Shown here: positions 1-64,000 of the stretch, in pieces
Position numbering within the stretch: the first letter of the stretch is position 1
Layout of the letters: each line of letters begins with the position of its first letter
Source of the DNA: Schistocephalus solidus
Lineage: Eukaryota > Platyhelminthes > Cestoda > Diphyllobothriidea > Diphyllobothriidae
DNA: 64,000 nt
Direction of reading: 5' to 3'
NCBI GenBank assembly: GCA_017591395.1
Contig: WEDG01004256.1
Coordinates: 1 to 64,000, forward strand
Program-made: the position numbers and the translations under genes
The notes under the pieces: model-generated
What the model was told of the DNA's origin: nothing
The model's input: the letters and a program-made list of their open reading frames with translations, nothing else
Database searches by the model: none

Positions 1-1422
1 AAAGCTGTCAGGCCTTCGGCCGGCGTGCAGGCCTCCGTGTGGAATCGCCACGGTATTCACCTGAACACCAAACTGAAGATGTACAAGGCCGTCGTCTTGT
101 CGACACTCCTTTATGGAGCGGTAACCTGGACCGTCTACTCGAACCAAGCCGGGAAGCTGAATCACTTTCATCTCAGCTGCCTCCGCAGAATACTGAAGCT
201 GAGATGGCAAGGCAGGATCCCGGACACGGAAGTCCTGGAGCGGACCGGAATCCTCAGCATCCATGCCATGCTGAGGCAAGTGCAACCTCGATGGAGCGGA
301 CACCTGGTAAGAATGGAGGACGAGCGGCTACCCGAACGACTTTTCTACGGAGATGTCGCTACGGGTTCTTTCCGGCAGGGAGGTCAAAAACGATGCTACA
401 AGGACACTTTGAAGAAATCGCTGAAGCAACTGCAAATTAACCCAGCGACCTCGGAGGACCTCGCCCAGGATAGACTGGCATGGAGAAGATCAGTGAAGAC
501 TGGTTCAACAATCTATGAGGGCAACCGGATCGCCGCCGCCAAGGCAAAAAGAGTGGCACGAAAGTCACCAGCGCCCCGGACCAACACCGCCAATGCCCAG
601 GCCCTGCCAACATGCCCGCGCTGTCAACGCATCTTCCGCGCGCGAATCGGCCTGGTCGGACATCTTCGGACGCAATGCACCAACAATCCGACAATTCCAA
701 TTTCTTCGTCAAATTCTGCCAACCCTCCTTCTGACTCCCCCACCCTCACTCCTGGCATCAATTCCATGACTCCCACCATCATAGAGACCACATCCATCTA
801 CTCATCGCCTGTTACCCCCACCACCGCAACCACCTTCGCCTTCACTACTACTACCACCACCACCACAACCACCATCAGCGATGGGGAATCTCTCCTAAGC
901 TGTACTCACGTCGACCGCACATTCACCTCACGCATCGGCCTGGTCGGTCACTTGCGAATACATCGCACAGAGACCGGTGAGCCAGTGTCTGGAGCACCAT
1001 CACACAGCAGAGATCGTCGCCTCCACTACCCTCACTGTCCTCGCGCATTCACTCATCGCATGGGCCTATTCGGTCACATGCGCATCCATGACAGCGGAAA
1101 TTCACCACAATGCCGACAACACCGATACACCATGCACACACTCCGCTCCTGTCATTCTTAGTGCCCCTTCCACCCCCGCTACCATGAATGACATCCATCC
1201 AGCCTCTACCGATTTCTCCTGCCCACACTGCGCCCGCAAATTCAACTCACGCATCGGCCTGGTCAGTCACCTGCGAATCCATCGCACGGAGGCTGGTGAA
1301 CCAGTGCCTTGGGCTCCGACATACAGTCAACGCGCCTGCCTTCACTGCCTCACGGCTCCCGCACACTTACACACCGTATGGGCCTATTAGGACACATGCG
1401 CCTCCACGAAAACCTCCGGTAA
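1..1422 (+). pseudogene. LINE family A, copy 1: RT C-terminal tail plus C2H2 zinc fingers (5' cut by window edge)
   Basis: The reading frame is open from base 1 to a stop at 1159-1161. Residues near the start ([10 protein letters not shown], then [20 protein letters not shown] and LEWSGHL-like [20 protein letters not shown]) match the region after the reverse-transcriptase palm and thumb of non-LTR retrotransposons. The palm with the FADD box lies upstream of the window. A Thr/Ser/Pro-rich linker with a Thr run at about 840-880 follows. Then come repeated fingers of the type CPRCQRIF...RIGLVGHLR and [20 protein letters not shown]. Two fingers have lost a metal ligand (CTHV for CxxC; YPHC for CPHC). 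A frameshift follows the last good finger, because the expected end (GHMRLHENLR then stop at 1422) lies in another frame. It was probably a nucleic-acid-binding tail of a LINE ORF, now inactive. Confidence 0.85.
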
Positions 1423-2262
1423 ACCACCGGAGGCTAAGCTACATCAGCGCACACTACCTACACCAATGCATCGACAACACCCTCACAATCACCATTTACC
1501 AGAGTATATCATGGTGTCCTAGAAACCATGGCTGGGAAGTTTGCCAATCTGACGCTTCCACCAGACCACGCCGTCGGCTCAGTGTATGGGCTGACCAGTG
1601 GACTGGGAGTCAGATGGCGATGGCTGCTCCATATCCCCTGAGTAAGTGAATCCTTGTGTGTGCGTTATGGGGGCTGTGGCGCGCGAAGACGGGTACGCCG
1701 ATCCGTCAGCCAATGCGCCCACTCCCAAATCAGGCAACTGACCGGCTCGGACAGTGTCTGATGGTGGGGGTTGGGGAGAGAGTGAGGTCGACAGCTCAGC
1801 GCATGTTCCTCACTATAAAAAATCTGACGCACTTAAAACTATCACGGTGCGCTAAAAGCCGTGGATTGGAAGGTTGCCAGCTGACGGGATAACTCGGACC
1901 GCGTGGTCAGCCCAATGTGTGTTTTGTGTGGAGTGGCTGAGTGGCGGACTGAGAGTCAGGTTGCAATGGCTCCTTCTTAATTTGGCCTTTATGACACTCC
2001 CACTCCGCGGGATCCGAGCCAGGTGTGGTGGTACACCCAGGGGTGACTCCGGCCGCGCCAGCCACCTGTGACCTCTCCCATCTCCGGTCTTCTTGACTCT
2101 GTCTTGACACCGGGCTCAGGTGGGGGAGGAGGAGAGAGTGCGGTAGCTGCAGCGCAAGGCTACTATCACTTAAAACTAATTCACGCGCAAGTCACCGTCC
2201 CTGCACCACCTGGTATGGAGCATACGGTGGACCTCGTCGAAATCGACGGTCGAACTATCAAT
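1423..2262 (+). mobile_element. LINE family A copy 1, long 3' untranslated region
   Basis: This follows the ORF stop and matches, block by block, 22647-23518 and, with an internal deletion, 25693-25845. Shared blocks include ACCGGAGGCTAAG just after the stop, a CAATGTGTGTTTTGTGT segment near 1910, and the final block around GCATACGGTGGAC near 2220. All copies end at about the same point (CGAAATCGACGGTCGAAC), which marks the element's 3' end. No poly-A tail is visible. Open frames here on either strand are by-products of the repeat. Confidence 0.75.
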
Positions 2263-2859
2263 CAATAGTATTGCATTGGCAACTCCTCCCTCGGAAGGGG
2301 GGGTCGCACGACACTGCATAAGCTGGAGAGGGATGAAACTCAGTTGCAGCGGATAGCGAGGGGGTGATTAGTTGTTCATAAAAGTTGAGGAGGTGCTCGA
2401 AGTGCTCACACCAGCGATCGACCTTGGCCGAGGTGTCAACAATAAAGCCAGCATTTACATCGCGGACAGAGTCACTTACTGTCGAGGGCTTACCACTAAC
2501 TTGGCCGATTATTTGGTAGAGTTTGCGAGTGTCACCAACGTTTGAGGTTTGCTCCATGGACGTCGCTATTCCAGACCAATATTTCTGCCGGTCATCCCTA
2601 GCTGACTTTGCTGCCATTTTCCGGAGTTGATCGTTGTGGCACCTGGCTCGAGCCATCTGGGCAGACAACTGCTGGGTTTCTCCACTGATCCAGTCACTGC
2701 GGCACCACTGGGTGAATCCGAGAATTTTCTCAGCTACTCCATAGACGGATGTCTTCAGTGCTGACCCTGGCCACTGCTTTCTTCGTCGGCTCGGGTCATA
2801 AAATGGGACCGGATTTCTGTGTTCAGGGCCTCGGCGGTGCTGGGTTGCCGGATTTTTGC
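2263..2859 (-). pseudogene. LINE family B linker between endonuclease and RT
   Basis: The minus frame ends at 2258 and contains QQLSAQMARARCHNDQLRKM and VGDTRKLYQIIGQVSGKPST, then WCEHFEHLLNF. Such WCEHFxxLLN segments lie just before the RT domain in many LINE ORFs. The frame runs into a stop about 60 codons after that segment, where RT motif 1 should start. It continues the endonuclease domain above in broken frames. Confidence 0.7.
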
Positions 2860-3655
2860 GACATCGAGGCGTCTCACCCGGGGCATTTTGGGTGCAGATG
2901 AGAGATGTAGTTTCAGGCATGTGCAAACGAGGACATGGTCAGACACGTGGGCGTTACCAGTTTCGGCACCACGCATCGATCTGCTATCGTAAACCCAGCT
3001 ACGGAACCTTGAACCAAATAGAATGTAGTCGAGCTGACTCGCGGTATGACCATTGTTTGAATACCAAGTCAGCAGATCTTTGTGGCGGTGCTGAAAGCAC
3101 GTGTTCGTGACAAACAGTCGGTTCTGCTCAGTGAAATTCAGCCTTTTCTCACCATCGTCGCATTGAGAGCAAAGCCCAAACCGGTCTATAAGGTGACTGT
3201 TTGACGAGTCCTCGGATCCTGTCCTACCATTTCAATCCCCCGCAACAATCAACAGATCATGACGGGGTAGCCTATCTACTAACTCCTGCAACTGCGAGGA
3301 GAAGGCTTCTTTATAGCGCTGTTCGGCAGCTGACGTTGGTGCATACACGGAGACGACCGATATGTTGGTAAAGTGACCCTTCAGTCGCGCGTAAGCCATT
3401 CGGTCATTGACTGGTTCCCATACAAGTAGTGCACGGTTTGTTTGTTCCGAGAGGGCAATAGCCCCACCGTGTCTACCAGATGAGTCACGTGGGCTGCTAT
3501 GGTTTAGGGTGAAGTGGGAGTTTACTCCCGGGATTTTTATTGCTCTTGAACCTGAGTGGGGTATTCGGACTTCACCCACGTAGTACTAATGAAGACTGCA
3601 TGCCGTTAGACTGTGGGTACCTGAGGCCAGGAATGTTCGCACATTCTAGCATCCA
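2860..3655 (-). pseudogene. Endonuclease (EEP/APE-like) domain of LINE family B
   Basis: Reading down the minus strand, WNVRT-like (NVRTFLASG, 3650-3621) starts the exonuclease-endonuclease-phosphatase fold. EVRIPHSG follows near 3570, then RMAYARLKGHF and VVSVYAPT near 3390-3340, DLLIVAGD at 3240, TWYSNNGHTASQLDYILFGS near 3060-3000 and HVSDHVLVC near 2940. These are the family's conserved blocks in order, ending with the SDH motif that holds the catalytic Asp-His. The domain nicks target DNA to prime reverse transcription. Frames change near 3,580 and 3,235, and the WNVR block is preceded by a stop, so it no longer encodes one protein. Confidence 0.85.
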
Positions 3656-4110
3656 ATACCAAGAATCCGTTCCCGGTTGAGTAGTCCAGCTCGCATACTC
3701 TTCGCCCGCACCACTGGACCAGGGTTGCGGAGCGGGTTGGTTCCCGTGGACGCCGTAGCATGGATCATAGTACTTTAATCGGATATTGTTCATGAGGTTT
3801 CCTGGGGATTTTGAATACAGGCGGGTCCCCAACGACCGCTTGGGTTGTTTGTTCGAGGTTGTCTCCTCTAGCGCTTTGACTCAAGAACCTAACCACAAGG
3901 CAGCGGTGGCAAGCAAACTTTTTTAATGGCGGTTCACGGTCGCCATGTCACAGTGCCGTCGTAGGGAGTTGGGGCATTTTATAAGGCAGTCGACGTGCCA
4001 GACCTCAGCCCTCCGCGTCCTGGTGGCACTGTCGCTGCTAGTCCGCGAATGCTTATTCGTCGGACTCGAGAGTGTGCCTTTTTCGCAGCTAACCTTCACT
4101 GGCCGTTCCA

Positions 4111-7100
4111 CTATCCGCCACCAGTGGACGCACCGGGTAGCCAGCAGTTAGGCCGTAAGAGGACCAACATATCGGGTAAATGGCAACTTTCCAAGCGGCA
4201 ACTTTTAGGACGCCGCGGTAGTTTCAAAACCTATCCGTTTTACTTTGACAATGAAAGATCGCGCAGAGAGGGCCATGTTCCTATTCCCGTCAAGGGTCCG
4301 CATAAAAGGGGGTCAGGTCAGCTAGAAATGACACCGCGCATATTGGTTGGCATGTGGTAAAGCCACCGGATTTCGCAGGTTGCACACGTGTCATTGCAAA
4401 AAACTATTTTGCGACCCTAATAAACCAGTAACGAATTTTAACGCTTGCAAAAACAATAGATAGGGTTAATATTAGGTTGGCGCCCTCCTTTCCTTCATTT
4501 AGTCTCGCCCATTAAACCCCTATTACCATGGGTCCCGTAATGCTCACTGACCTACCATTTGTCCCCCGAGTTGGGTCACGTATTGCGTTCTTGCCGAAAG
4601 ATGAATGAATTGATTTTGAAAAAGAAAGCAATCCGAATGCCAGAGTACGACCCAGCTGGAAAATTCGCACTGAGATGTTCCCAAGGAATGCGGTCGCAAA
4701 AAATAGTATTAAAAGCAGCATAGCCTTGCATATGTACGACACCCGCAGTCAATATCTTTCAGGCAGAGTGAACAAAATTGCAAACAGATGTTTACATGGC
4801 TGTGCATTTTCTAATATGCAGTAGGTGCATTAGCATCTTTGGAAAGCTTTCAAATCTTTACAAATCCTCATTAACCTTCTGTGGTTTTTGACATATCACT
4901 TCATATCGGAATAAAAGGAACAATGACGTTAGTTTCGGTAAAACTTGACATAAATTAGGTTGAAAAGAGCGTGTTTTTCAGAAATAATTATGGTCGGCAT
5001 TTTTAATATAAACACATTCGAAATTTCAGAAAATCACACTTTACCTGTAAGATTAAGTCACAGTTACCAGTGAGGATGTGAAACTCGTAGGAGGATGGCT
5101 TTCTGGTCGACCCCTGGGACATACAGTTATGGTATTACAGGACTTGAATCGGTGGGCCTATCTAAAGCAGAGGGAATAAAAAGATTTCCAAGGAGAAAAA
5201 TAAATTGACGTGCTCATTTTTTTCATGACAGCAAAGTGAATTAAAATATGGGTAAGACTTAACAAGAAATTTTGGGATCGTTTAAAGACGTACATGACCG
5301 TTACATGGGGGGAGAGATAGGCATTAATCGCAATGTGCAAGTTCCAGATAAGGGTATTCGTGTACTTTCCAGTCCACACCATGTTCGTTTTAGAAAATAT
5401 GAGCATATCTGTCTTTTCTATAGAAATTTCCGTACGTTGTTTTAGGTGATAAAGTTCCATTACAAAAGTTTTTTTTTAACTCGGGACTATGTTGTTATGT
5501 AAAGAGTTGTCCCCCAACGTAAGGACCGATACCAGCTGGTTAGGAGTGAGACCGTTTTACCGGCTTTAGTTCATCCTCCTCCACTTCCACTGTGTTTTAT
5601 CATTCTTAAAAAGGTGCCCTTTAATCTACCTTTTTCTCAGAACAAAAAATCGTTGCTTAATCTGCAAATAATGCTTTTTATTTCCTGAGACACGTCCATG
5701 AACCTTCCCCTGAGTATATACTTATGCCTGCGTAAGCATGTTACTGGTATTCATCTTCATCACTTTTTGTATATCAGAAATTAGGAAGATACTCAATCAG
5801 GAAGATACTCAGCCCTACTTAGCCTCCTAGAATAACATTTCAAAGAAAAATTCTACGTTGGCTTCTATAGTTATGGCTTATTCAAGCTTCAGTCACAGTA
5901 CCAATTCCTGGACCCTGCATGTGAGGTTACCATAAATGTTCATTCATCTGGGCAGCTTTTAAACGAACTAAATCCTTTGAATGTTGCACTGAGGTCTCGG
6001 CATTTTTATTTCTAAGAAACATGAAGGGAACCATGCTGGTCTAGTTGGAAAAAAAATGTCAGACATATTTTAGTGCGCATATGCAAGAAGTTCTTCGCAT
6101 TCCATTAGTAACGGATATTCGAGGTAGAGAAACTCCATAACATATTTCAAATAGCTGCTTAGGAATTTTTTAATCTTCTAGTTTAATGTATATTACCTAT
6201 TCTAACAAAGCCGGAGTTTTTACAAAGCGGCTTCAGAGGAAATAGCGAGCAGCAGTTTGGCATTTATGGATGATTATAGTTTTTCCTTATCCCATCTAAC
6301 TCATATTCGTTGCTTCTCTACTCTTAGATTTGATATACTTTCTTCGCTATTAGAAACCGGTGTTTCGTGCACACTGTGGCACCTTTTTTAGTCAACAATA
6401 TTAGTCGAGGCGCTCCCGCGAGTTACGCCTGCTTGGTAGAGTGGCCGAATGTGTTTGTGCGTGACTTCGATCACTCATCAGTTCATGTTCTAAATGGAAT
6501 GGCTAAGCCTTTCATAATGCCAAAGGTTGAGATCTGTATTTGTAGATATTGACTGCCGAACAGTTAATTTTATCTGCAATCGTATGCCGGGAACCACCTT
6601 ATCTGTACATGACTACCGATCTTTCTCGCAGGAAATAGCCTTAATTCTACTAAATACGATGGATGGGAAAAGCATGGACTCAAGTGCTATTTCTCACTCG
6701 TGAATAACTTGACGTTTTCGATCTTGATTTTTAACTGGTATGGTCTCCACTTTCTAAATAACGAGGACTATCTTATCAAGTTTATGTTAAATTTAACCCT
6801 GATGAACGACATCCAGTGTACAAAGAGGGAGTATGCCGAATCATTCTACCTTTATTTATAAGCATAAAAGGATACGTAAAAGCGCTTTTCTCTCATTGAA
6901 TATGTTTATGCATCATTTTATCGATGCAAGGCAGGGTATTTTAGGTGCCAATCGACATTTCTGTCTAATCACCGAGTCCCTACCTAAATGAATATCGTAG
7001 GCTAAAGCTGCATGCCCAGGCCCATTTTCGCATTCATGTAGTCTACGTTCGTGTATCAAAAGGCAAAAAGGATTAAAAAACAAGTATTGTGTGGATTCCC

Positions 7101-7972
7101 ACGTGGTTTCTGTAAGAGTATACGCGGTATAACACACGCAATGCCTCTGCGTTACTTCGAACCAAAACTAGCAGTTGTTGTATCATTCATTTAAATCTAT
7201 TTTTTTTCTAACGTCCAAAACAAGCAATAATTTCCCAAAATATGAAATTCCAGGTGCAAAGGAATTGAAATTCTGGCCAGGAAGATGTAAAAATGCAAAA
7301 AAACCCCGCGGTAGTGACTGTCGTAAACGTGGTTAACAACACTTCAGTCTGTAAAATTATTCGTGGTGCTCAACAAAATAGCGGAAAACTAAAGGGTACC
7401 AATAAAACGAGAAGACTTAAAATTCAAATTCCGCTCAACAGGAAATAAGCATACATCAGCTGTTTTTTGCAAGTCAAGCTAGAAAGCTTGTGCATTGCCC
7501 TGAAAAAAGCATGCAGTACGCGTACATTTTCCCAAATTTATAAGTTTTGCCCTATAATTTATGGTTAAAATGCTGAAGGAACCTAATTTTAACATTCTTC
7601 CATGTAGAGTTCCTCATGTCAACAACTTCTCAGTCAGATATATAAAACATACGAATAAAGAACTATGTTGCAGGAACAATTATGTATGATGCTGGTACGA
7701 TTCGTGTTTAGGAATTTAAAACGCCATAGAGAGGTGACGTCCTTTACCATCCGTCATTGTGGAGTTTTTAAGGTTGCCAGCCAGTGTTCACTGAGACGCA
7801 AGACAATTAGGTTATCCCGTACGCAAGTTAATTTCTTTCACATATCTGCCCCTTTGCCTGCTTTATGCAAATTTTTTGATCGGAAAAAACCTTTTTGGTA
7901 AAAGAGGGATCCTACAGTCCAGATATACCTCAAAAAGTAACGGCTTTTTTCGAAGCTGAAGTCTAATGTCAC

Positions 7973-7973
<1 letters not shown>
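4111..7973. other. AT-rich intergenic or intronic stretch, no gene seen
   Basis: Only short open frames (under 125 codons) are present and none shows a recognisable domain. The first 300 bases (to about 4,420) are GC-richer and contain CATAAAAGGGGG at 4301-4312, which resembles a TATA-type core promoter on the + strand. Nothing downstream of it can be tied to a gene. A single + frame at 3995-4360 crosses this part and is unrecognised. Confidence 0.5.

Positions 7974-7974
<1 letters not shown>

Positions 7975-8042
<68 letters not shown>
7975..8042. repeat. (AT)n microsatellite, left flank of ribozyme array 1
   Basis: About 34 uninterrupted AT dinucleotides directly abut the first unit of the tandem array. 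Confidence 0.98.
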
Positions 8043-8045
<3 letters not shown>

Positions 8046-8276
8046 ATAAATAATTTCTGAAATTATTAAGTGCAGGACATGGAGTCAGGTGCTTCGGACA
8101 TGACTTTTTTTAGGGTCAGACCCGAAAATTTCAATGAACATTTGGGTCGAAGACAATCAACCACTGTGGAATAACCACGTAATGCCCATTCTACAAACAA
8201 GTAGTACTACAAGTAGTATGAATCTTATATGGCAAAGACGTTATACCGTACTTCCGACATAGATACTAGCTAAAAG

Positions 8277-8349
8277 CCCAGACACGTGTTTCGCCGATGT
8301 TTCTGCTGCTGTATGACACAGCAACGAGGGGTTCGGCTCCTCAGTGGGT
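8277..8349 (-). ncRNA. Hammerhead ribozyme, locus 1 copy a
   Basis: The type I fold is read on the minus strand. Stem I has CCCA (8348-8345) pairing with TGGG (8280-8277). The core CTGAGGA is at 8344-8338. Helix II has GCCGA pairing with TCGGC, then an internal loop, then an apical hairpin TGCTGT/ACAGCA. GAAA is at 8292-8289. Stem III is a single C-G pair after A15.1-U16.1, with loop ACGT, and the triplet is GTC. Predicted cleavage is between 8281 and 8280. All residues required in the hammerhead core are present. Confidence 0.85.
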
Positions 8350-8631
8350 CCCCAGCGTTCTCTATGCGGTTTCTGGTATATGGACTCCAGAGAATAATCG
8401 GGTAAATAATTTCTGAAATTATTAAGTGCAGGACATGGAGTCAGGTGATTCGGACATGACTTTTTTTAGGGTCAGACCCGAAATTTCAATGAACATTTGG
8501 GTCGAAGACAATCAACCACTGTGGAATAACCACGTAATGCCCATTCTACAAACAAGTAGTACTACAAGTAGTATGAATCTGATATGGCAAAGACGTTATA
8601 CCGTACTTCCGACATAGATACTAGCTAAAAG

Positions 8632-8705
8632 CCCAGACACGTGTTTCGCCGATGTTTCTGCTGCTGTGTGACACAGCAACGAGGGAGTTCGGCTCCTCAG
8701 TGGGT
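8632..8705 (-). ncRNA. Hammerhead ribozyme, locus 1 copy b
   Basis: This has the same fold as copy a. The core CTGAGGA is at 8700-8694, GAAA at 8647-8644, the GTC triplet ends at 8636, and predicted cleavage is 8636/8635. The apical hairpin TGCTGTG/CACAGCA is perfect here. One extra base in the internal loop of helix II (the run near 8681-8687) is the only difference likely to matter, and it leaves all helices intact. RNA between the two cleavage sites would be 355 nt. Confidence 0.85.
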
Positions 8706-8917
8706 CCCCAGCGTTCTCTATGCGGTTTCTGGTATATGGACTCCAGAGAATAATCGGGTAAATAATTTCTGAAATTATTAAGTGCAGGACATGGAGTCAG
8801 GTGATTCGGACATGACTTTTTAGGGTCAGACCCGAAATTTCAATGAACATTTGGGTCGAAGACAATCAACCACTGTGGAATAACCACGTAATGCCCATTC
8901 TACAAACAAGTAGTACT

Positions 8918-8921
<4 letters not shown>

Positions 8922-8955
<34 letters not shown>
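8922..8955. repeat. (AT)n microsatellite, right flank of ribozyme array 1
   Basis: About 17 AT units follow the point where the third array unit stops. Confidence 0.97.
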
Positions 8956-8959
<4 letters not shown>

Positions 8960-11946
8960 GGGCTGCATTGATAAAGGACACCCCTGAGGACCCTGTTTTC
9001 ACATACAAAAAAGAATACCTTTGATGTACAGCATTGACTGTCGGATGAAAATGCTCATGATAACATAGTTTAAAGAAAGCGATGAGCCTCCGGAAATAAG
9101 AAATTGGCACAAGGTTATCAGTAAAAAAACGTAAAATTAATGATAAATGACCCCAATTATGGAAAATGATGAAAAGAGAAGGAGAGGCTTATTAACCTGT
9201 CTTTTAACAATGCTTTTCCCCACGAAACCAAAAAGTGAAAGAGGGATTGCATATCACTTGAATAGCTTCATCGATAGTACAGCATTACAGAACATACACG
9301 AAAATGATGGGGAATATGAAGGGAGGAACCAAATGTTTTCCTCTCGTTTGCCTGTTGGTTGTAATTCAAATAAAGCTAGAGAATGAAATAATGAAATGTT
9401 TCATTTAACTTTAGCGTAGTTTGCTGAACGGCTTTATTTCCGTGGCGGTTTCGTTATGCATTTTAACACTTCTTTTGGGGAACTGCATAAATTAAAGGTG
9501 TCTTCAGGCAAATATAGAACAGACGAACTCGTTTGAATGCATTTTTAAAGGTAAACTTAACTAAAGGAATACATCTGTGGGTACTTGAACAGAGGACTCC
9601 TTATATAAAGTTATTCAGTTTTTTTTTCTATGACAGTTGTGGCCGTCAGATCTGGGGACGATAGCACAACTTTTCTGAGCATTATATGGTTCAGTGTCGA
9701 AAAATCGCTCACCAGCGGACGCACCCTATGCTTGATAGTTCGAGAAAGTAGAAATTTGGACATTTCCTTTAAAAATTATATCAGCATAAAATCTCTTCGG
9801 GAAAATTTATTTCCGTAGCTGGTGATTTGGGCATATTTCATCGGACTATCTAAAAATTACACCATATGGAAAAGTGAATGAACTTCCGGAACAAATGCTC
9901 ACATTCATTATGCCCTTGAGCTCATACAGAATTTTATTTAAATAAATTCGAGTCAAACGTTTTTTTAAAGTGCTTCCTACCTGAGTGCTGATGACCTTTC
10001 TCTCTATCGCAAGTAAATCAGAGAAAAATTTAAAAATATTTCCTTTTTTCGCCCGATTGACATGTAGTAATTATTTTTAGTAACTAACGGAATGCTTCCT
10101 TTGTCCTTGTCGTATGCTCTTAGCATTGTTTTTATTAGCAGTTTGATACAGATAAGGCTTGTCTCTGATAAAATAGCTTTCAGGCGATTCACATGGCTTC
10201 CGCTCCATAAATGCCCAAACTAATAATAGGCTTAAGCAAAATTTCCCCCCCCCGTACCCATCAAGCAGAGTATCAGAAAGGTGCTCTAGCAATTCGCGCG
10301 TACTACTTGAATAATTGAGTAAGACATGGAATGTCCAGCGCAATAAAATAAAGGATTGTTTATTACCCTTATTATTACAGCTTTCGAATTGGGAAATCGG
10401 AGCATTTTCGAACGTTTGAACTTTCATGCCAGAACTTGGGTGATTTCCGTGAGCAGAATTTAACTCTCAGGTGCTCCAAGGCTATTTGCGAATACTTTCA
10501 TCCCTCAGATTAATGCGTGTTTTCAGAAAAAGGGGAGCAAACATGCAAACTAATACAGTGGCATTTAACAACAAAGAAAGTCAGCTGAATATAAAGAAAT
10601 ACGGATAGCTTCCCAACACGTTTTTTTATTCCAATAAAATAAGTTCGAATGGAAGTGTGCATTTGAAAGGCTTCATCCATATCGCATTAGTTTTAGGAAG
10701 AAAATTTCGCCTGCTCCGAGGTATCGTCTACCAATTAGTAGGAAATTGACCATCAAGGTCCAGGAGTTCCTCAGAATGATAGTTTTAAAAAATAAAATCC
10801 ATGCTTATTTAGACCATGCCTAATGTAAAAAGGTGCTGATTTTCACATTGTCTCCAAAAGTTTCAACTTATTTTTTTACGACTAGGGTAAAATGACCTTT
10901 CTTGACTTGTTTTGACAATCATACGCTCAATAAAATCGTCTGTAGATGTTCCTCTAGCTAGAACCCTTCAGTGGTTCATTTTTTTGGTTTTTTTGATGCT
11001 TATTTAGGGCAACAAGCTGAACTTTCAGAAACCAAAAAATTATATTTTTTCAGCATTTATATTTTCCCTTCAACCTGTGATTATGATGCAGCATGATTCA
11101 TTGCACAATGATCAACTTATCTGATTGCGGGGTGACTTTCATTCTATAAGCCTATAACGTCAGCTTCACTTAACACTTAATAACATTACTATTTACAAAA
11201 ATCGTCTCGTGTTTCGAAATAATTACTCAGGTTTGTTCATATCCGGAATAAACTCTTACTTTTTCATTCGGATCGTTGAATTTTATTGTTTTTTCAAGAA
11301 ATTAATTCAACTCTGCGCAGTATTTGCTAAATAAACGCAAGCGATGATGCCCATAAGCGTTTTTTCTTAAAATCTCATTGCCTTGGTTACCGCTGTGCTG
11401 CGTAAACTTCCGAAAGTCCACTCATGATTATGTCTGACTTCCGTTATTCCGAGACCAATATGTTTCAATCTGGCAAAATAATTTTTCTATTCTCGAGCTG
11501 CTTTGGTGTCAAAAAGTACTTCACTGCAGCTAAGACCTTCATAAAAAAACAGACGAATGCTGGAAATCTTCTGGTTAAAAAATGGTTAAAATAGATGTCC
11601 TATTTTCATGTTAGCTGTCTTATTTCACTCCTCTTTATCACCCGCTGTGGAGACTTTCAGCAATCTGAAACAACTCGAGAGCCAACGAACTGCAATGGCT
11701 GCTTTGGACAGGGATCATTAAATAAAAATTTTATTTCACCATTAACGCCTCCACTCGTACCTCAAGTACCTTATTGTCATTCGTAGGTGTTTTTCATCTA
11801 GTGTCAGCGATTGTAATTGAGAAGCGCCTAAAAGTTCCGTGGTTTTACATCAGCTTAGCCTGATTACAATTCACCTCTCCTCATTAAGTACTGTCTTACA
11901 AGTTCTCATCCACATTAAGGCATCATATTGACTCTTATTTCTGCAG
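8956..11946. other. AT-rich stretch, no gene supported
   Basis: No domain, strong splice-bounded frame or known repeat is seen. The longest open frame (10077-10427, minus, 116 codons) has no motif and no convincing splice sites. A C9 run lies at about 10,245. Confidence 0.5.
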
Positions 11947-12120
11947 AACCAAGATAAGCATTGTCGAAAAAAGACGAGGTAGGCTGGAATGGCCATTTCT
12001 GGTTCATTCGCCGTCATCAGCCAGCCATACCCAACCCGAGGTGGTGCACCACCCGAGGCTCGAATCCACGACCTGTTGATCAGAAGTCTAGCGCTCTAAC
12101 CATAGAGCCATGGGCTCGTT
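11947..12120 (-). mobile_element. tRNA-derived SINE, copy 1
   Basis: On the minus strand the head, from about 12,120, has an A box (TGGCTCTATGG) followed by TAGAGCGCTAGACTTCTG and a B box (GGATTCGAGCC). The spacing is that of a tRNA, and the arm around GACTTCT resembles tRNA-Arg(UCU). A body shared with the copies at 47.7, 46.8, 46.3, 48.3 and 58.6 kb follows (GGGTATGGCTGGCTGATGAC, then CCAGAAATGG). No full tRNA acceptor stem is present. It would be transcribed by RNA polymerase III and mobilised by a LINE. Confidence 0.75.
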
Positions 12121-12254
12121 GTCTTGCCGGTTTAGACCGGAAATATTGACTTGCATTTGTTGATGAACGCTCACCGATCGCTAACGGAACGCACGCGTTC
12201 CGCCGTGCCTTGGGGCTCACTCCTGAGCCCCACCAAAAGCCACACAGCGGCTAT

Positions 12255-12305
12255 TGTTCTTATAGGCAGATGAGCATTGCCAAAAAAGACAAGGGTGACT
12301 GGACT
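12255..12305 (-). mobile_element. SINE tail fragment
   Basis: The segment AGCATTGCCAAAAAAGACAA and the bases after it repeat the tail end of the SINE at 11947-11990. No head is attached. Confidence 0.45.
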
Positions 12306-15300
12306 GGTGTGAAACACTCCGAATCACTCATATCATTGAACTTTTCAATATGTTTATTTTCAGATTCTCCCGTCCAGTTACTTGTCTATCGCCTGTCCAA
12401 GATAATTTATCTAGATATTGTAACGTTACTTTTCTTTGTTTTTCGGATGCTGTTGCGCTGATAGTTCATTGCACTCTCAGGGTTATAGAGATGGATCGTC
12501 CTTTTCTACATGTGCATTTAAAGAGTCCTTTGCCACTTTCAGTACTCTTTTCAACACCTTCGCTTTACAAATAACTTTGAGTGCGACTATGCCAGCCGTA
12601 GCTTAACCTACTGATTATTGCTCTTTCTTTATTTAGTTTCCCGCGAATTGAAGACGTCGGCAGCTTACTGTCCTAAAAATTGAGATAAATATGCGAGTAT
12701 CGTCCTACCTCTTTGACTTAACGCTGATGAAATCAACCCCTCACCCGATGACTTCTGGTGTGTTAGGTAAACTGCTAGCGTTGCTGCCTGGCACACCAAC
12801 AGTGAGGCTGAGCTCCAGTTTCTTATATCTCTTTGCATCGTGGTTCAGCATGAACATCAAAAAAATATTCCCGTCCTTATAGCTAGAAGGTAATGCACCA
12901 TGTTTCTGACCATGACTATCTTTGACTCCTGTTCTTTTGCAATTTTTACCAGAGAGATTCCACATTTTTGATACCTTGGTGTTACCCTGTTTCCTGTCTG
13001 TGCTGAATCCTTTTATACAGCATTTTTTAATTTAACTATTGCATTGCACGTTTGCATTTCCTTCCCTATCATTCAACAATTCAATTAAAGCCTTGTAAGT
13101 TCCTGTATTTTTCCTCTTATCCTTTGCCATACCCTGTCCTTTTACCTGTTTTAATAAGAGGTTTTAGTTGTAGGACTTTTAATTCGCATGTCCCATTCTG
13201 CTGGCCCTTCTATTATCACTGGGAATCTGATTCGTTCAACAAAGAATCGTTTTCATCATACCTACCGTACGTCGGCTTGTTAACGACAATTTATGCCAGT
13301 TCAGGTACGACAGAGCTTGTGTAACTGGATAAGAATAGAGGAGCGGAGATGCGACTTGCTAACTTACTTTAGAAGAAGTTTAATAACGCAGTTCTCTCTT
13401 GATTAATAAATATGTTTATCTTGCTGCCCATTCTTACGAAAGTTAGTGTCTGGATTATGGTCGTGACAATTGGAAACGTCTTTCCCTGAGGATATGAGTT
13501 TGACCTAAAATGCTTCTTTCTCCTTCACTCGAAAAGGCTTATATTATTTCAGTTAATAAAGAACTTGATAAAAGGATGCGTCGTGAGGGTATAGACACAT
13601 TTTTTCTCTTATTGCCTTGCAGTACACAGATCATTTTTCCTTGTGATCAAGAGTCAACCAAATTTTTTAATTCGATATATTTTGAGACCTGCAATTTTCA
13701 ACTGGCTCTTTCAACAAAACCTTTCACATGATTTTGGCAGAGGTATTAATTTTATGAATACCTAAGCGGCGAGGTTTCTCCCATAACTGTAAAAAAAGCA
13801 TAATGTAGAAATTATTCATGGAGACAATTAGTGGAATGATAAATCTATTTATGAGAAAAGGTAAAATTTACCCTTTCACGCTGAAGCTTGTCGAAATTCG
13901 GGAGCAAGAGTGCATGTAGTTATGTAATCTATAAAATATAAATTTTTAATTTACAGGAGGTTTGCTAAGACTTTCGGGTCCTATGTTTGCTTACAAACTT
14001 GGTCAGCATAGGTACTTAGTCCGGAAATGTAGGTATCAGATGAAACAAGTGGCTGAACATGTTAAAATATTGCACCATTTAAGTTTTCGTTAACCCCAAC
14101 TTACCCTTCGATGTGTCCACCAAACCGTTTTATTTTTTAGCTTCAAATTTAACACGAAAAATTTGTTAATTATATAGCAGGTCATTGACAGACAGTACTT
14201 GTTCATTTTATTTCGCCGGGTTTGTCCCTATTAACAACAATCAATCTTTTCTACAAAACCCACCACTCTGACGCATGTCTTGCTTTGTCTTAGGGTCAAT
14301 ATCCCCTGGTGATTACCTGTCAAGCGCGTAAAGTGAATACAGAAGAAGCCAAGCGCTATAAATCAAGTTAGAATTGTATAAGCTTACGCGCCAGTTAACA
14401 AAAGGGGTATGGTCGCGAAAGCTGTCTCGAGATGATTGATCGCGGCTTATGCCAGCTCCTTTGGCGAATGTCTCGAATTGGATTTTTCGGTCAGGCCTTG
14501 CTAAGTATGCATATTTCCCTTCTTGTAGAATACTATAAATATTAAACATATTTAGCATCATTTTTGATAAATTTCAAGCTTCGTGGATTATGCTTCTAGC
14601 AGACCGCATACCTCCATTTGAAACCTAATGTATGCCTTATATTTGCTTCTTGTGGCCCAACCAATAGGCACAACACAACATTTTCAAACAAACTCCTTTT
14701 ATGAGGGTTTCATACTTATTTATCTCTTAGCTGTCTATTAACAAAGTCCCTATGGCAATGAAAAAGCAATGAATGCCTGTGCGACCGGCACCGAACTATT
14801 ATACGACCCTACGTAACAAACATACTCGAAAGTCAGGCGTGTAATACGGGAACGGTGGCAATGGGGGTCAGCGGAGGTTAAACACGGAAAAGTGCGGTAA
14901 CGCATTAGCACTGAAAAGAAATTAATACGTGCCCCTATCATTGTTTAAGTGAGCTGAATTTTTAGTACTGAATTAGACCGTATTAAGCGCCAACCTAATA
15001 CAACAGTTTATCCTATCCACTGTGTTCGTTAGGGTTAAAATTGGTTGCTGGGTTAGTGGGCTCGCCCAATAGATCGTCGCCAATGAAACATCCAACCTGC
15101 ATCTGCCTTAGCAACTCGAAATAAAGAGTAGATGCAGCAGTGGAACGTACTGTCATGTCTTACACACACACACAGACAGGAAGAACCTGCCAGGCCTGTC
15201 CTGGATATTTTTATAGCCACCACTGCCCGTATTAATTTTTATTTCTTGTTCTAGCTCACAGTAAAGAAGTTCGCGTACCAACCTTTACACTTCTCTCTAG

Positions 15301-16689
15301 CTACAGGAATTTGGTGATGCGCAGAAGGGGATGGCACAGTCCACGTCAATATACCAATGAAACATGCGAAAAAGCACAAATCCCTCTAAGATGACAACAA
15401 CTTTGTATAGTACTTTTGAAAAATAAACAGAAAATAAATGAATGTGATCTGTATGCTGGTATGTCAGAGGAGGAGCTGGATGCCAAGTTGGCTACATCTT
15501 CGTTTTTATAAAATCGGGCCAATCTCAAAGTGCGTGAATTCTTTTATTAACGTGCTGACTTCGAAAGTATGCGAGGTGTAGGCATTTATTTGCCCGGCTG
15601 GAACTACTTTCTTATGATCAGTGTTCGGATGTATGGTATTTTTGTTCCTTAATGAGCGAAAAACGTGACAGTGTGCATGTACTGTGCACAGGAAAAACAA
15701 ATTGAGTTCTTTGTTTTAATTTGTAGTCTATCTTGTAATTGTTTCATATTAAAGTAATAAAACAATAATCAGGGCATGTTTTACGGTTCCAGAGCAGTTT
15801 AAGCAATCTTGAAGCTTTTCTCAGACACGCTGGGAGTAGTTCGTTTATTCTTTTGGATAGGTTGAGAAAAGGTGAAGCTAAAAGCAGAAACCGCACTCAA
15901 AGTCAAGAGTGTAAAAAGTTACCCTTCAGTGAAAGTCTCCACTAGAATTTGCTCTATTTTAGGTTAAAACATTTAAAAACCTGCGTCTCGTGAGCTTCAG
16001 AATTAAGGACTACCGAAAATTTTTATATTCCCACTTTTTCTTCCAGCTTTGTAAGCACAAATTTCACTGTCTTTTGCCTTCGTTTTTTAAACGTTACTAT
16101 TAATAAAGGCCAGTTTGCCACCGTAGCTGCGCCGTCATTTCATGTTGATTTTCTGAAGTTATTTCACTTCCTTCTTTAAAATTTTGTTCGTTTCTTAATG
16201 CTAGGTGGCGACAGAAAGCATCTCATGAGCCAACGTGATTTTCTGACCTCAGTAAATTCTGCCTTGTAAAACTGAGCCGTATATACTTCTCGACTCTGGC
16301 AAGCTATGCATGACAGGTATGCTATATGAAAGCTGCAGTCGTGCTTTTCTGAGATGAATATTGCTGTTAGCGGCCATGCAGGGAAATATGACAATTACGG
16401 AAAGATGGCGTGAGAAATTTTGCAAAGTGGAAGCACAACAGCTTTTCAGTTCATTTAAAGGAGTCCCTTAATGCGCATTTTAACTAGCATATTTTATAGT
16501 TATTTGGAGGTTCTTGTCAGTATAGACGTACAAAAAAACGACTGAATACATGAGTGTTTAGTGCACCAAACGTGTGGCATAAATAGGTGCATATTGGATT
16601 TTTGAAACATAGGACTGAAAGGAGTTCAGGAAATTAAACTCTACAAGCTTCTAAATTCGTCTTTAATCAAAAACTGGCAAGGCACGGCA
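12306..16689. other. AT-rich stretch, no gene supported
   Basis: One weak exon candidate lies on the minus strand at about 12741-12965 (frame with SHGQKHGALPSSYKDG and SLTVGVPGSNASSLPNTPEV, next to a GTGAGG donor). No acceptor or partner exon could be matched. A short CA run lies at 15,162-15,175. Nothing else is recognised. Confidence 0.4.
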
Positions 16690-16945
16690 ATAAGAATCCT
16701 CCCGCCCCACTCGGAGGTCTTGAGCTAACTTCCAGGGATTTGAATGTTAGGTTTATGGTTAGGGTTATTACTAGATTTAGGGTTAAGGTTGGAAGTAGGA
16801 TTAAACAAGGGCTGGATTAAGGTGATGGCGGGTTAGGTTTTGTAGTAGGGTTAGGACAGGGGAGTAGTTGTGCTTCCTGGAATCTCGCTCAAGGCCACCT
16901 CTATTACAAAAAGGTGGGTCCCAGTACCTTCACCCTACCAAAAAG
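16690..16945. mobile_element. Diverged TIR element with TTAGGG-like core
   Basis: The core, about 16,745-16,860, is degenerate GGGTTA/TTAGGG sequence. It is bracketed by inverted blocks: GAGCTAACTTCCAGGGA near 16,721 against TTCCTGGAATCTCGCTC near 16,874. The layout matches the copies at 38.3, 49.3 and 54.9 kb, but the outer ends are too diverged to fix. Confidence 0.45.
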
Positions 16946-17485
16946 TCAACAAATGCTCGGGTCACCTGGTAGACAATACTCGTAAGCATAAAAATGGACC
17001 GAGATTTTTGGTCTTTTTGCCGGCCTGTGTCGCAACAGCCTGGGTCGTCTGTGCCCGAAAAGATTCCGCCTGGACGAGGTTCAAAATGTAAATATAGCAG
17101 TAATAGTAGTATTGTACCAAAATAGATCATACTTAGTACGCCGCGGTTCTTGGTGGAACATTGTCAGGACCTGTTCTATTGTCTCACAAGGCTCTGAGGC
17201 TCTTCCACCTCCACCTCCTCTTTCTCCTCTTTCCAACCCCCCTCCGCGGCTAGAGGTGCAAGCATAAATTTGCTTCCCTCGCCTTTCTAACGCCTCACCA
17301 CATTTATGTGTTGGGTCGGACAGCTGTTGGCCGCAAAAGTCGGTGCGTTTGGCTGCGTTTACTATTGGTCAGTTTTCCTCCTCTCCGCCTTTTTGTCCTA
17401 CCTCACGTTCCGTTGCCTTCCTGTATCAAGTAGCATCCTAATATGTTCTTTTATAGCCTCCTCCACCTTTGGATCTCACTATGGT

Positions 17486-17697
17486 AACGATATCAGGCTC
17501 TTGTCATGTTTGACAGCTGAAGTGTTAGCCGTTGTCAAAACGTTACTCTTTGGAGCCGGCCTACTGGCAAGACAAACAGGTGTGCTAGAACCACTGTCGA
17601 CACCGCTGCCACCGCCACCCCTATCTATCATTTCTGGGCCAGTAACGCTCATCACTGGGGAGGGGCATTCAGAGCAATGGGGCGACACAGGTGTCAC
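17486..17697 (-). CDS. Isolated exon candidate, Ser/Gly/Pro-rich
   Basis: The minus-strand sequence CTCTTTCTGCTGATGACTACCAG just before 17697 is a good acceptor with a pyrimidine tract. The frame then reads about 70 codons, with CSECPSPVM, a GGGGSGVDSGSSTP stretch and KHDKSLISLP. It ends at a GTGAGA donor next to an in-frame stop, in phase 2. Its GC content is higher than the surroundings. Low complexity and the lack of a partner exon limit the call, and the product is not recognised. The opposite strand is also open across it. Confidence 0.35.
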
Positions 17698-20600
17698 CTG
17701 GTAGTCATCAGCAGAAAGAGGTTAAAACCACTGAAGAAGATATTCTTACATGTACATGAATTGCAGCCGTGCCTTGCATTCTCATAAAATTCACCCTTAT
17801 TGGCAAAAAAAGTTAAATAGAAATATATACGGGGCTTTACTTTGGCTGAGTAGAATAAAAGATGTCGAAAACAGTGTGCTTTAGAGGGTTTGCCATCAGT
17901 TCTCGTTATCACCTGAAAATTGAAGTTCGGTTTATCAATGACCACCCCGTTCAATTCGTCCTACGCGTGATTGGGGGCGTTCAGTTGAGCAGGCGTAGAG
18001 GTGCGTGGCTTCATAATGGTCTCCTAACCCAAACGGGTCCCCAGAGGCAGAGACCTTTGCATCTAAAAAACTAGTCAGTAAAGAGGTGAAAAGTGTCTTA
18101 GGTCAAAAATCAAGTTTGCGGTTTCTTGCACCAAATCACCTGCTAGTAGGTCCAGTACCTCTCTACGTGACGTTTCTTTCAGCTTTCGAAAAAATTTCCG
18201 AGTTGAAGTTATCGGAACTAAACGCATCTATAATTTTTTTAACTAAAGAAAATAAAACTCTTCTTACGTCATGGTGCGATTTCTCAAGCACTATTTTTGA
18301 AATTTCTGTTTATCATGTTTTCCTGGTGCTAATTCCCATTCGGTTTGTCTTCTATGAAAGTCTAGAAGGTACCAGCCTACTGCCTGAAAGCATCAGTAAT
18401 TAGTCTTATGCTAATGTTTTTATAATAATAGGTATTATTAGGCGTAAATACTATTAACTCCTGTTTGTTCCTTTACTAGTTATTTTTATTTTCTTTCGTT
18501 TTAAAACATTTTAACACAATTACATTAAAGCAAAATGTGCAATTCTTTTCTCGTTTTTCCGGTACTCAGGCTTATTCGTGGTTCCTGACACATATAATTG
18601 AGTCATCTTAACTTCGATTATACTACCTATTGCATTGGATTTGCACCAGTTTAAAGTTAACAGGCGAATTTTACTGTAATTGTGTATGCCTGACCTGTAC
18701 GTTCTTTTTTATCGTTTAAAATATTGCTTCTTTACCTAACTGTCCTGAAGTAGTAGTTTTACTAACACAGGACAGTCAATGCCAAGCCTGCAACCCGAAC
18801 GTTTACCTTGAGTTACTTCGCAGTATCCACGCCAAGTACATCCTTTCTGTAGGGCAGTCTAAAATTTAATGCATTTGAGGAATAAAATTTGGAGGAACCA
18901 AGGTGTCGTTTAACAGGGGCCAGCTTTTCAAACGAGTATGCAAGATAAGCCGAATCCAGTTTATTTTGTCCTCTCTTTTAAATACTATGAGAATCGGTGG
19001 ATAAGTTTCACTTACACTATTTTTTTCCAATCTATTAATAATATATTTGTCACACAATTTTAAAACTAAAATAACCCTAGTCATTCCAGAAGCGAACCAT
19101 ATCTACCCAGTTCGTTCAAAGTACTCGTCTCTGATCCTTCCTGTAGCAGATATGTAAAGTGACTCTTGATTGGTCTAGCTACTAAAATGTTCTTCAATTT
19201 GCCAGTGAGTAAGTATTCTGAACTTATAAATTTCTCTTTAACTGCACGGCTCTGCACTCTCCTTCCCGCCCGGACAGACAAGGCACTGTTTTTGTTTAAG
19301 TCAACTGTTTGTGTTGAATGTTGTACATATTTATAATCAATGTTCCTCTGTGAAACGGCTAGTCCGGGTTCACAGAGCTTTGATTCTAGCCAGAAGCAAA
19401 CGAACTAATGGAAACCGATATCCAAGTTCAAGGCATTTTTTGGACAAATATCAAGGGAGCCTGACCAATCACTGGAATCACTTGTTCATCGATAGTATCT
19501 TTATGAAGTCACATACGATTTCATCATGAGAAATGGCAAATCGAAGCTTTATTGCTAATTTCCTGTACTGCGTCACATTTAATGTTTTACATTGTTCGTA
19601 CTTAAGTCAAAAACCTAACAACCTCCACATATGAGCACGAAATGACTGTTCGATAAAGGAAAAAAGTACCCAACTTTGCACTCCATTTCTTTGACATGAG
19701 TTTGTATTCTGATTTTACAACAGTAAAAAAATTCAAGCTGCAGTTACGAAGTACCGCGAAATGACTAATTATGAGCTTCCAGTAAGCACTTATTCTACTT
19801 GCAAATTGATCTCAGGTTCGCTAAAGTAAATGTGCGCAGTTATCCGAGCATTTTCACATCTACCGTTGAGTAGATAAACTGTCTTACGATATCTCTTCCT
19901 CATATGCTGACGTTATCCCTGACGGGGAGCTTCTGAAAGACTTCGAAATCTTACAGAAGTAAACACGCAGTTCTGGAGACCCTCGGTTCTCCTTCTTTCA
20001 CTCGACAGTTAAGAATTCCTACAATCGTAGATCTTGTTGCAATGCATTTATAAGCGGGTACTTGAAAAAGGCTGATGCGCTTGTTTCATCGATTAATCAA
20101 GTCTGCATAAGCAACCCGAGTTAGTTGGTTCACCAGTTTGTTCCTAGAGTTTTGCTGGTACCTTTTTATATTTTTCTTCATCTTGTATTCCTTTAGAAAT
20201 TAATCTGGAATTTTTAATATAATGGAGTTAGAGTCATTTAGATAGGACTTTATATTTTCAAACTGAATTTTTGGTAAATAGTGAAGTTGAAGCCTTCCAA
20301 GTTCGGTAGCCTATCTGCGGCATGCCCCAAACTGCTGAATTTACCTTCGAGTGGCATACATCATGCATTAAACTTTACTTCAACATACGTACAATGCGTG
20401 CATTTACTACCTCCCCGAACATGCGTTTGCCCGTATTTTAACAGGTAGGACCGAGCCCAACAATTTAGTCCCCGTAATTTTTTTGAATTTCACTTAATGG
20501 TTTCTGAGTAAAGAAAAGGGATAACGTTTATTTCAGGTACACCAACAGTGGTGCCTGTATATATTAGTGTAATGCTAACGCTTAACAAAGGTTAAATAAG

Positions 20601-20721
20601 TGGACCACTTTTAGGCAATTTGGCGTCCGTCTACGGAAAATGTGCAGAATATGAGCGATTCTGTTGACAAGAACCTTTGCAGAAAAATGTGCGGGTTCAA
20701 TGGACTGATCAATTGCCTGAA
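17698..20721. other. AT-rich stretch, no gene supported
   Basis: Several open frames of 60-105 codons exist on both strands (for example 18086-18403 + and 19081-19281 -), without motifs or matched splice sites. Confidence 0.4.
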
Positions 20722-20790
20722 GGTGATGTAACACGTGAGACTCGAACCCACGACCTATTGCGAAAAGCTCTTTCAGCCTGCCACATTCGG
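20722..20790 (-). mobile_element. tRNA-like head of a second SINE type
   Basis: The minus strand reads an A-box-like TGGCAGGCTGAAAGAGC followed, at tRNA spacing, by a B box in GGGTTCGAGTCTC. The body differs from the main SINE family. No CCA end or acceptor stem makes it a functional tRNA gene. Confidence 0.4.
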
Positions 20791-21774
20791 CTGAGAATAG
20801 GGAGGAAAAATCGGGTATCCAACCCTTTTATATTGGACATGAATTTACTTTACGAGCTCCGACTATCAGCGGAAGGGGTCGGTGAATGCTCCGGTCTTTT
20901 CGCCATTTTAATCAAGTCAGTGCGCTTTTGCTTGGCAGGTTCAACAGGGACTGGATTTACTATTCAATCCAAATTAACTAAGGACCGAATATTCATAAAA
21001 CGGTTGGGAAGATAGGTATATACTTGTCAATTTGACCCTGAATTTTAAACTTTAAACTAAGGTTGCTAAGCGAACTTCCAACTTCTTTTTCTCTTAGTTT
21101 TGGTCGACTTTCCTGCCCAAAAATGGATTTTCCTTGGACAAATTAGTATTTTCCTGAAGGTCCTAGGAATTTTTTCACAGAAATCTCAGAAACATTTATC
21201 CTACAACACGATTATATTGTAAATTTTACCGAATTTTCAATACCCATCCATTAAAAAGCTAAGAGAAAGCCGTGTAAAAATTTTTCATCTCTGAAATATG
21301 ATGGCCTTTGTAATCCGCCCTATTCTCCTGACGCGGCTAATTTCTCTTTTTGCTTGCTGATTTCCTTCCTTGATGCTCAATGAGACGAGCCTAGACGTTT
21401 TGGAGCATTAATGCGTGTAACTTCAATGTCAGTTCGCCTTCTTGGTGAGAAGGAATAGAAAATTTTAATTAGATGCTGCACAAATTTTCTTCCTAAGGAC
21501 TTATTACGTAGAACCTGGAAAAGACCTCATCCCAAAAGCCAAATTAAGGACTGCCGGTGACACTTTTGTTGTGGATTCTTTTCTCGGTTCTAATGCGCCT
21601 CGGGTTTCGTTTTTTAAAGTTCACGCTACCTAGTATTTACACCTTTCTACACATATTAGTCATTCCGCGTCATGCACTTGCTCCGTTTTCGCTATTTTCT
21701 GTGGCGTACGTCCTGGATGTCCCAATTTTACTGTAAAAGACTTTTGGGTAAAACATGCCCATTCTGATTTCGGA
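20791..21774. other. No gene seen
   Basis: AT-rich sequence with no recognisable motif. Confidence 0.4.
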
Positions 21775-22041
21775 TCACGCCATGTTTATATTTTCTGTGG
21801 AGCCAAAAGCGACCGTCAGTGGGTGCCTAGTACCTTTTTCGGTAAGCCCGGAGGCAAAAGGTCTAACCGAGCCACCGACGGAACAACTGACCCCTGGCTC
21901 AACGGTGAACCCTGAACTTGAAAACATGCAGTGAGCCAAGAATCCCCTTGCAGAGGCCAGTTTGCGCAAATCTGGGGTGACGTACGACTGGCCGACGAAG
22001 ATCAATATACCAACAATTACCATCTCAGTCTCCCTCTTCAT
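21775..22041 (-). CDS. Candidate first exon with signal-peptide-like start
   Basis: An ATG-started minus frame of 88 codons begins at 22041. The first residues (MKRETEMVIVGILIFVGQS) combine a charged start with a short hydrophobic run, as in a signal peptide or anchor. The rest (GFLAHCMFSSSGFTVEPG, RPFASGLTEKGTRHPLTVAF) has two Cys and no known domain. It is GC-richer than its surroundings. It could end in its own stop at 21775 or splice at the GTGATC before it. No partner exon is identified, so the function is unknown. Confidence 0.3.
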   Translation of the reverse strand: MKRETEMVIVGILIFVGQSYVTPDLRKLASARGFLAHCMFSSSGFTVEPGVSCSVGGSVRPFASGLTEKGTRHPLTVAFGSTENINMA

Positions 22042-22397
22042 TGCCTGTACTCCTTTCTTAGCTAATTACCTGTTCATTTAGGTTTGCCTGATACCCTTTG
22101 CTGTGATGCCCGCCTAGAAATTAAGGTGAGTCTTTATTGGAGGCCAACCTAACATGCTAAAATCAATTGAATTTGTCCTGAAAAAAACGAGGTACCCGCC
22201 AAGCCATGCCTCGCAGTTAAATACATTTAGAAGGACCGCTATTTCAGGGATTCAAGATAATGCTTTTCGTGAACTAGGCACCCATAGTTTTCTATGCAAC
22301 AACATCGTGGTACGGAAAGGCGTACTTAGACCCTCCAAGCAAATCCACATTTATATATTAAGATTGCGGTTTCGAGTATCGGTGTGTGTGTCTGTGT

Positions 22398-22646
22398 CAC
22401 TGCCACCGCCAACACCATCAGCGATGGGGACTCTCTCCCAAACGGTCCTCATTGTGACCACACATTCATCTCACGCATCGGCCTGGTCGGTCATTTGTGA
22501 ATCCATCGTACAGAGACTGGCGAACCAGTGCCTGGAGCACCAACACACAGCAGAAATCGCCGTCTCCACTGCCCTCACTGTCCTCGCGTATTCACTCATC
22601 GCATAGGCCTATACGGTCACATGGGCATCCATGACAACCTGCGGTA
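22398..22646 (+). pseudogene. LINE family A, copy 2: zinc-finger C-terminus only
   Basis: The copy is 5' truncated inside the finger region. The frame gives [13 protein letters not shown], then a stop, then [14 protein letters not shown], then HCPHCPRVFTHRIGLYGHMG and the terminal IHDNLR stop at 22646. One in-frame stop replaces an Arg after GHL. It matches copy 1 at about 880-1422 without the frameshift at the end, so it shows the family's normal C-terminus. Confidence 0.8.
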
Positions 22647-23518
22647 AATGACCGGAGGCTAAGTTAAATCAGCGCACACAACCTACACCAATAAGTAGAC
22701 AACATCCTCACCATCATCATCATGTACCTGAGAATATAATGAGGTCCTAGAAACCGTGGCTTGGAATGCTGCCAATCCGACGCTTAAACCAGACCACGCC
22801 GTCGGTCCAGTGTATGTGCTGTGTGTGTCGAGTGGCTGACCGGTGAATTGGGAGTCAGACGGCGATGGCTCCTCCATATCCCCTGATTAAGTGAATCCTA
22901 TTGTGTGTTTAATGGGGGCCAGGTAGTGTTGTAGCGCACGAAGACGGGTACGCCGACCCGTCAGCCAATGTGCCCACTCCCACATCAGACAACTGACCGG
23001 TTCGGACGGTGGTCTGATTGTGGAGGTGGGGGAGAGAGGGAGGTCGACAGCTCAGCGCATTTTCCTCACTATAAACAATATGATGCGCTTGAAACTATCA
23101 CGGTGCGCTAAAAGCTGTGGCTTGGAAGGTTGCCAAATGACGGGAACAATCGGACCGCGAGGTCAGCCCAATGTGTGTTTTGTGTTGAGTGGCTGACTGG
23201 CGGACTGAGAGTCAGGCTGCAATAGCTCCTTCTTAATGTGGCCTTTATGGCACTCCCACTCCGTGGGATCCGAGCCAGGTGTGGTGGTGAGCCCAGGGGG
23301 CGGCTCCGGCCGTGCCAGCACCTGCGCCCTCTCGCATCTTCGGTCTTCTTTACTATGTCTTGACACCGTGCTCAGGCTGGGGAGGGGGGGAGAGTGCGGT
23401 AGATGCAGCGCATGTCTACTGTCACTTTAAACTAAATCACGCGCAAGTCGACATCCCTGCACCACCGTTCCGTGGAGCATACGGTGGACATCGTCGAAAT
23501 CGACAGTCGAACTGTCAT
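22647..23518 (+). mobile_element. LINE family A copy 2, 3' untranslated region
   Basis: It aligns over its length with 1423-2262, differing by scattered substitutions and small insertions. It ends at the same terminal block, after which copy 3 begins. Confidence 0.75.
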
Positions 23519-24117
23519 AGTTTGGGGTGTAGGGGTACTAGTTAGGTGTGGTACCACACAGATAGCCTTTGGTCACTCCATTTGTCTCGTACAGGTGGTG
23601 AATGCTCCTGTGGCCGCCTCTAACTGGTACCCAACTCTCACCTGTGGCTCCTCGAAGTTGGGTTCTTCCCGGCGGCCACACCCCGGCCAACCGTCACGAC
23701 CGATGGGCTAAACCAGGTGAGGGTCTCCGGTGTTCTGTGTGCCTCCACACCCGGTATGTCTGACTCCCAAACTTCCCACCTCCCCCTCCTCCCAATAAGT
23801 CCTACGGTGGGGGTAACAGCAACCCCGTAAGCGGCCCATGCTAACTCAGGTCACTCTCCTACTAAAAAAACACCATGACCCATAGTGGAGTTCGGCAGCC
23901 GTCTGGGATGTCCGAGCAGCCCTATTTAGGGACAGCACTGCTTGCCTCCTCGTGGAGGAAGGGGCTTGAATAGGTGCCCTTAACAAATGCTGGGTCTCAC
24001 GTCTTCTGCAGCCGGCCGCGGCTCGCAGATCGCATACTACGCGGTCGTAAAACTCAAACAAACAACAATATCCCCCGTCCCCATCCCCCTTGCCATACAC
24101 TCCAGGCTGCTCGGGTG
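23519..24117 (+). mobile_element. LINE family A copy 3, 5' untranslated region
   Basis: This is GC-rich sequence between the 3' end of copy 2 and the first coding block of copy 3. Nothing in copies 1 and 2 matches it, as expected for the 5' end of a family whose other copies are 5' truncated. It may hold the internal promoter. No specific element can be named. Confidence 0.5.
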
Positions 24118-25692
24118 AGTCCACTCACACTAGCAGCCTGGAATGTTCGTTCCCTTTTAGACAATCCTAGGAGCAACCGGCCGGAACCGCGGACAGTGCT
24201 AGTAGCTCGGGAACTGGTGCGCTACATGGTGGACATTGTCTACGACTACAGTCCATGACTTGCTCTTCGCGGACGACTGCGCCCTAAACACCGTGACGGA
24301 GGTGGAAATGTAAAGGAGCATGGACCTCTTCGCTGAAGGCTGTGCCAATTTTGGATTAACAACCAGTACAGCCAAAACGGTTGTCATGCACCAACCGCCA
24401 CCCAGCGCGGAATACAATGCTCCCCGAATCAATGTCGACGGTGCTCAACTCAAAAATGGGGAACCTTCACTTATCTAGGAAGCACGATGTCACGCAACAC
24501 GAGAATCGATGACGAGGTTGCTCAACGGATCTCCAAAGCCAGTCAGGCCTTCGGCCGACTGCAGGCCTCCGTTTGGAATCGCCACGGTATTCACCTGAAC
24601 ACCAAACTTAAGATGTAATACGCCGCCGACTACTGAAGCTGAGATGGCAAGACAGGATCCCGGACGCGGAAGTCCTGGAGCGGACCGGAATCCTCAGCAT
24701 CCACACCATGCTGAGGCAAGTGCAACTGCAATGGAGTGGTTACCTGGTGAGAATGGACAACGAACGACTACGAAAGTGACTTTTCTACGGAGATTTCATT
24801 ACGAGTGCTCGCCGACAGGGAGGTCAAAAGGGACGCTACAAGGACACTTTGAAGAAAGCTCTGAGGCAACTGCAAATCAACCCGGAGACCTGGGAGGACC
24901 TTGCCCAGGATAGACCGCCATGTAGAAGATCCGCGAAGACTGGTGCAGCAATCTATGAGGATAAACGGATCGCCACCGCCAAGGCCATAAGAGCAGCATG
25001 AAAGTCACCAGGGCCCCGGACCAACATCGCCGAGGCCCAGGCCCTTCCAACATTCCCGCACTGTCAACACAACTTCCGCGCGGGAATCGGCCTGGTCCGA
25101 CATCTTCGGGAGCAATTCACCAAATAAGCCTACAATTCCAAATTCTACGTCAAATTCTGCAATCCCTCATTCCGACTCCCCTATCCTCACTCCCGGCATC
25201 AGTTCCATTAGTCTGACCATCATAGAGACCACATCCCAATACTCATCACATATTACCTCAACCACCGAAGCCGCCGTCACTACCACCTCCACCACCACCA
25301 GCGATATGGAATCTCTCCTAAACTGTCCTGAATGCGACCGCACATTCACCTCACGCATCGGCCTGGTCGGTCACTTGTGAATCCATCGTATATAGACTGG
25401 TGCTGACCCTCCGCTCCGGCCATTCTTACTGCCACTGCCACCCCCACTTCCATGAATGACATCCCCCCAGCCTTTCCCGATTTTTCCTGCCTACACTGCA
25501 CCCGCAACTTTAACTCAGGACTCGGCCTGGTCGGTTACCTGCGAATCCATAGCACGGAAGCCGGTGAACTAGTGCCTGGGGACTACCACATACAGTCGCC
25601 GCGCCCGCCTCCACTGCCTTCACTGCTCCCACACCTTTAAACACCGTATGGGCCTATTAGGACACATGCGCCTCCACGACAACCTGTGGTAA
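24118..25692 (+). pseudogene. LINE family A, copy 3: internally deleted ORF
   Basis: The start of the endonuclease (LAAWNVRSLLDNPRSN, near 24,124-24,175; continuing to VDI at about 24,240) is fused directly to the RT catalytic box DLLFADDCALNT (FADD at 24266-24277), in a different frame. Most of the endonuclease and the N-terminal half of the RT, which should lie between, are gone. RT thumb sequence follows (NFGLTTSTAKTVVM; FTYLGSTMSRNTRIDDEVAQ). A second deletion removes about 110 bases near 24,618 compared with copy 1, and there are several in-frame stops. The zinc-finger tail ([38 protein letters not shown]) ends at 25692. Confidence 0.85.
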
Positions 25693-25845
25693 ACCACCAG
25701 GGGAGGAGAGAGTGTGATAGATGCAGCGCAAGTCTATTATCAATTTAAACTAACTCACGCGCAAGTCACCGTCCCTGCGCCACCCTTCCTGTGAGCATAC
25801 GGTGGACATCGGTGGACGAAGACGGTCAAAATGTCGAGGTGTGAG
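25693..25845 (+). mobile_element. LINE family A copy 3, deleted 3' untranslated region
   Basis: After the stop the sequence jumps to the last 150 bases of the family's 3' region (GGAGGAGAGAGTG onward) and ends at the common 3' terminus. About 700 bases are missing relative to copies 1 and 2. Confidence 0.65.
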
Positions 25846-28009
25846 TGCATGTTATGGCGACTTATAACTGCATTAGACTTAGTCTAAATTGTTGGTTAAA
25901 ACAACTGTAGGTGGCTTATCTCATGAAATATCGTGATGAAAATTGGAGTTGGTAGTACGACTTGCATTGAATGTTATTTTTGTTGGTTGAGTGGACCCGA
26001 GGGACATAAAGGCCAGGTTTTAGAGAAGTTGTACGTTTCCTGCTGTCCCAGTATTTCCCTACACTTCTGAATTTCTGACTCAAAAATCTTTAGTTTATGT
26101 TTATTCGGTTATAAAACCACGTACATATAATCAGGTAAATTTCAAACTTTGTCCCCTTATGAACGGGGCAAAAGGACGGATTCAGCTTTAAAATTTCTCT
26201 ATTGCAAAGTTGTTGCCTTTTGGGTAATAAATGAGCTTTTAAATGAGGAAAGCTTGGTTTTTTATTTGGTGATCATATTTAACAAGTTTCTATAGACAAC
26301 CTAGCTGTTTACATGTCTGGCAGCTTGTAGGCTGTTTTAAATAGTCAATCAATTAATTAGTAATTTTTGCATTTGTTATCAGATTTCATTAATTTGGCCC
26401 CTTCCATGCCTTTCTTTTCCTTATGCACCTTAAGAGTTAGCCTTATTGAAGTGAGTTTTCAATGCAGTCTTTTTCTGAAATTATCGTTTTCGGTGGTCAT
26501 AATTATTTATTTTTTATTAAATATTAAACTATAAACAAAACCGTGCTTTATTTTTTTAAGTCGTTCCTTTACTGCCTTAAAGCTAAACATAGCAGCCTGG
26601 TCGGATTTTGCACTGCAGGGACTTCCTTGCAGAATGCATTTTATAAACTAGCCTAGCCACTATTTTTAGTGTCTGGAGCCATCCCAGCCTTCTAATATTC
26701 GTACCGAAACGTTACCAAACTATCAGATCTTAATAATCGATAGGACCTTACCATTAAACTAGTGCACCTATTTTGGTGGAGTGCCTCTATGAGCTTTTAT
26801 GGTTCAGAGATTTTATGTTAAAGATCAAGATCAAATGTTTTCTAAAAAGGTCTGTTGTTTCAAAGGATCTTCTATAATCAAGCTGCGCTGTGTGGTATTT
26901 GGAATATGAGGAAGTTGGAAATTCATAAGCGTAAGAAAATAATGTAAATTTTTTTTCGACGTCCCTCTATCAAAAACCAGTGATATATCGCTGATAATAC
27001 GAATCCGCTGTTGGAAAAACCGTTATTAATTCAGTGGGACTGCTACCACTTATTCGTAGTCAGTTCACTATGTGATTAAATAACCTGGAGAGATCCATTT
27101 TTAATGAACTTATAGATATAATTCCAATTTAGCAAGGTAAAATGACTGGGCTTATTTGAAAGCGTACCCCAGATGCTGTTGGGTCAGTGGTGGGGCCAAA
27201 TCACAGTAGGTATCTTATCATTATTTCCTTAAGTAGCTTACATTTTTCTCTAATTAGTCACTTTCACATGCGCTAGTGGAGGCAACTGAAGGTTGTGAGC
27301 AGCTGAATCATGAATTCTCCTCTTGTGACCATGGTCGCTAACTCATATCAATGGCTTCGAAAGCAGATAGAGGAAACCGACTAGGCTGTAAAGCCAGACT
27401 TTTTTCCATCGTGCCGTGTCTGTCTATGCGCCCCGTGTTATCGCAGGAGTTCTACATGAGGATACCGCGTTTCTACTCCCAAATACTCACTATGTATAGC
27501 TGACGAAGACAAAGGGGATGAAAATGACTCTTCGGGCTGGTTGACCGTTGTCACTCAACCGCACCACAACCTGAGGCCTGCAAGACCCAAGATTTTGATT
27601 CAGTTTCAGTCTACTAGTTGAGTTATCGGCTCAATTTCGCTGTTCGATGGGAGCAGGTCATTAAAGGACAGTCAACCGTGACCTCGAACTTTTCACATCG
27701 CGGCCGACAGAGCCTGAGCCAATGGCGTACAGGTATGGCGTTTGATTTAATGTTCAATGATTAAATAGCGATAGTTCTTCTCAGCCCGATGTTGGTATAT
27801 GGCTCGTGGTAGACGTCAAGTAAGCCAGAAATAGTCATCCCGGCTTCCCTTATCTGCCGGTAAGACTCCTTGCTTAGTTATAGTACATAGGTATGCGGCC
27901 GCCTGCGTGGGCCAGGTTGAAAACCAGAACACCATTTTCGGTAGGTTAGCTTGACGGAAACTGCACGCTAACAACTTTGCATGCTATTTAGGTTTCACTG
28001 TTGATGAAA
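25846..28009. other. AT-rich stretch, no gene seen
   Basis: No open frame over 60 codons with a plausible product and no recognised repeat. Confidence 0.5.
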
Positions 28010-28092
28010 GTTGCTGTGACAGCTGCAAGCTAGAGCACTCAGTGACAGAACTATGAAAGTCGTCAATTCGAGCCCGTCTAGCGGATAAAAAA
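28010..28092 (+). mobile_element. tRNA-like SINE head, plus strand
   Basis: The + strand shows GCTGCAAGCTAGAGC (A-box-like), then at tRNA spacing AATTCGAGCCC (B-box-like). It is not part of a complete tRNA. It is diverged and possibly related to the element at 20.7 kb. Confidence 0.35.
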
Positions 28093-28713
28093 TGTGGGTT
28101 GTGCATATCTTACAACTTCTCATAGTTTGCCGGTACCTGATGTTGTCTGCAATCGATATCGATTTGCATCGTAGACTTGACATAAGCTAGGTAAGTTGGG
28201 CCTTAGAAAGTGCACTGTCATATTTCGGGGTCCGTGAAATTGGATGATTAAACGGAAAGCAGATTGAGCACATTAGTACTTCATTACGTCTGCTACATCT
28301 TTCTGAGGACAACATATGTACATAGAGATGGTAAATTCAAGTCAGACGGTGCACATAATGGTCATATGAGTTCGATTGTAAGGAATACGAATGGGGGTGG
28401 TGGATGATATCTGAAATCCTGAAAGACATTGGTATCGGAAAGACTTTAACTTTGTCAGAGAATACAAAAGGTTCTTGTTTTTCGTTGGCTTGGATTTTTT
28501 CCAGCATGCATGGGATATTTCCGTTGCAGTACTCTTTGACTGTCTGGTTTTGCCATGCGTCTACATTTAGGAGAATTTTTTGCCTTCTGGGTTATATAGT
28601 TACCATCAGGATGAGGAGTTAGCCTAATTCCTGCGGTCCTCATCCGTCAAACTATGCATCATTCAGCCTTCCCATAGGGCTGTAATAGGTGGGGATGGGA
28701 GCAGATAGGAATA
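28093..28713. other. 3' flank of the zinc-finger gene
   Basis: This is downstream of the minus-strand gene's last stop and would hold its 3' UTR. No clear AATAAA on the minus strand could be assigned. Confidence 0.35.
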
Positions 28714-29132
28714 CTAGGATCTTATTTGTCGACCGTCAACGGCAGCGATGTCCCAGGCAGTCACGAGGCGATTTAGCCTCTCAGTCAGTGAAGTACCTTC
28801 AGTGTTGCTTTGGGCACCACCCCCACCCCCACCGCTCAAGTCCACCTTCAGAGTTTCTGTGGATGCCGGGGGGTGGCTGAGAGCCTGAGATGGGGCAAGG
28901 AGGGAAGGTTGACCACTCCCCATCGGCTGCAGTAAACGAGCGATGCAGGTGGGACTGACAAGTTGACTCCTCAGACAGATGTTCTCACTCGAAGGTCCAA
29001 AAAGGGAGCAGCAGAGAGGATTCTTGCTGGGTGGCTGATTGACATTCAGCGGCGGTTCCGGTACTGCTGGCAGCTGCGCTACTGTGCCCTCAGCCAAGGG
29101 TTTGTGGCTGCTGCCCTGTCGACCAACTATCC
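28714..29132 (-). CDS. Zinc-finger gene, last coding segment
   Basis: This is the C-terminal part of the minus-strand gene, about 139 codons with the stop at 28716-28714. It is disordered and Pro/Ser-rich (SHKPLAEGTVAQLPAVPEPP), with a six-Gly run at about 28,810-28,830. It ends in a more ordered TSLTERLNRLVTAWDIAAVD. The frame is shifted by one base relative to the preceding segment. The two are joined here by a proposed 28-base intron (29160-29133). Alternatively an indel is present, or the protein ends at the stop at 29090 in the upstream frame. Confidence 0.5.
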
Positions 29133-29160
29133 CTGGTAGGTTCGAGGACCATATCAGCAC

Positions 29161-29653
29161 GTGAGTATGGCTCGGAGCGCTGTGCAAGGGAGTGAAAGGC
29201 GCGTGGATCGAAGGCAGTGGCAGCCTCCGCCTGCAGTCGCCAGCAGCCGCTGGCAAAAGTGTTCCGAGTAGATGGTTTCGAACGTTCAAGGAACCCTTCG
29301 CGTTCCCAGTAAGGAGAGCTCCGCTTAGTGTTCAATACCTGAGTCAAAGGTGTCTTGGGTGGTCTCAGCAGACCCTGTGTCTGCAGCTCCGCAATGAGAC
29401 TGTCAGTATTCGGCGTCTGGTCGCGTCGAGGCTTCGTCGTCGATGGGGGCATTCTCCCAGCATATCGACCGACAGGAGCCAAGTTGCTGACAGCGCTGGG
29501 CGGGGCTGCCATGTTGCAGAATCGAGATGCCAGTCCTTTTGCGGCCTGGTGTACGAAAGGCAGCTCCAGTTCAATCTTATGGCTATTCGGTCTGGGGTGA
29601 GCTGACATCATGGGCCTCGGCAGATATGGGCTACTTGGTTTAACAGCTAACCC
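29161..29653 (-). CDS. Zinc-finger gene, penultimate exon
   Basis: It begins right after a TTTTTGTAG acceptor (AG at 29655-29654), phase 0, with GLAVKPSSPYLPRP. The text looks coding throughout: HKIELELPFVHQAAKGLA, NTDSLIAELQTQGLLRPP. It contains no recognised domain and is probably a flexible region with a short helical LIAELQTQGLL motif. The preceding exon ends in phase 0 at a consensus GTAAGT, so the join keeps the frame. Confidence 0.6.
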
Positions 29654-30186
29654 CTACAAAAAGTTAAAAATGGAAATGTAATGTTAGGATAATTTTCACG
29701 ATGTTTGTTGAATGGACAGAGGTACCACGAAACACTTTGAGGTTTGCATTTGAAAAAATTTTAAAGAGCTGTTTTCAGTCATCATCTCTGAAATATTATG
29801 GAAATTACCCTTTTCGATGGGAAAATGAATATTTCATGTCTAATTTGTTAGATAGTTCTTGCGCTCTATGAACCTCAAACATTGACCGTCTTTTTCTACT
29901 TGAGATTCGCATTGCAATAGCTTGACATCCGCGTATCCACTTATCCTCTGACAGGTAAGTAGGTCACCTGGTATCGCAAAAAAAACAGCGTTTAACTTGC
30001 GTGTCCTAGCTTTTTTCAGTTAATCGTATCGGTTTCGCAGAAGGCAGGTATATTTATGATGTGCCTTATATCAAACTTGAATTTTTTCTGCGGTGGTATT
30101 GCCATTTTTAGAAAAATACTCAAGTACTCCCTAAAATCAAGATAAAACTGACTATTTAGTGCAGCAAACTGTCTTTTATCACTTAC
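29654..30186 (-). other. Intron of the zinc-finger gene (533 bp)
   Basis: The donor is GTAAGT (30186-30181), a perfect consensus after the codons for LQK. The acceptor TTTTTGTAG ends at 29654. Phase 0 on both sides. The exon frame runs on into this intron to a stop at 30016, an unspliced extension. Confidence 0.6.
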
Positions 30187-31248
30187 TTTCTGAAGATCCA
30201 TGAAGCACTTCATCACACGGGCTATATCCGGGGGGCAGGGCGGAAAGGCGTCCAGACTTGGTATACCGATGGGAAGTTTCATCTCAGCACCTTCGAATCC
30301 ACGAGCAAGCGAGCGACGCAAAAATGCATTTTCAAGAAAGGTTAGAAATGGTAGCTTGCGGCACATCTCTGTACCAGGCTGGGGACCAGAATCATTGAAA
30401 AGTTTCGTTGTTGGAAGAGGTGCAGTTGCTGATGCTTCTTCGTCGGAAATTTTTGTTGGGTGTGCCAGTGCTTCGCAGACAGTTCTACTAGTCGGAATGT
30501 AGGTATTCCGTACATCAACAAGAGAGGGGGTTTCGTTGCTAACCGCAGGCTGAATGAGAGCCCGTATTTGGTGCTTCCTGGGTACGTCACACTGAGACGG
30601 AAAGAGAGCACTCTGAGCGTTATTCTCGCTCTCAAATGGCGGTGTGCCCTGGGACTGCATACCTGAATGTGATTGGCTGTCAGAGTGTTGCTGTTTTAAC
30701 CGGGTTTCGTCACCTAGCGGTATTTTTTGTTGTGAAATCGGATAGACGTCTGGGGTACAAGGGAATGCTGACAGGCCAGGTGAGTCTCTGGGCGAAAATT
30801 GGCAAGGGGCAGACATAACCTTGGGCGCCCCTGCAATGCGATGACCAATCCGTGCAGAGCGACCCCGAGTCCCCTGACAGAGCGCCCTGGCCTTCTGAAT
30901 ATTGGGTCTGCTACCGGTCAGGGATAGGCGACTGCGAGAACCACAGGCTTGTCTGCAGTGGCTTCCCAACTTATGTCCCATCGTGGGCGCCCTTAGCATC
31001 GGTGCCAAAGGCGAAAAGTTGCCGCCAAACGGTAGATCGTTAGGTTCCCCGCACTCCTCAGTAGGGTGGCCTTCTCGGGCAGTCTTATCGCCAAGTCGAT
31101 GTAGTCGATGAGCGGTAAGCTCATAGTACAGCCGCTGGCGCTCAAGTTCTGACATTGACAAGAGTTCTGTGTGGCGCCGAATAGTGTGTCGTTTTATCGT
31201 GTCCAGTTTCCTTTGCGTCATTATCTTATGACACAGCAAGCACATAAC
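30187..31248 (-). CDS. Zinc-finger gene, exon with CCHH ligands (354 codons)
   Basis: It starts after a strong acceptor (poly-T then GCCGTAG, AG at 31250-31249) and ends at a GTAAGT donor. The first codons give VMCLLCHKIM...TIKRHTIRRH, a C-x2-C-x14-H-x4-H zinc site, followed by ELLSMSELERQRLYYEL. The N-terminal half of this domain lies in the exon at 42,239-43,169. The whole resembles the C2H2-type finger seen in SPINDOC, FAM200 and EPM2AIP1-like proteins and related to hAT-type transposase N-termini (family assignment from memory). After about residue 60 the exon is low-complexity Ser/Pro/Gln-rich. It becomes more ordered near the end (LPFLTFLENAFLRRSLARGF; PPDIARVMKCFMDLQK). Probably a nuclear DNA- or chromatin-binding protein. 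Confidence 0.7.
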
Positions 31249-31377
31249 CTACGGCAAAAAAAAAAACAGAAAAATTGCGAGCTTTAGAAAGTGTTTGAAT
31301 GCCGAGGGGGTAGGCTGTCCCTTGTGAGCAACATATATAATAACACTAGAAATCCATTCAACAAATCTACGTTTGGT

Positions 31378-31658
31378 GACAGGTTTAGTTGGTACTGAAG
31401 TACCAGGAATCTTGGTTCGTCAGACGACAACTAGGGAAAAAAGATTTGAAGTCTTGCAATAGGATCTGTAGCCTGCTGTGAGACTCGTGTCCTGTGCAGA
31501 GGACAGCTAAAACATATCTGAAAAATTGGAGCATTTCGTATGACGGGCGATGGAAAGGATTTGTCAATTGGCCTCTCAAACCCTCAACGAGTACATAGAA
31601 TAACGAAGTATGGTGATACACCCTTCGGTCACTCGAATTAATGCATACACCATTTTCC
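31378..31658 (-). CDS. Exon-like segment within the large intron (segment 2)
   Basis: The frame opens at a CAG acceptor (AG 31660-31659) with one base completing a codon, then ENGVCINSSDRRVYHHTSLF and FHRPSYEMLQFFRYVLAVLC, and stops at about 31385. It is phase-compatible with segment 1 (32120), giving RNVV-R-ENGVC across the join. It cannot be spliced in frame into the zinc-finger gene, so it would be a nested gene, an alternative terminal exon, or chance. No domain is recognised. Confidence 0.25.
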
Positions 31659-32119
31659 CTGTCCTTAAAGCGAGTTTATCGAAGTCCAGGGAGCATTTCT
31701 TTTGTTCTCCTGGTGATACTTATGGGCTTGGCATGCGTAGCTGTTCGAAAAGGTGATATAGATCAGTTTATATTTACTGAAAAACGCACGTAAAGTGTGA
31801 GTGCTGCACTTGTCTCCGTTCCCGAAACAAGCTAAGCATCTCTTCAGTCATTTCTTCCTTCAGTTAATAATTTTTTTACAGCATGAAAGCTCCTGGGCAA
31901 GGATTAGGTTCATCTAGCTTCCATAAACTGATGGATTAGATTTAACTGAGAAACCACACTTGGTGGAGGAGGGGAGGGGCGTTGCGATGTAACAAAAGCA
32001 TGCATCGTACGTCGTGATGGAATTTGAAATCTTGACAGTTTCATGAACTTTCCCTAATTTTAGGGTGATTGGAAACGTTTACGTAACATCGTAAATAAAA
32101 TTGCCGGGAAATTCAGGAC

Positions 32120-32330
32120 CTGACTACGTTACGCTTAGCCTGTTGCCGTCTCGTCAGACTGACAGGATTAGCGAACAGTATCTTCGGGTTTTCCTTGAAA
32201 GATACAATGTCTTCAGAGGAGACAGCATTCTCAAGGTCAACATACACCGAAGCAAGTCCGAAAGAGAAAGGGATCCGAGCAAATGCTTTTTTCCGATTTT
32301 CATTGCCATATTTTTGAAACCAAAAAGAAG
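32120..32330 (-). CDS. Exon-like segment within the large intron (segment 1)
   Basis: The minus frame reads IPFSFGLASVYVDLENAVSS then PKILFANPVSLTRRQQAKRN. It ends at a weak CAG/GTCCTG donor in phase 2 that fits segment 2. The upstream limit is not determined, and the frame is open to 32433. The product is not recognised. Confidence 0.22.
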
Positions 32331-32448
32331 TCTTTAACAAGGACTGCAACGATCTATCTTTGTTTTTTTGCTGCTTTAGAGATATCCTTTTGAATGCCAT
32401 TGTGTAGGAGCAGAATACCCGTATATTTGTCAAGATGATACTAGGTTT

Positions 32449-33410
32449 TTAAGCCCAAAGCTTCAAACGCTCGAAGGTTACCTCGGTTCCACTATGAGGC
32501 TAGCGTTGGAAGGCAAACTTGGGTTGTACCACTATCGGTGTCTCTCCATATGGATGGGACTAAAGGCTGCTGCTTAGAGATCAAGTTCACTTGTGTTTTT
32601 GGTGTTTATCGGTGTTTACTGGTATTTATCGGTGTTTATCGGTGTTTACTGGTGTTTATCGGTGTCTCTCCATATGGATGGGACTAAAGGCTACTGCTTA
32701 GAGATCAAGTTCACTTGTGTATATTGGTGTTTATTGGTTTTTATCTGTGTTTATCGGTGTTTATCGGTGTTTACTGGTGTTTATCGGTGTCTCTCCATAT
32801 GGATGGGACTAAAGGCTGCTGCTTAGAGATCAAGTTCACTGGTGTTTATCGGTGTTTATTGGTGTTTATCAGTGTTTATTGGTGTTGACTGGTATTTATC
32901 GGTGTTTATCGGTGTTTACTGGTTTTTATCGGTGTCTCTCCATATAAATGGGACTAAAGGCTGCTGCTAAGAGATCAAGTTCACTGGTGTTTATCGGTGT
33001 TTATTGGTGTTTATCGGTGTTTATCGGTGTTAACTTGTGTTTATCGGTGTCTCTCCATATGGATGGGACTAAAGGCTGCTGCTTAGAGATAAATTTTACT
33101 GGTGTTTATTGGTTTTTATCGGTGTTTATCAGTGTTTACTGGTATTTATCAGCGTTTATCGGTGTTTATCGGTGTTTACTGGTGTTTATCGGTGTCTCTC
33201 CATGTGGATGGGACTAAGGGCTGCTGCTTACAGATCAAGTTTACTGGTTCTACTGAAGCCCGAAGCTGCAAACACTCGAATGTTACCTCGGTTCCACTCT
33301 GAGGCTAGCGTCGGAAGGCAAATTTAGGTTGTATCACAATCGGTGTCTTTCCATATGGATAGGACTAAAGGCTACTGCTTAGAGATCAAGTCTACTGGTT
33401 CGAGGTCTAC
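32449..33410. repeat. Nested minisatellite: GGTGTTTATC units within 115-151 bp higher-order repeats
   Basis: A 10-base unit, GGTGTTTAYY, is repeated in blocks. Each block ends with a fixed segment beginning GGTGTCTCTCCATATGGATG and containing GACTAAAGGC. That segment starts at 32537, 32661, 32786, 32931, 33046, 33191 and (as GGTGTCTTTCC) 33341. Both ends carry a diverged copy of a flank (ACCTCGGTTCCACT at about 32,481 and 33,285). Long open frames through here (repeating VFIGVYWCLSVF) are repeat artefacts. Confidence 0.9.
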
Positions 33411-36400
33411 TGCAGAGCCGGGGTAAGGGGTCAAAGTGCACTCTTATAGGATGCACAAAAAGATCAATCAGAGCGGTAAACGGAGTAAGAGCGGCGGATG
33501 TGATCGCAGTGCAGTAAAAACAGCAACGTGAGCATGAGTTGGCTGAAAACAGCGAATACTGAATTTAAATCGCAGTATATTTCTCCATAGTGACATTGTT
33601 CCATCATCTCACGCATAAAAAGCTACACTTGAGGAGTCTGTAAATAATCATTGAACTTCACTGACAAAAAAGCATGCGAAAGTAAAGCAATTGATCCCAG
33701 GTACATGTACAAGGATAGTGCATAAAACATCAGTTATTGACGATAACAAATTTTGCGAATGCTCTTCGGCTGCTTCAAATCCTCGTTACAAGCAATCGGC
33801 AGACAGAAAATTAATACACGATCGAGAAGATTTAGTGCGGAGCATGCAATCTACTCAAGTCATCTGAAACCTGTCAGGAAACCAGAAGAGGCGACATTTT
33901 AAAATAAATTGGGCGTGTATATTAAAGGATTACCTATTGCAGATGTGAGGCTAGGTGTTTCACATTATCAACCATTATGTATGTAGACGGCTTCCAAATA
34001 TCCCAGCGTTGGACGTATTTGGGTACAAAAGAGAACTCGAAGACTAGTTTTGGAGCAACAGCAGATACATTGGACTAGGTGGGTGAGGGCTATATAGACA
34101 ATTATTCGACGAGCCTGTTCTCAAGTACCTTGGCATCGTCCCCAAAATATAGATGTCACAGTTTGAGGCTAATTCATGTAAAAAAAACACTTGAGCCGAT
34201 TGATATTCTTTGTCAGTTTAATCACAATACTGTCTGTGGGACTGACCGCATTTAGCTGAGCTGCTTTGTAAGGTATTGCAATGGTAAAATGCACAAACCG
34301 TTTGCGCAGGATAAAAACATTTCAAAAAATACGATTGTGGGCAGGTCCGTCAAGGTTCGCCTCATACCAGGGAGCTGCGTAGCCATATCTTTTCAAGGTT
34401 ACCCTTGAGCAGTCACGTTTTGGGTGTACTGTTTTGCTGAAGTAACTTTATCACGCTCTTAAAGAGATTCTAGACGAGATTTAGCATGAATTTCACCGGC
34501 TCAAACTCATAAAAATTTCATCTTTTCTTATGGAAGACGGACTTTCCGATTAACCAGTTTTCCTATTAAGGAATAAAGACGTCCGAGAGAGACGCATTTG
34601 TGTCCTGTTTACTTTACATTAAAACTCGGTCGTAATATACAAATTATTCTTGATAAAACTAGATTAGTGGTTTCCACATAATTGTAAACGATGGCATTAA
34701 TCTGTATGTTCAAAAGTAGATCCAACACAAGATCCAAACACAAAAACAAACCTTCATAAAAGTCAAAAGAGTATGTCCTGAGGTTTCGCACAAACGGCCC
34801 CTTGAACTTTTATCTTTAGCCCACCGCATCAGTAAGTTTCTAGGAGTTTTATCATTTCAGGGCAGAGTGCACGCACAAACTGCGCGCCGCTTCTGTAGCT
34901 TTACACCCCCCCCCCCCGCCGGCCCAAAGGTACCATGTAGAGCAGGTTGATGAAAATCAAAGGCCGACTAAACCCAAAGAGCAATCGGGAGTAGTATATC
35001 GCAGCCCATACCTAAGCCACACAGGTCAGACTGAACGCATGTTCGGGTCGCGCATATATGAACATAAAGTGCCGGTGCGACGGGCAACGAATTATCACAA
35101 ATTGCTGCCCCCACCTACGAAACGGACCACGAGTTCAACTTCTTAGCCGTCAAAATAATCGTCCGAGCCGGAAACAAGACGAGCTGAGAATTGATTGAGG
35201 TTTAGTCCACCAATGAGAAATCAATAAATCGATGTATCGATTTAGCACTGGCGTACAGAGGCTAGTGCAATCGCCGCCAGGCTTGCGTTAGTGGTCATTG
35301 ACTGGTTTGTACCCTCTAGAAGTGGCGCCTTTTTGTTGCTATTTCTATCTCTGACGGTGAACTCCTGCAAGAGTTGGAAGCTCAGAATAATAAACAAATT
35401 GTTCCAGTGCTCAACCAGACTTCTCCTTTGCTCGTGCAAACACCTAGGACTCGAACTTTCACAGTTAGTCGTATTCCTTTTTGTTTGGTATAACTGTCGG
35501 CCACCTCTTATCGACTAGTAGTATGACAGTGCTCTTATCAACCTTCCTGAGCGCAAGTTCGTCTTCTATTTTAGAGAGCAAATTCTGTAATGCATGATGC
35601 AGTCAGTGGCCGATATCATGAAATGTTAACCAAAATTCTGAAATACTTGGTGGATTAAGAAGGACTGCTTAAGTGGGTGGTAAAATTAATTACCTTGCAG
35701 CATAATTTCAAGGTATTTTGAACACACCAGGATGCCAGCTTTTTCATGCACGTCTTTCCGGCCGTATGCAAAAGCCGCACTCTGTGAAGAGGATTACTTA
35801 ATTGTTAAGCATTTTTATCGATTTTCGGGCTCTTAATAAGTTAACGTGTATTTTATCTAAAACATAAGCAAAAATATTCCTTCTTGCAGCTATTTGGGAG
35901 CAGGTCACATTTGCTTTAAACTGCATACTCAAATAACTTGTATATTTAGGTTTTCAAAAACATTTAAAGTCCTTTGTTTCATTTTTGGCTCTTAGCTGGC
36001 GGCCGAAAAGCACGTGCATTCAAAAGCCGACATCCTGACCTGCCTTCCATATTATAGGATTATACCGAACGATGGGCGATATTACAATCTCACTTGAGTA
36101 GTCATTCTTATTTTTCGGTTCCCGTCATCAGTCACAGACGCAGTCGAGGACTGAAGTTCCTGCAGTCTGTTTGACGTGGCGTTCGCCAGTCCTGGCCAGT
36201 TAACTGTCTAGGTAAATGTTATCTACCCAAAAATCTAGGTGAATAGACAGGCGTCCAGATCGTGTGAATGCTCCCATTAATCACACAATAAACATCTTTC
36301 TTTATCTAAACTTGAGGTTGACCCTTATGTTAACTGACGTTATAGACCATAACTCAAAGAAACCGCTTAGCAACAGCAGATACATATGCCATCTGCTAAT

Positions 36401-37333
36401 GGAAGCGAAGGGGTGAGATCCAGGAAGTAGACCCGAAAAAGGAGACATGAGCACTCGAGCAATAACTCGGGTTCACTCTCAAATCCCTCATCGGAGATGG
36501 TTGTATAAAAGGATAATAGGGAACACAAGGCACGCCGTATTTATAAGGCATGGTCATCGATCGCATCAACTACGACCTCCAGCGATTAACGCGAGGACTG
36601 TTAAGTATAGCAGGCATGTAGTGGCCTAGCAACCATGCCCTATAAATGCTGTGTACCTTCAGCCCCTTTATTATCCTTCTCTACAACCATCTCCGAGGCT
36701 GGGTTCGAAAGAGAATCCCAAACGTTAGGCTAATAAAGCTCTTGTTCCAGCGATCGTGTCTTCTTCTTCGTCTGTTCCATCCGTTCATGAGCTGTTCTTG
36801 GAAATGCAGATCGATATCTAATGAACTGTCCCCGAAACAGTCTTGCAGCTTCCCTATAATACAGATGTATTTCGGTATCTTGGTGACACCTACCGCCAAA
36901 TCCTTCTTGATTAATTCATACTGAATCAGATTTGCGCATGGGTTTGAAAATGATGCATTGTATTCAACGGTCAGTCACACTTTCCTCCACTAAATCACTG
37001 ACCTGGCGTTTCGACTGAATCGTGCATTATTCCTCCTACATCTTTCTGCTCACCTGTAATGTTCTGGTTCGTTTGGAAATAAGTATATGCACTAGTAAAC
37101 ATACGAGAAAACGGCCCATCCTCTCCTTCCTCTCTCACGCATCGGTGATGAGGTTACATCTGCGTGTCCGATACGTATATTCGGTGATTTATATGGACTC
37201 TCCAATTTACCACAGCTCGGTGATCCCATGCCGAAAACAACGATCAGCCCCTTTCAGCTAAGTGGAGAAGTACCGTCCTGGGCGGGAGGGGGAGGATAGT
37301 TATAATTCGTTCCAGCCACTTTCGTAGTATACA
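33411..37333. other. Intronic AT-rich sequence, no gene supported
   Basis: No motif-bearing frame is seen. A C11 run lies at about 34,907-34,917. Open minus frames such as 34609-34791 lack splice support. Confidence 0.4.
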
Positions 37334-38082
37334 CTATTGCCCTAGAATCCCACGTTTGCGGGACCCGATGTTGGTTTTGGTGGCAGCAGCGGCAGCAGTA
37401 GCGGTCGAACTGACTTCAGCTGACTCACGTTTGGGTGCAACGGATGGCATGCAGAAGAACATGCATAAGGGATGAACGTTTCGACTTTCTGCATTGGCAG
37501 CCCACCAGAAAACATCGTCACCGTCACCTGTTGTCAGACTTCTTGGCGCCTCGTTGGCGGGGCCAAGGCATCGGTAGACCGCTGTAGTCTGGTCAAACCA
37601 CTGTTTCACCCAGTGTCGACCCACCCCGGGGCACAACCTTATTAGCGCACGTCTGTTCACGCCTGTGTACACGATTCATTATTGTGCATGTGTAGGCACA
37701 CCCACGTTCGCTTCGCATTGAGGTCGTCTTCGTGTCGCACAAACGCCCCAAACTTCTCGGCCATCATTTGGACTGGGGAGTGGGCCAGCGCAGACACGAG
37801 GAGAAGCAGGAGACCAGTCTGTCCTAGGGTGGTGGTATTCGGTGGGGGCGGGGGGAGAGAGTCCTTCAACCACAAGGCCGTGGCGCCAGCAGCAGCAACA
37901 GCAGCAGCTGACTTTGCGTCGCCCTCCTCGTAGACCTGACGGCGCCACCATCTGAAAGCAGGCGTGTCTGCGACTGGAGCTACGCCAACCCCCTTTCCCC
38001 TTGAACGGTTTGACGGCGCGTGGGGGGAAGTGCGGTGACCGCCAGCCACCTCAATCTGTTGACGGCAGGCCAAGAAGCACAC
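37334..38082 (-). CDS. GC-rich exon candidates in two overlapping frames
   Basis: Two minus frames overlap at 37657-37672. The upstream one (38082-37657) contains a hydrophobic LGQTGLLLLLVSALAHSPVQ followed by MMAEKFGAFVRHEDDL, resembling a signal peptide and mature start. The downstream one (37672-37334) has GRHWVKQWFDQTTAVYRCLG and GDGDDVFWWAANAESR. A one-base shift or a small intron would join them. The region is much GC-richer than its surroundings and includes Ala- and Pro-codon repeats, so chance openness is possible. It lies in the large intron on the same strand as the zinc-finger gene. Not recognised. Confidence 0.25.
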
Positions 38083-38141
38083 GGAGTACGCGGTCCGATC
38101 GCTCCTTGCTCTCTACCCGGTGTCATCACCTTACCCAGTCT

Positions 38142-38163
38142 CTCTCTCTCTCTCTCTCTCTCT
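38142..38163. repeat. (CT)n microsatellite
   Basis: Eleven CT units. Confidence 0.95.
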
Positions 38164-38262
38164 ATCCCTCCCTCCCTCTAGTAATACTAAATGCCCCCCA
38201 ACGGATTAAGAGCTCTGCTTTCTTGTTTTTAGGTGATAGTGCGTGATGCCCGGGTCCGCGGA

Positions 38263-38656
38263 AGAGTAGAGATGTCTTGTATGGCCGCCTTAACAGGACA
38301 CGGGATAAGGAATCGTCCCGCTGGCTTAACATATATGGCCGCACGGTAAATATCAGGAAGGATAAATATACCCTTGTCTTAACACTAACCCCAACATAAA
38401 ACTAGACTGTCACCTTGACCTTAGCCCTAACCCTACCCTAAACTTAAATCCTCCAGTTAAAACGGTAATAACCTTAACCCCTGGCCTAATCCTGACCCTA
38501 ACCGCAACTCTAACTTTAACCCTAAACTTAACCCTTACCTTCGCCTTAATCCTGAGGATAATTTCCTTTGGAATATAACACAGGGCCACATGTATTGTGG
38601 ATGGTTCCTTTTCCCATGTCCTGTTTAGGCGGCCATACAAGGTATCTTTACCTCCA
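38263..38656. mobile_element. TIR element with telomere-like core, copy 1
   Basis: The left end reads GTAGAGATGTC then TTGTATGGCCGCCTTAAC and AGGACACGGGA. The right end, reverse complemented, reads GGTAAAGATACC then TTGTATGGCCGCCTAAAC and AGGACATGGGA. These are terminal inverted repeats of about 40 bases. Between them, about 38,380-38,535, is degenerate (TAACCC)n-like sequence. It has no coding capacity, as in a MITE. The target-site duplication is not evident. Confidence 0.75.
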
Positions 38657-40677
38657 GAAGTTATAAACCACCTAGCAAATCAAATATGCAGTACCCTATT
38701 TAACGATTCTAGAAAACTTCACTCATTGGATCATTTATTCGTCAAGTGGGGTTCTGTGCCGCGGCCAACGCCGTGTTCATATTGCTTCTCTATAAGATGC
38801 TTCTATACTTCTAACTTGCCCCACAATTGCTCTTTAGATTCTTTCTGTTCGCTAGTTTGTATGTCAGCCTGGGCACATAGCTTACGTTTAAGTTCAACTG
38901 CAGCTTTACTGATCAAAGGGAACTGTCTTGTGCTTGTGTCATTTTTCGTTAAGATTTGTCATGGGCACTTTCCTGTACACCGTCCAACCAATTATCCTTC
39001 TTGAACTTGGGGCAATGATTGTGCGCGCGTTCATGTGCCCAGGGATGCTGTTTTTTCTGTTTATTTCAGCAGTATGAAGTCTATCACCCCGAATTTCACC
39101 ACATCCACGGATAGGACCTAGTACTGCCTATTCTGGTCTACTTTGACACAAAATTTGATTTTGTTAGCACAAGACACCTGGTTTTGTACAACATAACTTC
39201 AAAAACTCCTTAATTCTGGTACTGACAGCATGAAATATGAACAACTTTACTGAGTCAAGAGTCCTTGAATTTTCGATTTCCGAGTTTACATAACCAAAAA
39301 CTGTTACCTATAAGAGTAAGATAGGTGTGAACAGTCATTTCTAGTATTCTTGGTTGGATCAACCAACCACAGCCTGGCAAAAACTTAAATTTATATGTGA
39401 TCCCAGTTAGTCACTGATCTAAGGTTCCAGTAACTGAGCTAGAGCTCGAACCGAAATTCAGGGCACCTTGACTAACTAGTACTCTGAACTGCCATCAGGC
39501 TAACTCGGTGAACGGCATTCAAGCTCGAACCTACCTTGCTAGCTTTTTCAGATGTCCGTTCAGAGTTTTGCGTTGTGCTTTGAGGAATTCCTATCCACCG
39601 ATTATTTTCCGGTTCTTCCCAGCGCGCTGACCAACAACCAACAAAAAATGAGGTATTGGCTCCGTCGCTTCGGTTTTTAGCTAATGCATAAACCTTTGCA
39701 AGTATCCTGCCTCTACTACAAAGCCCGCAGCATCTGAGCGCCTCCCAGTTCACCCCTCCCCTTACTACGTTGACCCCCCCCCCCCAACAGATGTGCGCCT
39801 CTCCTGCCTCAGCGACCTGAGCGCGAACGCCCGTTGTTGGTGGGGTTCCATACGAAGTGCCATATTTAACAGTCTGCCCAACATCTGTTCAGCAAATCTC
39901 TTTTTGTGTCCGGCGTGCGTGTATACAGTGACTTATGGGATCTCCAGAAACGCGCCGAGTATGATTAGGGTGAGCGGTTTTTTGAGGGGGTGGGTTGGGT
40001 GGGTGTGTGAAACCACAGCAGGGGCGTGGAGACTGTGTGCGTGTGAAACAAATATCGTACCAACTAAGGCGGTGGGGGGCCGTACGGTAGAGACTTGCCA
40101 CCCTTACACCTACTCCAGTTTGACAACTGCTCACATCCTTGACGGGGGCGGCAGACAGACTGGCGCGCCAATGCGTTGGTCCTGGCAGCAGGGGCTGTGG
40201 GTTTGTCCATGTCGTCAGCTCGTGATGCACGTACAGAATGTGGGGCAGAATCCTCACCGGAGTTTTCTAGTGTAGAACTCCCGAAGGGTGACATCTGCTC
40301 ATTCATATTCAGAATCCACCTTCTAGCAATGTGTGGTGAGCGGGGGTGGGAAGGTAAGTTTCTCAGGTCAGGCTTTCCACCACCAAAAACAGCTGTAAAT
40401 TTCACGTGAATTCGCGCAATCTTCGTCGTCGTCGTCGTCGTTGGCGGTGGCGGCAGGTTGTTTTTGACCTTTGCCCCCCAAACATTTACGGCCGCAATGG
40501 AAAGTCGTGTGTGGAGCTGGTTGCAAACAGCTCAGTATGTGGGCTGTCGTAATTGTGTTTTTTGGCTAGTGTAACGAGGATCGAAAAGCACGTTGATGAG
40601 ACCCGTTATACCGCGAGGAATTTGACCTTGTAGCTCGAAGCGGTACGAAACCGTGCATTCTAAGGAACGTTATATTT
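38657..40677. other. Mixed-composition intronic sequence
   Basis: One weak minus-strand exon candidate ends at a good AAG/GTAGGT donor at about 39,534. Its frame upstream to 39,753 contains GRILAKVYALAKNRSDGANT and WSARWEEPENNRWIGIPQ, with no acceptor of matching phase. A C11 run lies at 39,775-39,785 and a (TCG)n run at 40,424-40,441. Confidence 0.35.
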
Positions 40678-40945
40678 GGTAGGGAGTGCTTATGTGGCCC
40701 CCGACAGGACAGGAAAACAGAAACCGCACGTAATACACGTGACTTTGCGCTAAATATCGAGGGAAGTGGAGTTGGGTTTACATTTAGAGTTAGAATTAAG
40801 AGTAGGGTTGCTGGTAAGGTTTGGTTTGAGGTTAGTCTTGGAGTTAGGACACTGTACTTTTTACTATTCCTGGAATTTAGCGCAGGACGACATGAAGTAC
40901 GTGGTAGGGCGTTCCTGACAGGGAGGGAGGGGGCATATAAACCAT
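40678..40945. mobile_element. Diverged TIR element with TTAGGG-like core, copy 2
   Basis: The left end GGTAGGGAGTGC TTATGTGGCC matches the family's left terminus. Subterminal CTTTGCGCTAAAT (near 40,744) is inverted at ATTTAGCGCAGGAC (near 40,876). The core between has GGGTTA-like repeats. The right end is diverged (GGGGGCATATAA). Confidence 0.55.
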
Positions 40946-42232
40946 TCGGAGCAGAGGTTTAACCAGACGGAACCAAACCCAACAAGTAAACGGAAGAAGT
41001 GATACTTTGGCTCATACGGACAGCGGCATCGTCTCAGCTAACGATATTATAGGGCCCATTCCGAGTCGTAGAGCATGCAAGTTTCCGTTATCCTTTTAGA
41101 TGTGAGAACTTATCAGAAGAAATCCTACTACCTGTGGGTTGCACGTAGGTAAGTGGCAACCTTGAGGCTTATATGCACAAAAATAAGAAAACATGCTTTG
41201 CATTTAGATGGAAGATGAGAAGCAGGAGCCTGGAGAAAAAGATGCCAAGTATGGCCAGGAGGAAGATGATATGATTTCATTTTTTTCGTAGAAAGACCAG
41301 CTTGATTTATTTACATGCACGCCCAGTAAACTAGCATTGTGACGTAGGAGACGGTTTGCAAAATACTGACTGAGAGTCTAAGGTATACGTAGTAGGCAGA
41401 GTTGCCGTTGCTATATTGACTACTGTTTGCACGCCAACGATGTTTATCTTACAATTTTTTGCAGTCAATTCAGGCAACGCGCATTCTTTAAAACATTTAC
41501 AAGAAAATTATTCCAAAAGGAATGGGACTGGCGAGTAATAGTAAGTGAAAAGATTATGCGGAAGGTTTCTGGACAAAAGTCTCGTAGGCTGTGACCTATT
41601 GGCGTTGCTGATCGTGTGGACTAGTAAAGTAAAACCTGGGCACTTAGAATGATGAATGATGCTTACTACGGATAATTGTGCGCCTATCTTGAAACCTTCT
41701 GCAGAGTCATTCAGTTCAGATCCAACCGAAGTTCTAGCTGATAAGAACACCGTAGAACAGAGATACATTTCGCCCTTTTGTCTTATACAGAGGCAAACGT
41801 TTACCCTGAAAGCATATGCACAGATCGCCCACATTCACTCCACTTCTGGACAACTTTATGGATATGTCTTTCAATCAAGAAGGAGCACTGAAAAAGCGGT
41901 GGAAGACGATAGGAACTACTTTCCAACTATTTGCTGTCATACGTCAGGACAGTCTGGAATTTGTACTGGATTCCAGCTGGTACTTATTCAACTAACTTAT
42001 TCAATTAAGTAGCTAGAACGATTTGGAAAGTGTGCTACAGCTGTATACGTTCTCATGAATGGGGTTTTTTGTCACATCTCTTTCTGTCGTTCAAACCTTT
42101 GACCCCAAAATCCATAAAAAGCTGCAAACCACTCTGCACCGGCAAGTTCGGCATAAAAATCCTTGGCTCGCATGCACGCTATGCTGTTTAAACAGAGCGG
42201 CCACAGAAAACCACATTCTATGATGTTGAATA
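40946..42232. other. Intron 5' part, no gene seen
   Basis: Open frames of up to 118 codons (41508-42012, both strands) lack motifs or splice support. Confidence 0.4.
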
Positions 42233-42238
42233 ACTCAC

Positions 42239-43169
42239 TTCATATGAGCCATATGGGACAACTAGCCAGAGGTTCTTCCATTCCTCCCGGAAACGCCGTC
42301 TTCTATCTTTTTCTCTCCAAGAGAGATATTTATAGGAGGCCGCAGGTGACTGAACATCAACGGCAGCAGTAGACTTCATGAGAGCTGTGGGCTCACTTTC
42401 CTTCGATGGTGCACGAGCGATCTTCATCATTTTACCTGCCACCTGTTTGGTTCCGCGCTTCTGTATCTTTGCAGTAACTCTTCTTGCGGACGCCACCGTT
42501 ACGGAATCCTGGTTAAACATAGCTTCCCCAGGGCGGGGAAAATGAAACGTTCCATTCGTAAGGAAGTTCATTTCACCCTCATACATGTCCTGCAGGGAGG
42601 TTGTAAACTTGGCTCCACAGAATGTTTCACCAGAGTTGGACGGGCCGGAGGACTGTTGATGCTCACTCGGCGGAAAGAAATGAGACCCATGTACACGTGG
42701 GCTGCCTCTTGCGGCCCTCTCACCGGCAGTCACGCTGGAAAGAGCACTGGGTAGGGGTGCTTTGTATGGGGCGGGTGAAGATTCAAGGAGATTGTAGGTG
42801 TCAAAAGTACCGGCACCATGGGTATTGGGGAAAGGTTTTTCTTCAGATGAGCACGAAGAGAAGTTGTAAGTTGACTGACCTGCGCTCGGAGGAGAGGAAG
42901 CAGAGTTCGTCCCGCCCAGGCTGCCTCTTGGGCCTACCTCACTGTTGATCTTCCAAAGTTCGGGGGCTGCAGTTGGCAACTCTGTGTCGAAATCGCAGCC
43001 AGAATCAGCACTGTCACAGCCGGACTTAGCCTGCATGCGACAGTCCGTCGGAAGGGCGTCGGCTGGGCCTGAACACGATTCAGCAAGTAGTCGGCAAGCA
43101 GAGAAGTCTATCACTTGGTGTTCCGTCATGTCGAGCTCTTTCCACCTTAATGGCGCACAACTACTGCAC
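42239..43169 (-). CDS. Zinc-finger gene, upstream exon (310 codons)
   Basis: The acceptor is CACCTCTTTCTGTAG (AG at 43171-43170), phase 2; the donor is GAA/GTGAGT at 42239/42238, phase 0. The exon length (1 + 930) agrees with both phases. It begins CSSCAPLRWKELDMTEHQ and has a long Ser/Pro/Gly-rich central part. It ends with a basic patch (RRVTAKIQKRGTKQ) and then KYLSWREKDRRRRFREEWKN, LWLVVPYGSYE, the N-terminal half of the zinc-finger domain completed by the exon at 31,248. Upstream exons and the true start codon are not found. The internal ATG at about 43,131 (MTEHQ) could also serve as a start if transcription begins nearby. Confidence 0.68.
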
Positions 43170-44756
43170 CTACAGAAAGAGGTGATTGAGTGTAACATTA
43201 AATGAACCTCAACACGGTTTAACCGTCTGATAAAATAAAAGTGTTAATGGAAAATACTCCGTATTTACCTGGAGCCAAGGACCACCGAGTAGTAAACTTA
43301 TAAATTGGAGAAAATGGGGAGAGGGGTAAAGATTTTATACCAAAGAAGTTTACTCTCTCATGCTATTATAACCAAGCTTTCAAAATTAGCAACCTGCATC
43401 TCATCACCTACATTGCTACTGAAACTCCTCCTCTGTACCCCTATGGGAAAGAGTGAGGCATTGTTCTCGATGGGCTCGGGAGTGCGGTAACAGCATATGA
43501 GTGGACTAATTCCTTTTCGAACCCGGGGATGTGATGGCAGACTGGAAGAGGCAGGACTTACCGGTCAAAAAAACGTGACCTAGATGACTTGCAAAACGAT
43601 TCGAGGACCAATCTGCTTACGCATGGTGAATGGTATGGACAGGCGAAGGGGACAATAGCGACCTTCCTCGTCCGAATTTGGACTTCAAACAACACGGCTG
43701 GTGGAGAAGACCATGCTACCGACTAGGAGCATACGGTAGTACATTCTACACCTTGAGGATAGTCGGACTCACCGAGCACAGTCTAGCAGTGTCCAGTCGT
43801 GTCCCTATCTCGTTCAATACCCCCAGTTGAATCCTATTGAGCATGCATGAAACTGATCAGGACATGTGCCTGGACAAATAAATCAATTTATACTTCTGAA
43901 ATACAAACATTCCTGCGAATTTCTGCAAGGATTGCGATCAATTTCTGACTTTTAATGCGGAGGGGAATCGTCCCAGATAAGGCAAACAACATTACCTTCA
44001 CCGAAATTATCAACGGTAGCAGTTCGACAGGTTATGGTTTGAAATTTGTTTAGACTTAGTAAACCCTTCTTAGAACATTCGTTTCCATTCGTATCGCCTA
44101 ACTGGTATAGCTTACCATATTAATAGTAAAGATAATTAATGCAGTAAGTCGAATAGTTATGCATATGTTACATATGAAATTCGAACGTAAAGCAACATTT
44201 TGGCGAGCGTTCTAGCGGTATTTCTTATCTAGGTTGCATTGTCAGCCATACAAACGGTCTGTCTAATATAATAAAATCGAAACCACATTATATGAAAAGA
44301 GTCAATGTGTGATTGACTTTGCTGTTTCAATAAATAACCGACTTCCAGCGTCTCCGGCCAAACTTTCACGGCCTTTGTCTAACATAAGAATATTTGTCCA
44401 CATCCCAAATATGAGGGTTTTTAACACTACGAACGATTTTTGGGAAGTCCTTTTTCACCTATTTGATGCTGGTACAAATACCGACGGTAGAGGAACGCTC
44501 CTCGATGGCAATCGACTGGACGACAAGTCCGTGACTTAGCATTAGACTTCTAACTAACGAGCCGCCTGTTTAAGCCTTGGGTGGGGCACTACGTGGAGTA
44601 GCTTATGGCTGGAGGATGAAGTCTAGTACGCCAGAAATTACAATTCCGGTCTCCCTTGTAGTTCTCGGTCTAACCGAGTCATATAGTTAACGTGGGAGGG
44701 ACTTCCACAGGCTAGTTATTCGATAGACGGTGTAGAGTCCTGTTCTGCATTGCGAT
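43170..44756. other. Upstream intron or 5' region of the zinc-finger gene
   Basis: No coding segment is recognised. Confidence 0.35.
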
Positions 44757-45055
44757 CACTGACAACAGGCAAGAGTTAGAATTGGAGAGCCATATGTAAT
44801 GCCTTCCTGGTCCGCATCAGTAATCCCATAAATAAAATTAGGAAAGTTCCTCGAAATTTCGATTGGCGGCTTCAAGACCTCTGCGACTCCTAGGCACGAC
44901 TGTGTTCCCATCGAAACACCAAAGAAAGTTTCCGTCTCAGCAGTGTAACTGACTTTACCGATCGGCAATCTCATCAAGTGAGTCTGAATTCGGCGTGCTC
45001 TTACGGCTTTATCGTGTCTTGCAGGCTGGTCTTGAGCCCCACCACCCTCTAGCAA
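44757..45055 (-). CDS. Possible further upstream exon of the zinc-finger gene
   Basis: The minus frame contains RIQTHLMRLPIGKVSYTAET, GTQSCLGVAEVLKPPIEI and NFPNFIYGITDADQEGITYG. It ends ACCQ at a GTGATC donor in phase 2, which would fit the phase-2 acceptor at 43,170 (reading ACCQ-CSSCAP). Its own acceptor is undecided. No domain is recognised, and the phase match alone has a one-in-three chance. Confidence 0.25.
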
Positions 45056-46217
45056 AACATTTGTTTCGGCGGGCTGCTGATCACAGCACTGTGTGGTACA
45101 TACCCATCTGTGTGCCCAACGTTACGCAGTAGCCGCGGTGATTATGGCGGTGTTCGTAGAAGCAGTAGTGGTGGTAGCACTGCTGCCACTGTTACTATCA
45201 CCGCCGCCACGCTTAACGCACCAAGTACTTAACGCATTGAACGCCTCTGTTTACGGCCGGCCGTTTGACACCGTAAGAACTGCAACAATTGGTTTACGCT
45301 CTCACTCTCACCGGTGCGGGAAGTATCCGGTTCATATTAATTCTGGGTGCAAACTTTGCACCGTGTTGAGGACCTGACCGGTGGACAGAGAACTTCAGAG
45401 AAGAAGCCCCCTCATCACGACGTGTGTGTATGTGTGTGTGTTATTTTTGCGCTCAACGGAGGACCACAACCGCCAAATTCGACTTGCTGCCTCCTCACTA
45501 GTGGCGTTGTGGGACACCTAGGTACCCATTTGTCTTCGCCAAGACGTTGAAGGTTGTTGTGCTGGTGGTGGTGGTGATGTTGGAGGATGCGTGGATGCGC
45601 GCACACGCGTTGCGCTGTACCCCCAGCCTCAGATACATTGGCAGCACAAAATCACGGCCAAATCGGGGGGTAAGTACCGTCTGAGGGTCAAATAAACTGT
45701 ACTGTAGCCTCTAGTTGCTAGGTGTGGTGGTGGCGGCGCAAATAGCCAGGGCACACGATGGCCACGGAGTGCACAAAACACGACGTCCCCAAGGTTGGAT
45801 GGAGACATAGCAATAACATGCGATAAAGTTTTCATGAACGTTATTGGCGATGCAGAGCTTCAGACTGTCCTTGGAACACGTCCTGCGTACGCTTGACGAT
45901 TATGCGGGAGGATGCACACAATTGGAGTGAATAGAAAATTATAGGCTTGATAATATGCCTGTGTGTAGTCTGTGGTGTCCACAATATTAACAGGGACTGT
46001 ACACTGGGGTTTGTTGGTCTTGCCTATATACCGCTCTAATAATTGAATATTCTTTTTTCGCCAGCCCAAAACCTCCTCCGTAGGCTTCGAAACTAAACAG
46101 CAGAGAAATCATGGTAGAAGGCGCTCATCAAGTGCAGTATTGAACCTAATCGTCCCCTTGTGCTGTGAGGCTCGATTTAGAGCCCTATAGGCAGTCGCAC
46201 GGTGACTATTAATATAT
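45056..46217. other. GC-richer stretch with GT and CCA repeats, no gene assigned
   Basis: It contains (GT)n at about 45,423-45,441 and a GGT/CCA-type run near 45,560-45,577 that translates as poly-His on the minus strand. Open frames on both strands have repeat-driven composition. Confidence 0.35.
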
Positions 46218-46365
46218 GCAGAGGAGGACTACCGAAAAAAAGGAAGACTTGAATTGCCATTCCTGGATTTCGGTCGTCATCAGCCGGCTTCGCAAAACTT
46301 GAGACTCGAAGGTGGATTCTCTTAGTTAGAAGTCCACCACTTTCACCCCCGAGTCACGGCCTCGT
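46218..46365 (-). mobile_element. tRNA-derived SINE, diverged copy 2
   Basis: It shares the tail and body with the copy at 11,947 (minus strand GGCTGATGACGACCGAAAT then CCAGGAATGGC). The head is diverged, with GGACTTCTAACTAAGAGAAT and a weak B box CCTTCGAGTCTC. Confidence 0.6.
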
Positions 46366-46674
46366 CGATCGGTTAAGGATCCAGGCAGACAAAATCACAC
46401 TCCGGCTTTGTTAACTGAAAGGCGGTTAGGATAAATAATTATTCACAGGCGCATGCTGACGATGATAAGGCAGGGAAGGGAAGCAGAAATCCCAAAGAAA
46501 GCAAACGGGGCAAGCCAGAGTTTCACTCAACCATAACGCAGGAAAGGCAACGAGGATGCCTGGAGTGCTGCAAGTAGACGACTAAATCATATGACTGAAA
46601 ATTGATTTCTGCGAGGGTTTTTGGTCAATACTTCGTTGTTTCTTCCTCCCTCAACTAGGCCAGGAAGACTTGTG

Positions 46675-46675
<1 letters not shown>
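46366..46675. other. No gene seen
   Basis: Short unassigned stretch between a SINE and the (AT)n tract. Confidence 0.4.

Positions 46676-46735
<60 letters not shown>
46676..46735. repeat. (AT)n microsatellite
   Basis: About 30 AT units abutting a SINE tail. Confidence 0.97.
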
Positions 46736-46738
<3 letters not shown>

Positions 46739-46827
46739 GAATAACATGACCGACAAAGGCAAGGGAGACTGGAATTGCCATTTCTGGTTTATTAGCCGTC
46801 ATCAGCCAGCCATACCCCACCCAAGTG
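46736..46827 (-). mobile_element. SINE tail fragment joined to ribozyme array 2
   Basis: Identical in layout to the first 90 bases of the SINE at 47,667 (AATAACATGACCGA, then GAATTGCCATTTCTGGTTTA). It stops at CCCACCCAAG, where the array unit begins. The head is missing. Confidence 0.75.
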
Positions 46828-46960
46828 ATTCGGGTCTGACCCTAAAAAGTCATGTCCGAATCACCTGACTCCATGTCCTGCACTTAATAATTTCAGAAAT
46901 TATTTACCCGATTATTCTCGGGAGTCCATATACCAGAAACCACATAGAGAACGCTGGGGG

Positions 46961-47033
46961 ACCCACTGAGGAGCCGAACCCCTCGTTACTGTGTCACACA
47001 GCAGCAGAAACATCGGCGAAACACGTGTCTGGG
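46961..47033 (+). ncRNA. Hammerhead ribozyme, locus 2 copy a
   Basis: Stem I is CCCA (46962-46965) with TGGG (47030-47033). Core CTGAGGA is at 46966-46972. Helix II is GCCGA with TCGGC, plus an apical hairpin TACTGTG/CACAGCA with one A-C mismatch. GAAA is at 47018-47021, then C, loop ACGT, and GTC. Predicted cleavage is after 47029. Confidence 0.85.
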
Positions 47034-47314
47034 CTTTTAGCTAGTATCTATGTCGGAAGTACGGTATAACGTCTTTGCCATATAAGATTCATACTACTTG
47101 TAGTACTACTTGTTTGTAGAATGGGCATTACGTGGTTATTCCACAGTGGTTGATTGTCTTCGACCAAAATGTTCATTGACATTTCGGGTCTGACCCTAAA
47201 AATTTATGTCCGAATCACCTGACTCCATGTCCTGCACTTAATAATTTCAGAAATTATTTACCCGATTATTCTCTGGAGTTCATATACCAGAAACCGCATA
47301 GAGAACGCTGGGGG

Positions 47315-47387
47315 ACCCACTGAGGAGCCGAACCCCTCGTTGCTGTGTCACACAGCAGCAGAAACATCGGCGAAACACGTGTCTGGG
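47315..47387 (+). ncRNA. Hammerhead ribozyme, locus 2 copy b
   Basis: Core CTGAGGA is at 47320-47326, GAAA at 47372-47375, and the GTC triplet ends at 47383 with predicted cleavage after it. Stem I pairs 47316-47319 with 47384-47387. Helix II has both the GCCGA/TCGGC stem and a perfect seven-pair apical hairpin (TGCTGTG, loop TCA, CACAGCA). Distance to the cleavage site of copy a is 354 nt. Confidence 0.88.
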
Positions 47388-47616
47388 CTTTTAGCTAGTA
47401 TCTATGTCGGAAGTACGGTATAACGTCTTTGCCATATCAGATTCATACTACTTGTAGTACTAATTGTTTGAAGAATGGGCATTACGTTGTTATTCCACAG
47501 TGGTTGATTGTCTTCGACCCAAATGTTCATTGAAATTTCGGGTCTGACCCTAAAAAGTCATGTCCGAAGCACCTGACTCCATGTCCTGCACTTAATAATT
47601 TCAGAAATTATTTACC

Positions 47617-47618
<2 letters not shown>

Positions 47619-47666
<48 letters not shown>
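47619..47666. repeat. (AT)n microsatellite
   Basis: About 24 AT units between array 2 and a full SINE. Confidence 0.97.
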
Positions 47667-47669
<3 letters not shown>

Positions 47670-47834
47670 GAATAACATGACCGAAAAAGGCGAGGGAGAC
47701 TGGAATTGCCATTTCTGGTTTATTAGCCGTCATCAGCCAGCCATACCCAACCCCAGGCGCTGCGGCGCCCGAGGCTCAAACTCGCGACCTGTTGGGCAGA
47801 AGTCTAACGCTCTACCCGATGCGCCACGAGCTCG
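47667..47834 (-). mobile_element. tRNA-derived SINE, copy 3 (best preserved)
   Basis: Minus strand, from 47,834: A box in GTGGCGCATCGGGTAGAGCG, an anticodon-arm remnant TTAGACTTCTG, B box region GAGTTTGAGCC. Then the body GGGTATGGCTGGCTGATGAC and CCAGAAATGGCAATTCCAG, with a tail ending in the AT tract. The head resembles tRNA-Arg(UCU), whose D-arm also starts GTGGCGCA. Confidence 0.78.
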
Positions 47835-47997
47835 TTTTCTTGCCAGTTTTGATCAGGAATATTAGATATGGTAACATGTCATGTTATTCTGCCTTTATCC
47901 TTAGCTGTCTTGCGGCTGCTGGCGGGGCTCGAGAGTTAGCCCCAAAGCACAACGGGACGAGTGAGTCCTGTAACCGATCGGCGAGCGCCTACTTACC

Positions 47998-48093
47998 GTA
48001 TATATTTAACTTAATTTAGAGGCCTGTTTACCAACTCATATATATATATATATGAGTTAGGAAACAGGCTTCTAAATTAAGTTAAATATATAC
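47998..48093. repeat. 96-bp near-perfect palindrome with (AT)n centre
   Basis: Two 48-base arms, GTATATATTTAACTTAATTT... and its inverse, match at 45 of 48 positions. They meet in the AT run at 48,038-48,053. It could extrude a cruciform or form a long RNA hairpin. Confidence 0.9.
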
Positions 48094-48263
48094 GAGCTCA
48101 GTTATTTTGGAATTTAAAAAATGTGTTTAATAAAGTTTCGTCATCCAAGGTAAGAAAGACGTGCAAAAGCTGTCAACTATATCACTTTCTATACAACAAG
48201 GGAAACCACTAATTATTCCAGAAAATGTGTTGAGATGGAACATGTATCGCCAAAATTGTTGAT

Positions 48264-48307
48264 GCCGATTTCTGGTTTATTAGCCGTCATCAGCCAGCCA
48301 TACCCAA
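48264..48307 (-). mobile_element. SINE body fragment
   Basis: A 44-base exact match to the SINE body (TTTCTGGTTTATTAGCCGTC and the bases after it), without head or tail. Confidence 0.65.
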
Positions 48308-48704
48308 TTAGGCTTATTAACCTGGAAAGACTGTTTGAGAAGTCAGAATTTGAGTCTTCCGTACCTCGCCATGGGTGGTTAGTTTAGCCCAATGTGAAAC
48401 AAATTAAGATGCTGGGTCAGAACTTTGGGGTTTAGATAGTACGGAGCTGGTTTTACTGACGCTCGGAAGTTTCTGTTACGCTTTTTAAACTTGCCGAGAC
48501 TACCGAATTTCTCTCAAATGGGTTCTCGATGGTCTCAATCAAATGTGCCAATGTACGGGACATTAACCGAAATGCGATTACTTGATACGCCAATATTTGT
48601 AGGTCTATTCGGTCTTAATTCAGCCACACGGTCCAACGCATCTACCACGTGGCCCATTTAGGGACACAATACACACACGCGTCAGTTAGCCCGTCATAGT
48701 CCAA
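48308..48704. other. No gene seen
   Basis: Unassigned sequence between SINE and LINE fragments. Confidence 0.35.
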
Positions 48705-48877
48705 CGATATCCACCGCATGCTCCACAGAAGTGTGGTGCAGGGATGGCGACTTGTGCGCAAATTAGTTTTAAGTCATAGTAGACGTGCACAGCATCTACC
48801 GCACTCTCTCTTCCCTTACCCGCCTGTGTCCAGTGTCAAGACATAGTCAAGAAGACCTGAGGCGGGGTCGGGCGCAG
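48705..48877 (-). mobile_element. LINE family A 3'-end fragment
   Basis: The reverse complement matches the last 170 bases of the family's 3' region (GTGCAGGGATGGCGACTTG is the inverse of the block ending each copy; GTCTTGACAC lies near 48,845). No ORF sequence is attached, as in an extreme 5' truncation. Confidence 0.65.
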
Positions 48878-49285
48878 ATGAATAATCTCCCATGGAATGG
48901 GAGAGTGGGGTGCAGCATGAGCCTGCACCTGCACGTGCCCGTGTTGGTCACGCGCATTTCCCATGTTCGACATTTTTTATGGGACCACATCCCATAATAA
49001 TAAAGCCTGCCGCGCCCTTCCGGTTGCATTTGAGCGTCGGTGAATAAAAACTGCTCTCCATTCCAACTCTCCTGTAAACCATTCGTCGCTTTTTGCATGC
49101 TAACAACATTCCTTTTCCAATGAAAATTATGTGAATTGTGATCATCGTGAAAGTTACATATCTTCCCTCCTCAACTGTAGGTGGGTAATCATATTTAAAA
49201 ACGTGGCACCTCTGTTATGCACTGTAAAAACTCGCTCAACTTCGTGATTGCTCTTAGGTGAGCACACACTCCCACATCATCCTTC
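48878..49285. other. No gene seen
   Basis: Short open minus frames (48847-49145) overlap here without motifs. Confidence 0.35.
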
Positions 49286-49785
49286 TCGGTATGGATGAGT
49301 TGTATGGCCGCCTTAATAGAACACGGAAATAGGAACGCAAGCCCACTTAAAATAGCTAACCTTGCCATACATTTTGAGAAGGGTAAGTATTATTGTGTAT
49401 TAACCCTAACCTAAAACTGAACTGTAACCGCAACCCTAACCCTAACCCTAAACCCTAAAGTTAACATGAACCCAAACCTTAACCCTTAACATCATTCTGA
49501 CCCTAATCCCAACTCTGATCTTAACCCTAACCTTATACCTAACCCTAAACTTAACCTCAACTCTAACCCTGATGCTAAACCTAATTTCTCAGGAAGTTGG
49601 CACGAAGCCATATGTATTGCGGGTGGTTCCTGATTCCGTGTTCTGTTTAACCCTAAACTTAACCTCAACTCTAACCCTGATGCTAAACCTAATTTCTCAG
49701 GAAGTTGGCACGAAGCCATATGTATTGCGGGTGGTTCCTGATTCCGTGTTCTGTTTAAGCGGCCATAGAAGTCATCCCTACCACC
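49286..49785. mobile_element. TIR element with telomere-like core, copy 3, with internal duplication
   Basis: The left end is GGTATGGATGAG then TTGTATGGCCGCCTTAA; the right end, inverted, is GGTAGGGATGAC then TTCTATGGCCGC. The core, 49,390-49,600, is rich in TAACCC (an exact TAACCCTAACCCTAA run near 49,434). A 108-base segment starting at 49,541 is repeated exactly from 49,649 to about 49,756 and includes the right subterminal part. Confidence 0.78.
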
Positions 49786-51440
49786 TTCTCCCTCAAACAT
49801 TTTTACAAACGCAATTAGGTACATAGTTTGCTGTACGAAACCCGGCATACGTTAGTTATGCTCGTATGCGGCAGAAATTTCAATATACATCTGACCGAAC
49901 ATGCCAGTTTCCAACTGCCCGGACATGGCTCGCCATTTTGATATGATTGCGTCCATCGTTTCGTTGGAGCATTGTTTTCCCGGAATAAATTTGAACAAGG
50001 CCAAGGTGATAAAATATGCAGAATTAAATGATGTCATAAATGTCCCTGAATTATCGTTGTTTCTGAAAGGAATGCTCCCCTAGGTCTTGCTGGTACAAAT
50101 ATTAACACTGGCAACTATTCGGTTTTTAAACAGCGGTAAGATCGATAAGACCTCTGTCGATGTCACCAATAGCGATAATCTGAAAATATTCCCCTTCGGC
50201 GGCTGTAAATTGATGTAATGCCCCATGCCAACAGTTTATTTTGCTTTTATGTATTCCGAAACGGTAAGCATCCTCTAAATAGCTACCATTGTAACATACC
50301 ATCTAGCAACCCCAATAGAAGTAAGATGCTGCGTAATCTGGTTGTTCGTCTTTGTTAGGTGTTTCCAGAGGCCGTGAGACTTCATTTTGGTCCCCTAGAC
50401 TTTTTATTCATGCCTCTCTTAAGCTAATGCAACGTTTTTGGGACATTGCTATGACCTGGGATGACTCCATTCAACAACATAACGTTTTTTCGGGCATTTT
50501 TCATAAACCACCTTACTGTTGGGGTACAAGAGGACTGCATTGCCTTATTTCCAGTGTAATAAACACCATTAAAGTTGATGCTTCAATTAATCAACAGTCA
50601 AACGAAAATTGCACGTCCTTGGTTCTACTTAATCGCTGTAAACGGAGATGATCAGCGTGTATGCTCGCCCTTGCGAACTGCTTCTTGCAGACAATATATT
50701 CAGTGAAGGTGCTAAGCTTCATTTATAACAAAACACCCTGATACCGAAAATAACGGCAGCCCGGACTTTACGAACTTGGAAATTTGCGTACAGTCGAATC
50801 ACAAATACGCAAACATAACTGCGAGGTGTATTCTGCATCATAGGTAACCCTAGTAGTGTAAGACACCTCGATTAATGAAATACGAACAATGATGGTAGTC
50901 AAAACACACACAAAATGAAGGAACGAAGAGCGGGAGTCGTGTGTTGCGCTGCATGATGAGTCCTTATAGGTACTGTTGGTGCAGTTCGGTAGAGGTCAGT
51001 AGTGGTCACTGGTTCCTGTTTACAGTAAATGTCAACGCTCAAAATCCTCTGCTCAAAACCTATTCAAACACGTAATCAGTTAGCTTCACTCGTATATATT
51101 TGTGCCAACCCTGTGCTAACGTTTATTAATTTCAGTGAATCCCGCAGCCTTTCAGCTAGTCTTAAAATTACTGTCTAAGCTGTAGCTTCTCCACATCTAG
51201 GAGTTTAATCGAACGTCATCAATGCAAAATAATAGAAACCTGAGTGACGCCAGCGAAACTCGCCGTTTCAAGACTGACTTTGAAAGTTTGGTGCACAGAC
51301 GAAGCGAAAATGCAAGAACAAGACTTACCGTCAGAGGGGAGGTACTGATGCCTCTTGGCGGAAGTTACCGAGGAACGGGAAACAGCCTTATTAACGAAGA
51401 GGAGCCACGAGGTGGTGACGCCTTAGTAGAAGTACAATAC
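49786..51440. other. No gene supported
   Basis: Open frames up to 101 codons (50352-50651 +, 51222-51527 +) lack recognisable domains. Confidence 0.35.
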
Positions 51441-51575
51441 TTTATGGGCGGCTGCTTGTATAGACAACGAAATGCACAGCGTCAGCGATGGCGATCAGTG
51501 CTCTACTTAAGGCGCTACTGTCACTGATTGGTCCACGAGAGGCGGCGAAAGACAACGTCGGTGTGACTGCGTGCA

Positions 51576-51607
<32 letters not shown>

Positions 51608-52860
51608 CGCACAAATGCGGAACGGGGTGGCGTCCGCCACCACAGCGAGTGTGAGCTTAGGAAAACGTACACGCGCCACTGAGGCAGGGTTCTGGCTGCC
51701 GCTGTTGACGTTGTTCTCGCATGCCCCCTTTCAACGCCTTCGTCTCCACCTTCCCCCTTTTTCCCCTCTGTCCACGGCGTGTGCCTTTGCTCGTGTACTC
51801 TGAATGCCCCTATCACCGACAGCTCGCACTTTACCTAGCGATCAGTCGGAGAGGGGGTAGGAGCTGAAAACTCGAAACTAGGCCGTAAGACATAAGAACA
51901 CAGGACAGCGGTGGCGATAGTGGGAAAAGTATACAGGCGGCGTTGCCCTCTGAATGTGTGCTCAATCGGCAGTGAGGGGTGTAGTGAAGAGAATGCGGGC
52001 TGAGAGGACCTACCGTCGCCTGGTGGCGCATCACAATATGGGGTGGGGGAACCTAGGCCAGGCCTGGAACACAAATTCGAACGCACGCACACACACAGCC
52101 GAACGGGATTGGGTGATGCTTGTCGTTAGGGCAGGGATTGAGACCGCATACATAAGCTTCACAATTAACGGGGGTAGGAGGGTGCGAACAGAAGACACGG
52201 AGATAGCGACGACGCCAGTTTACTGGGGGGATGACACACGGTAAGGCGTGGCATACGCCTGCGAGCCACCCACCAGTCATCCCTCCCATTCGTCACATCC
52301 GCACACACATACACACAAGCGCACACACGTGAGAGCGCCAGATGTACACCGGGCCAAGAGGGGGCGGGATTGGAGACCAGTGTGTGTACGGCCTTGTGAC
52401 CGGCGCGTAGAGGTTAGCCACTGCGACGCCAACTTGTCCACCTGACTTCACTCCGCCACCTACGTCGGACTGGCTGCGGATCGTCGCTCGTCGTTACCCT
52501 GCTTGTGATGGATGGATGGACAGGCGCGCAAGTGGGCATGGCCGGCGCAGGGTGCACACAAGCGTGCCTGTCCATGCCACGCTCCTGCGCTTCGTTATTT
52601 CCCTGGCAGGCGGAGAGATGCTGCGTGGGTTGGCGCAGGCGCGACCGGGGCTGTGGAACAGCCACCTCAACCGCATCATCCAGTGTCGGTAACACCACGA
52701 GCACACGCGCACCGCGAGAGCCGGGTGATGTATGGCAGCGATGACATGCGCCACAGCAACTTGAAGAGATACGTGCGAGCGACTACACGCACACACACAC
52801 ACTTAGGGGACAAGAAAGCACGGCCTTGGTGTACATGAAACTTGTGACAGCTCAACAATC
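51441..52860. other. GC-rich island with GT/CA repeats
   Basis: Base composition rises clearly over the AT-rich surroundings. (GT)n occurs at 51,577-51,604 and CA-rich runs at 52,083-52,096, 52,302-52,329 and 52,787-52,802. Many overlapping open frames occur on both strands, as expected from high GC, and none shows a domain. It may be a CpG-rich promoter region or a foreign or low-complexity insertion; no evidence decides. Confidence 0.4.
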
Positions 52861-53052
52861 ATCGGGTGATGACATGCTAAAACCGCCCTTGACAGCATAT
52901 CAATACACTAAACTACCCTAACTTCAATCTACCATAACGGTTCAGTACAGTTCTGCACTAAGCGAATGAATGGTTGTTTGTAGTCGAGAGGACATTATGA
53001 ATTGAAGAGTACCTCAGTCAAAATCCCGAAGAAGGATTCTCAAAAAACCAAA

Positions 53053-53380
53053 TAGTAAGTATGACTTGCATGGCCCCTTAAAAGGACAAGAGAATATCGA
53101 CTGCCTGAAATACAGGTGTCTTTGCGCAAAATTCCAGGTAAAATATGACTAGCTTTATAGTTAGGGTTCAGGTAGGAGTTGGGTTCGGGGCTAAGGATGG
53201 GTTTATTGATAACTTTAGGGTTATTGATTAGGGTTAGGGTTCGTGTTAAGAGTAGGGATATGATTTTGGTTTTAGTTACGACGTGGGAACATTCACTTTT
53301 CTTGGAATTATGCACAGGGTCAACTTTATTATGTTGCCGGGGCAGTATTATGCTCGTGTTCTGTAATCCTTACCCGCAAA
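53053..53380. mobile_element. Diverged TIR element with TTAGGG-like core, copy 4
   Basis: The left end AGTAAGTATGAC TTGCATGGCC followed by AAAAGGACAAG matches the family terminus. Subterminal CTTTGCGCAAAATTCCAGG (near 53,111) is inverted at CTTGGAATTATGCACAGG (near 53,300). The core 53,150-53,275 contains GATTAGGGTTAGGGTT. The right end is diverged. Confidence 0.55.
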
Positions 53381-53699
53381 ATTATAGTCAGTCAAGATTA
53401 AAACCTGGAAGTAGAGAATCGGCTGGGGCCGAGTATGTGCGATCCCGCTTAAACGTAAGCTATTCATAAATAAAAGAGCACGTACTAGTTCCGACGTAGG
53501 CACGCGGATTCTCCTGGGGACACCTTAACAATGGTTTCATTACATGATGGATGCACGCCGGTCTTCCTAAATTGATAGAAAACATTGTCATCCGTCAAGT
53601 AGACCACTATGTCATAATAAATATTGTCTCAGATTTCTAGAGATTCAGAAAGGACAAAGTCATTACGGCATGTTGATCAAGCAAGCAGGAAAATAACCA

Positions 53700-54000
53700 T
53701 CATATTTCCACTTTCAAACTTTTGGGGCGACGGATGATCAAAATGCGATAAACTGAAATACCAAATGGAGCATCCTGCAAGTCAGACAGGAAGAATGTTT
53801 CGCTAGACATCTGATAAACTGCTCTTCTCATCTCCCGTAGAAAGAACAGACAACCAGGGTCTACATTTGATGCTACCTGGAGCAGGTAGCTCATAATTGT
53901 CTCGCGGATTACAAATACACGGTTTAGGACATTTTGGGGGTGTCCGATCCAGCCCTTAACAATCAGCAATTTCTTCGGTATGAAGTTTGTGCCGTCTGAG
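53700..54000 (-). CDS. Candidate gene at 53.7-57.5 kb, last exon
   Basis: It begins after an ATCAG acceptor (AG ends at 54001) with one base completing a codon. It reads SDGTNFIPKKLLIVKGWIGH, then NVLNRVFVIRETIMSYLLQ and CLFFLREMRRAVYQMSSET, with a stop at 53700. An alternative end is the CAG/GTAGCA donor at 53877, also in phase. The phase-2 join to the exon ending at 55365 gives PVDNE-S-SDGTNF. The sequence has well-mixed composition but matches no family I recognise. Confidence 0.4.
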
Positions 54001-54847
54001 CTGATCAATGGAGTAGTGCCCTTGATTTGATGTCATAGGTTGATTTGGTAGCCACAAAGATGCCCTTCGTCCCACAGCCGTCCTCCTAACCTAGGATTTC
54101 CTCTGCCACACGGATAATTTGGCCACCTTGCCTCTCTTTCAGCCTCGGTTTCAAGTTGTATTAGCATAAGAAGAAAGGTTTTTTAAATAGCGTTCACTAT
54201 ATTGTCAAAAAAGTTTTAGGAAGCCTGTTTAGCTCGGAGAGTAGATAGCGGATTTCTTCTTCGATTTTGGTAAACTATAAGTTATACCGCCGGTTCGCAC
54301 ATTCAAAACAGAAAGACAAATCACCACAAAACAACATACTAATAAGTGTTTTTGCGTTGGACGCTTGCAACGAGGTTAATCGTGTCGAAGCTAAGGGAGA
54401 TATAGTACGAACGCGGTTGACCGAACGCACGTTGCGGCTCACTAGACGAGACACAGTTATACTTTCTAGGACAGACCGCAGTAATCTGAATAGGACTTCA
54501 ACTACGAGCTCTATTAACTCTTGGACATACACTACTTGAGAGTTGAGTTGAAATCAAAGAAGTTCGTCAAGTGGGTAGAAAAAAAATTTCCCTACACTGG
54601 ATGCTGGTCTTCCAGGTCTTCGTCAGATTTACCTGAAATGTACGAGAGAGTTAACTTTTTAAATGCACCTAAAATCTGTCTGCGTCAATAAGCCGTCGTT
54701 GAATGCCACCATCTTGTTTGGATTGGTTGCTGTATCTTCCGTTTCTTCTTAAGACATGCAACATGCAACTCGATCTACCGATTTATTTACGAGCGTATGA
54801 ATTTGAAGAACCCTTGAATTTTCTTTGGTGGGCAGACGCCAACAAGA
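54001..54847 (-). other. Intron of the candidate gene (right part)
   Basis: The proposed intron runs from 55364 to 54001 and includes the TIR element at 54,848. An open frame on both strands at 54,267-54,539 lacks motifs. Confidence 0.3.
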
Positions 54848-55294
54848 CGTTGGTAGGCCTGACTTGTATGACCGCCTAAACAGGCCACGGGAGTAAGAAC
54901 ACCCCGCCCACTTAAAGTAGGTGGCCTTGCGATAAAGTTCAGGAAGGGTAAATATTCCCGTGTTCTAACGCTAACGGCAGTTTGACCGTTATTTTCGACG
55001 ATGCCCACCACAGCGCTAACACTAACCCTAACAAGACAAACCGTCACCTTGACCTTTACGCTAAACCTACCCTAAATCCTACAGTTATAATAACCATAAC
55101 TCTGAACATAAGCATGACCCTAAACCCAACTCTGACCTTAGCCCTAACCTTAAACCTAATCCTAAACTTATCCCTAACATTCGCCTTAATCCTAAACCTA
55201 ATTTCTGTGGAATTTGGCGCAAAGCCACATGTACTGCGGGCAATTCCTCTCCCGTGTCCGGTTCAGGCGGCTATACAAGGCGTACTTACCAACA
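54848..55294. mobile_element. TIR element with telomere-like core, copy 5
   Basis: The left end is GTTGGTAGGCCTGAC then TTGTATGACCGCCTAAAC and AGGCCACGGGA. The right end, inverted, is GTTGGTAAGTACGCC then TTGTATAGCCGCCTGAAC and CGGACACGGGA. Subterminal GGCGCAAAGCCACATGTA is near 55,215. The core, 55,005-55,190, is degenerate TAACCC sequence. It lies within an intron of the candidate gene. The + open frame 54982-55665 that crosses it is an artefact over the repeat part. Confidence 0.8.
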
Positions 55295-55364
55295 CGAGTC
55301 CTATCTCGAGCAAATGTGCACCCATTATTCGGTCCTGTTCGAAGCAGGCAGTTTCACCTCTCAT

Positions 55365-55684
55365 TGTCAACTGGGATCATGCATGCGTAGACGGGCAGAT
55401 TTTCGAGTTTTATCACAATACGCTGCATCGTAGACATCATATGAGATTTTCCAGAGGACCTTTTCACGTCCAAATAACCAATTATGTCCTTGAGGTGTAC
55501 AGACTGGGTATGTATTATATGCATCAGTTTGTATGCTGCTTGTATTGGGTGCCTTCTCAGATACCATTCAATGAGTTCGGACACATTCTTACTGTATGGA
55601 AGGGTTCTGGGTTGGGTTCCTTTTGCAACTATGGAATCGCTTTTCTTTGGATTCGTATTGTCTGATGCATCAACATGCAAAACC
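55365..55684 (-). CDS. Candidate gene at 53.7-57.5 kb, internal exon
   Basis: The acceptor CTCTCTTAAG is followed by VLHVDASDNTNPKKSDSIVA, then NVSELIEWYLRRHPIQAAYK, QSVHLKDIIGYLDVKRSS and NLPVYACMIPVDNE. It ends at an AG/GTGAAA donor in phase 2, just before an in-frame stop. At about 107 codons the sequence looks globular and coding. The family is unknown to me. Confidence 0.4.
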
Positions 55685-56790
55685 TTAAGAGAGCCCAATT
55701 TGAAAAAATTAATCTGAACACATAATGTGGTTCTATTCGCTATATTTTTTTTCCCAATCGGATTTACTGGATAAAGTAGTCTCCATACGCTACTGTGTTC
55801 GTTAGAGCCAGAGTGGTTGGTCCCACAATGCAGAGTAACTTCCGTATAAGTTCCTTTTCAAGCAAATGACGCACACACTGCTCCGTCAGTTCCCCTTCAC
55901 AAGGGTATTTGAAGTGAAAACTGTTCACGAAAATAACACAACCATAAGCAGGTGTTATTTAATGAAATATCCATGGGCTCTCATTTCCTGCCTTGCGAGC
56001 CCAACAAGCAAATGAGAGTTGTTGCAAGTATGCTTGTATAAATGGAAGGTTAGTTTATAGAAACAGGTCTGAGAGCATAAGTAAATCAATTTTAGGACCA
56101 TTCGTATCATAGAAGTGGAGTAGTTCTCATGCACAGCGTTTTGTTAAACCTAGTAGTATGCAGGTGAACACAGGGATACACTCGGAAGATAGCAGGTTTA
56201 CACCCGCTGCAATTGGGATTTCTCATAATTTTTAGACGCTTCATAGTGTTTCGGTTGAATTTTCACAATTCATTGCAAGTAGATGGAGTCGGTGGAATGG
56301 CTACCTAGAAATGATGCAGGCGGGTACACCTAGGATCTACAATATCCCTTGCAGTGGAATGTTATTTTGTGAACTTTGGAGAGTCTATAGATCGTTACAA
56401 TAGTCGAATCAGTTTGTATCAAGGAGTGTGCAATATCAAATGACGACTGTTTCTTCGTTAGAGGCTACCTTCATTAAACAAGGAAATCTGCGTTTTGGTA
56501 CGGGCCATGACAAGGGTTTATAGGTTGATCTCTCAATGTAGTCTGTTTTGTTTAAAATCAGAGTTGTACTTCTTTTGTCTCTGGAAAGAATGGTAACACA
56601 TTTGTCATTACCAAGTGATAGGATAGAAAACTGACATCAGTTCCTTAAGAATTGCATGGCACAATTTTTTTACTGTTAACCTCTCATCCTATGTGAGGCT
56701 CACTGCTGAGATAATGAACTGCAGGTTTGCAAGACAGTCTAAGTAGTTAGAATCTGAAAGATTGTATTTCATTCCTTTGGAGGCGTATTT
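55685..56790. other. Intron or spacer of the candidate gene
   Basis: No motif or exon-like frame is seen. Confidence 0.3.
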
Positions 56791-57087
56791 TCATGAAGTT
56801 TTCAAACAGGTTTGTAAATTCGATTTTCGTTTTAGTATTTTCATTGGAAATCGCCTATGCGCCAGCTTCGTTTCAGTCTTTATGCGTCTCTTGAATTTGT
56901 GTCTGACGTGCACTTGACCCAGATTTCTAGATGCAAGAGAACTCTTCTCTAAAAGACGATAGTGCGAGTCCAGAAAATAAGCACTTTTGATTCGTCCATA
57001 TTTTTTTAAATCAAAAGTTGCCTCAAAGTTTACTTGTTTCGTGTAGAACTGCAATATTTTCACTTTCGAGAAAACGCCCTCTTCCAT
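56791..57087 (-). CDS. Candidate gene at 53.7-57.5 kb, upstream exon-like frame
   Basis: An ATG-started minus frame: VKILQFYTKQVNFEATFDLK, IKSAYFLDSHYRLLEKSSL and a basic end (HKFKRRIKTETKLAHRRF). Possible phase-0 donors inside it (CAA/GTAAAC, CAA/GTGCAC) would fit the acceptor at 55,684. The join is not decided. Confidence 0.28.
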   Translation of the reverse strand: MEEGVFSKVKILQFYTKQVNFEATFDLKKYGRIKSAYFLDSHYRLLEKSSLASRNLGQVHVRHKFKRRIKTETKLAHRRFPMKILKRKSNLQTCLKTS

Positions 57088-57234
57088 TCCCTGTTTGTTT
57101 TTGTTCTCATATCATTCTTTCTTTCAGATTATTTAAGTAATTCTTATAGCGTAACCTGATAGAATGGCGGAGGGCTCTTCAAGCTTTCCACAACTTTGCT
57201 CAAAAATACCTTTATCTATATCGTCATAGTCATC

Positions 57235-57480
57235 CTAGCAACAACAAGCCATTTGCCTCTTTTTTTTCTGAAAGATCCAATTTTGTGTTTTGAAGACGCA
57301 AATACTTAGTGAGAAAAAGTCATTTTTGTAAAATAGTTGTATGTCGTATAAACGGAACCGAGCGGGGGAGATGCTGTTCACTGCGTCTTCTTGATCCTGT
57401 AAAGGCCCATTGTGAAACTCAGCAGCGTAAGTGGATTCAAAAATAACGTAAGTAAGAATGTTTGTTGCAAACATAGCCAT
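57235..57480 (-). CDS. Candidate gene at 53.7-57.5 kb, possible first exon
   Basis: Starts MAMFATNILTYVIFESTYAA, signal-peptide-like, then EFHNGPLQDQEDAVNSISPA and RFRLYDIQLFYKND. It ends in a Cys-rich tail that may be read-through beyond a donor such as GTATTT near 57,309. The link to the exons downstream is inferred only from order and strand. Confidence 0.28.
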   Translation of the reverse strand: MAMFATNILTYVIFESTYAAEFHNGPLQDQEDAVNSISPARFRLYDIQLFYKNDFFSLSICVFKTQNWIFQKKKRQMACCC

Positions 57481-58573
57481 ATTCTTCTAAGCTAAAAGCA
57501 TCGGTTGTCAACATTTGTTTGAACCAATTTTTATTTATTTATCTGGAAAAAATTGCCCGAGGTACTGCTGAGGCCGTATCCATATCCAGAACCAAACTCG
57601 ATATACGGTAGTTTTATGAAAATACTCCTCTCCGCTCTGCTTAGCCCTTTCACCTTCATTTTCTGTCAGATATGCACACTCTGTAACATGCAATACTAGT
57701 TTCCTCGAAACAGCCGAAGGTTAGCTTAAGCAGTGTGGTGATTGTGGTTGCGGCCTCTGGTAAAGTTGAAATCTGATTCCGGTGGTCTTCGCTTTCTTGG
57801 ACGAGCGAGTATGTGTATGTGAAAGCTGTCAGGTTTCCTTCGAATTCTCACGAGTTGGAGGACCCAGTCTCCTCCAGGAGTAGGGCTCGGGCATTGCCTG
57901 TGTGCGTCTCCACATGCGAACCCGATGTGTGCCTGCGCACATGTAAAACGTTAGGTGGGGACGCAGGGGGTTCCTATTTGAGACGCCAAATAGGGGTTAC
58001 TGCGATAGCATTTTTATAGTCAAAATAGGTACGAGCAGTTCGTCTAGCTTTTATCCGTTTATACGTCAGCAGAAGGCAGTTTTACATTTCCGTTGGTCAT
58101 GGACCGCTGGGATAAAGACATGAAAACCCTTTTTATGGGAACTCGGAAATAGTCGGAACCGAAGAGGTTTGCACAAAGTGATCTTCTAGGAGGGAATGTT
58201 GGTTCCGATACCGAGTCCAGACTCCCTCAGACGCCAATAGTAAAAAGGACCGCCAGACTACTAGCAGTTTTGACTAAGAACCATTACAGATACAGTCAAG
58301 TTTCGCCCTGTAACGGAGTGAGTTCAGTGAACTCATTCTTGCCTTTGATATGCACGAGTGCATATAATTGCAAAGACGAATTCAGGAGGATTTATTGTTC
58401 CTGGAAAAATGACTAACCAGCCGAAAATTTGTGATAAAATACACTGACCAGTAATGAGAGTTCTCCATACGGTATAGGGTGCACTGACCAGTTACGGGAT
58501 ATACTCGTCCTATCGTGTCTTGTGACTCTTTCGAGGCCCGCTAGCCACAAGTCGGCTAGTAGTATAGGCACAA
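57481..58573. other. No gene seen
   Basis: Unassigned upstream flank of the candidate gene. Confidence 0.35.
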
Positions 58574-58735
58574 TCCCATTATCGACAAAGACAGGGAAAA
58601 TTGGAATAACCATTTCTGGATGTTTAGCTATAATCAGCCAAACATACCTACCCCGAGCTGTTGCAACTTCCGATACTCGAACCCGCGACGTGTTAGTTAG
58701 AAGTCCAAGACCCCCAGTTATTGAGCCACGGTTTG
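58574..58735 (-). mobile_element. tRNA-derived SINE, diverged copy
   Basis: The minus strand has CGTGGCTCAATAACTGGGGG (A-box region), GGACTTCTAACTAA and a good B box GGGTTCGAGTATC. The body is diverged (GATTATAGCTAAACATCCAG), so the CTGATGA block of other copies is lost. Confidence 0.65.
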
Positions 58736-59789
58736 TCCTAGCGATTGCGATCGGGTGTATAAACAGTCGTAGAGAGGCGCTCACCGAACACGTTACGGGA
58801 GATCCGCGTTCCGGTAGGGCTCACTGACGACAGGGGGTATGAGCAGGTATGCGTAAATCTATCCGGCTTGCTGTACAGAAACGGCCATGCTGTTTTGCTT
58901 CCGATTTGAGGCTCTACCGCACGCGCGAACCGCCGCATGGCGACTAACAAGGAATAATTGAGAAGTATGATAAGAGTAGGTTATGTAAGCTCTCTTAGTT
59001 TAAAATACACAGCTAACTCCTATGTGTGTTTTAGAAGGCCTGCTTTGGTTTACTATTTCATAGCTACGGGAAGTAACCTTCTGTGTGTTAACAACTCAAA
59101 CCATATAACGACATGCAAAAAGTTGTTTTGTTCTTCAATTGCCTTTTTCTTATTGATAGTTGCTTTTTTACTTATTTTATATCACGCTCAATTGCGTTGC
59201 TATATATGGGCGCATGAGAATAAATTTATTGGAGATTGATATGCTTTTTTGTTCTCTTACACATATTTCAATGCCTATCCGTGATGATGACCCATCCATA
59301 AAAACCCCATCACCACTGTTGATGACAGTTCGATATCCCAGAGTAAAACATATATAAACTTGAAATGCAACTCACAATCGGGTTTAGTAGGGTACTATTT
59401 ATAAAGAAAATAATGAAGAATAAACCAGATACAAACCTGAACGGTAGATACCCTTAGCCAAAACAAAGGATTTGGTCAAATATAACGCCTGACTCTAGAC
59501 GACAATAAACGGCACATATTCACTAGCGTCCATCACACGCGTGCGTAAGAACAATGCAACACGTTTCAAGGTTAAAACCGATGGGAATACATAAAGAAGC
59601 TCAGTTCATTTGGACAGGAGAAGAACGGAGACGGTAGGTAACAAGGTACAAATAGGTCAGATATAATTTCACAGGAGACAGACGTGGAGGATTTTCAAAT
59701 TTCTTCGGCAGAAGATAACACAGCCCACCAATTCTCCACGTAGTTTCCACGCCCGGCTCTTGTATCTTGCCTATGCTCAGCTCCTCTAA
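58736..59789. other. Flank and possible 3' LTR of the BEL/Pao element
   Basis: The 3' LTR should lie just below 59,790. A TGTGTTATCTTCTGCC start near 59,722 is suggestive. The matching 5' LTR is outside the window, so the limits cannot be set. Confidence 0.3.
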
Positions 59790-60157
59790 AATACACTACC
59801 AGCCACTGGTGCAAATGGTCCGAGTCTGTTCCTGCCCCAAGCACCAGCTTCGGTACCCTGTAGCCTTCTAACGTATACAGTCCTAACTAAGCCATCGTGA
59901 CTCTCTTTACATCTCTCAATCACCCCTATTGGCCACTTTTAACGAGGCATGTGCTCACCAGTCACTAAGACCACGCCACCTGATTTCAGCTCTCGGAACG
60001 CTCGAAGCCATTTTGTACGTTGTTGTTGTGTAGGGAGGTATTCTTTCGTACAACGTCGCCAAAAGACACTCGCCAAATAGTGTATTTGTCTCAACCAAGC
60101 ATGCGTAAACAAATCCGCAGTGCTGGGCAGCCCCCGACTTTTTCGCATCAATAGCAA
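59790..60157 (-). pseudogene. BEL/Pao C-terminal domain (DUF5641-like)
   Basis: LFTHAWLRQIHYLASVFWRR and EYLPTQQQRTKWLRAFRELK, then VVLVTGEHMPR and, after a stop, KWPIGVIERCKESHDGLVRT and VYVRRLQGTEAG. This matches the segment after the integrase core in BEL/Pao polyproteins. Confidence 0.78.
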
Positions 60158-60459
60158 ACTGTTCGGTGTAAGGGATTTCAGATCATTACTGTCTGATGCT
60201 GGTGGAATCAGCGGTCTGTTGTTTAATACACGTTCTACTTGTACAAAAAGGGTACTGAGTTGCTCATCGGTTATGCATTGCTCGTTGCACAGGGAAATCA
60301 GAATTCCTCACACTGACCTGATCACATGCTCTCATACTCCTTCGCGATGGCTAGCGGCGGGTTGGGTTAAACGGCCACTGTATCTCTGAAGCGAGTAATT
60401 TATCTGACACATTCCTATGATCCAAATTTTGTATGTCGCTTCGAATCTCTCACACTGAT

Positions 60460-60690
60460 CCAACAAAATCGGTTTCATTGTCACTGTAGATGTCAGTTGG
60501 CCTTTCTGGCCTACTAACAAACCTCATCAGGCATTTGAGAAAGGAATCCGTAGAACGAATAGAGGCCACCTCAAGATGTATGGCCCTAGTCTATAGGCAA
60601 CTAAACAAGCAGCCATAGCGTTTCTCATAAGACTGTCCACGTTTGGTCGTAAAGGGTCCAAAATAGTCTACTCCAAACACATTTGAAAGG
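60460..60690 (-). pseudogene. BEL/Pao integrase catalytic core
   Basis: VDYFGPF near 60,670 holds the first catalytic Asp. TRAIHLEVASIRSTDSFL and PTDIYSDNETDFVG (Asp in SDN near 60,478) follow. A stop lies between the first block and TRAIHLE. Confidence 0.8.
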
Positions 60691-60842
60691 ATACCATCCC
60701 ACCTATGTTTTTTGTAAGGGCAGCTGGGCCATCATCTGTGCTTGAGGTGACCTGAATTTACGTCTGCGCGATAAACATGCTCTGATGACACGCTTGGCTG
60801 AAGCACTTCCCTTTACGATCCAAAACTTCTGACGGATAGCAC

Positions 60843-61154
60843 CTAACATGACGCCCAGCAGTACCCTTCCAGTTCATGAAAATTGTTGATTATCAAACCC
60901 GTTATGTGGTGCCGGTTTGGAAGAATCGCTGGATGTTTACATGACTCACAGTAACTCGAGTAACTCAGGCGACCTCCAACGCACATTATTCCACTAATCA
61001 GAACTGGATACAACCTCCCCAAACTGCTAGATCTAACGGTTTTTCCTTGACAATCCACATTCATTTGCGTAGATCGGATAACAGTTAGTTCTGGAGAAAA
61101 GCTCTCGCACTGTACATGCTTTATCAAACCATCACTAGCCTGGCGCATTTCCAA
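60843..61154 (-). pseudogene. BEL/Pao integrase zinc-binding domain
   Basis: LGRLYPVLISGIMCVGGRLS, then HPAILPNRHHITGLIINNFH, the H2C2-type N-terminal domain of the integrase. It removes and joins cDNA ends together with the core domain that follows. Confidence 0.8.
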
Positions 61155-61184
61155 AAAACCTGAATATAGCCCTACATCAATGTC

Positions 61185-61870
61185 TCATGAGGTGCCTTGC
61201 CGATAGAGACTACGATATACTGCTTGAAGCGCATTAGCCAGATCACGGCCATTTTTATCCTTGTCCAACTTGATAAACTCATAACCAATTTTTTCCAAAC
61301 TGTTGCTTTGAGTTAAAACAAGAAATTGAGCTGTTGTCCTTTTGAATTCCAAGCCTTCGGGTTGTCCCACTGGTGGTTGTACATGCCATTCGCTTCCAGG
61401 TCGAACCAAAAATTCGGGACCGCGCAAACATCTCCGTACGAGCGTGAAGTTGCACGTACCTCGAGAAGCTATATCTGCTGGATTAACATCCAAACTCACG
61501 TATCTCCACTGCGAAGTTGCAGACAGGTCAGTTGGTCACAAATATGCAGAACCTGATTGATTCATTGTGTATATAGGACTATAATTTAGTCGGTCCAGGA
61601 AGTTATTGTTTGGAAGTACGTATAAGTAGCTGATCGGATGAGATCGGCAACGTGCACAGCCAGAGTGGCAGCCGCCAACTCTAAACGTGGTATCGAGATG
61701 ACTTTGAGGGCTGCAACATGTGGTTTTGAATAAACGAGTGAACAACACAAGTTTCGTGTGTCGTTAATGAAACAAGCATATGCAACTGCACTGTATGCTA
61801 CTTCTGAAGCATCACAAAACACGTGTTTTTCGACCCGGATTAGACCACTGATACCTTTGGGCTTAGACAT
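61185..61870 (-). pseudogene. BEL/Pao RNase H and linker
   Basis: VFCDASEVAYSAVAYACF carries the DAS motif of the family's RNase H. ISIPRLELAAATL follows. After a frame break, SLDVNPADIASRG and RGPEFLVRPGSEWHVQPP mark the segment between RNase H and integrase. Confidence 0.8.
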
Positions 61871-61947
61871 CGAGCCAGCTGAAGAGTTTTCAGACTTCGT
61901 AAATTAAAGATCCAGTACTCCCAACGAGAGCTCTCGATGGCAGGTAA

Positions 61948-62765
61948 TTACTCATCCCAGCTCAGTGCAATTTTGCATAAGGATTGCAGTAAGCCCTTTC
62001 CTGGTATAAACCAAGGGGAAACAAAACCCAGAGGGTCATAAAAGGGAGGAAAAACAAGACAGAATGTCCCTAAAAGTAAACGATTTTGTAGGCATATTGA
62101 TATTGAATGCCAGAATATCGGAATCCGTATCCCACTGCAACCCCAAAGTTCGTTTCGTTGGTAGTGGATTAACAGCACCAGCTCACAGGCTAGAAGAACG
62201 TTGGGTCGCATTGATGACTGAAAGTACGCGTCGGTCATTGGACGCCCAGTTCCGCATACGAAAGCCACCTTGAGAAAGTAGTGCACAAATTTTGCCCACA
62301 GACGCTTGGCAGAATTTGCATCACGCAACGAAATCAGACAAATCATACAGGTAAATACTTTGATGAATCGCTTTGCAAGTTGATGAAGAGTAGAATGAAC
62401 CTAAATATTCAACTGTTTTTTTTGTAAAGCAAAGGTGACACAAAAGGGCGAATAAGTTAATCCAAATGGGTGAGATGTCCACTGGAATTCAACTTGCTCC
62501 CCTGTCGAAACTTCACTTTCCCACCGCAAGAATTTCAGAGCAGGTCGATCAACTGGATGCAGTTTCACTTGCAAGGGCATATCTTCTATGTCCCCTGCCA
62601 CTGCAACCCACTCAAGACGGAAACACAAAAACACACTTCATAGCTTTGCGTTTAGGTCAGGTCCTTGATAGAGTTGTTCATTAAGAGACACGCTTTGGCC
62701 CTTTGCAACACAACACGGATTTTTTCTGGTTTCCGGGGGTTGACACCATGGTTGGTGAGGTAAGT
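61948..62765 (-). pseudogene. BEL/Pao reverse transcriptase
   Basis: WYLPHQPWC and SLNEQLYQGPDLNAKL start the domain near 62,765. GDIEDMPLQVKLHPVDRPAL and FQWTSHPFGLTYSPFCVTFA follow (motifs A and B regions). The catalytic box expected as YVDD reads Y-L-Y-D at 62353-62342, losing one Asp. GGFRMRNWASNDRRV is in a shifted frame near 62,260. The connection ends FYDPLGFVSPWFIPGKG and LSWDE near 61,950. At least two frameshifts. Confidence 0.82.
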
Positions 62766-62774
62766 ACCAGTGTC

Positions 62775-63380
62775 TTAGAACTGGTGACGTTTTGTTGGCA
62801 CCAACTCGCTCGATGTATCCCTTCTACATGTAGGAACGGAATGTTTGCTAATATTCTCTAAATAGTTCACAGCGCAGTGAGAGACAGCGTTCTGTTTGAG
62901 TCTGTCACGTGGAGATCCTCGCAGCATCCAGCCAAGCAATGTTTTCACAGCGAATGGTTTCCTTTTGCAACCCAGGCGTTGGCCAAGTACCCAGTGAGCT
63001 TCCGCGATATCATTTCCAATGAGTATGCCAACCTCGCAATAAGTGAGCTTGTCGAACATTATGCCGTCCGGGTGTGACCAAGAAGATGCTCCTTTCTTAA
63101 TGGACGGTTTCGCGCGCAGTGGCAAGTCCTCAACCACTACAGTCCTTTCAATCTCAACTGACTCAGTTTTATTCATGGGCAGCACTCTTAGACCGCTGAC
63201 TTCCAAGTTACATTCGATTGAGCCACTTAAGGTGTTTATTGTCAATGCCGTTGGCTTTGTGAAGACTCCATTTTCGATTAGTAGCTCACGTTTTATTATC
63301 GTGACATCCAATCCATTGTCCAAAAATACACAAGTTTCGACGTTTCCAGCTGGTGTAGCCAACTGGATGGGGATAACCAC
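62775..63380 (-). pseudogene. BEL/Pao aspartic protease (DUF1758-like)
   Basis: An open frame of about 200 codons. The active-site region reads VFLDNGLDVTIIKREL, where the family has D-S/T-G-S: the Asp is kept, but the next residues are N and L instead of S/T and S. It continues VGILIGNDIAEAHWVLGQRL and KTLLGWMLRG, both conserved in this family. Confidence 0.82.
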
Positions 63381-63467
63381 CGGTCATGATGGTACATACA
63401 TAACTCTAGTCAGGGCACACATTCATTCATCTCCCAATGTCCGTTGCTCGTTCTCCGAAAACACTGT

Positions 63468-64000
63468 ATGCAAAAGCTTATGATGACATTTTGTGCAGCC
63501 GAACTGACCACAACGTTTTCTGCACCTAAACACTTTGACAAAATGCGTATTATCAAGGCAGACAAAACAGGCCTAGTTTTTTTGTATACAATTCCATCTA
63601 CCCGCAACGCTCATGGAAAGAAGCATGTGCAACTTGCCACTTCGTGTGCTTGTGAGCATATAAAACAAGGCTGAGGAGGGCCTGACGCGGCATCAGAAAA
63701 GGTTAAGAAAGTGGTAGGGCATTAACGCCTTTGGCGTTGCGCGGTATTATTTTTTAAGGATGTTGGTGATCACGTGCCTCTGCCTCCTTTGCAAGCTGTC
63801 CAAACCGACTTCTTTCTATTCTTGAACGCCTTTCAACGAGCTCCGTGAGATCGGCAAAGTTTGGGTCCCCACTCCCTGTGGATATCCGGTCGGTTATTTC
63901 TACGACTGGACCAACTACCAGAACCTAACTTGCAAAAGCCGGCAGGAATATCAGAGCTTTGGTTTCTCCTTGAGACGGTTTGTCCGGTTTGTCTTCTTTG
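63468..64000 (-). pseudogene. BEL/Pao gag C-terminal part with zinc-knuckle-like motif
   Basis: From the window end, the minus strand gives FADLTELVERRSRIERSRFG, typical of the end of BEL gag. A Cys/His cluster then reads CFVCLDNTHFVKVFRC and CGQFGCTKCHHKLLH (63569-63468). A stop lies just before the cluster and two more follow it before the protease. Confidence 0.7.

Follow-up and report, generated by a model that had tools for sequence, protein, structure and literature searches.

The closest described systems are the metazoan non-LTR retrozymes (Cervera and de la Pena 2020), which are known from platyhelminths. As described there (PMC7229834), these are non-coding tandem units of about 170-400 nt with a type I hammerhead and a G+C content below 50%, present as dimers to long multimers in thousands of copies together with co-resident Penelope-like elements (PLEs). 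The same report proposes PLEs as retrozyme mobilisers, from the shared hammerheads, the tandem form and the co-existence of the two. The traits described for PLEs are 5' truncations, second copies in tandem, partial copies in inverted orientation and 3' ends with short extensions (PMC8969392). The flatworm repeat known as Sm-alpha or the W-element, from schistosomes, is about 335 bp long with a type I hammerhead (PMC8490949, PMC4918200), and the schistosome hammerhead repeat contains tRNA sequence (PMC4918200). Plant LTR retrozymes are non-autonomous and have hammerheads and circular RNA (PMC4918200); their hammerheads, of type III, are placed in LTRs and their target duplications are of 4 bp (PMC4918200, PMC7229834).

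How does the 354-bp tandem repeat of the tapeworm Schistocephalus solidus compare? The element is an added member of the known metazoan retrozymes and shares the characters listed for them above. It departs from the published description, as far as the available portions go, in its insertion into TA microsatellites, two fixed 3' entry points, head-to-head pairs and junctions of a kind shared with a PLE (PMC7229834), and the helix II of its ribozyme has a long extra hairpin. No report of this tapeworm family, or of TA-targeting retrozymes, was found in the literature searched, which lay mostly outside subscription journals. Kinship to Sm-alpha is one of geometry, taken from descriptions, and no tRNA match was found in the tapeworm 354-bp unit. 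The element resembles the plant retrozymes in its hammerheads, its presumed circular RNA and its apparently non-autonomous nature, and differs from them in hammerhead type, in the position of the hammerhead and in target duplication. With PLEs it has the first three of the traits above in common, and its two entry points recall the 3' extensions (PMC8969392); unlike a PLE it has no protein, carries a full hammerhead with helix III, and shows no sequence similarity linking its unit to the PLE described below (one 16-nt match, E 0.82).

The window, by which we mean the whole 64-kb stretch of DNA analyzed, has four hammerhead motifs:

46962..47033, + strand: copy 1 of the type I hammerhead motif, with the cut predicted after 47029
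47316..47387, + strand: copy 2 of the type I hammerhead motif, with the cut predicted after 47383
8277..8348, - strand: hammerhead motif of a second array, predicted cleavage between 8281 and 8280
8632..8704, - strand: hammerhead motif of the second array, predicted cleavage between 8636 and 8635

The two on the + strand had been picked out in a sequence-only reading, which took them for hammerheads of type I, carried by a tandem repeat whose RNA product would be 354 nt long; as a claim about sequence this is supported. That the repeat is a mobile retrozyme of TA microsatellites goes beyond what that reading said. All the elements named for copy 1 lie at the positions given for them, namely CCCA (46962-46965), CTGAGGA (46966-46972), GCCGA...TCGGC, GAAAC-ACGT-GTC up to 47029 and TGGG (47030-47033), and the second copy follows 354 bp downstream, up to 47383. 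The predicted cuts after 47029 and 47383 would thus release a 354-nt monomer. The apical hairpin was likewise found, with pairing other than the seven pairs claimed: copy 2 folds with nine, one of them G-U, and copy 1 has an A-C mismatch. The tiny helix III (GAAAC-N4-GUC) has the geometry of that in the schistosome Sm-alpha ribozyme. The computed fold contains an extended helix I, helix II and some pairing at the short helix III, and the core CUGANGA...GAAA...UH, three helices and an open helix I make the motif one of type I. The four copies in the window show no change in the core, the CCCA/TGGG pairs, helix III or lower helix II. The pattern CTGANGAG...CGAAAC-N4-GTC has four matches in the window as against a mean of 0.00 over 100 shuffles.

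In the covariance search proposed in the same reading, the Rfam model RF00163 (Hammerhead_1) matches both + strand copies at 22.8 bits (E 0.0079 for 901 bases), which is below its gathering score of 34; across all four motifs, for which short stretches were searched, scores are 22.7-22.8 bits with E about 0.01. An Rfam scan of the whole window at gathering scores lists nothing, and this reflects the threshold rather than absence of the motif. In the alignment, 37 unshown bases fall in helix II versus 6 in the model, and these bases form a hairpin of their own.

The motifs belong to two arrays, which together with their surroundings are as follows:

46829..47620, + strand: putative retrozyme array of 2.24 units, beginning (5') at unit position 154 and ending (3') at position 237 (ACCCGAT)
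47030..47383, + strand: sole complete 354-nt unit of this array (the monomer and predicted RNA product), 43% G+C
47619..47666: (AT)24 adjoining the 3' end of the + array, presumed target microsatellite
46677..46735: (TA)29 upstream of the + array, presumably the target microsatellite in its left copy
46736..46825: tail half of a SINE, the left copy in a probable long target-site duplication, 95.6% identical to 47667-47756
47667..47840, - strand: tRNA-type SINE (by eye), split by the + array; 47667-47756 is the right duplication copy
8041..8924, - strand: second array of the same repeat family, 2.5 units, 3' end likewise at unit position 237
7976..8042: (TA)33 adjoining the 3' end of the second array
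8922..8955: (AT)17 adjoining the 5' end of the second array

Pairwise differences among the six part-units in these arrays amount to 1.2-4.0% and are mostly private changes, and the window's four longest TA runs are all found at the arrays or no more than 100 bp from them. The matching 90-base copies around the + array, each with a TA run before it, are best read as an unusually long target duplication. This is a singular case: the best match at 16 other loci scores at most 13 versus 78 at 46.7-47.8 kb, and no duplication outside TA was found at those 16, leaving 46677-47756 as the one locus of 17 to have it. The idea that array and SINE form one composite element was dropped, because the SINE reads best as a single interrupted copy with a duplicated tail and because the duplication is present at 1 of 17 loci. 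The SINE body (47667-47840 on the - strand, and other copies) contains CTGATGACGGCTAATAA(A/G)CCAGAAA, which by eye resembles a hammerhead core (CTGATGA, stem, GAAA) without an identifiable cleavage strand. Close by, at 47997-48094, is a near-perfect palindrome with 49-nt arms, 94% complementary and without spacer, with a TA run at its center; it can be described as MITE-like or as a hairpin relic.

A search of the genome (604 Mb in 8,019 contigs) with the hammerhead core pattern gave 5,279 matches (2,711 + 2,568) versus 6 (1 + 5) for the reversed control. For the sample of loci, 40 of 1,144 candidates were scored, ranked by likeness to the window unit, so that young copies are over-represented; the 37 loci analyzed are 35 of the 36 other loci listed (C4649 was left out) plus the window's two. 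Among 155 near-full ribozyme copies (L031-L050 and the window), a permissive core is intact in 139, and a strict core that includes the fixed helix bases in 100. For the 17 helix pairs, 97.2% of cells are paired (140 distinct of 216 copies, from 35 loci and the window), as against 24-49% when the partner is slid by 1-3 bases. Pairing is kept in 86 of the 153 cells that depart from the reference, in six of them via changes on both sides (an apical pair, T-A to C-G, in three rows). Since the structure was derived from the same family, this pairing points to conservation more than to independent covariation. The 19-nt ribozyme core had no match in viral or bacterial/archaeal contig collections, nor did the window array match phage sequences. 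Taken together, tandem non-coding units of 354 bp and 43% G+C, each with a type I hammerhead, are dispersed in many copies by retrotransposition-like insertion, as in non-LTR retrozymes. To judge from its sequence, then, the repeat is likely to be a metazoan non-LTR retrozyme, a non-coding and non-autonomous mobile element of TA microsatellites; this estimate covers jointly the RNA circle and PLE reading set out below.

Where do the copies end? Among 41 3' ends at the 37 loci that are not cut by the edge of the fetched sequence, 25 are at unit positions 53-55 (GCCATAT), 10 at 233-237 (ACCCGAT) and one at 27, and the other five fit none of these three positions. When only flank bases outside the array are counted, a TA run of at least 8 nt starts within 3 nt of 29 of the 41 ends and one of at least 4 nt within 3 nt of 36, the TA being shorter than 8 nt at 12. 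At L031-L065, 38 TA runs of at least 8 repeats lie within 150 bp of arrays versus 9 in 60,481 other bases. The clustering of end positions was assessed with arrays of at least 90% identity, those of lower identity being dropped. In this set 28 of 32 3' ends fall in two 6-nt bins, the maximum in 1000 uniform simulations being 9, whereas the 5' ends (n = 30) are no more clustered than uniform, with six in the best two bins, a number reached in 595 of 1000 simulations. Such scattered 5' ends do not suggest LTRs. Of 38 uncut 5' ends, nine are joined to TA and the others adjoin an inverted arm, a SINE or unique sequence. Microhomology alone does not explain the entry points, because ATATA at unit position 253 matches (TA)n as well as 51-55 does, yet it is used by none of the 32 3' ends scored; it lies near several 5' ends. 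Only one of the 41 3' ends, that of a decayed array (L045, 72% identity), is within 5 nt of the ribozyme cut site, which speaks against templates in the form of cut linear monomers.

Ten of the 37 loci have arrays in head-to-head pairs (5' to 5', with the 3' ends outward) and two have tail-to-tail pairs, with TA-rich sequence between. At six of the ten the two arms use different start points, 53-55 in one and 233-237 in its partner; one arm is a mere 39-55 nt at L036 and L053, and at L031 the arms are 62 bases apart. The same preference is seen by eye among the core matches listed genome-wide, where opposite neighbors within 1 kb are head to head in nine cases and tail to tail in one. We read these pairs, whose topology is plain, as the probable outcome of a break in self-complementary (TA)n at which both ends acted as primers. 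To see whether the two arms could derive from one RNA molecule, they were compared at nine of the ten head-to-head loci (L050 was absent), of which identity and length filters removed three; of the remaining six, L042 alone has arms that are clearly more alike than either is to other loci.

Could the family be ordinary satellite DNA, spread by unequal crossing-over, with the hammerhead as a passenger? Tandem arrays would be expected from this, including the long ones at L045 and L049, each read for more than 15 units, as would the likeness of units in most arrays. Satellite spread nevertheless seems very improbable, given that many unrelated places have short arrays (1.2-3 units) whose 3' ends are fixed, whose 5' ends scatter and whose joins have TA, that head-to-head pairs outnumber tail-to-tail ones, and that a high proportion of ribozyme cores is intact.

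In the 160 full units with at least 94% identity across the 37 loci (copies below this value were excluded), the distance is 0.0221 within a locus and 0.0274 between loci, and none of 500 permutations was as low. Young arrays consist of almost identical units; at L048 the 11 full units differ by 0.0024 among themselves versus 0.0167 to other loci. Six of 27 multi-unit loci (L038, L040, L045, L051, L056 and L063) show no greater likeness among their own units than to units elsewhere. A tree of the units has 83 changes of locus compared with a mean of 131 for shuffled labels, the minimum being 36. Differences within an array, examined in 12 loci, mostly affect one unit at a time, and some variants are carried by every unit of a locus. 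This likeness fits repeated passage round one RNA circle, with local homogenization as an alternative. A long uncut multimeric RNA could also be the template, and 3' ends away from the cut site would suit it too, as would a variant common to the last units of both window arrays (alignment column 189). The other shared site, column 55, contradicts it, and the pattern of variants in the 12 loci goes against it, as does the 0.24% internal difference at L048, which is what a single circle would give. We accordingly consider a multimeric template unlikely, and a circle the better account.

What enzyme might copy such circles? Reverse transcriptase (RT) homologs score RVT_1, and so does P0062, a PLE-type RT from Spirometra. 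L070, located through its GIY-YIG match, has an RT 81% like P0062 and, in the same place, a GIY-YIG endonuclease at 28.5 bits, above cut-off, and so has the RT and GIY-YIG combination of a PLE; its 3' end is at the sole TA run of at least four repeats within its 4.5 kb. Pieces like P0062 are present in the flanks of six retrozyme loci (L034, L039, L046, L047, L054 and L065), and the flank of L060 has an N-terminal piece of related proteins. The 3' region of L070 gave 2,151 first-look candidates, of which 40 near-full copies were scored, the 39 besides L070 being 98-99% identical. Junctions were classed by full flank for 40 copies, that is, 38 of the scored near-full ones (without L070 and L047) and two partial ones; ten continue head-to-tail into a next copy and 30 are 3' ends. 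These ends are divided equally, 15 each, between site A (CTTTCTTC) and a site B that lies about 40 nt further on. Every one of the 30 joins a TA run, of 5-56 nt, and in 27 the run is at least 11 nt; L047 and L070 likewise end at site A. At L088 and L100 the TA run of the PLE is followed by what by eye is the tail of a retrozyme, with ends at 53-55 and 237.

The topologies of the PLE are also those of the retrozyme. Its units of about 2.66 kb form head-to-tail arrays, up to five units long among the matches listed, without a TA run at those joins that were read; the tandems in C6387 (four copies) and C4005 (five) have a spacing of about 2,664 bp. Copies in C1752, C6444, C1505 and C1499 are placed head to head, this being a statement of placement only. 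In the 419-bp tail the C6387 tandem differs by 1.8 bases on average inside versus 6.3 between loci, the C5519 pair by 1 and the C4005 tandem by 5.0. Four of five tails inspected by eye (the exception is L065) have CTGA(C/T)GA...GAAA, a possible minimal hammerhead, in the last ~75 nt before site A; single-strand folds do not bring it out clearly, and Rfam lists no hammerhead there. Two other observations concern PLE pieces. A common stretch, CTTGTATGCTTYTGAAACGTCAGGACAATACACC, lies beside PLE pieces and TA runs at about 600-650 of L054 and 490-535 of L065, and L034 has at 1273-2055 another endonuclease of PLE-like type, with a T-rich end and then (AT)45 behind it, which may represent another PLE family ending in TA.

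Alternatively, an RTE-like LINE, presumed to partner the SINEs, might do the copying of the retrozyme. LINEs are present in the genome and in the window, the array at 46829-47620 splits a SINE, and at six fetched loci (L033, L034, L036, L044, L060 and L063) SINE copies are followed by TA runs. Against this, the five other SINE copies of the window do not end in TA, whereas all 30 of the PLE 3' ends read join it; tandem and head-to-head placement is seen in the PLE as well, and tandem and inverted partial copies are published PLE traits (PMC8969392). A LINE is therefore an improbable source of the enzyme. The PLE is the likely one because it inserts like the retrozyme in the same genome; a common target and topology are no proof of a shared enzyme.

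We propose that RNA circles made by the ribozyme are reverse-transcribed at TA breaks by the machinery of the co-resident PLE, and judge this likely, with cleavage, circles and enzyme as its conjectural parts. Transcripts of tandem units would cut themselves at each hammerhead, as the intact motifs suggest, giving 354-nt monomers that would then be closed into circles. An RtcB-type tRNA ligase is best at closing RNA circles in vitro in published metazoan cases. The PLE machinery would open a TA microsatellite, and the free (AT)n end would prime reverse transcription on the circle at preferred A-U sites, ~51-55 or ~236-237, which would produce the 3' ends observed. The enzyme would then go round the template for anything from part of a turn to many turns and stop anywhere, leaving the scattered 5' ends that are seen; where both ends of the TA break prime, two arms would meet head to head. 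The autonomous PLE might itself move via ribozyme-made RNA circles. A single circle-to-microsatellite insertion system, often primed from both break ends, would then have a small form in the retrozyme and a large one in the PLE; this extension is possible, and we regard it as somewhat doubtful. PLEs had already been proposed as the machinery that copies animal retrozymes. That two elements of one genome show the same target, kind of entry point and topologies makes this proposal open to test, in that the endonuclease of the PLE would be expected to nick TA runs and its RT to start on the circle at the two sites. A genome with more than 5,000 matches to the hammerhead core pattern is suited to such tests.

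The window has several further repeats and elements. A higher-order minisatellite of GTGTTTATCG decamers with periods of 115-260 bp is present at 32533-33248, and degenerate telomere-like TAACCC/ACCCTAA repeats are found internal to the contig at 38495-38541, 49401-49758 and 55117-55178, with an exact 108-bp duplication (49540-49758) within such a stretch. A broken LINE lies at 2258-3585 on the - strand; its frame 2258-2938 is akin to diphyllobothriid proteins, 60 of its 61 protein matches being from Spirometra erinaceieuropaei, Sparganum proliferum, Schistocephalus solidus or Dibothriocephalus latus. Finally, pieces of a BEL/Pao-type polyprotein, with matches to Peptidase_A17 and DUF5641, are found at 59939-63383 on the - strand.
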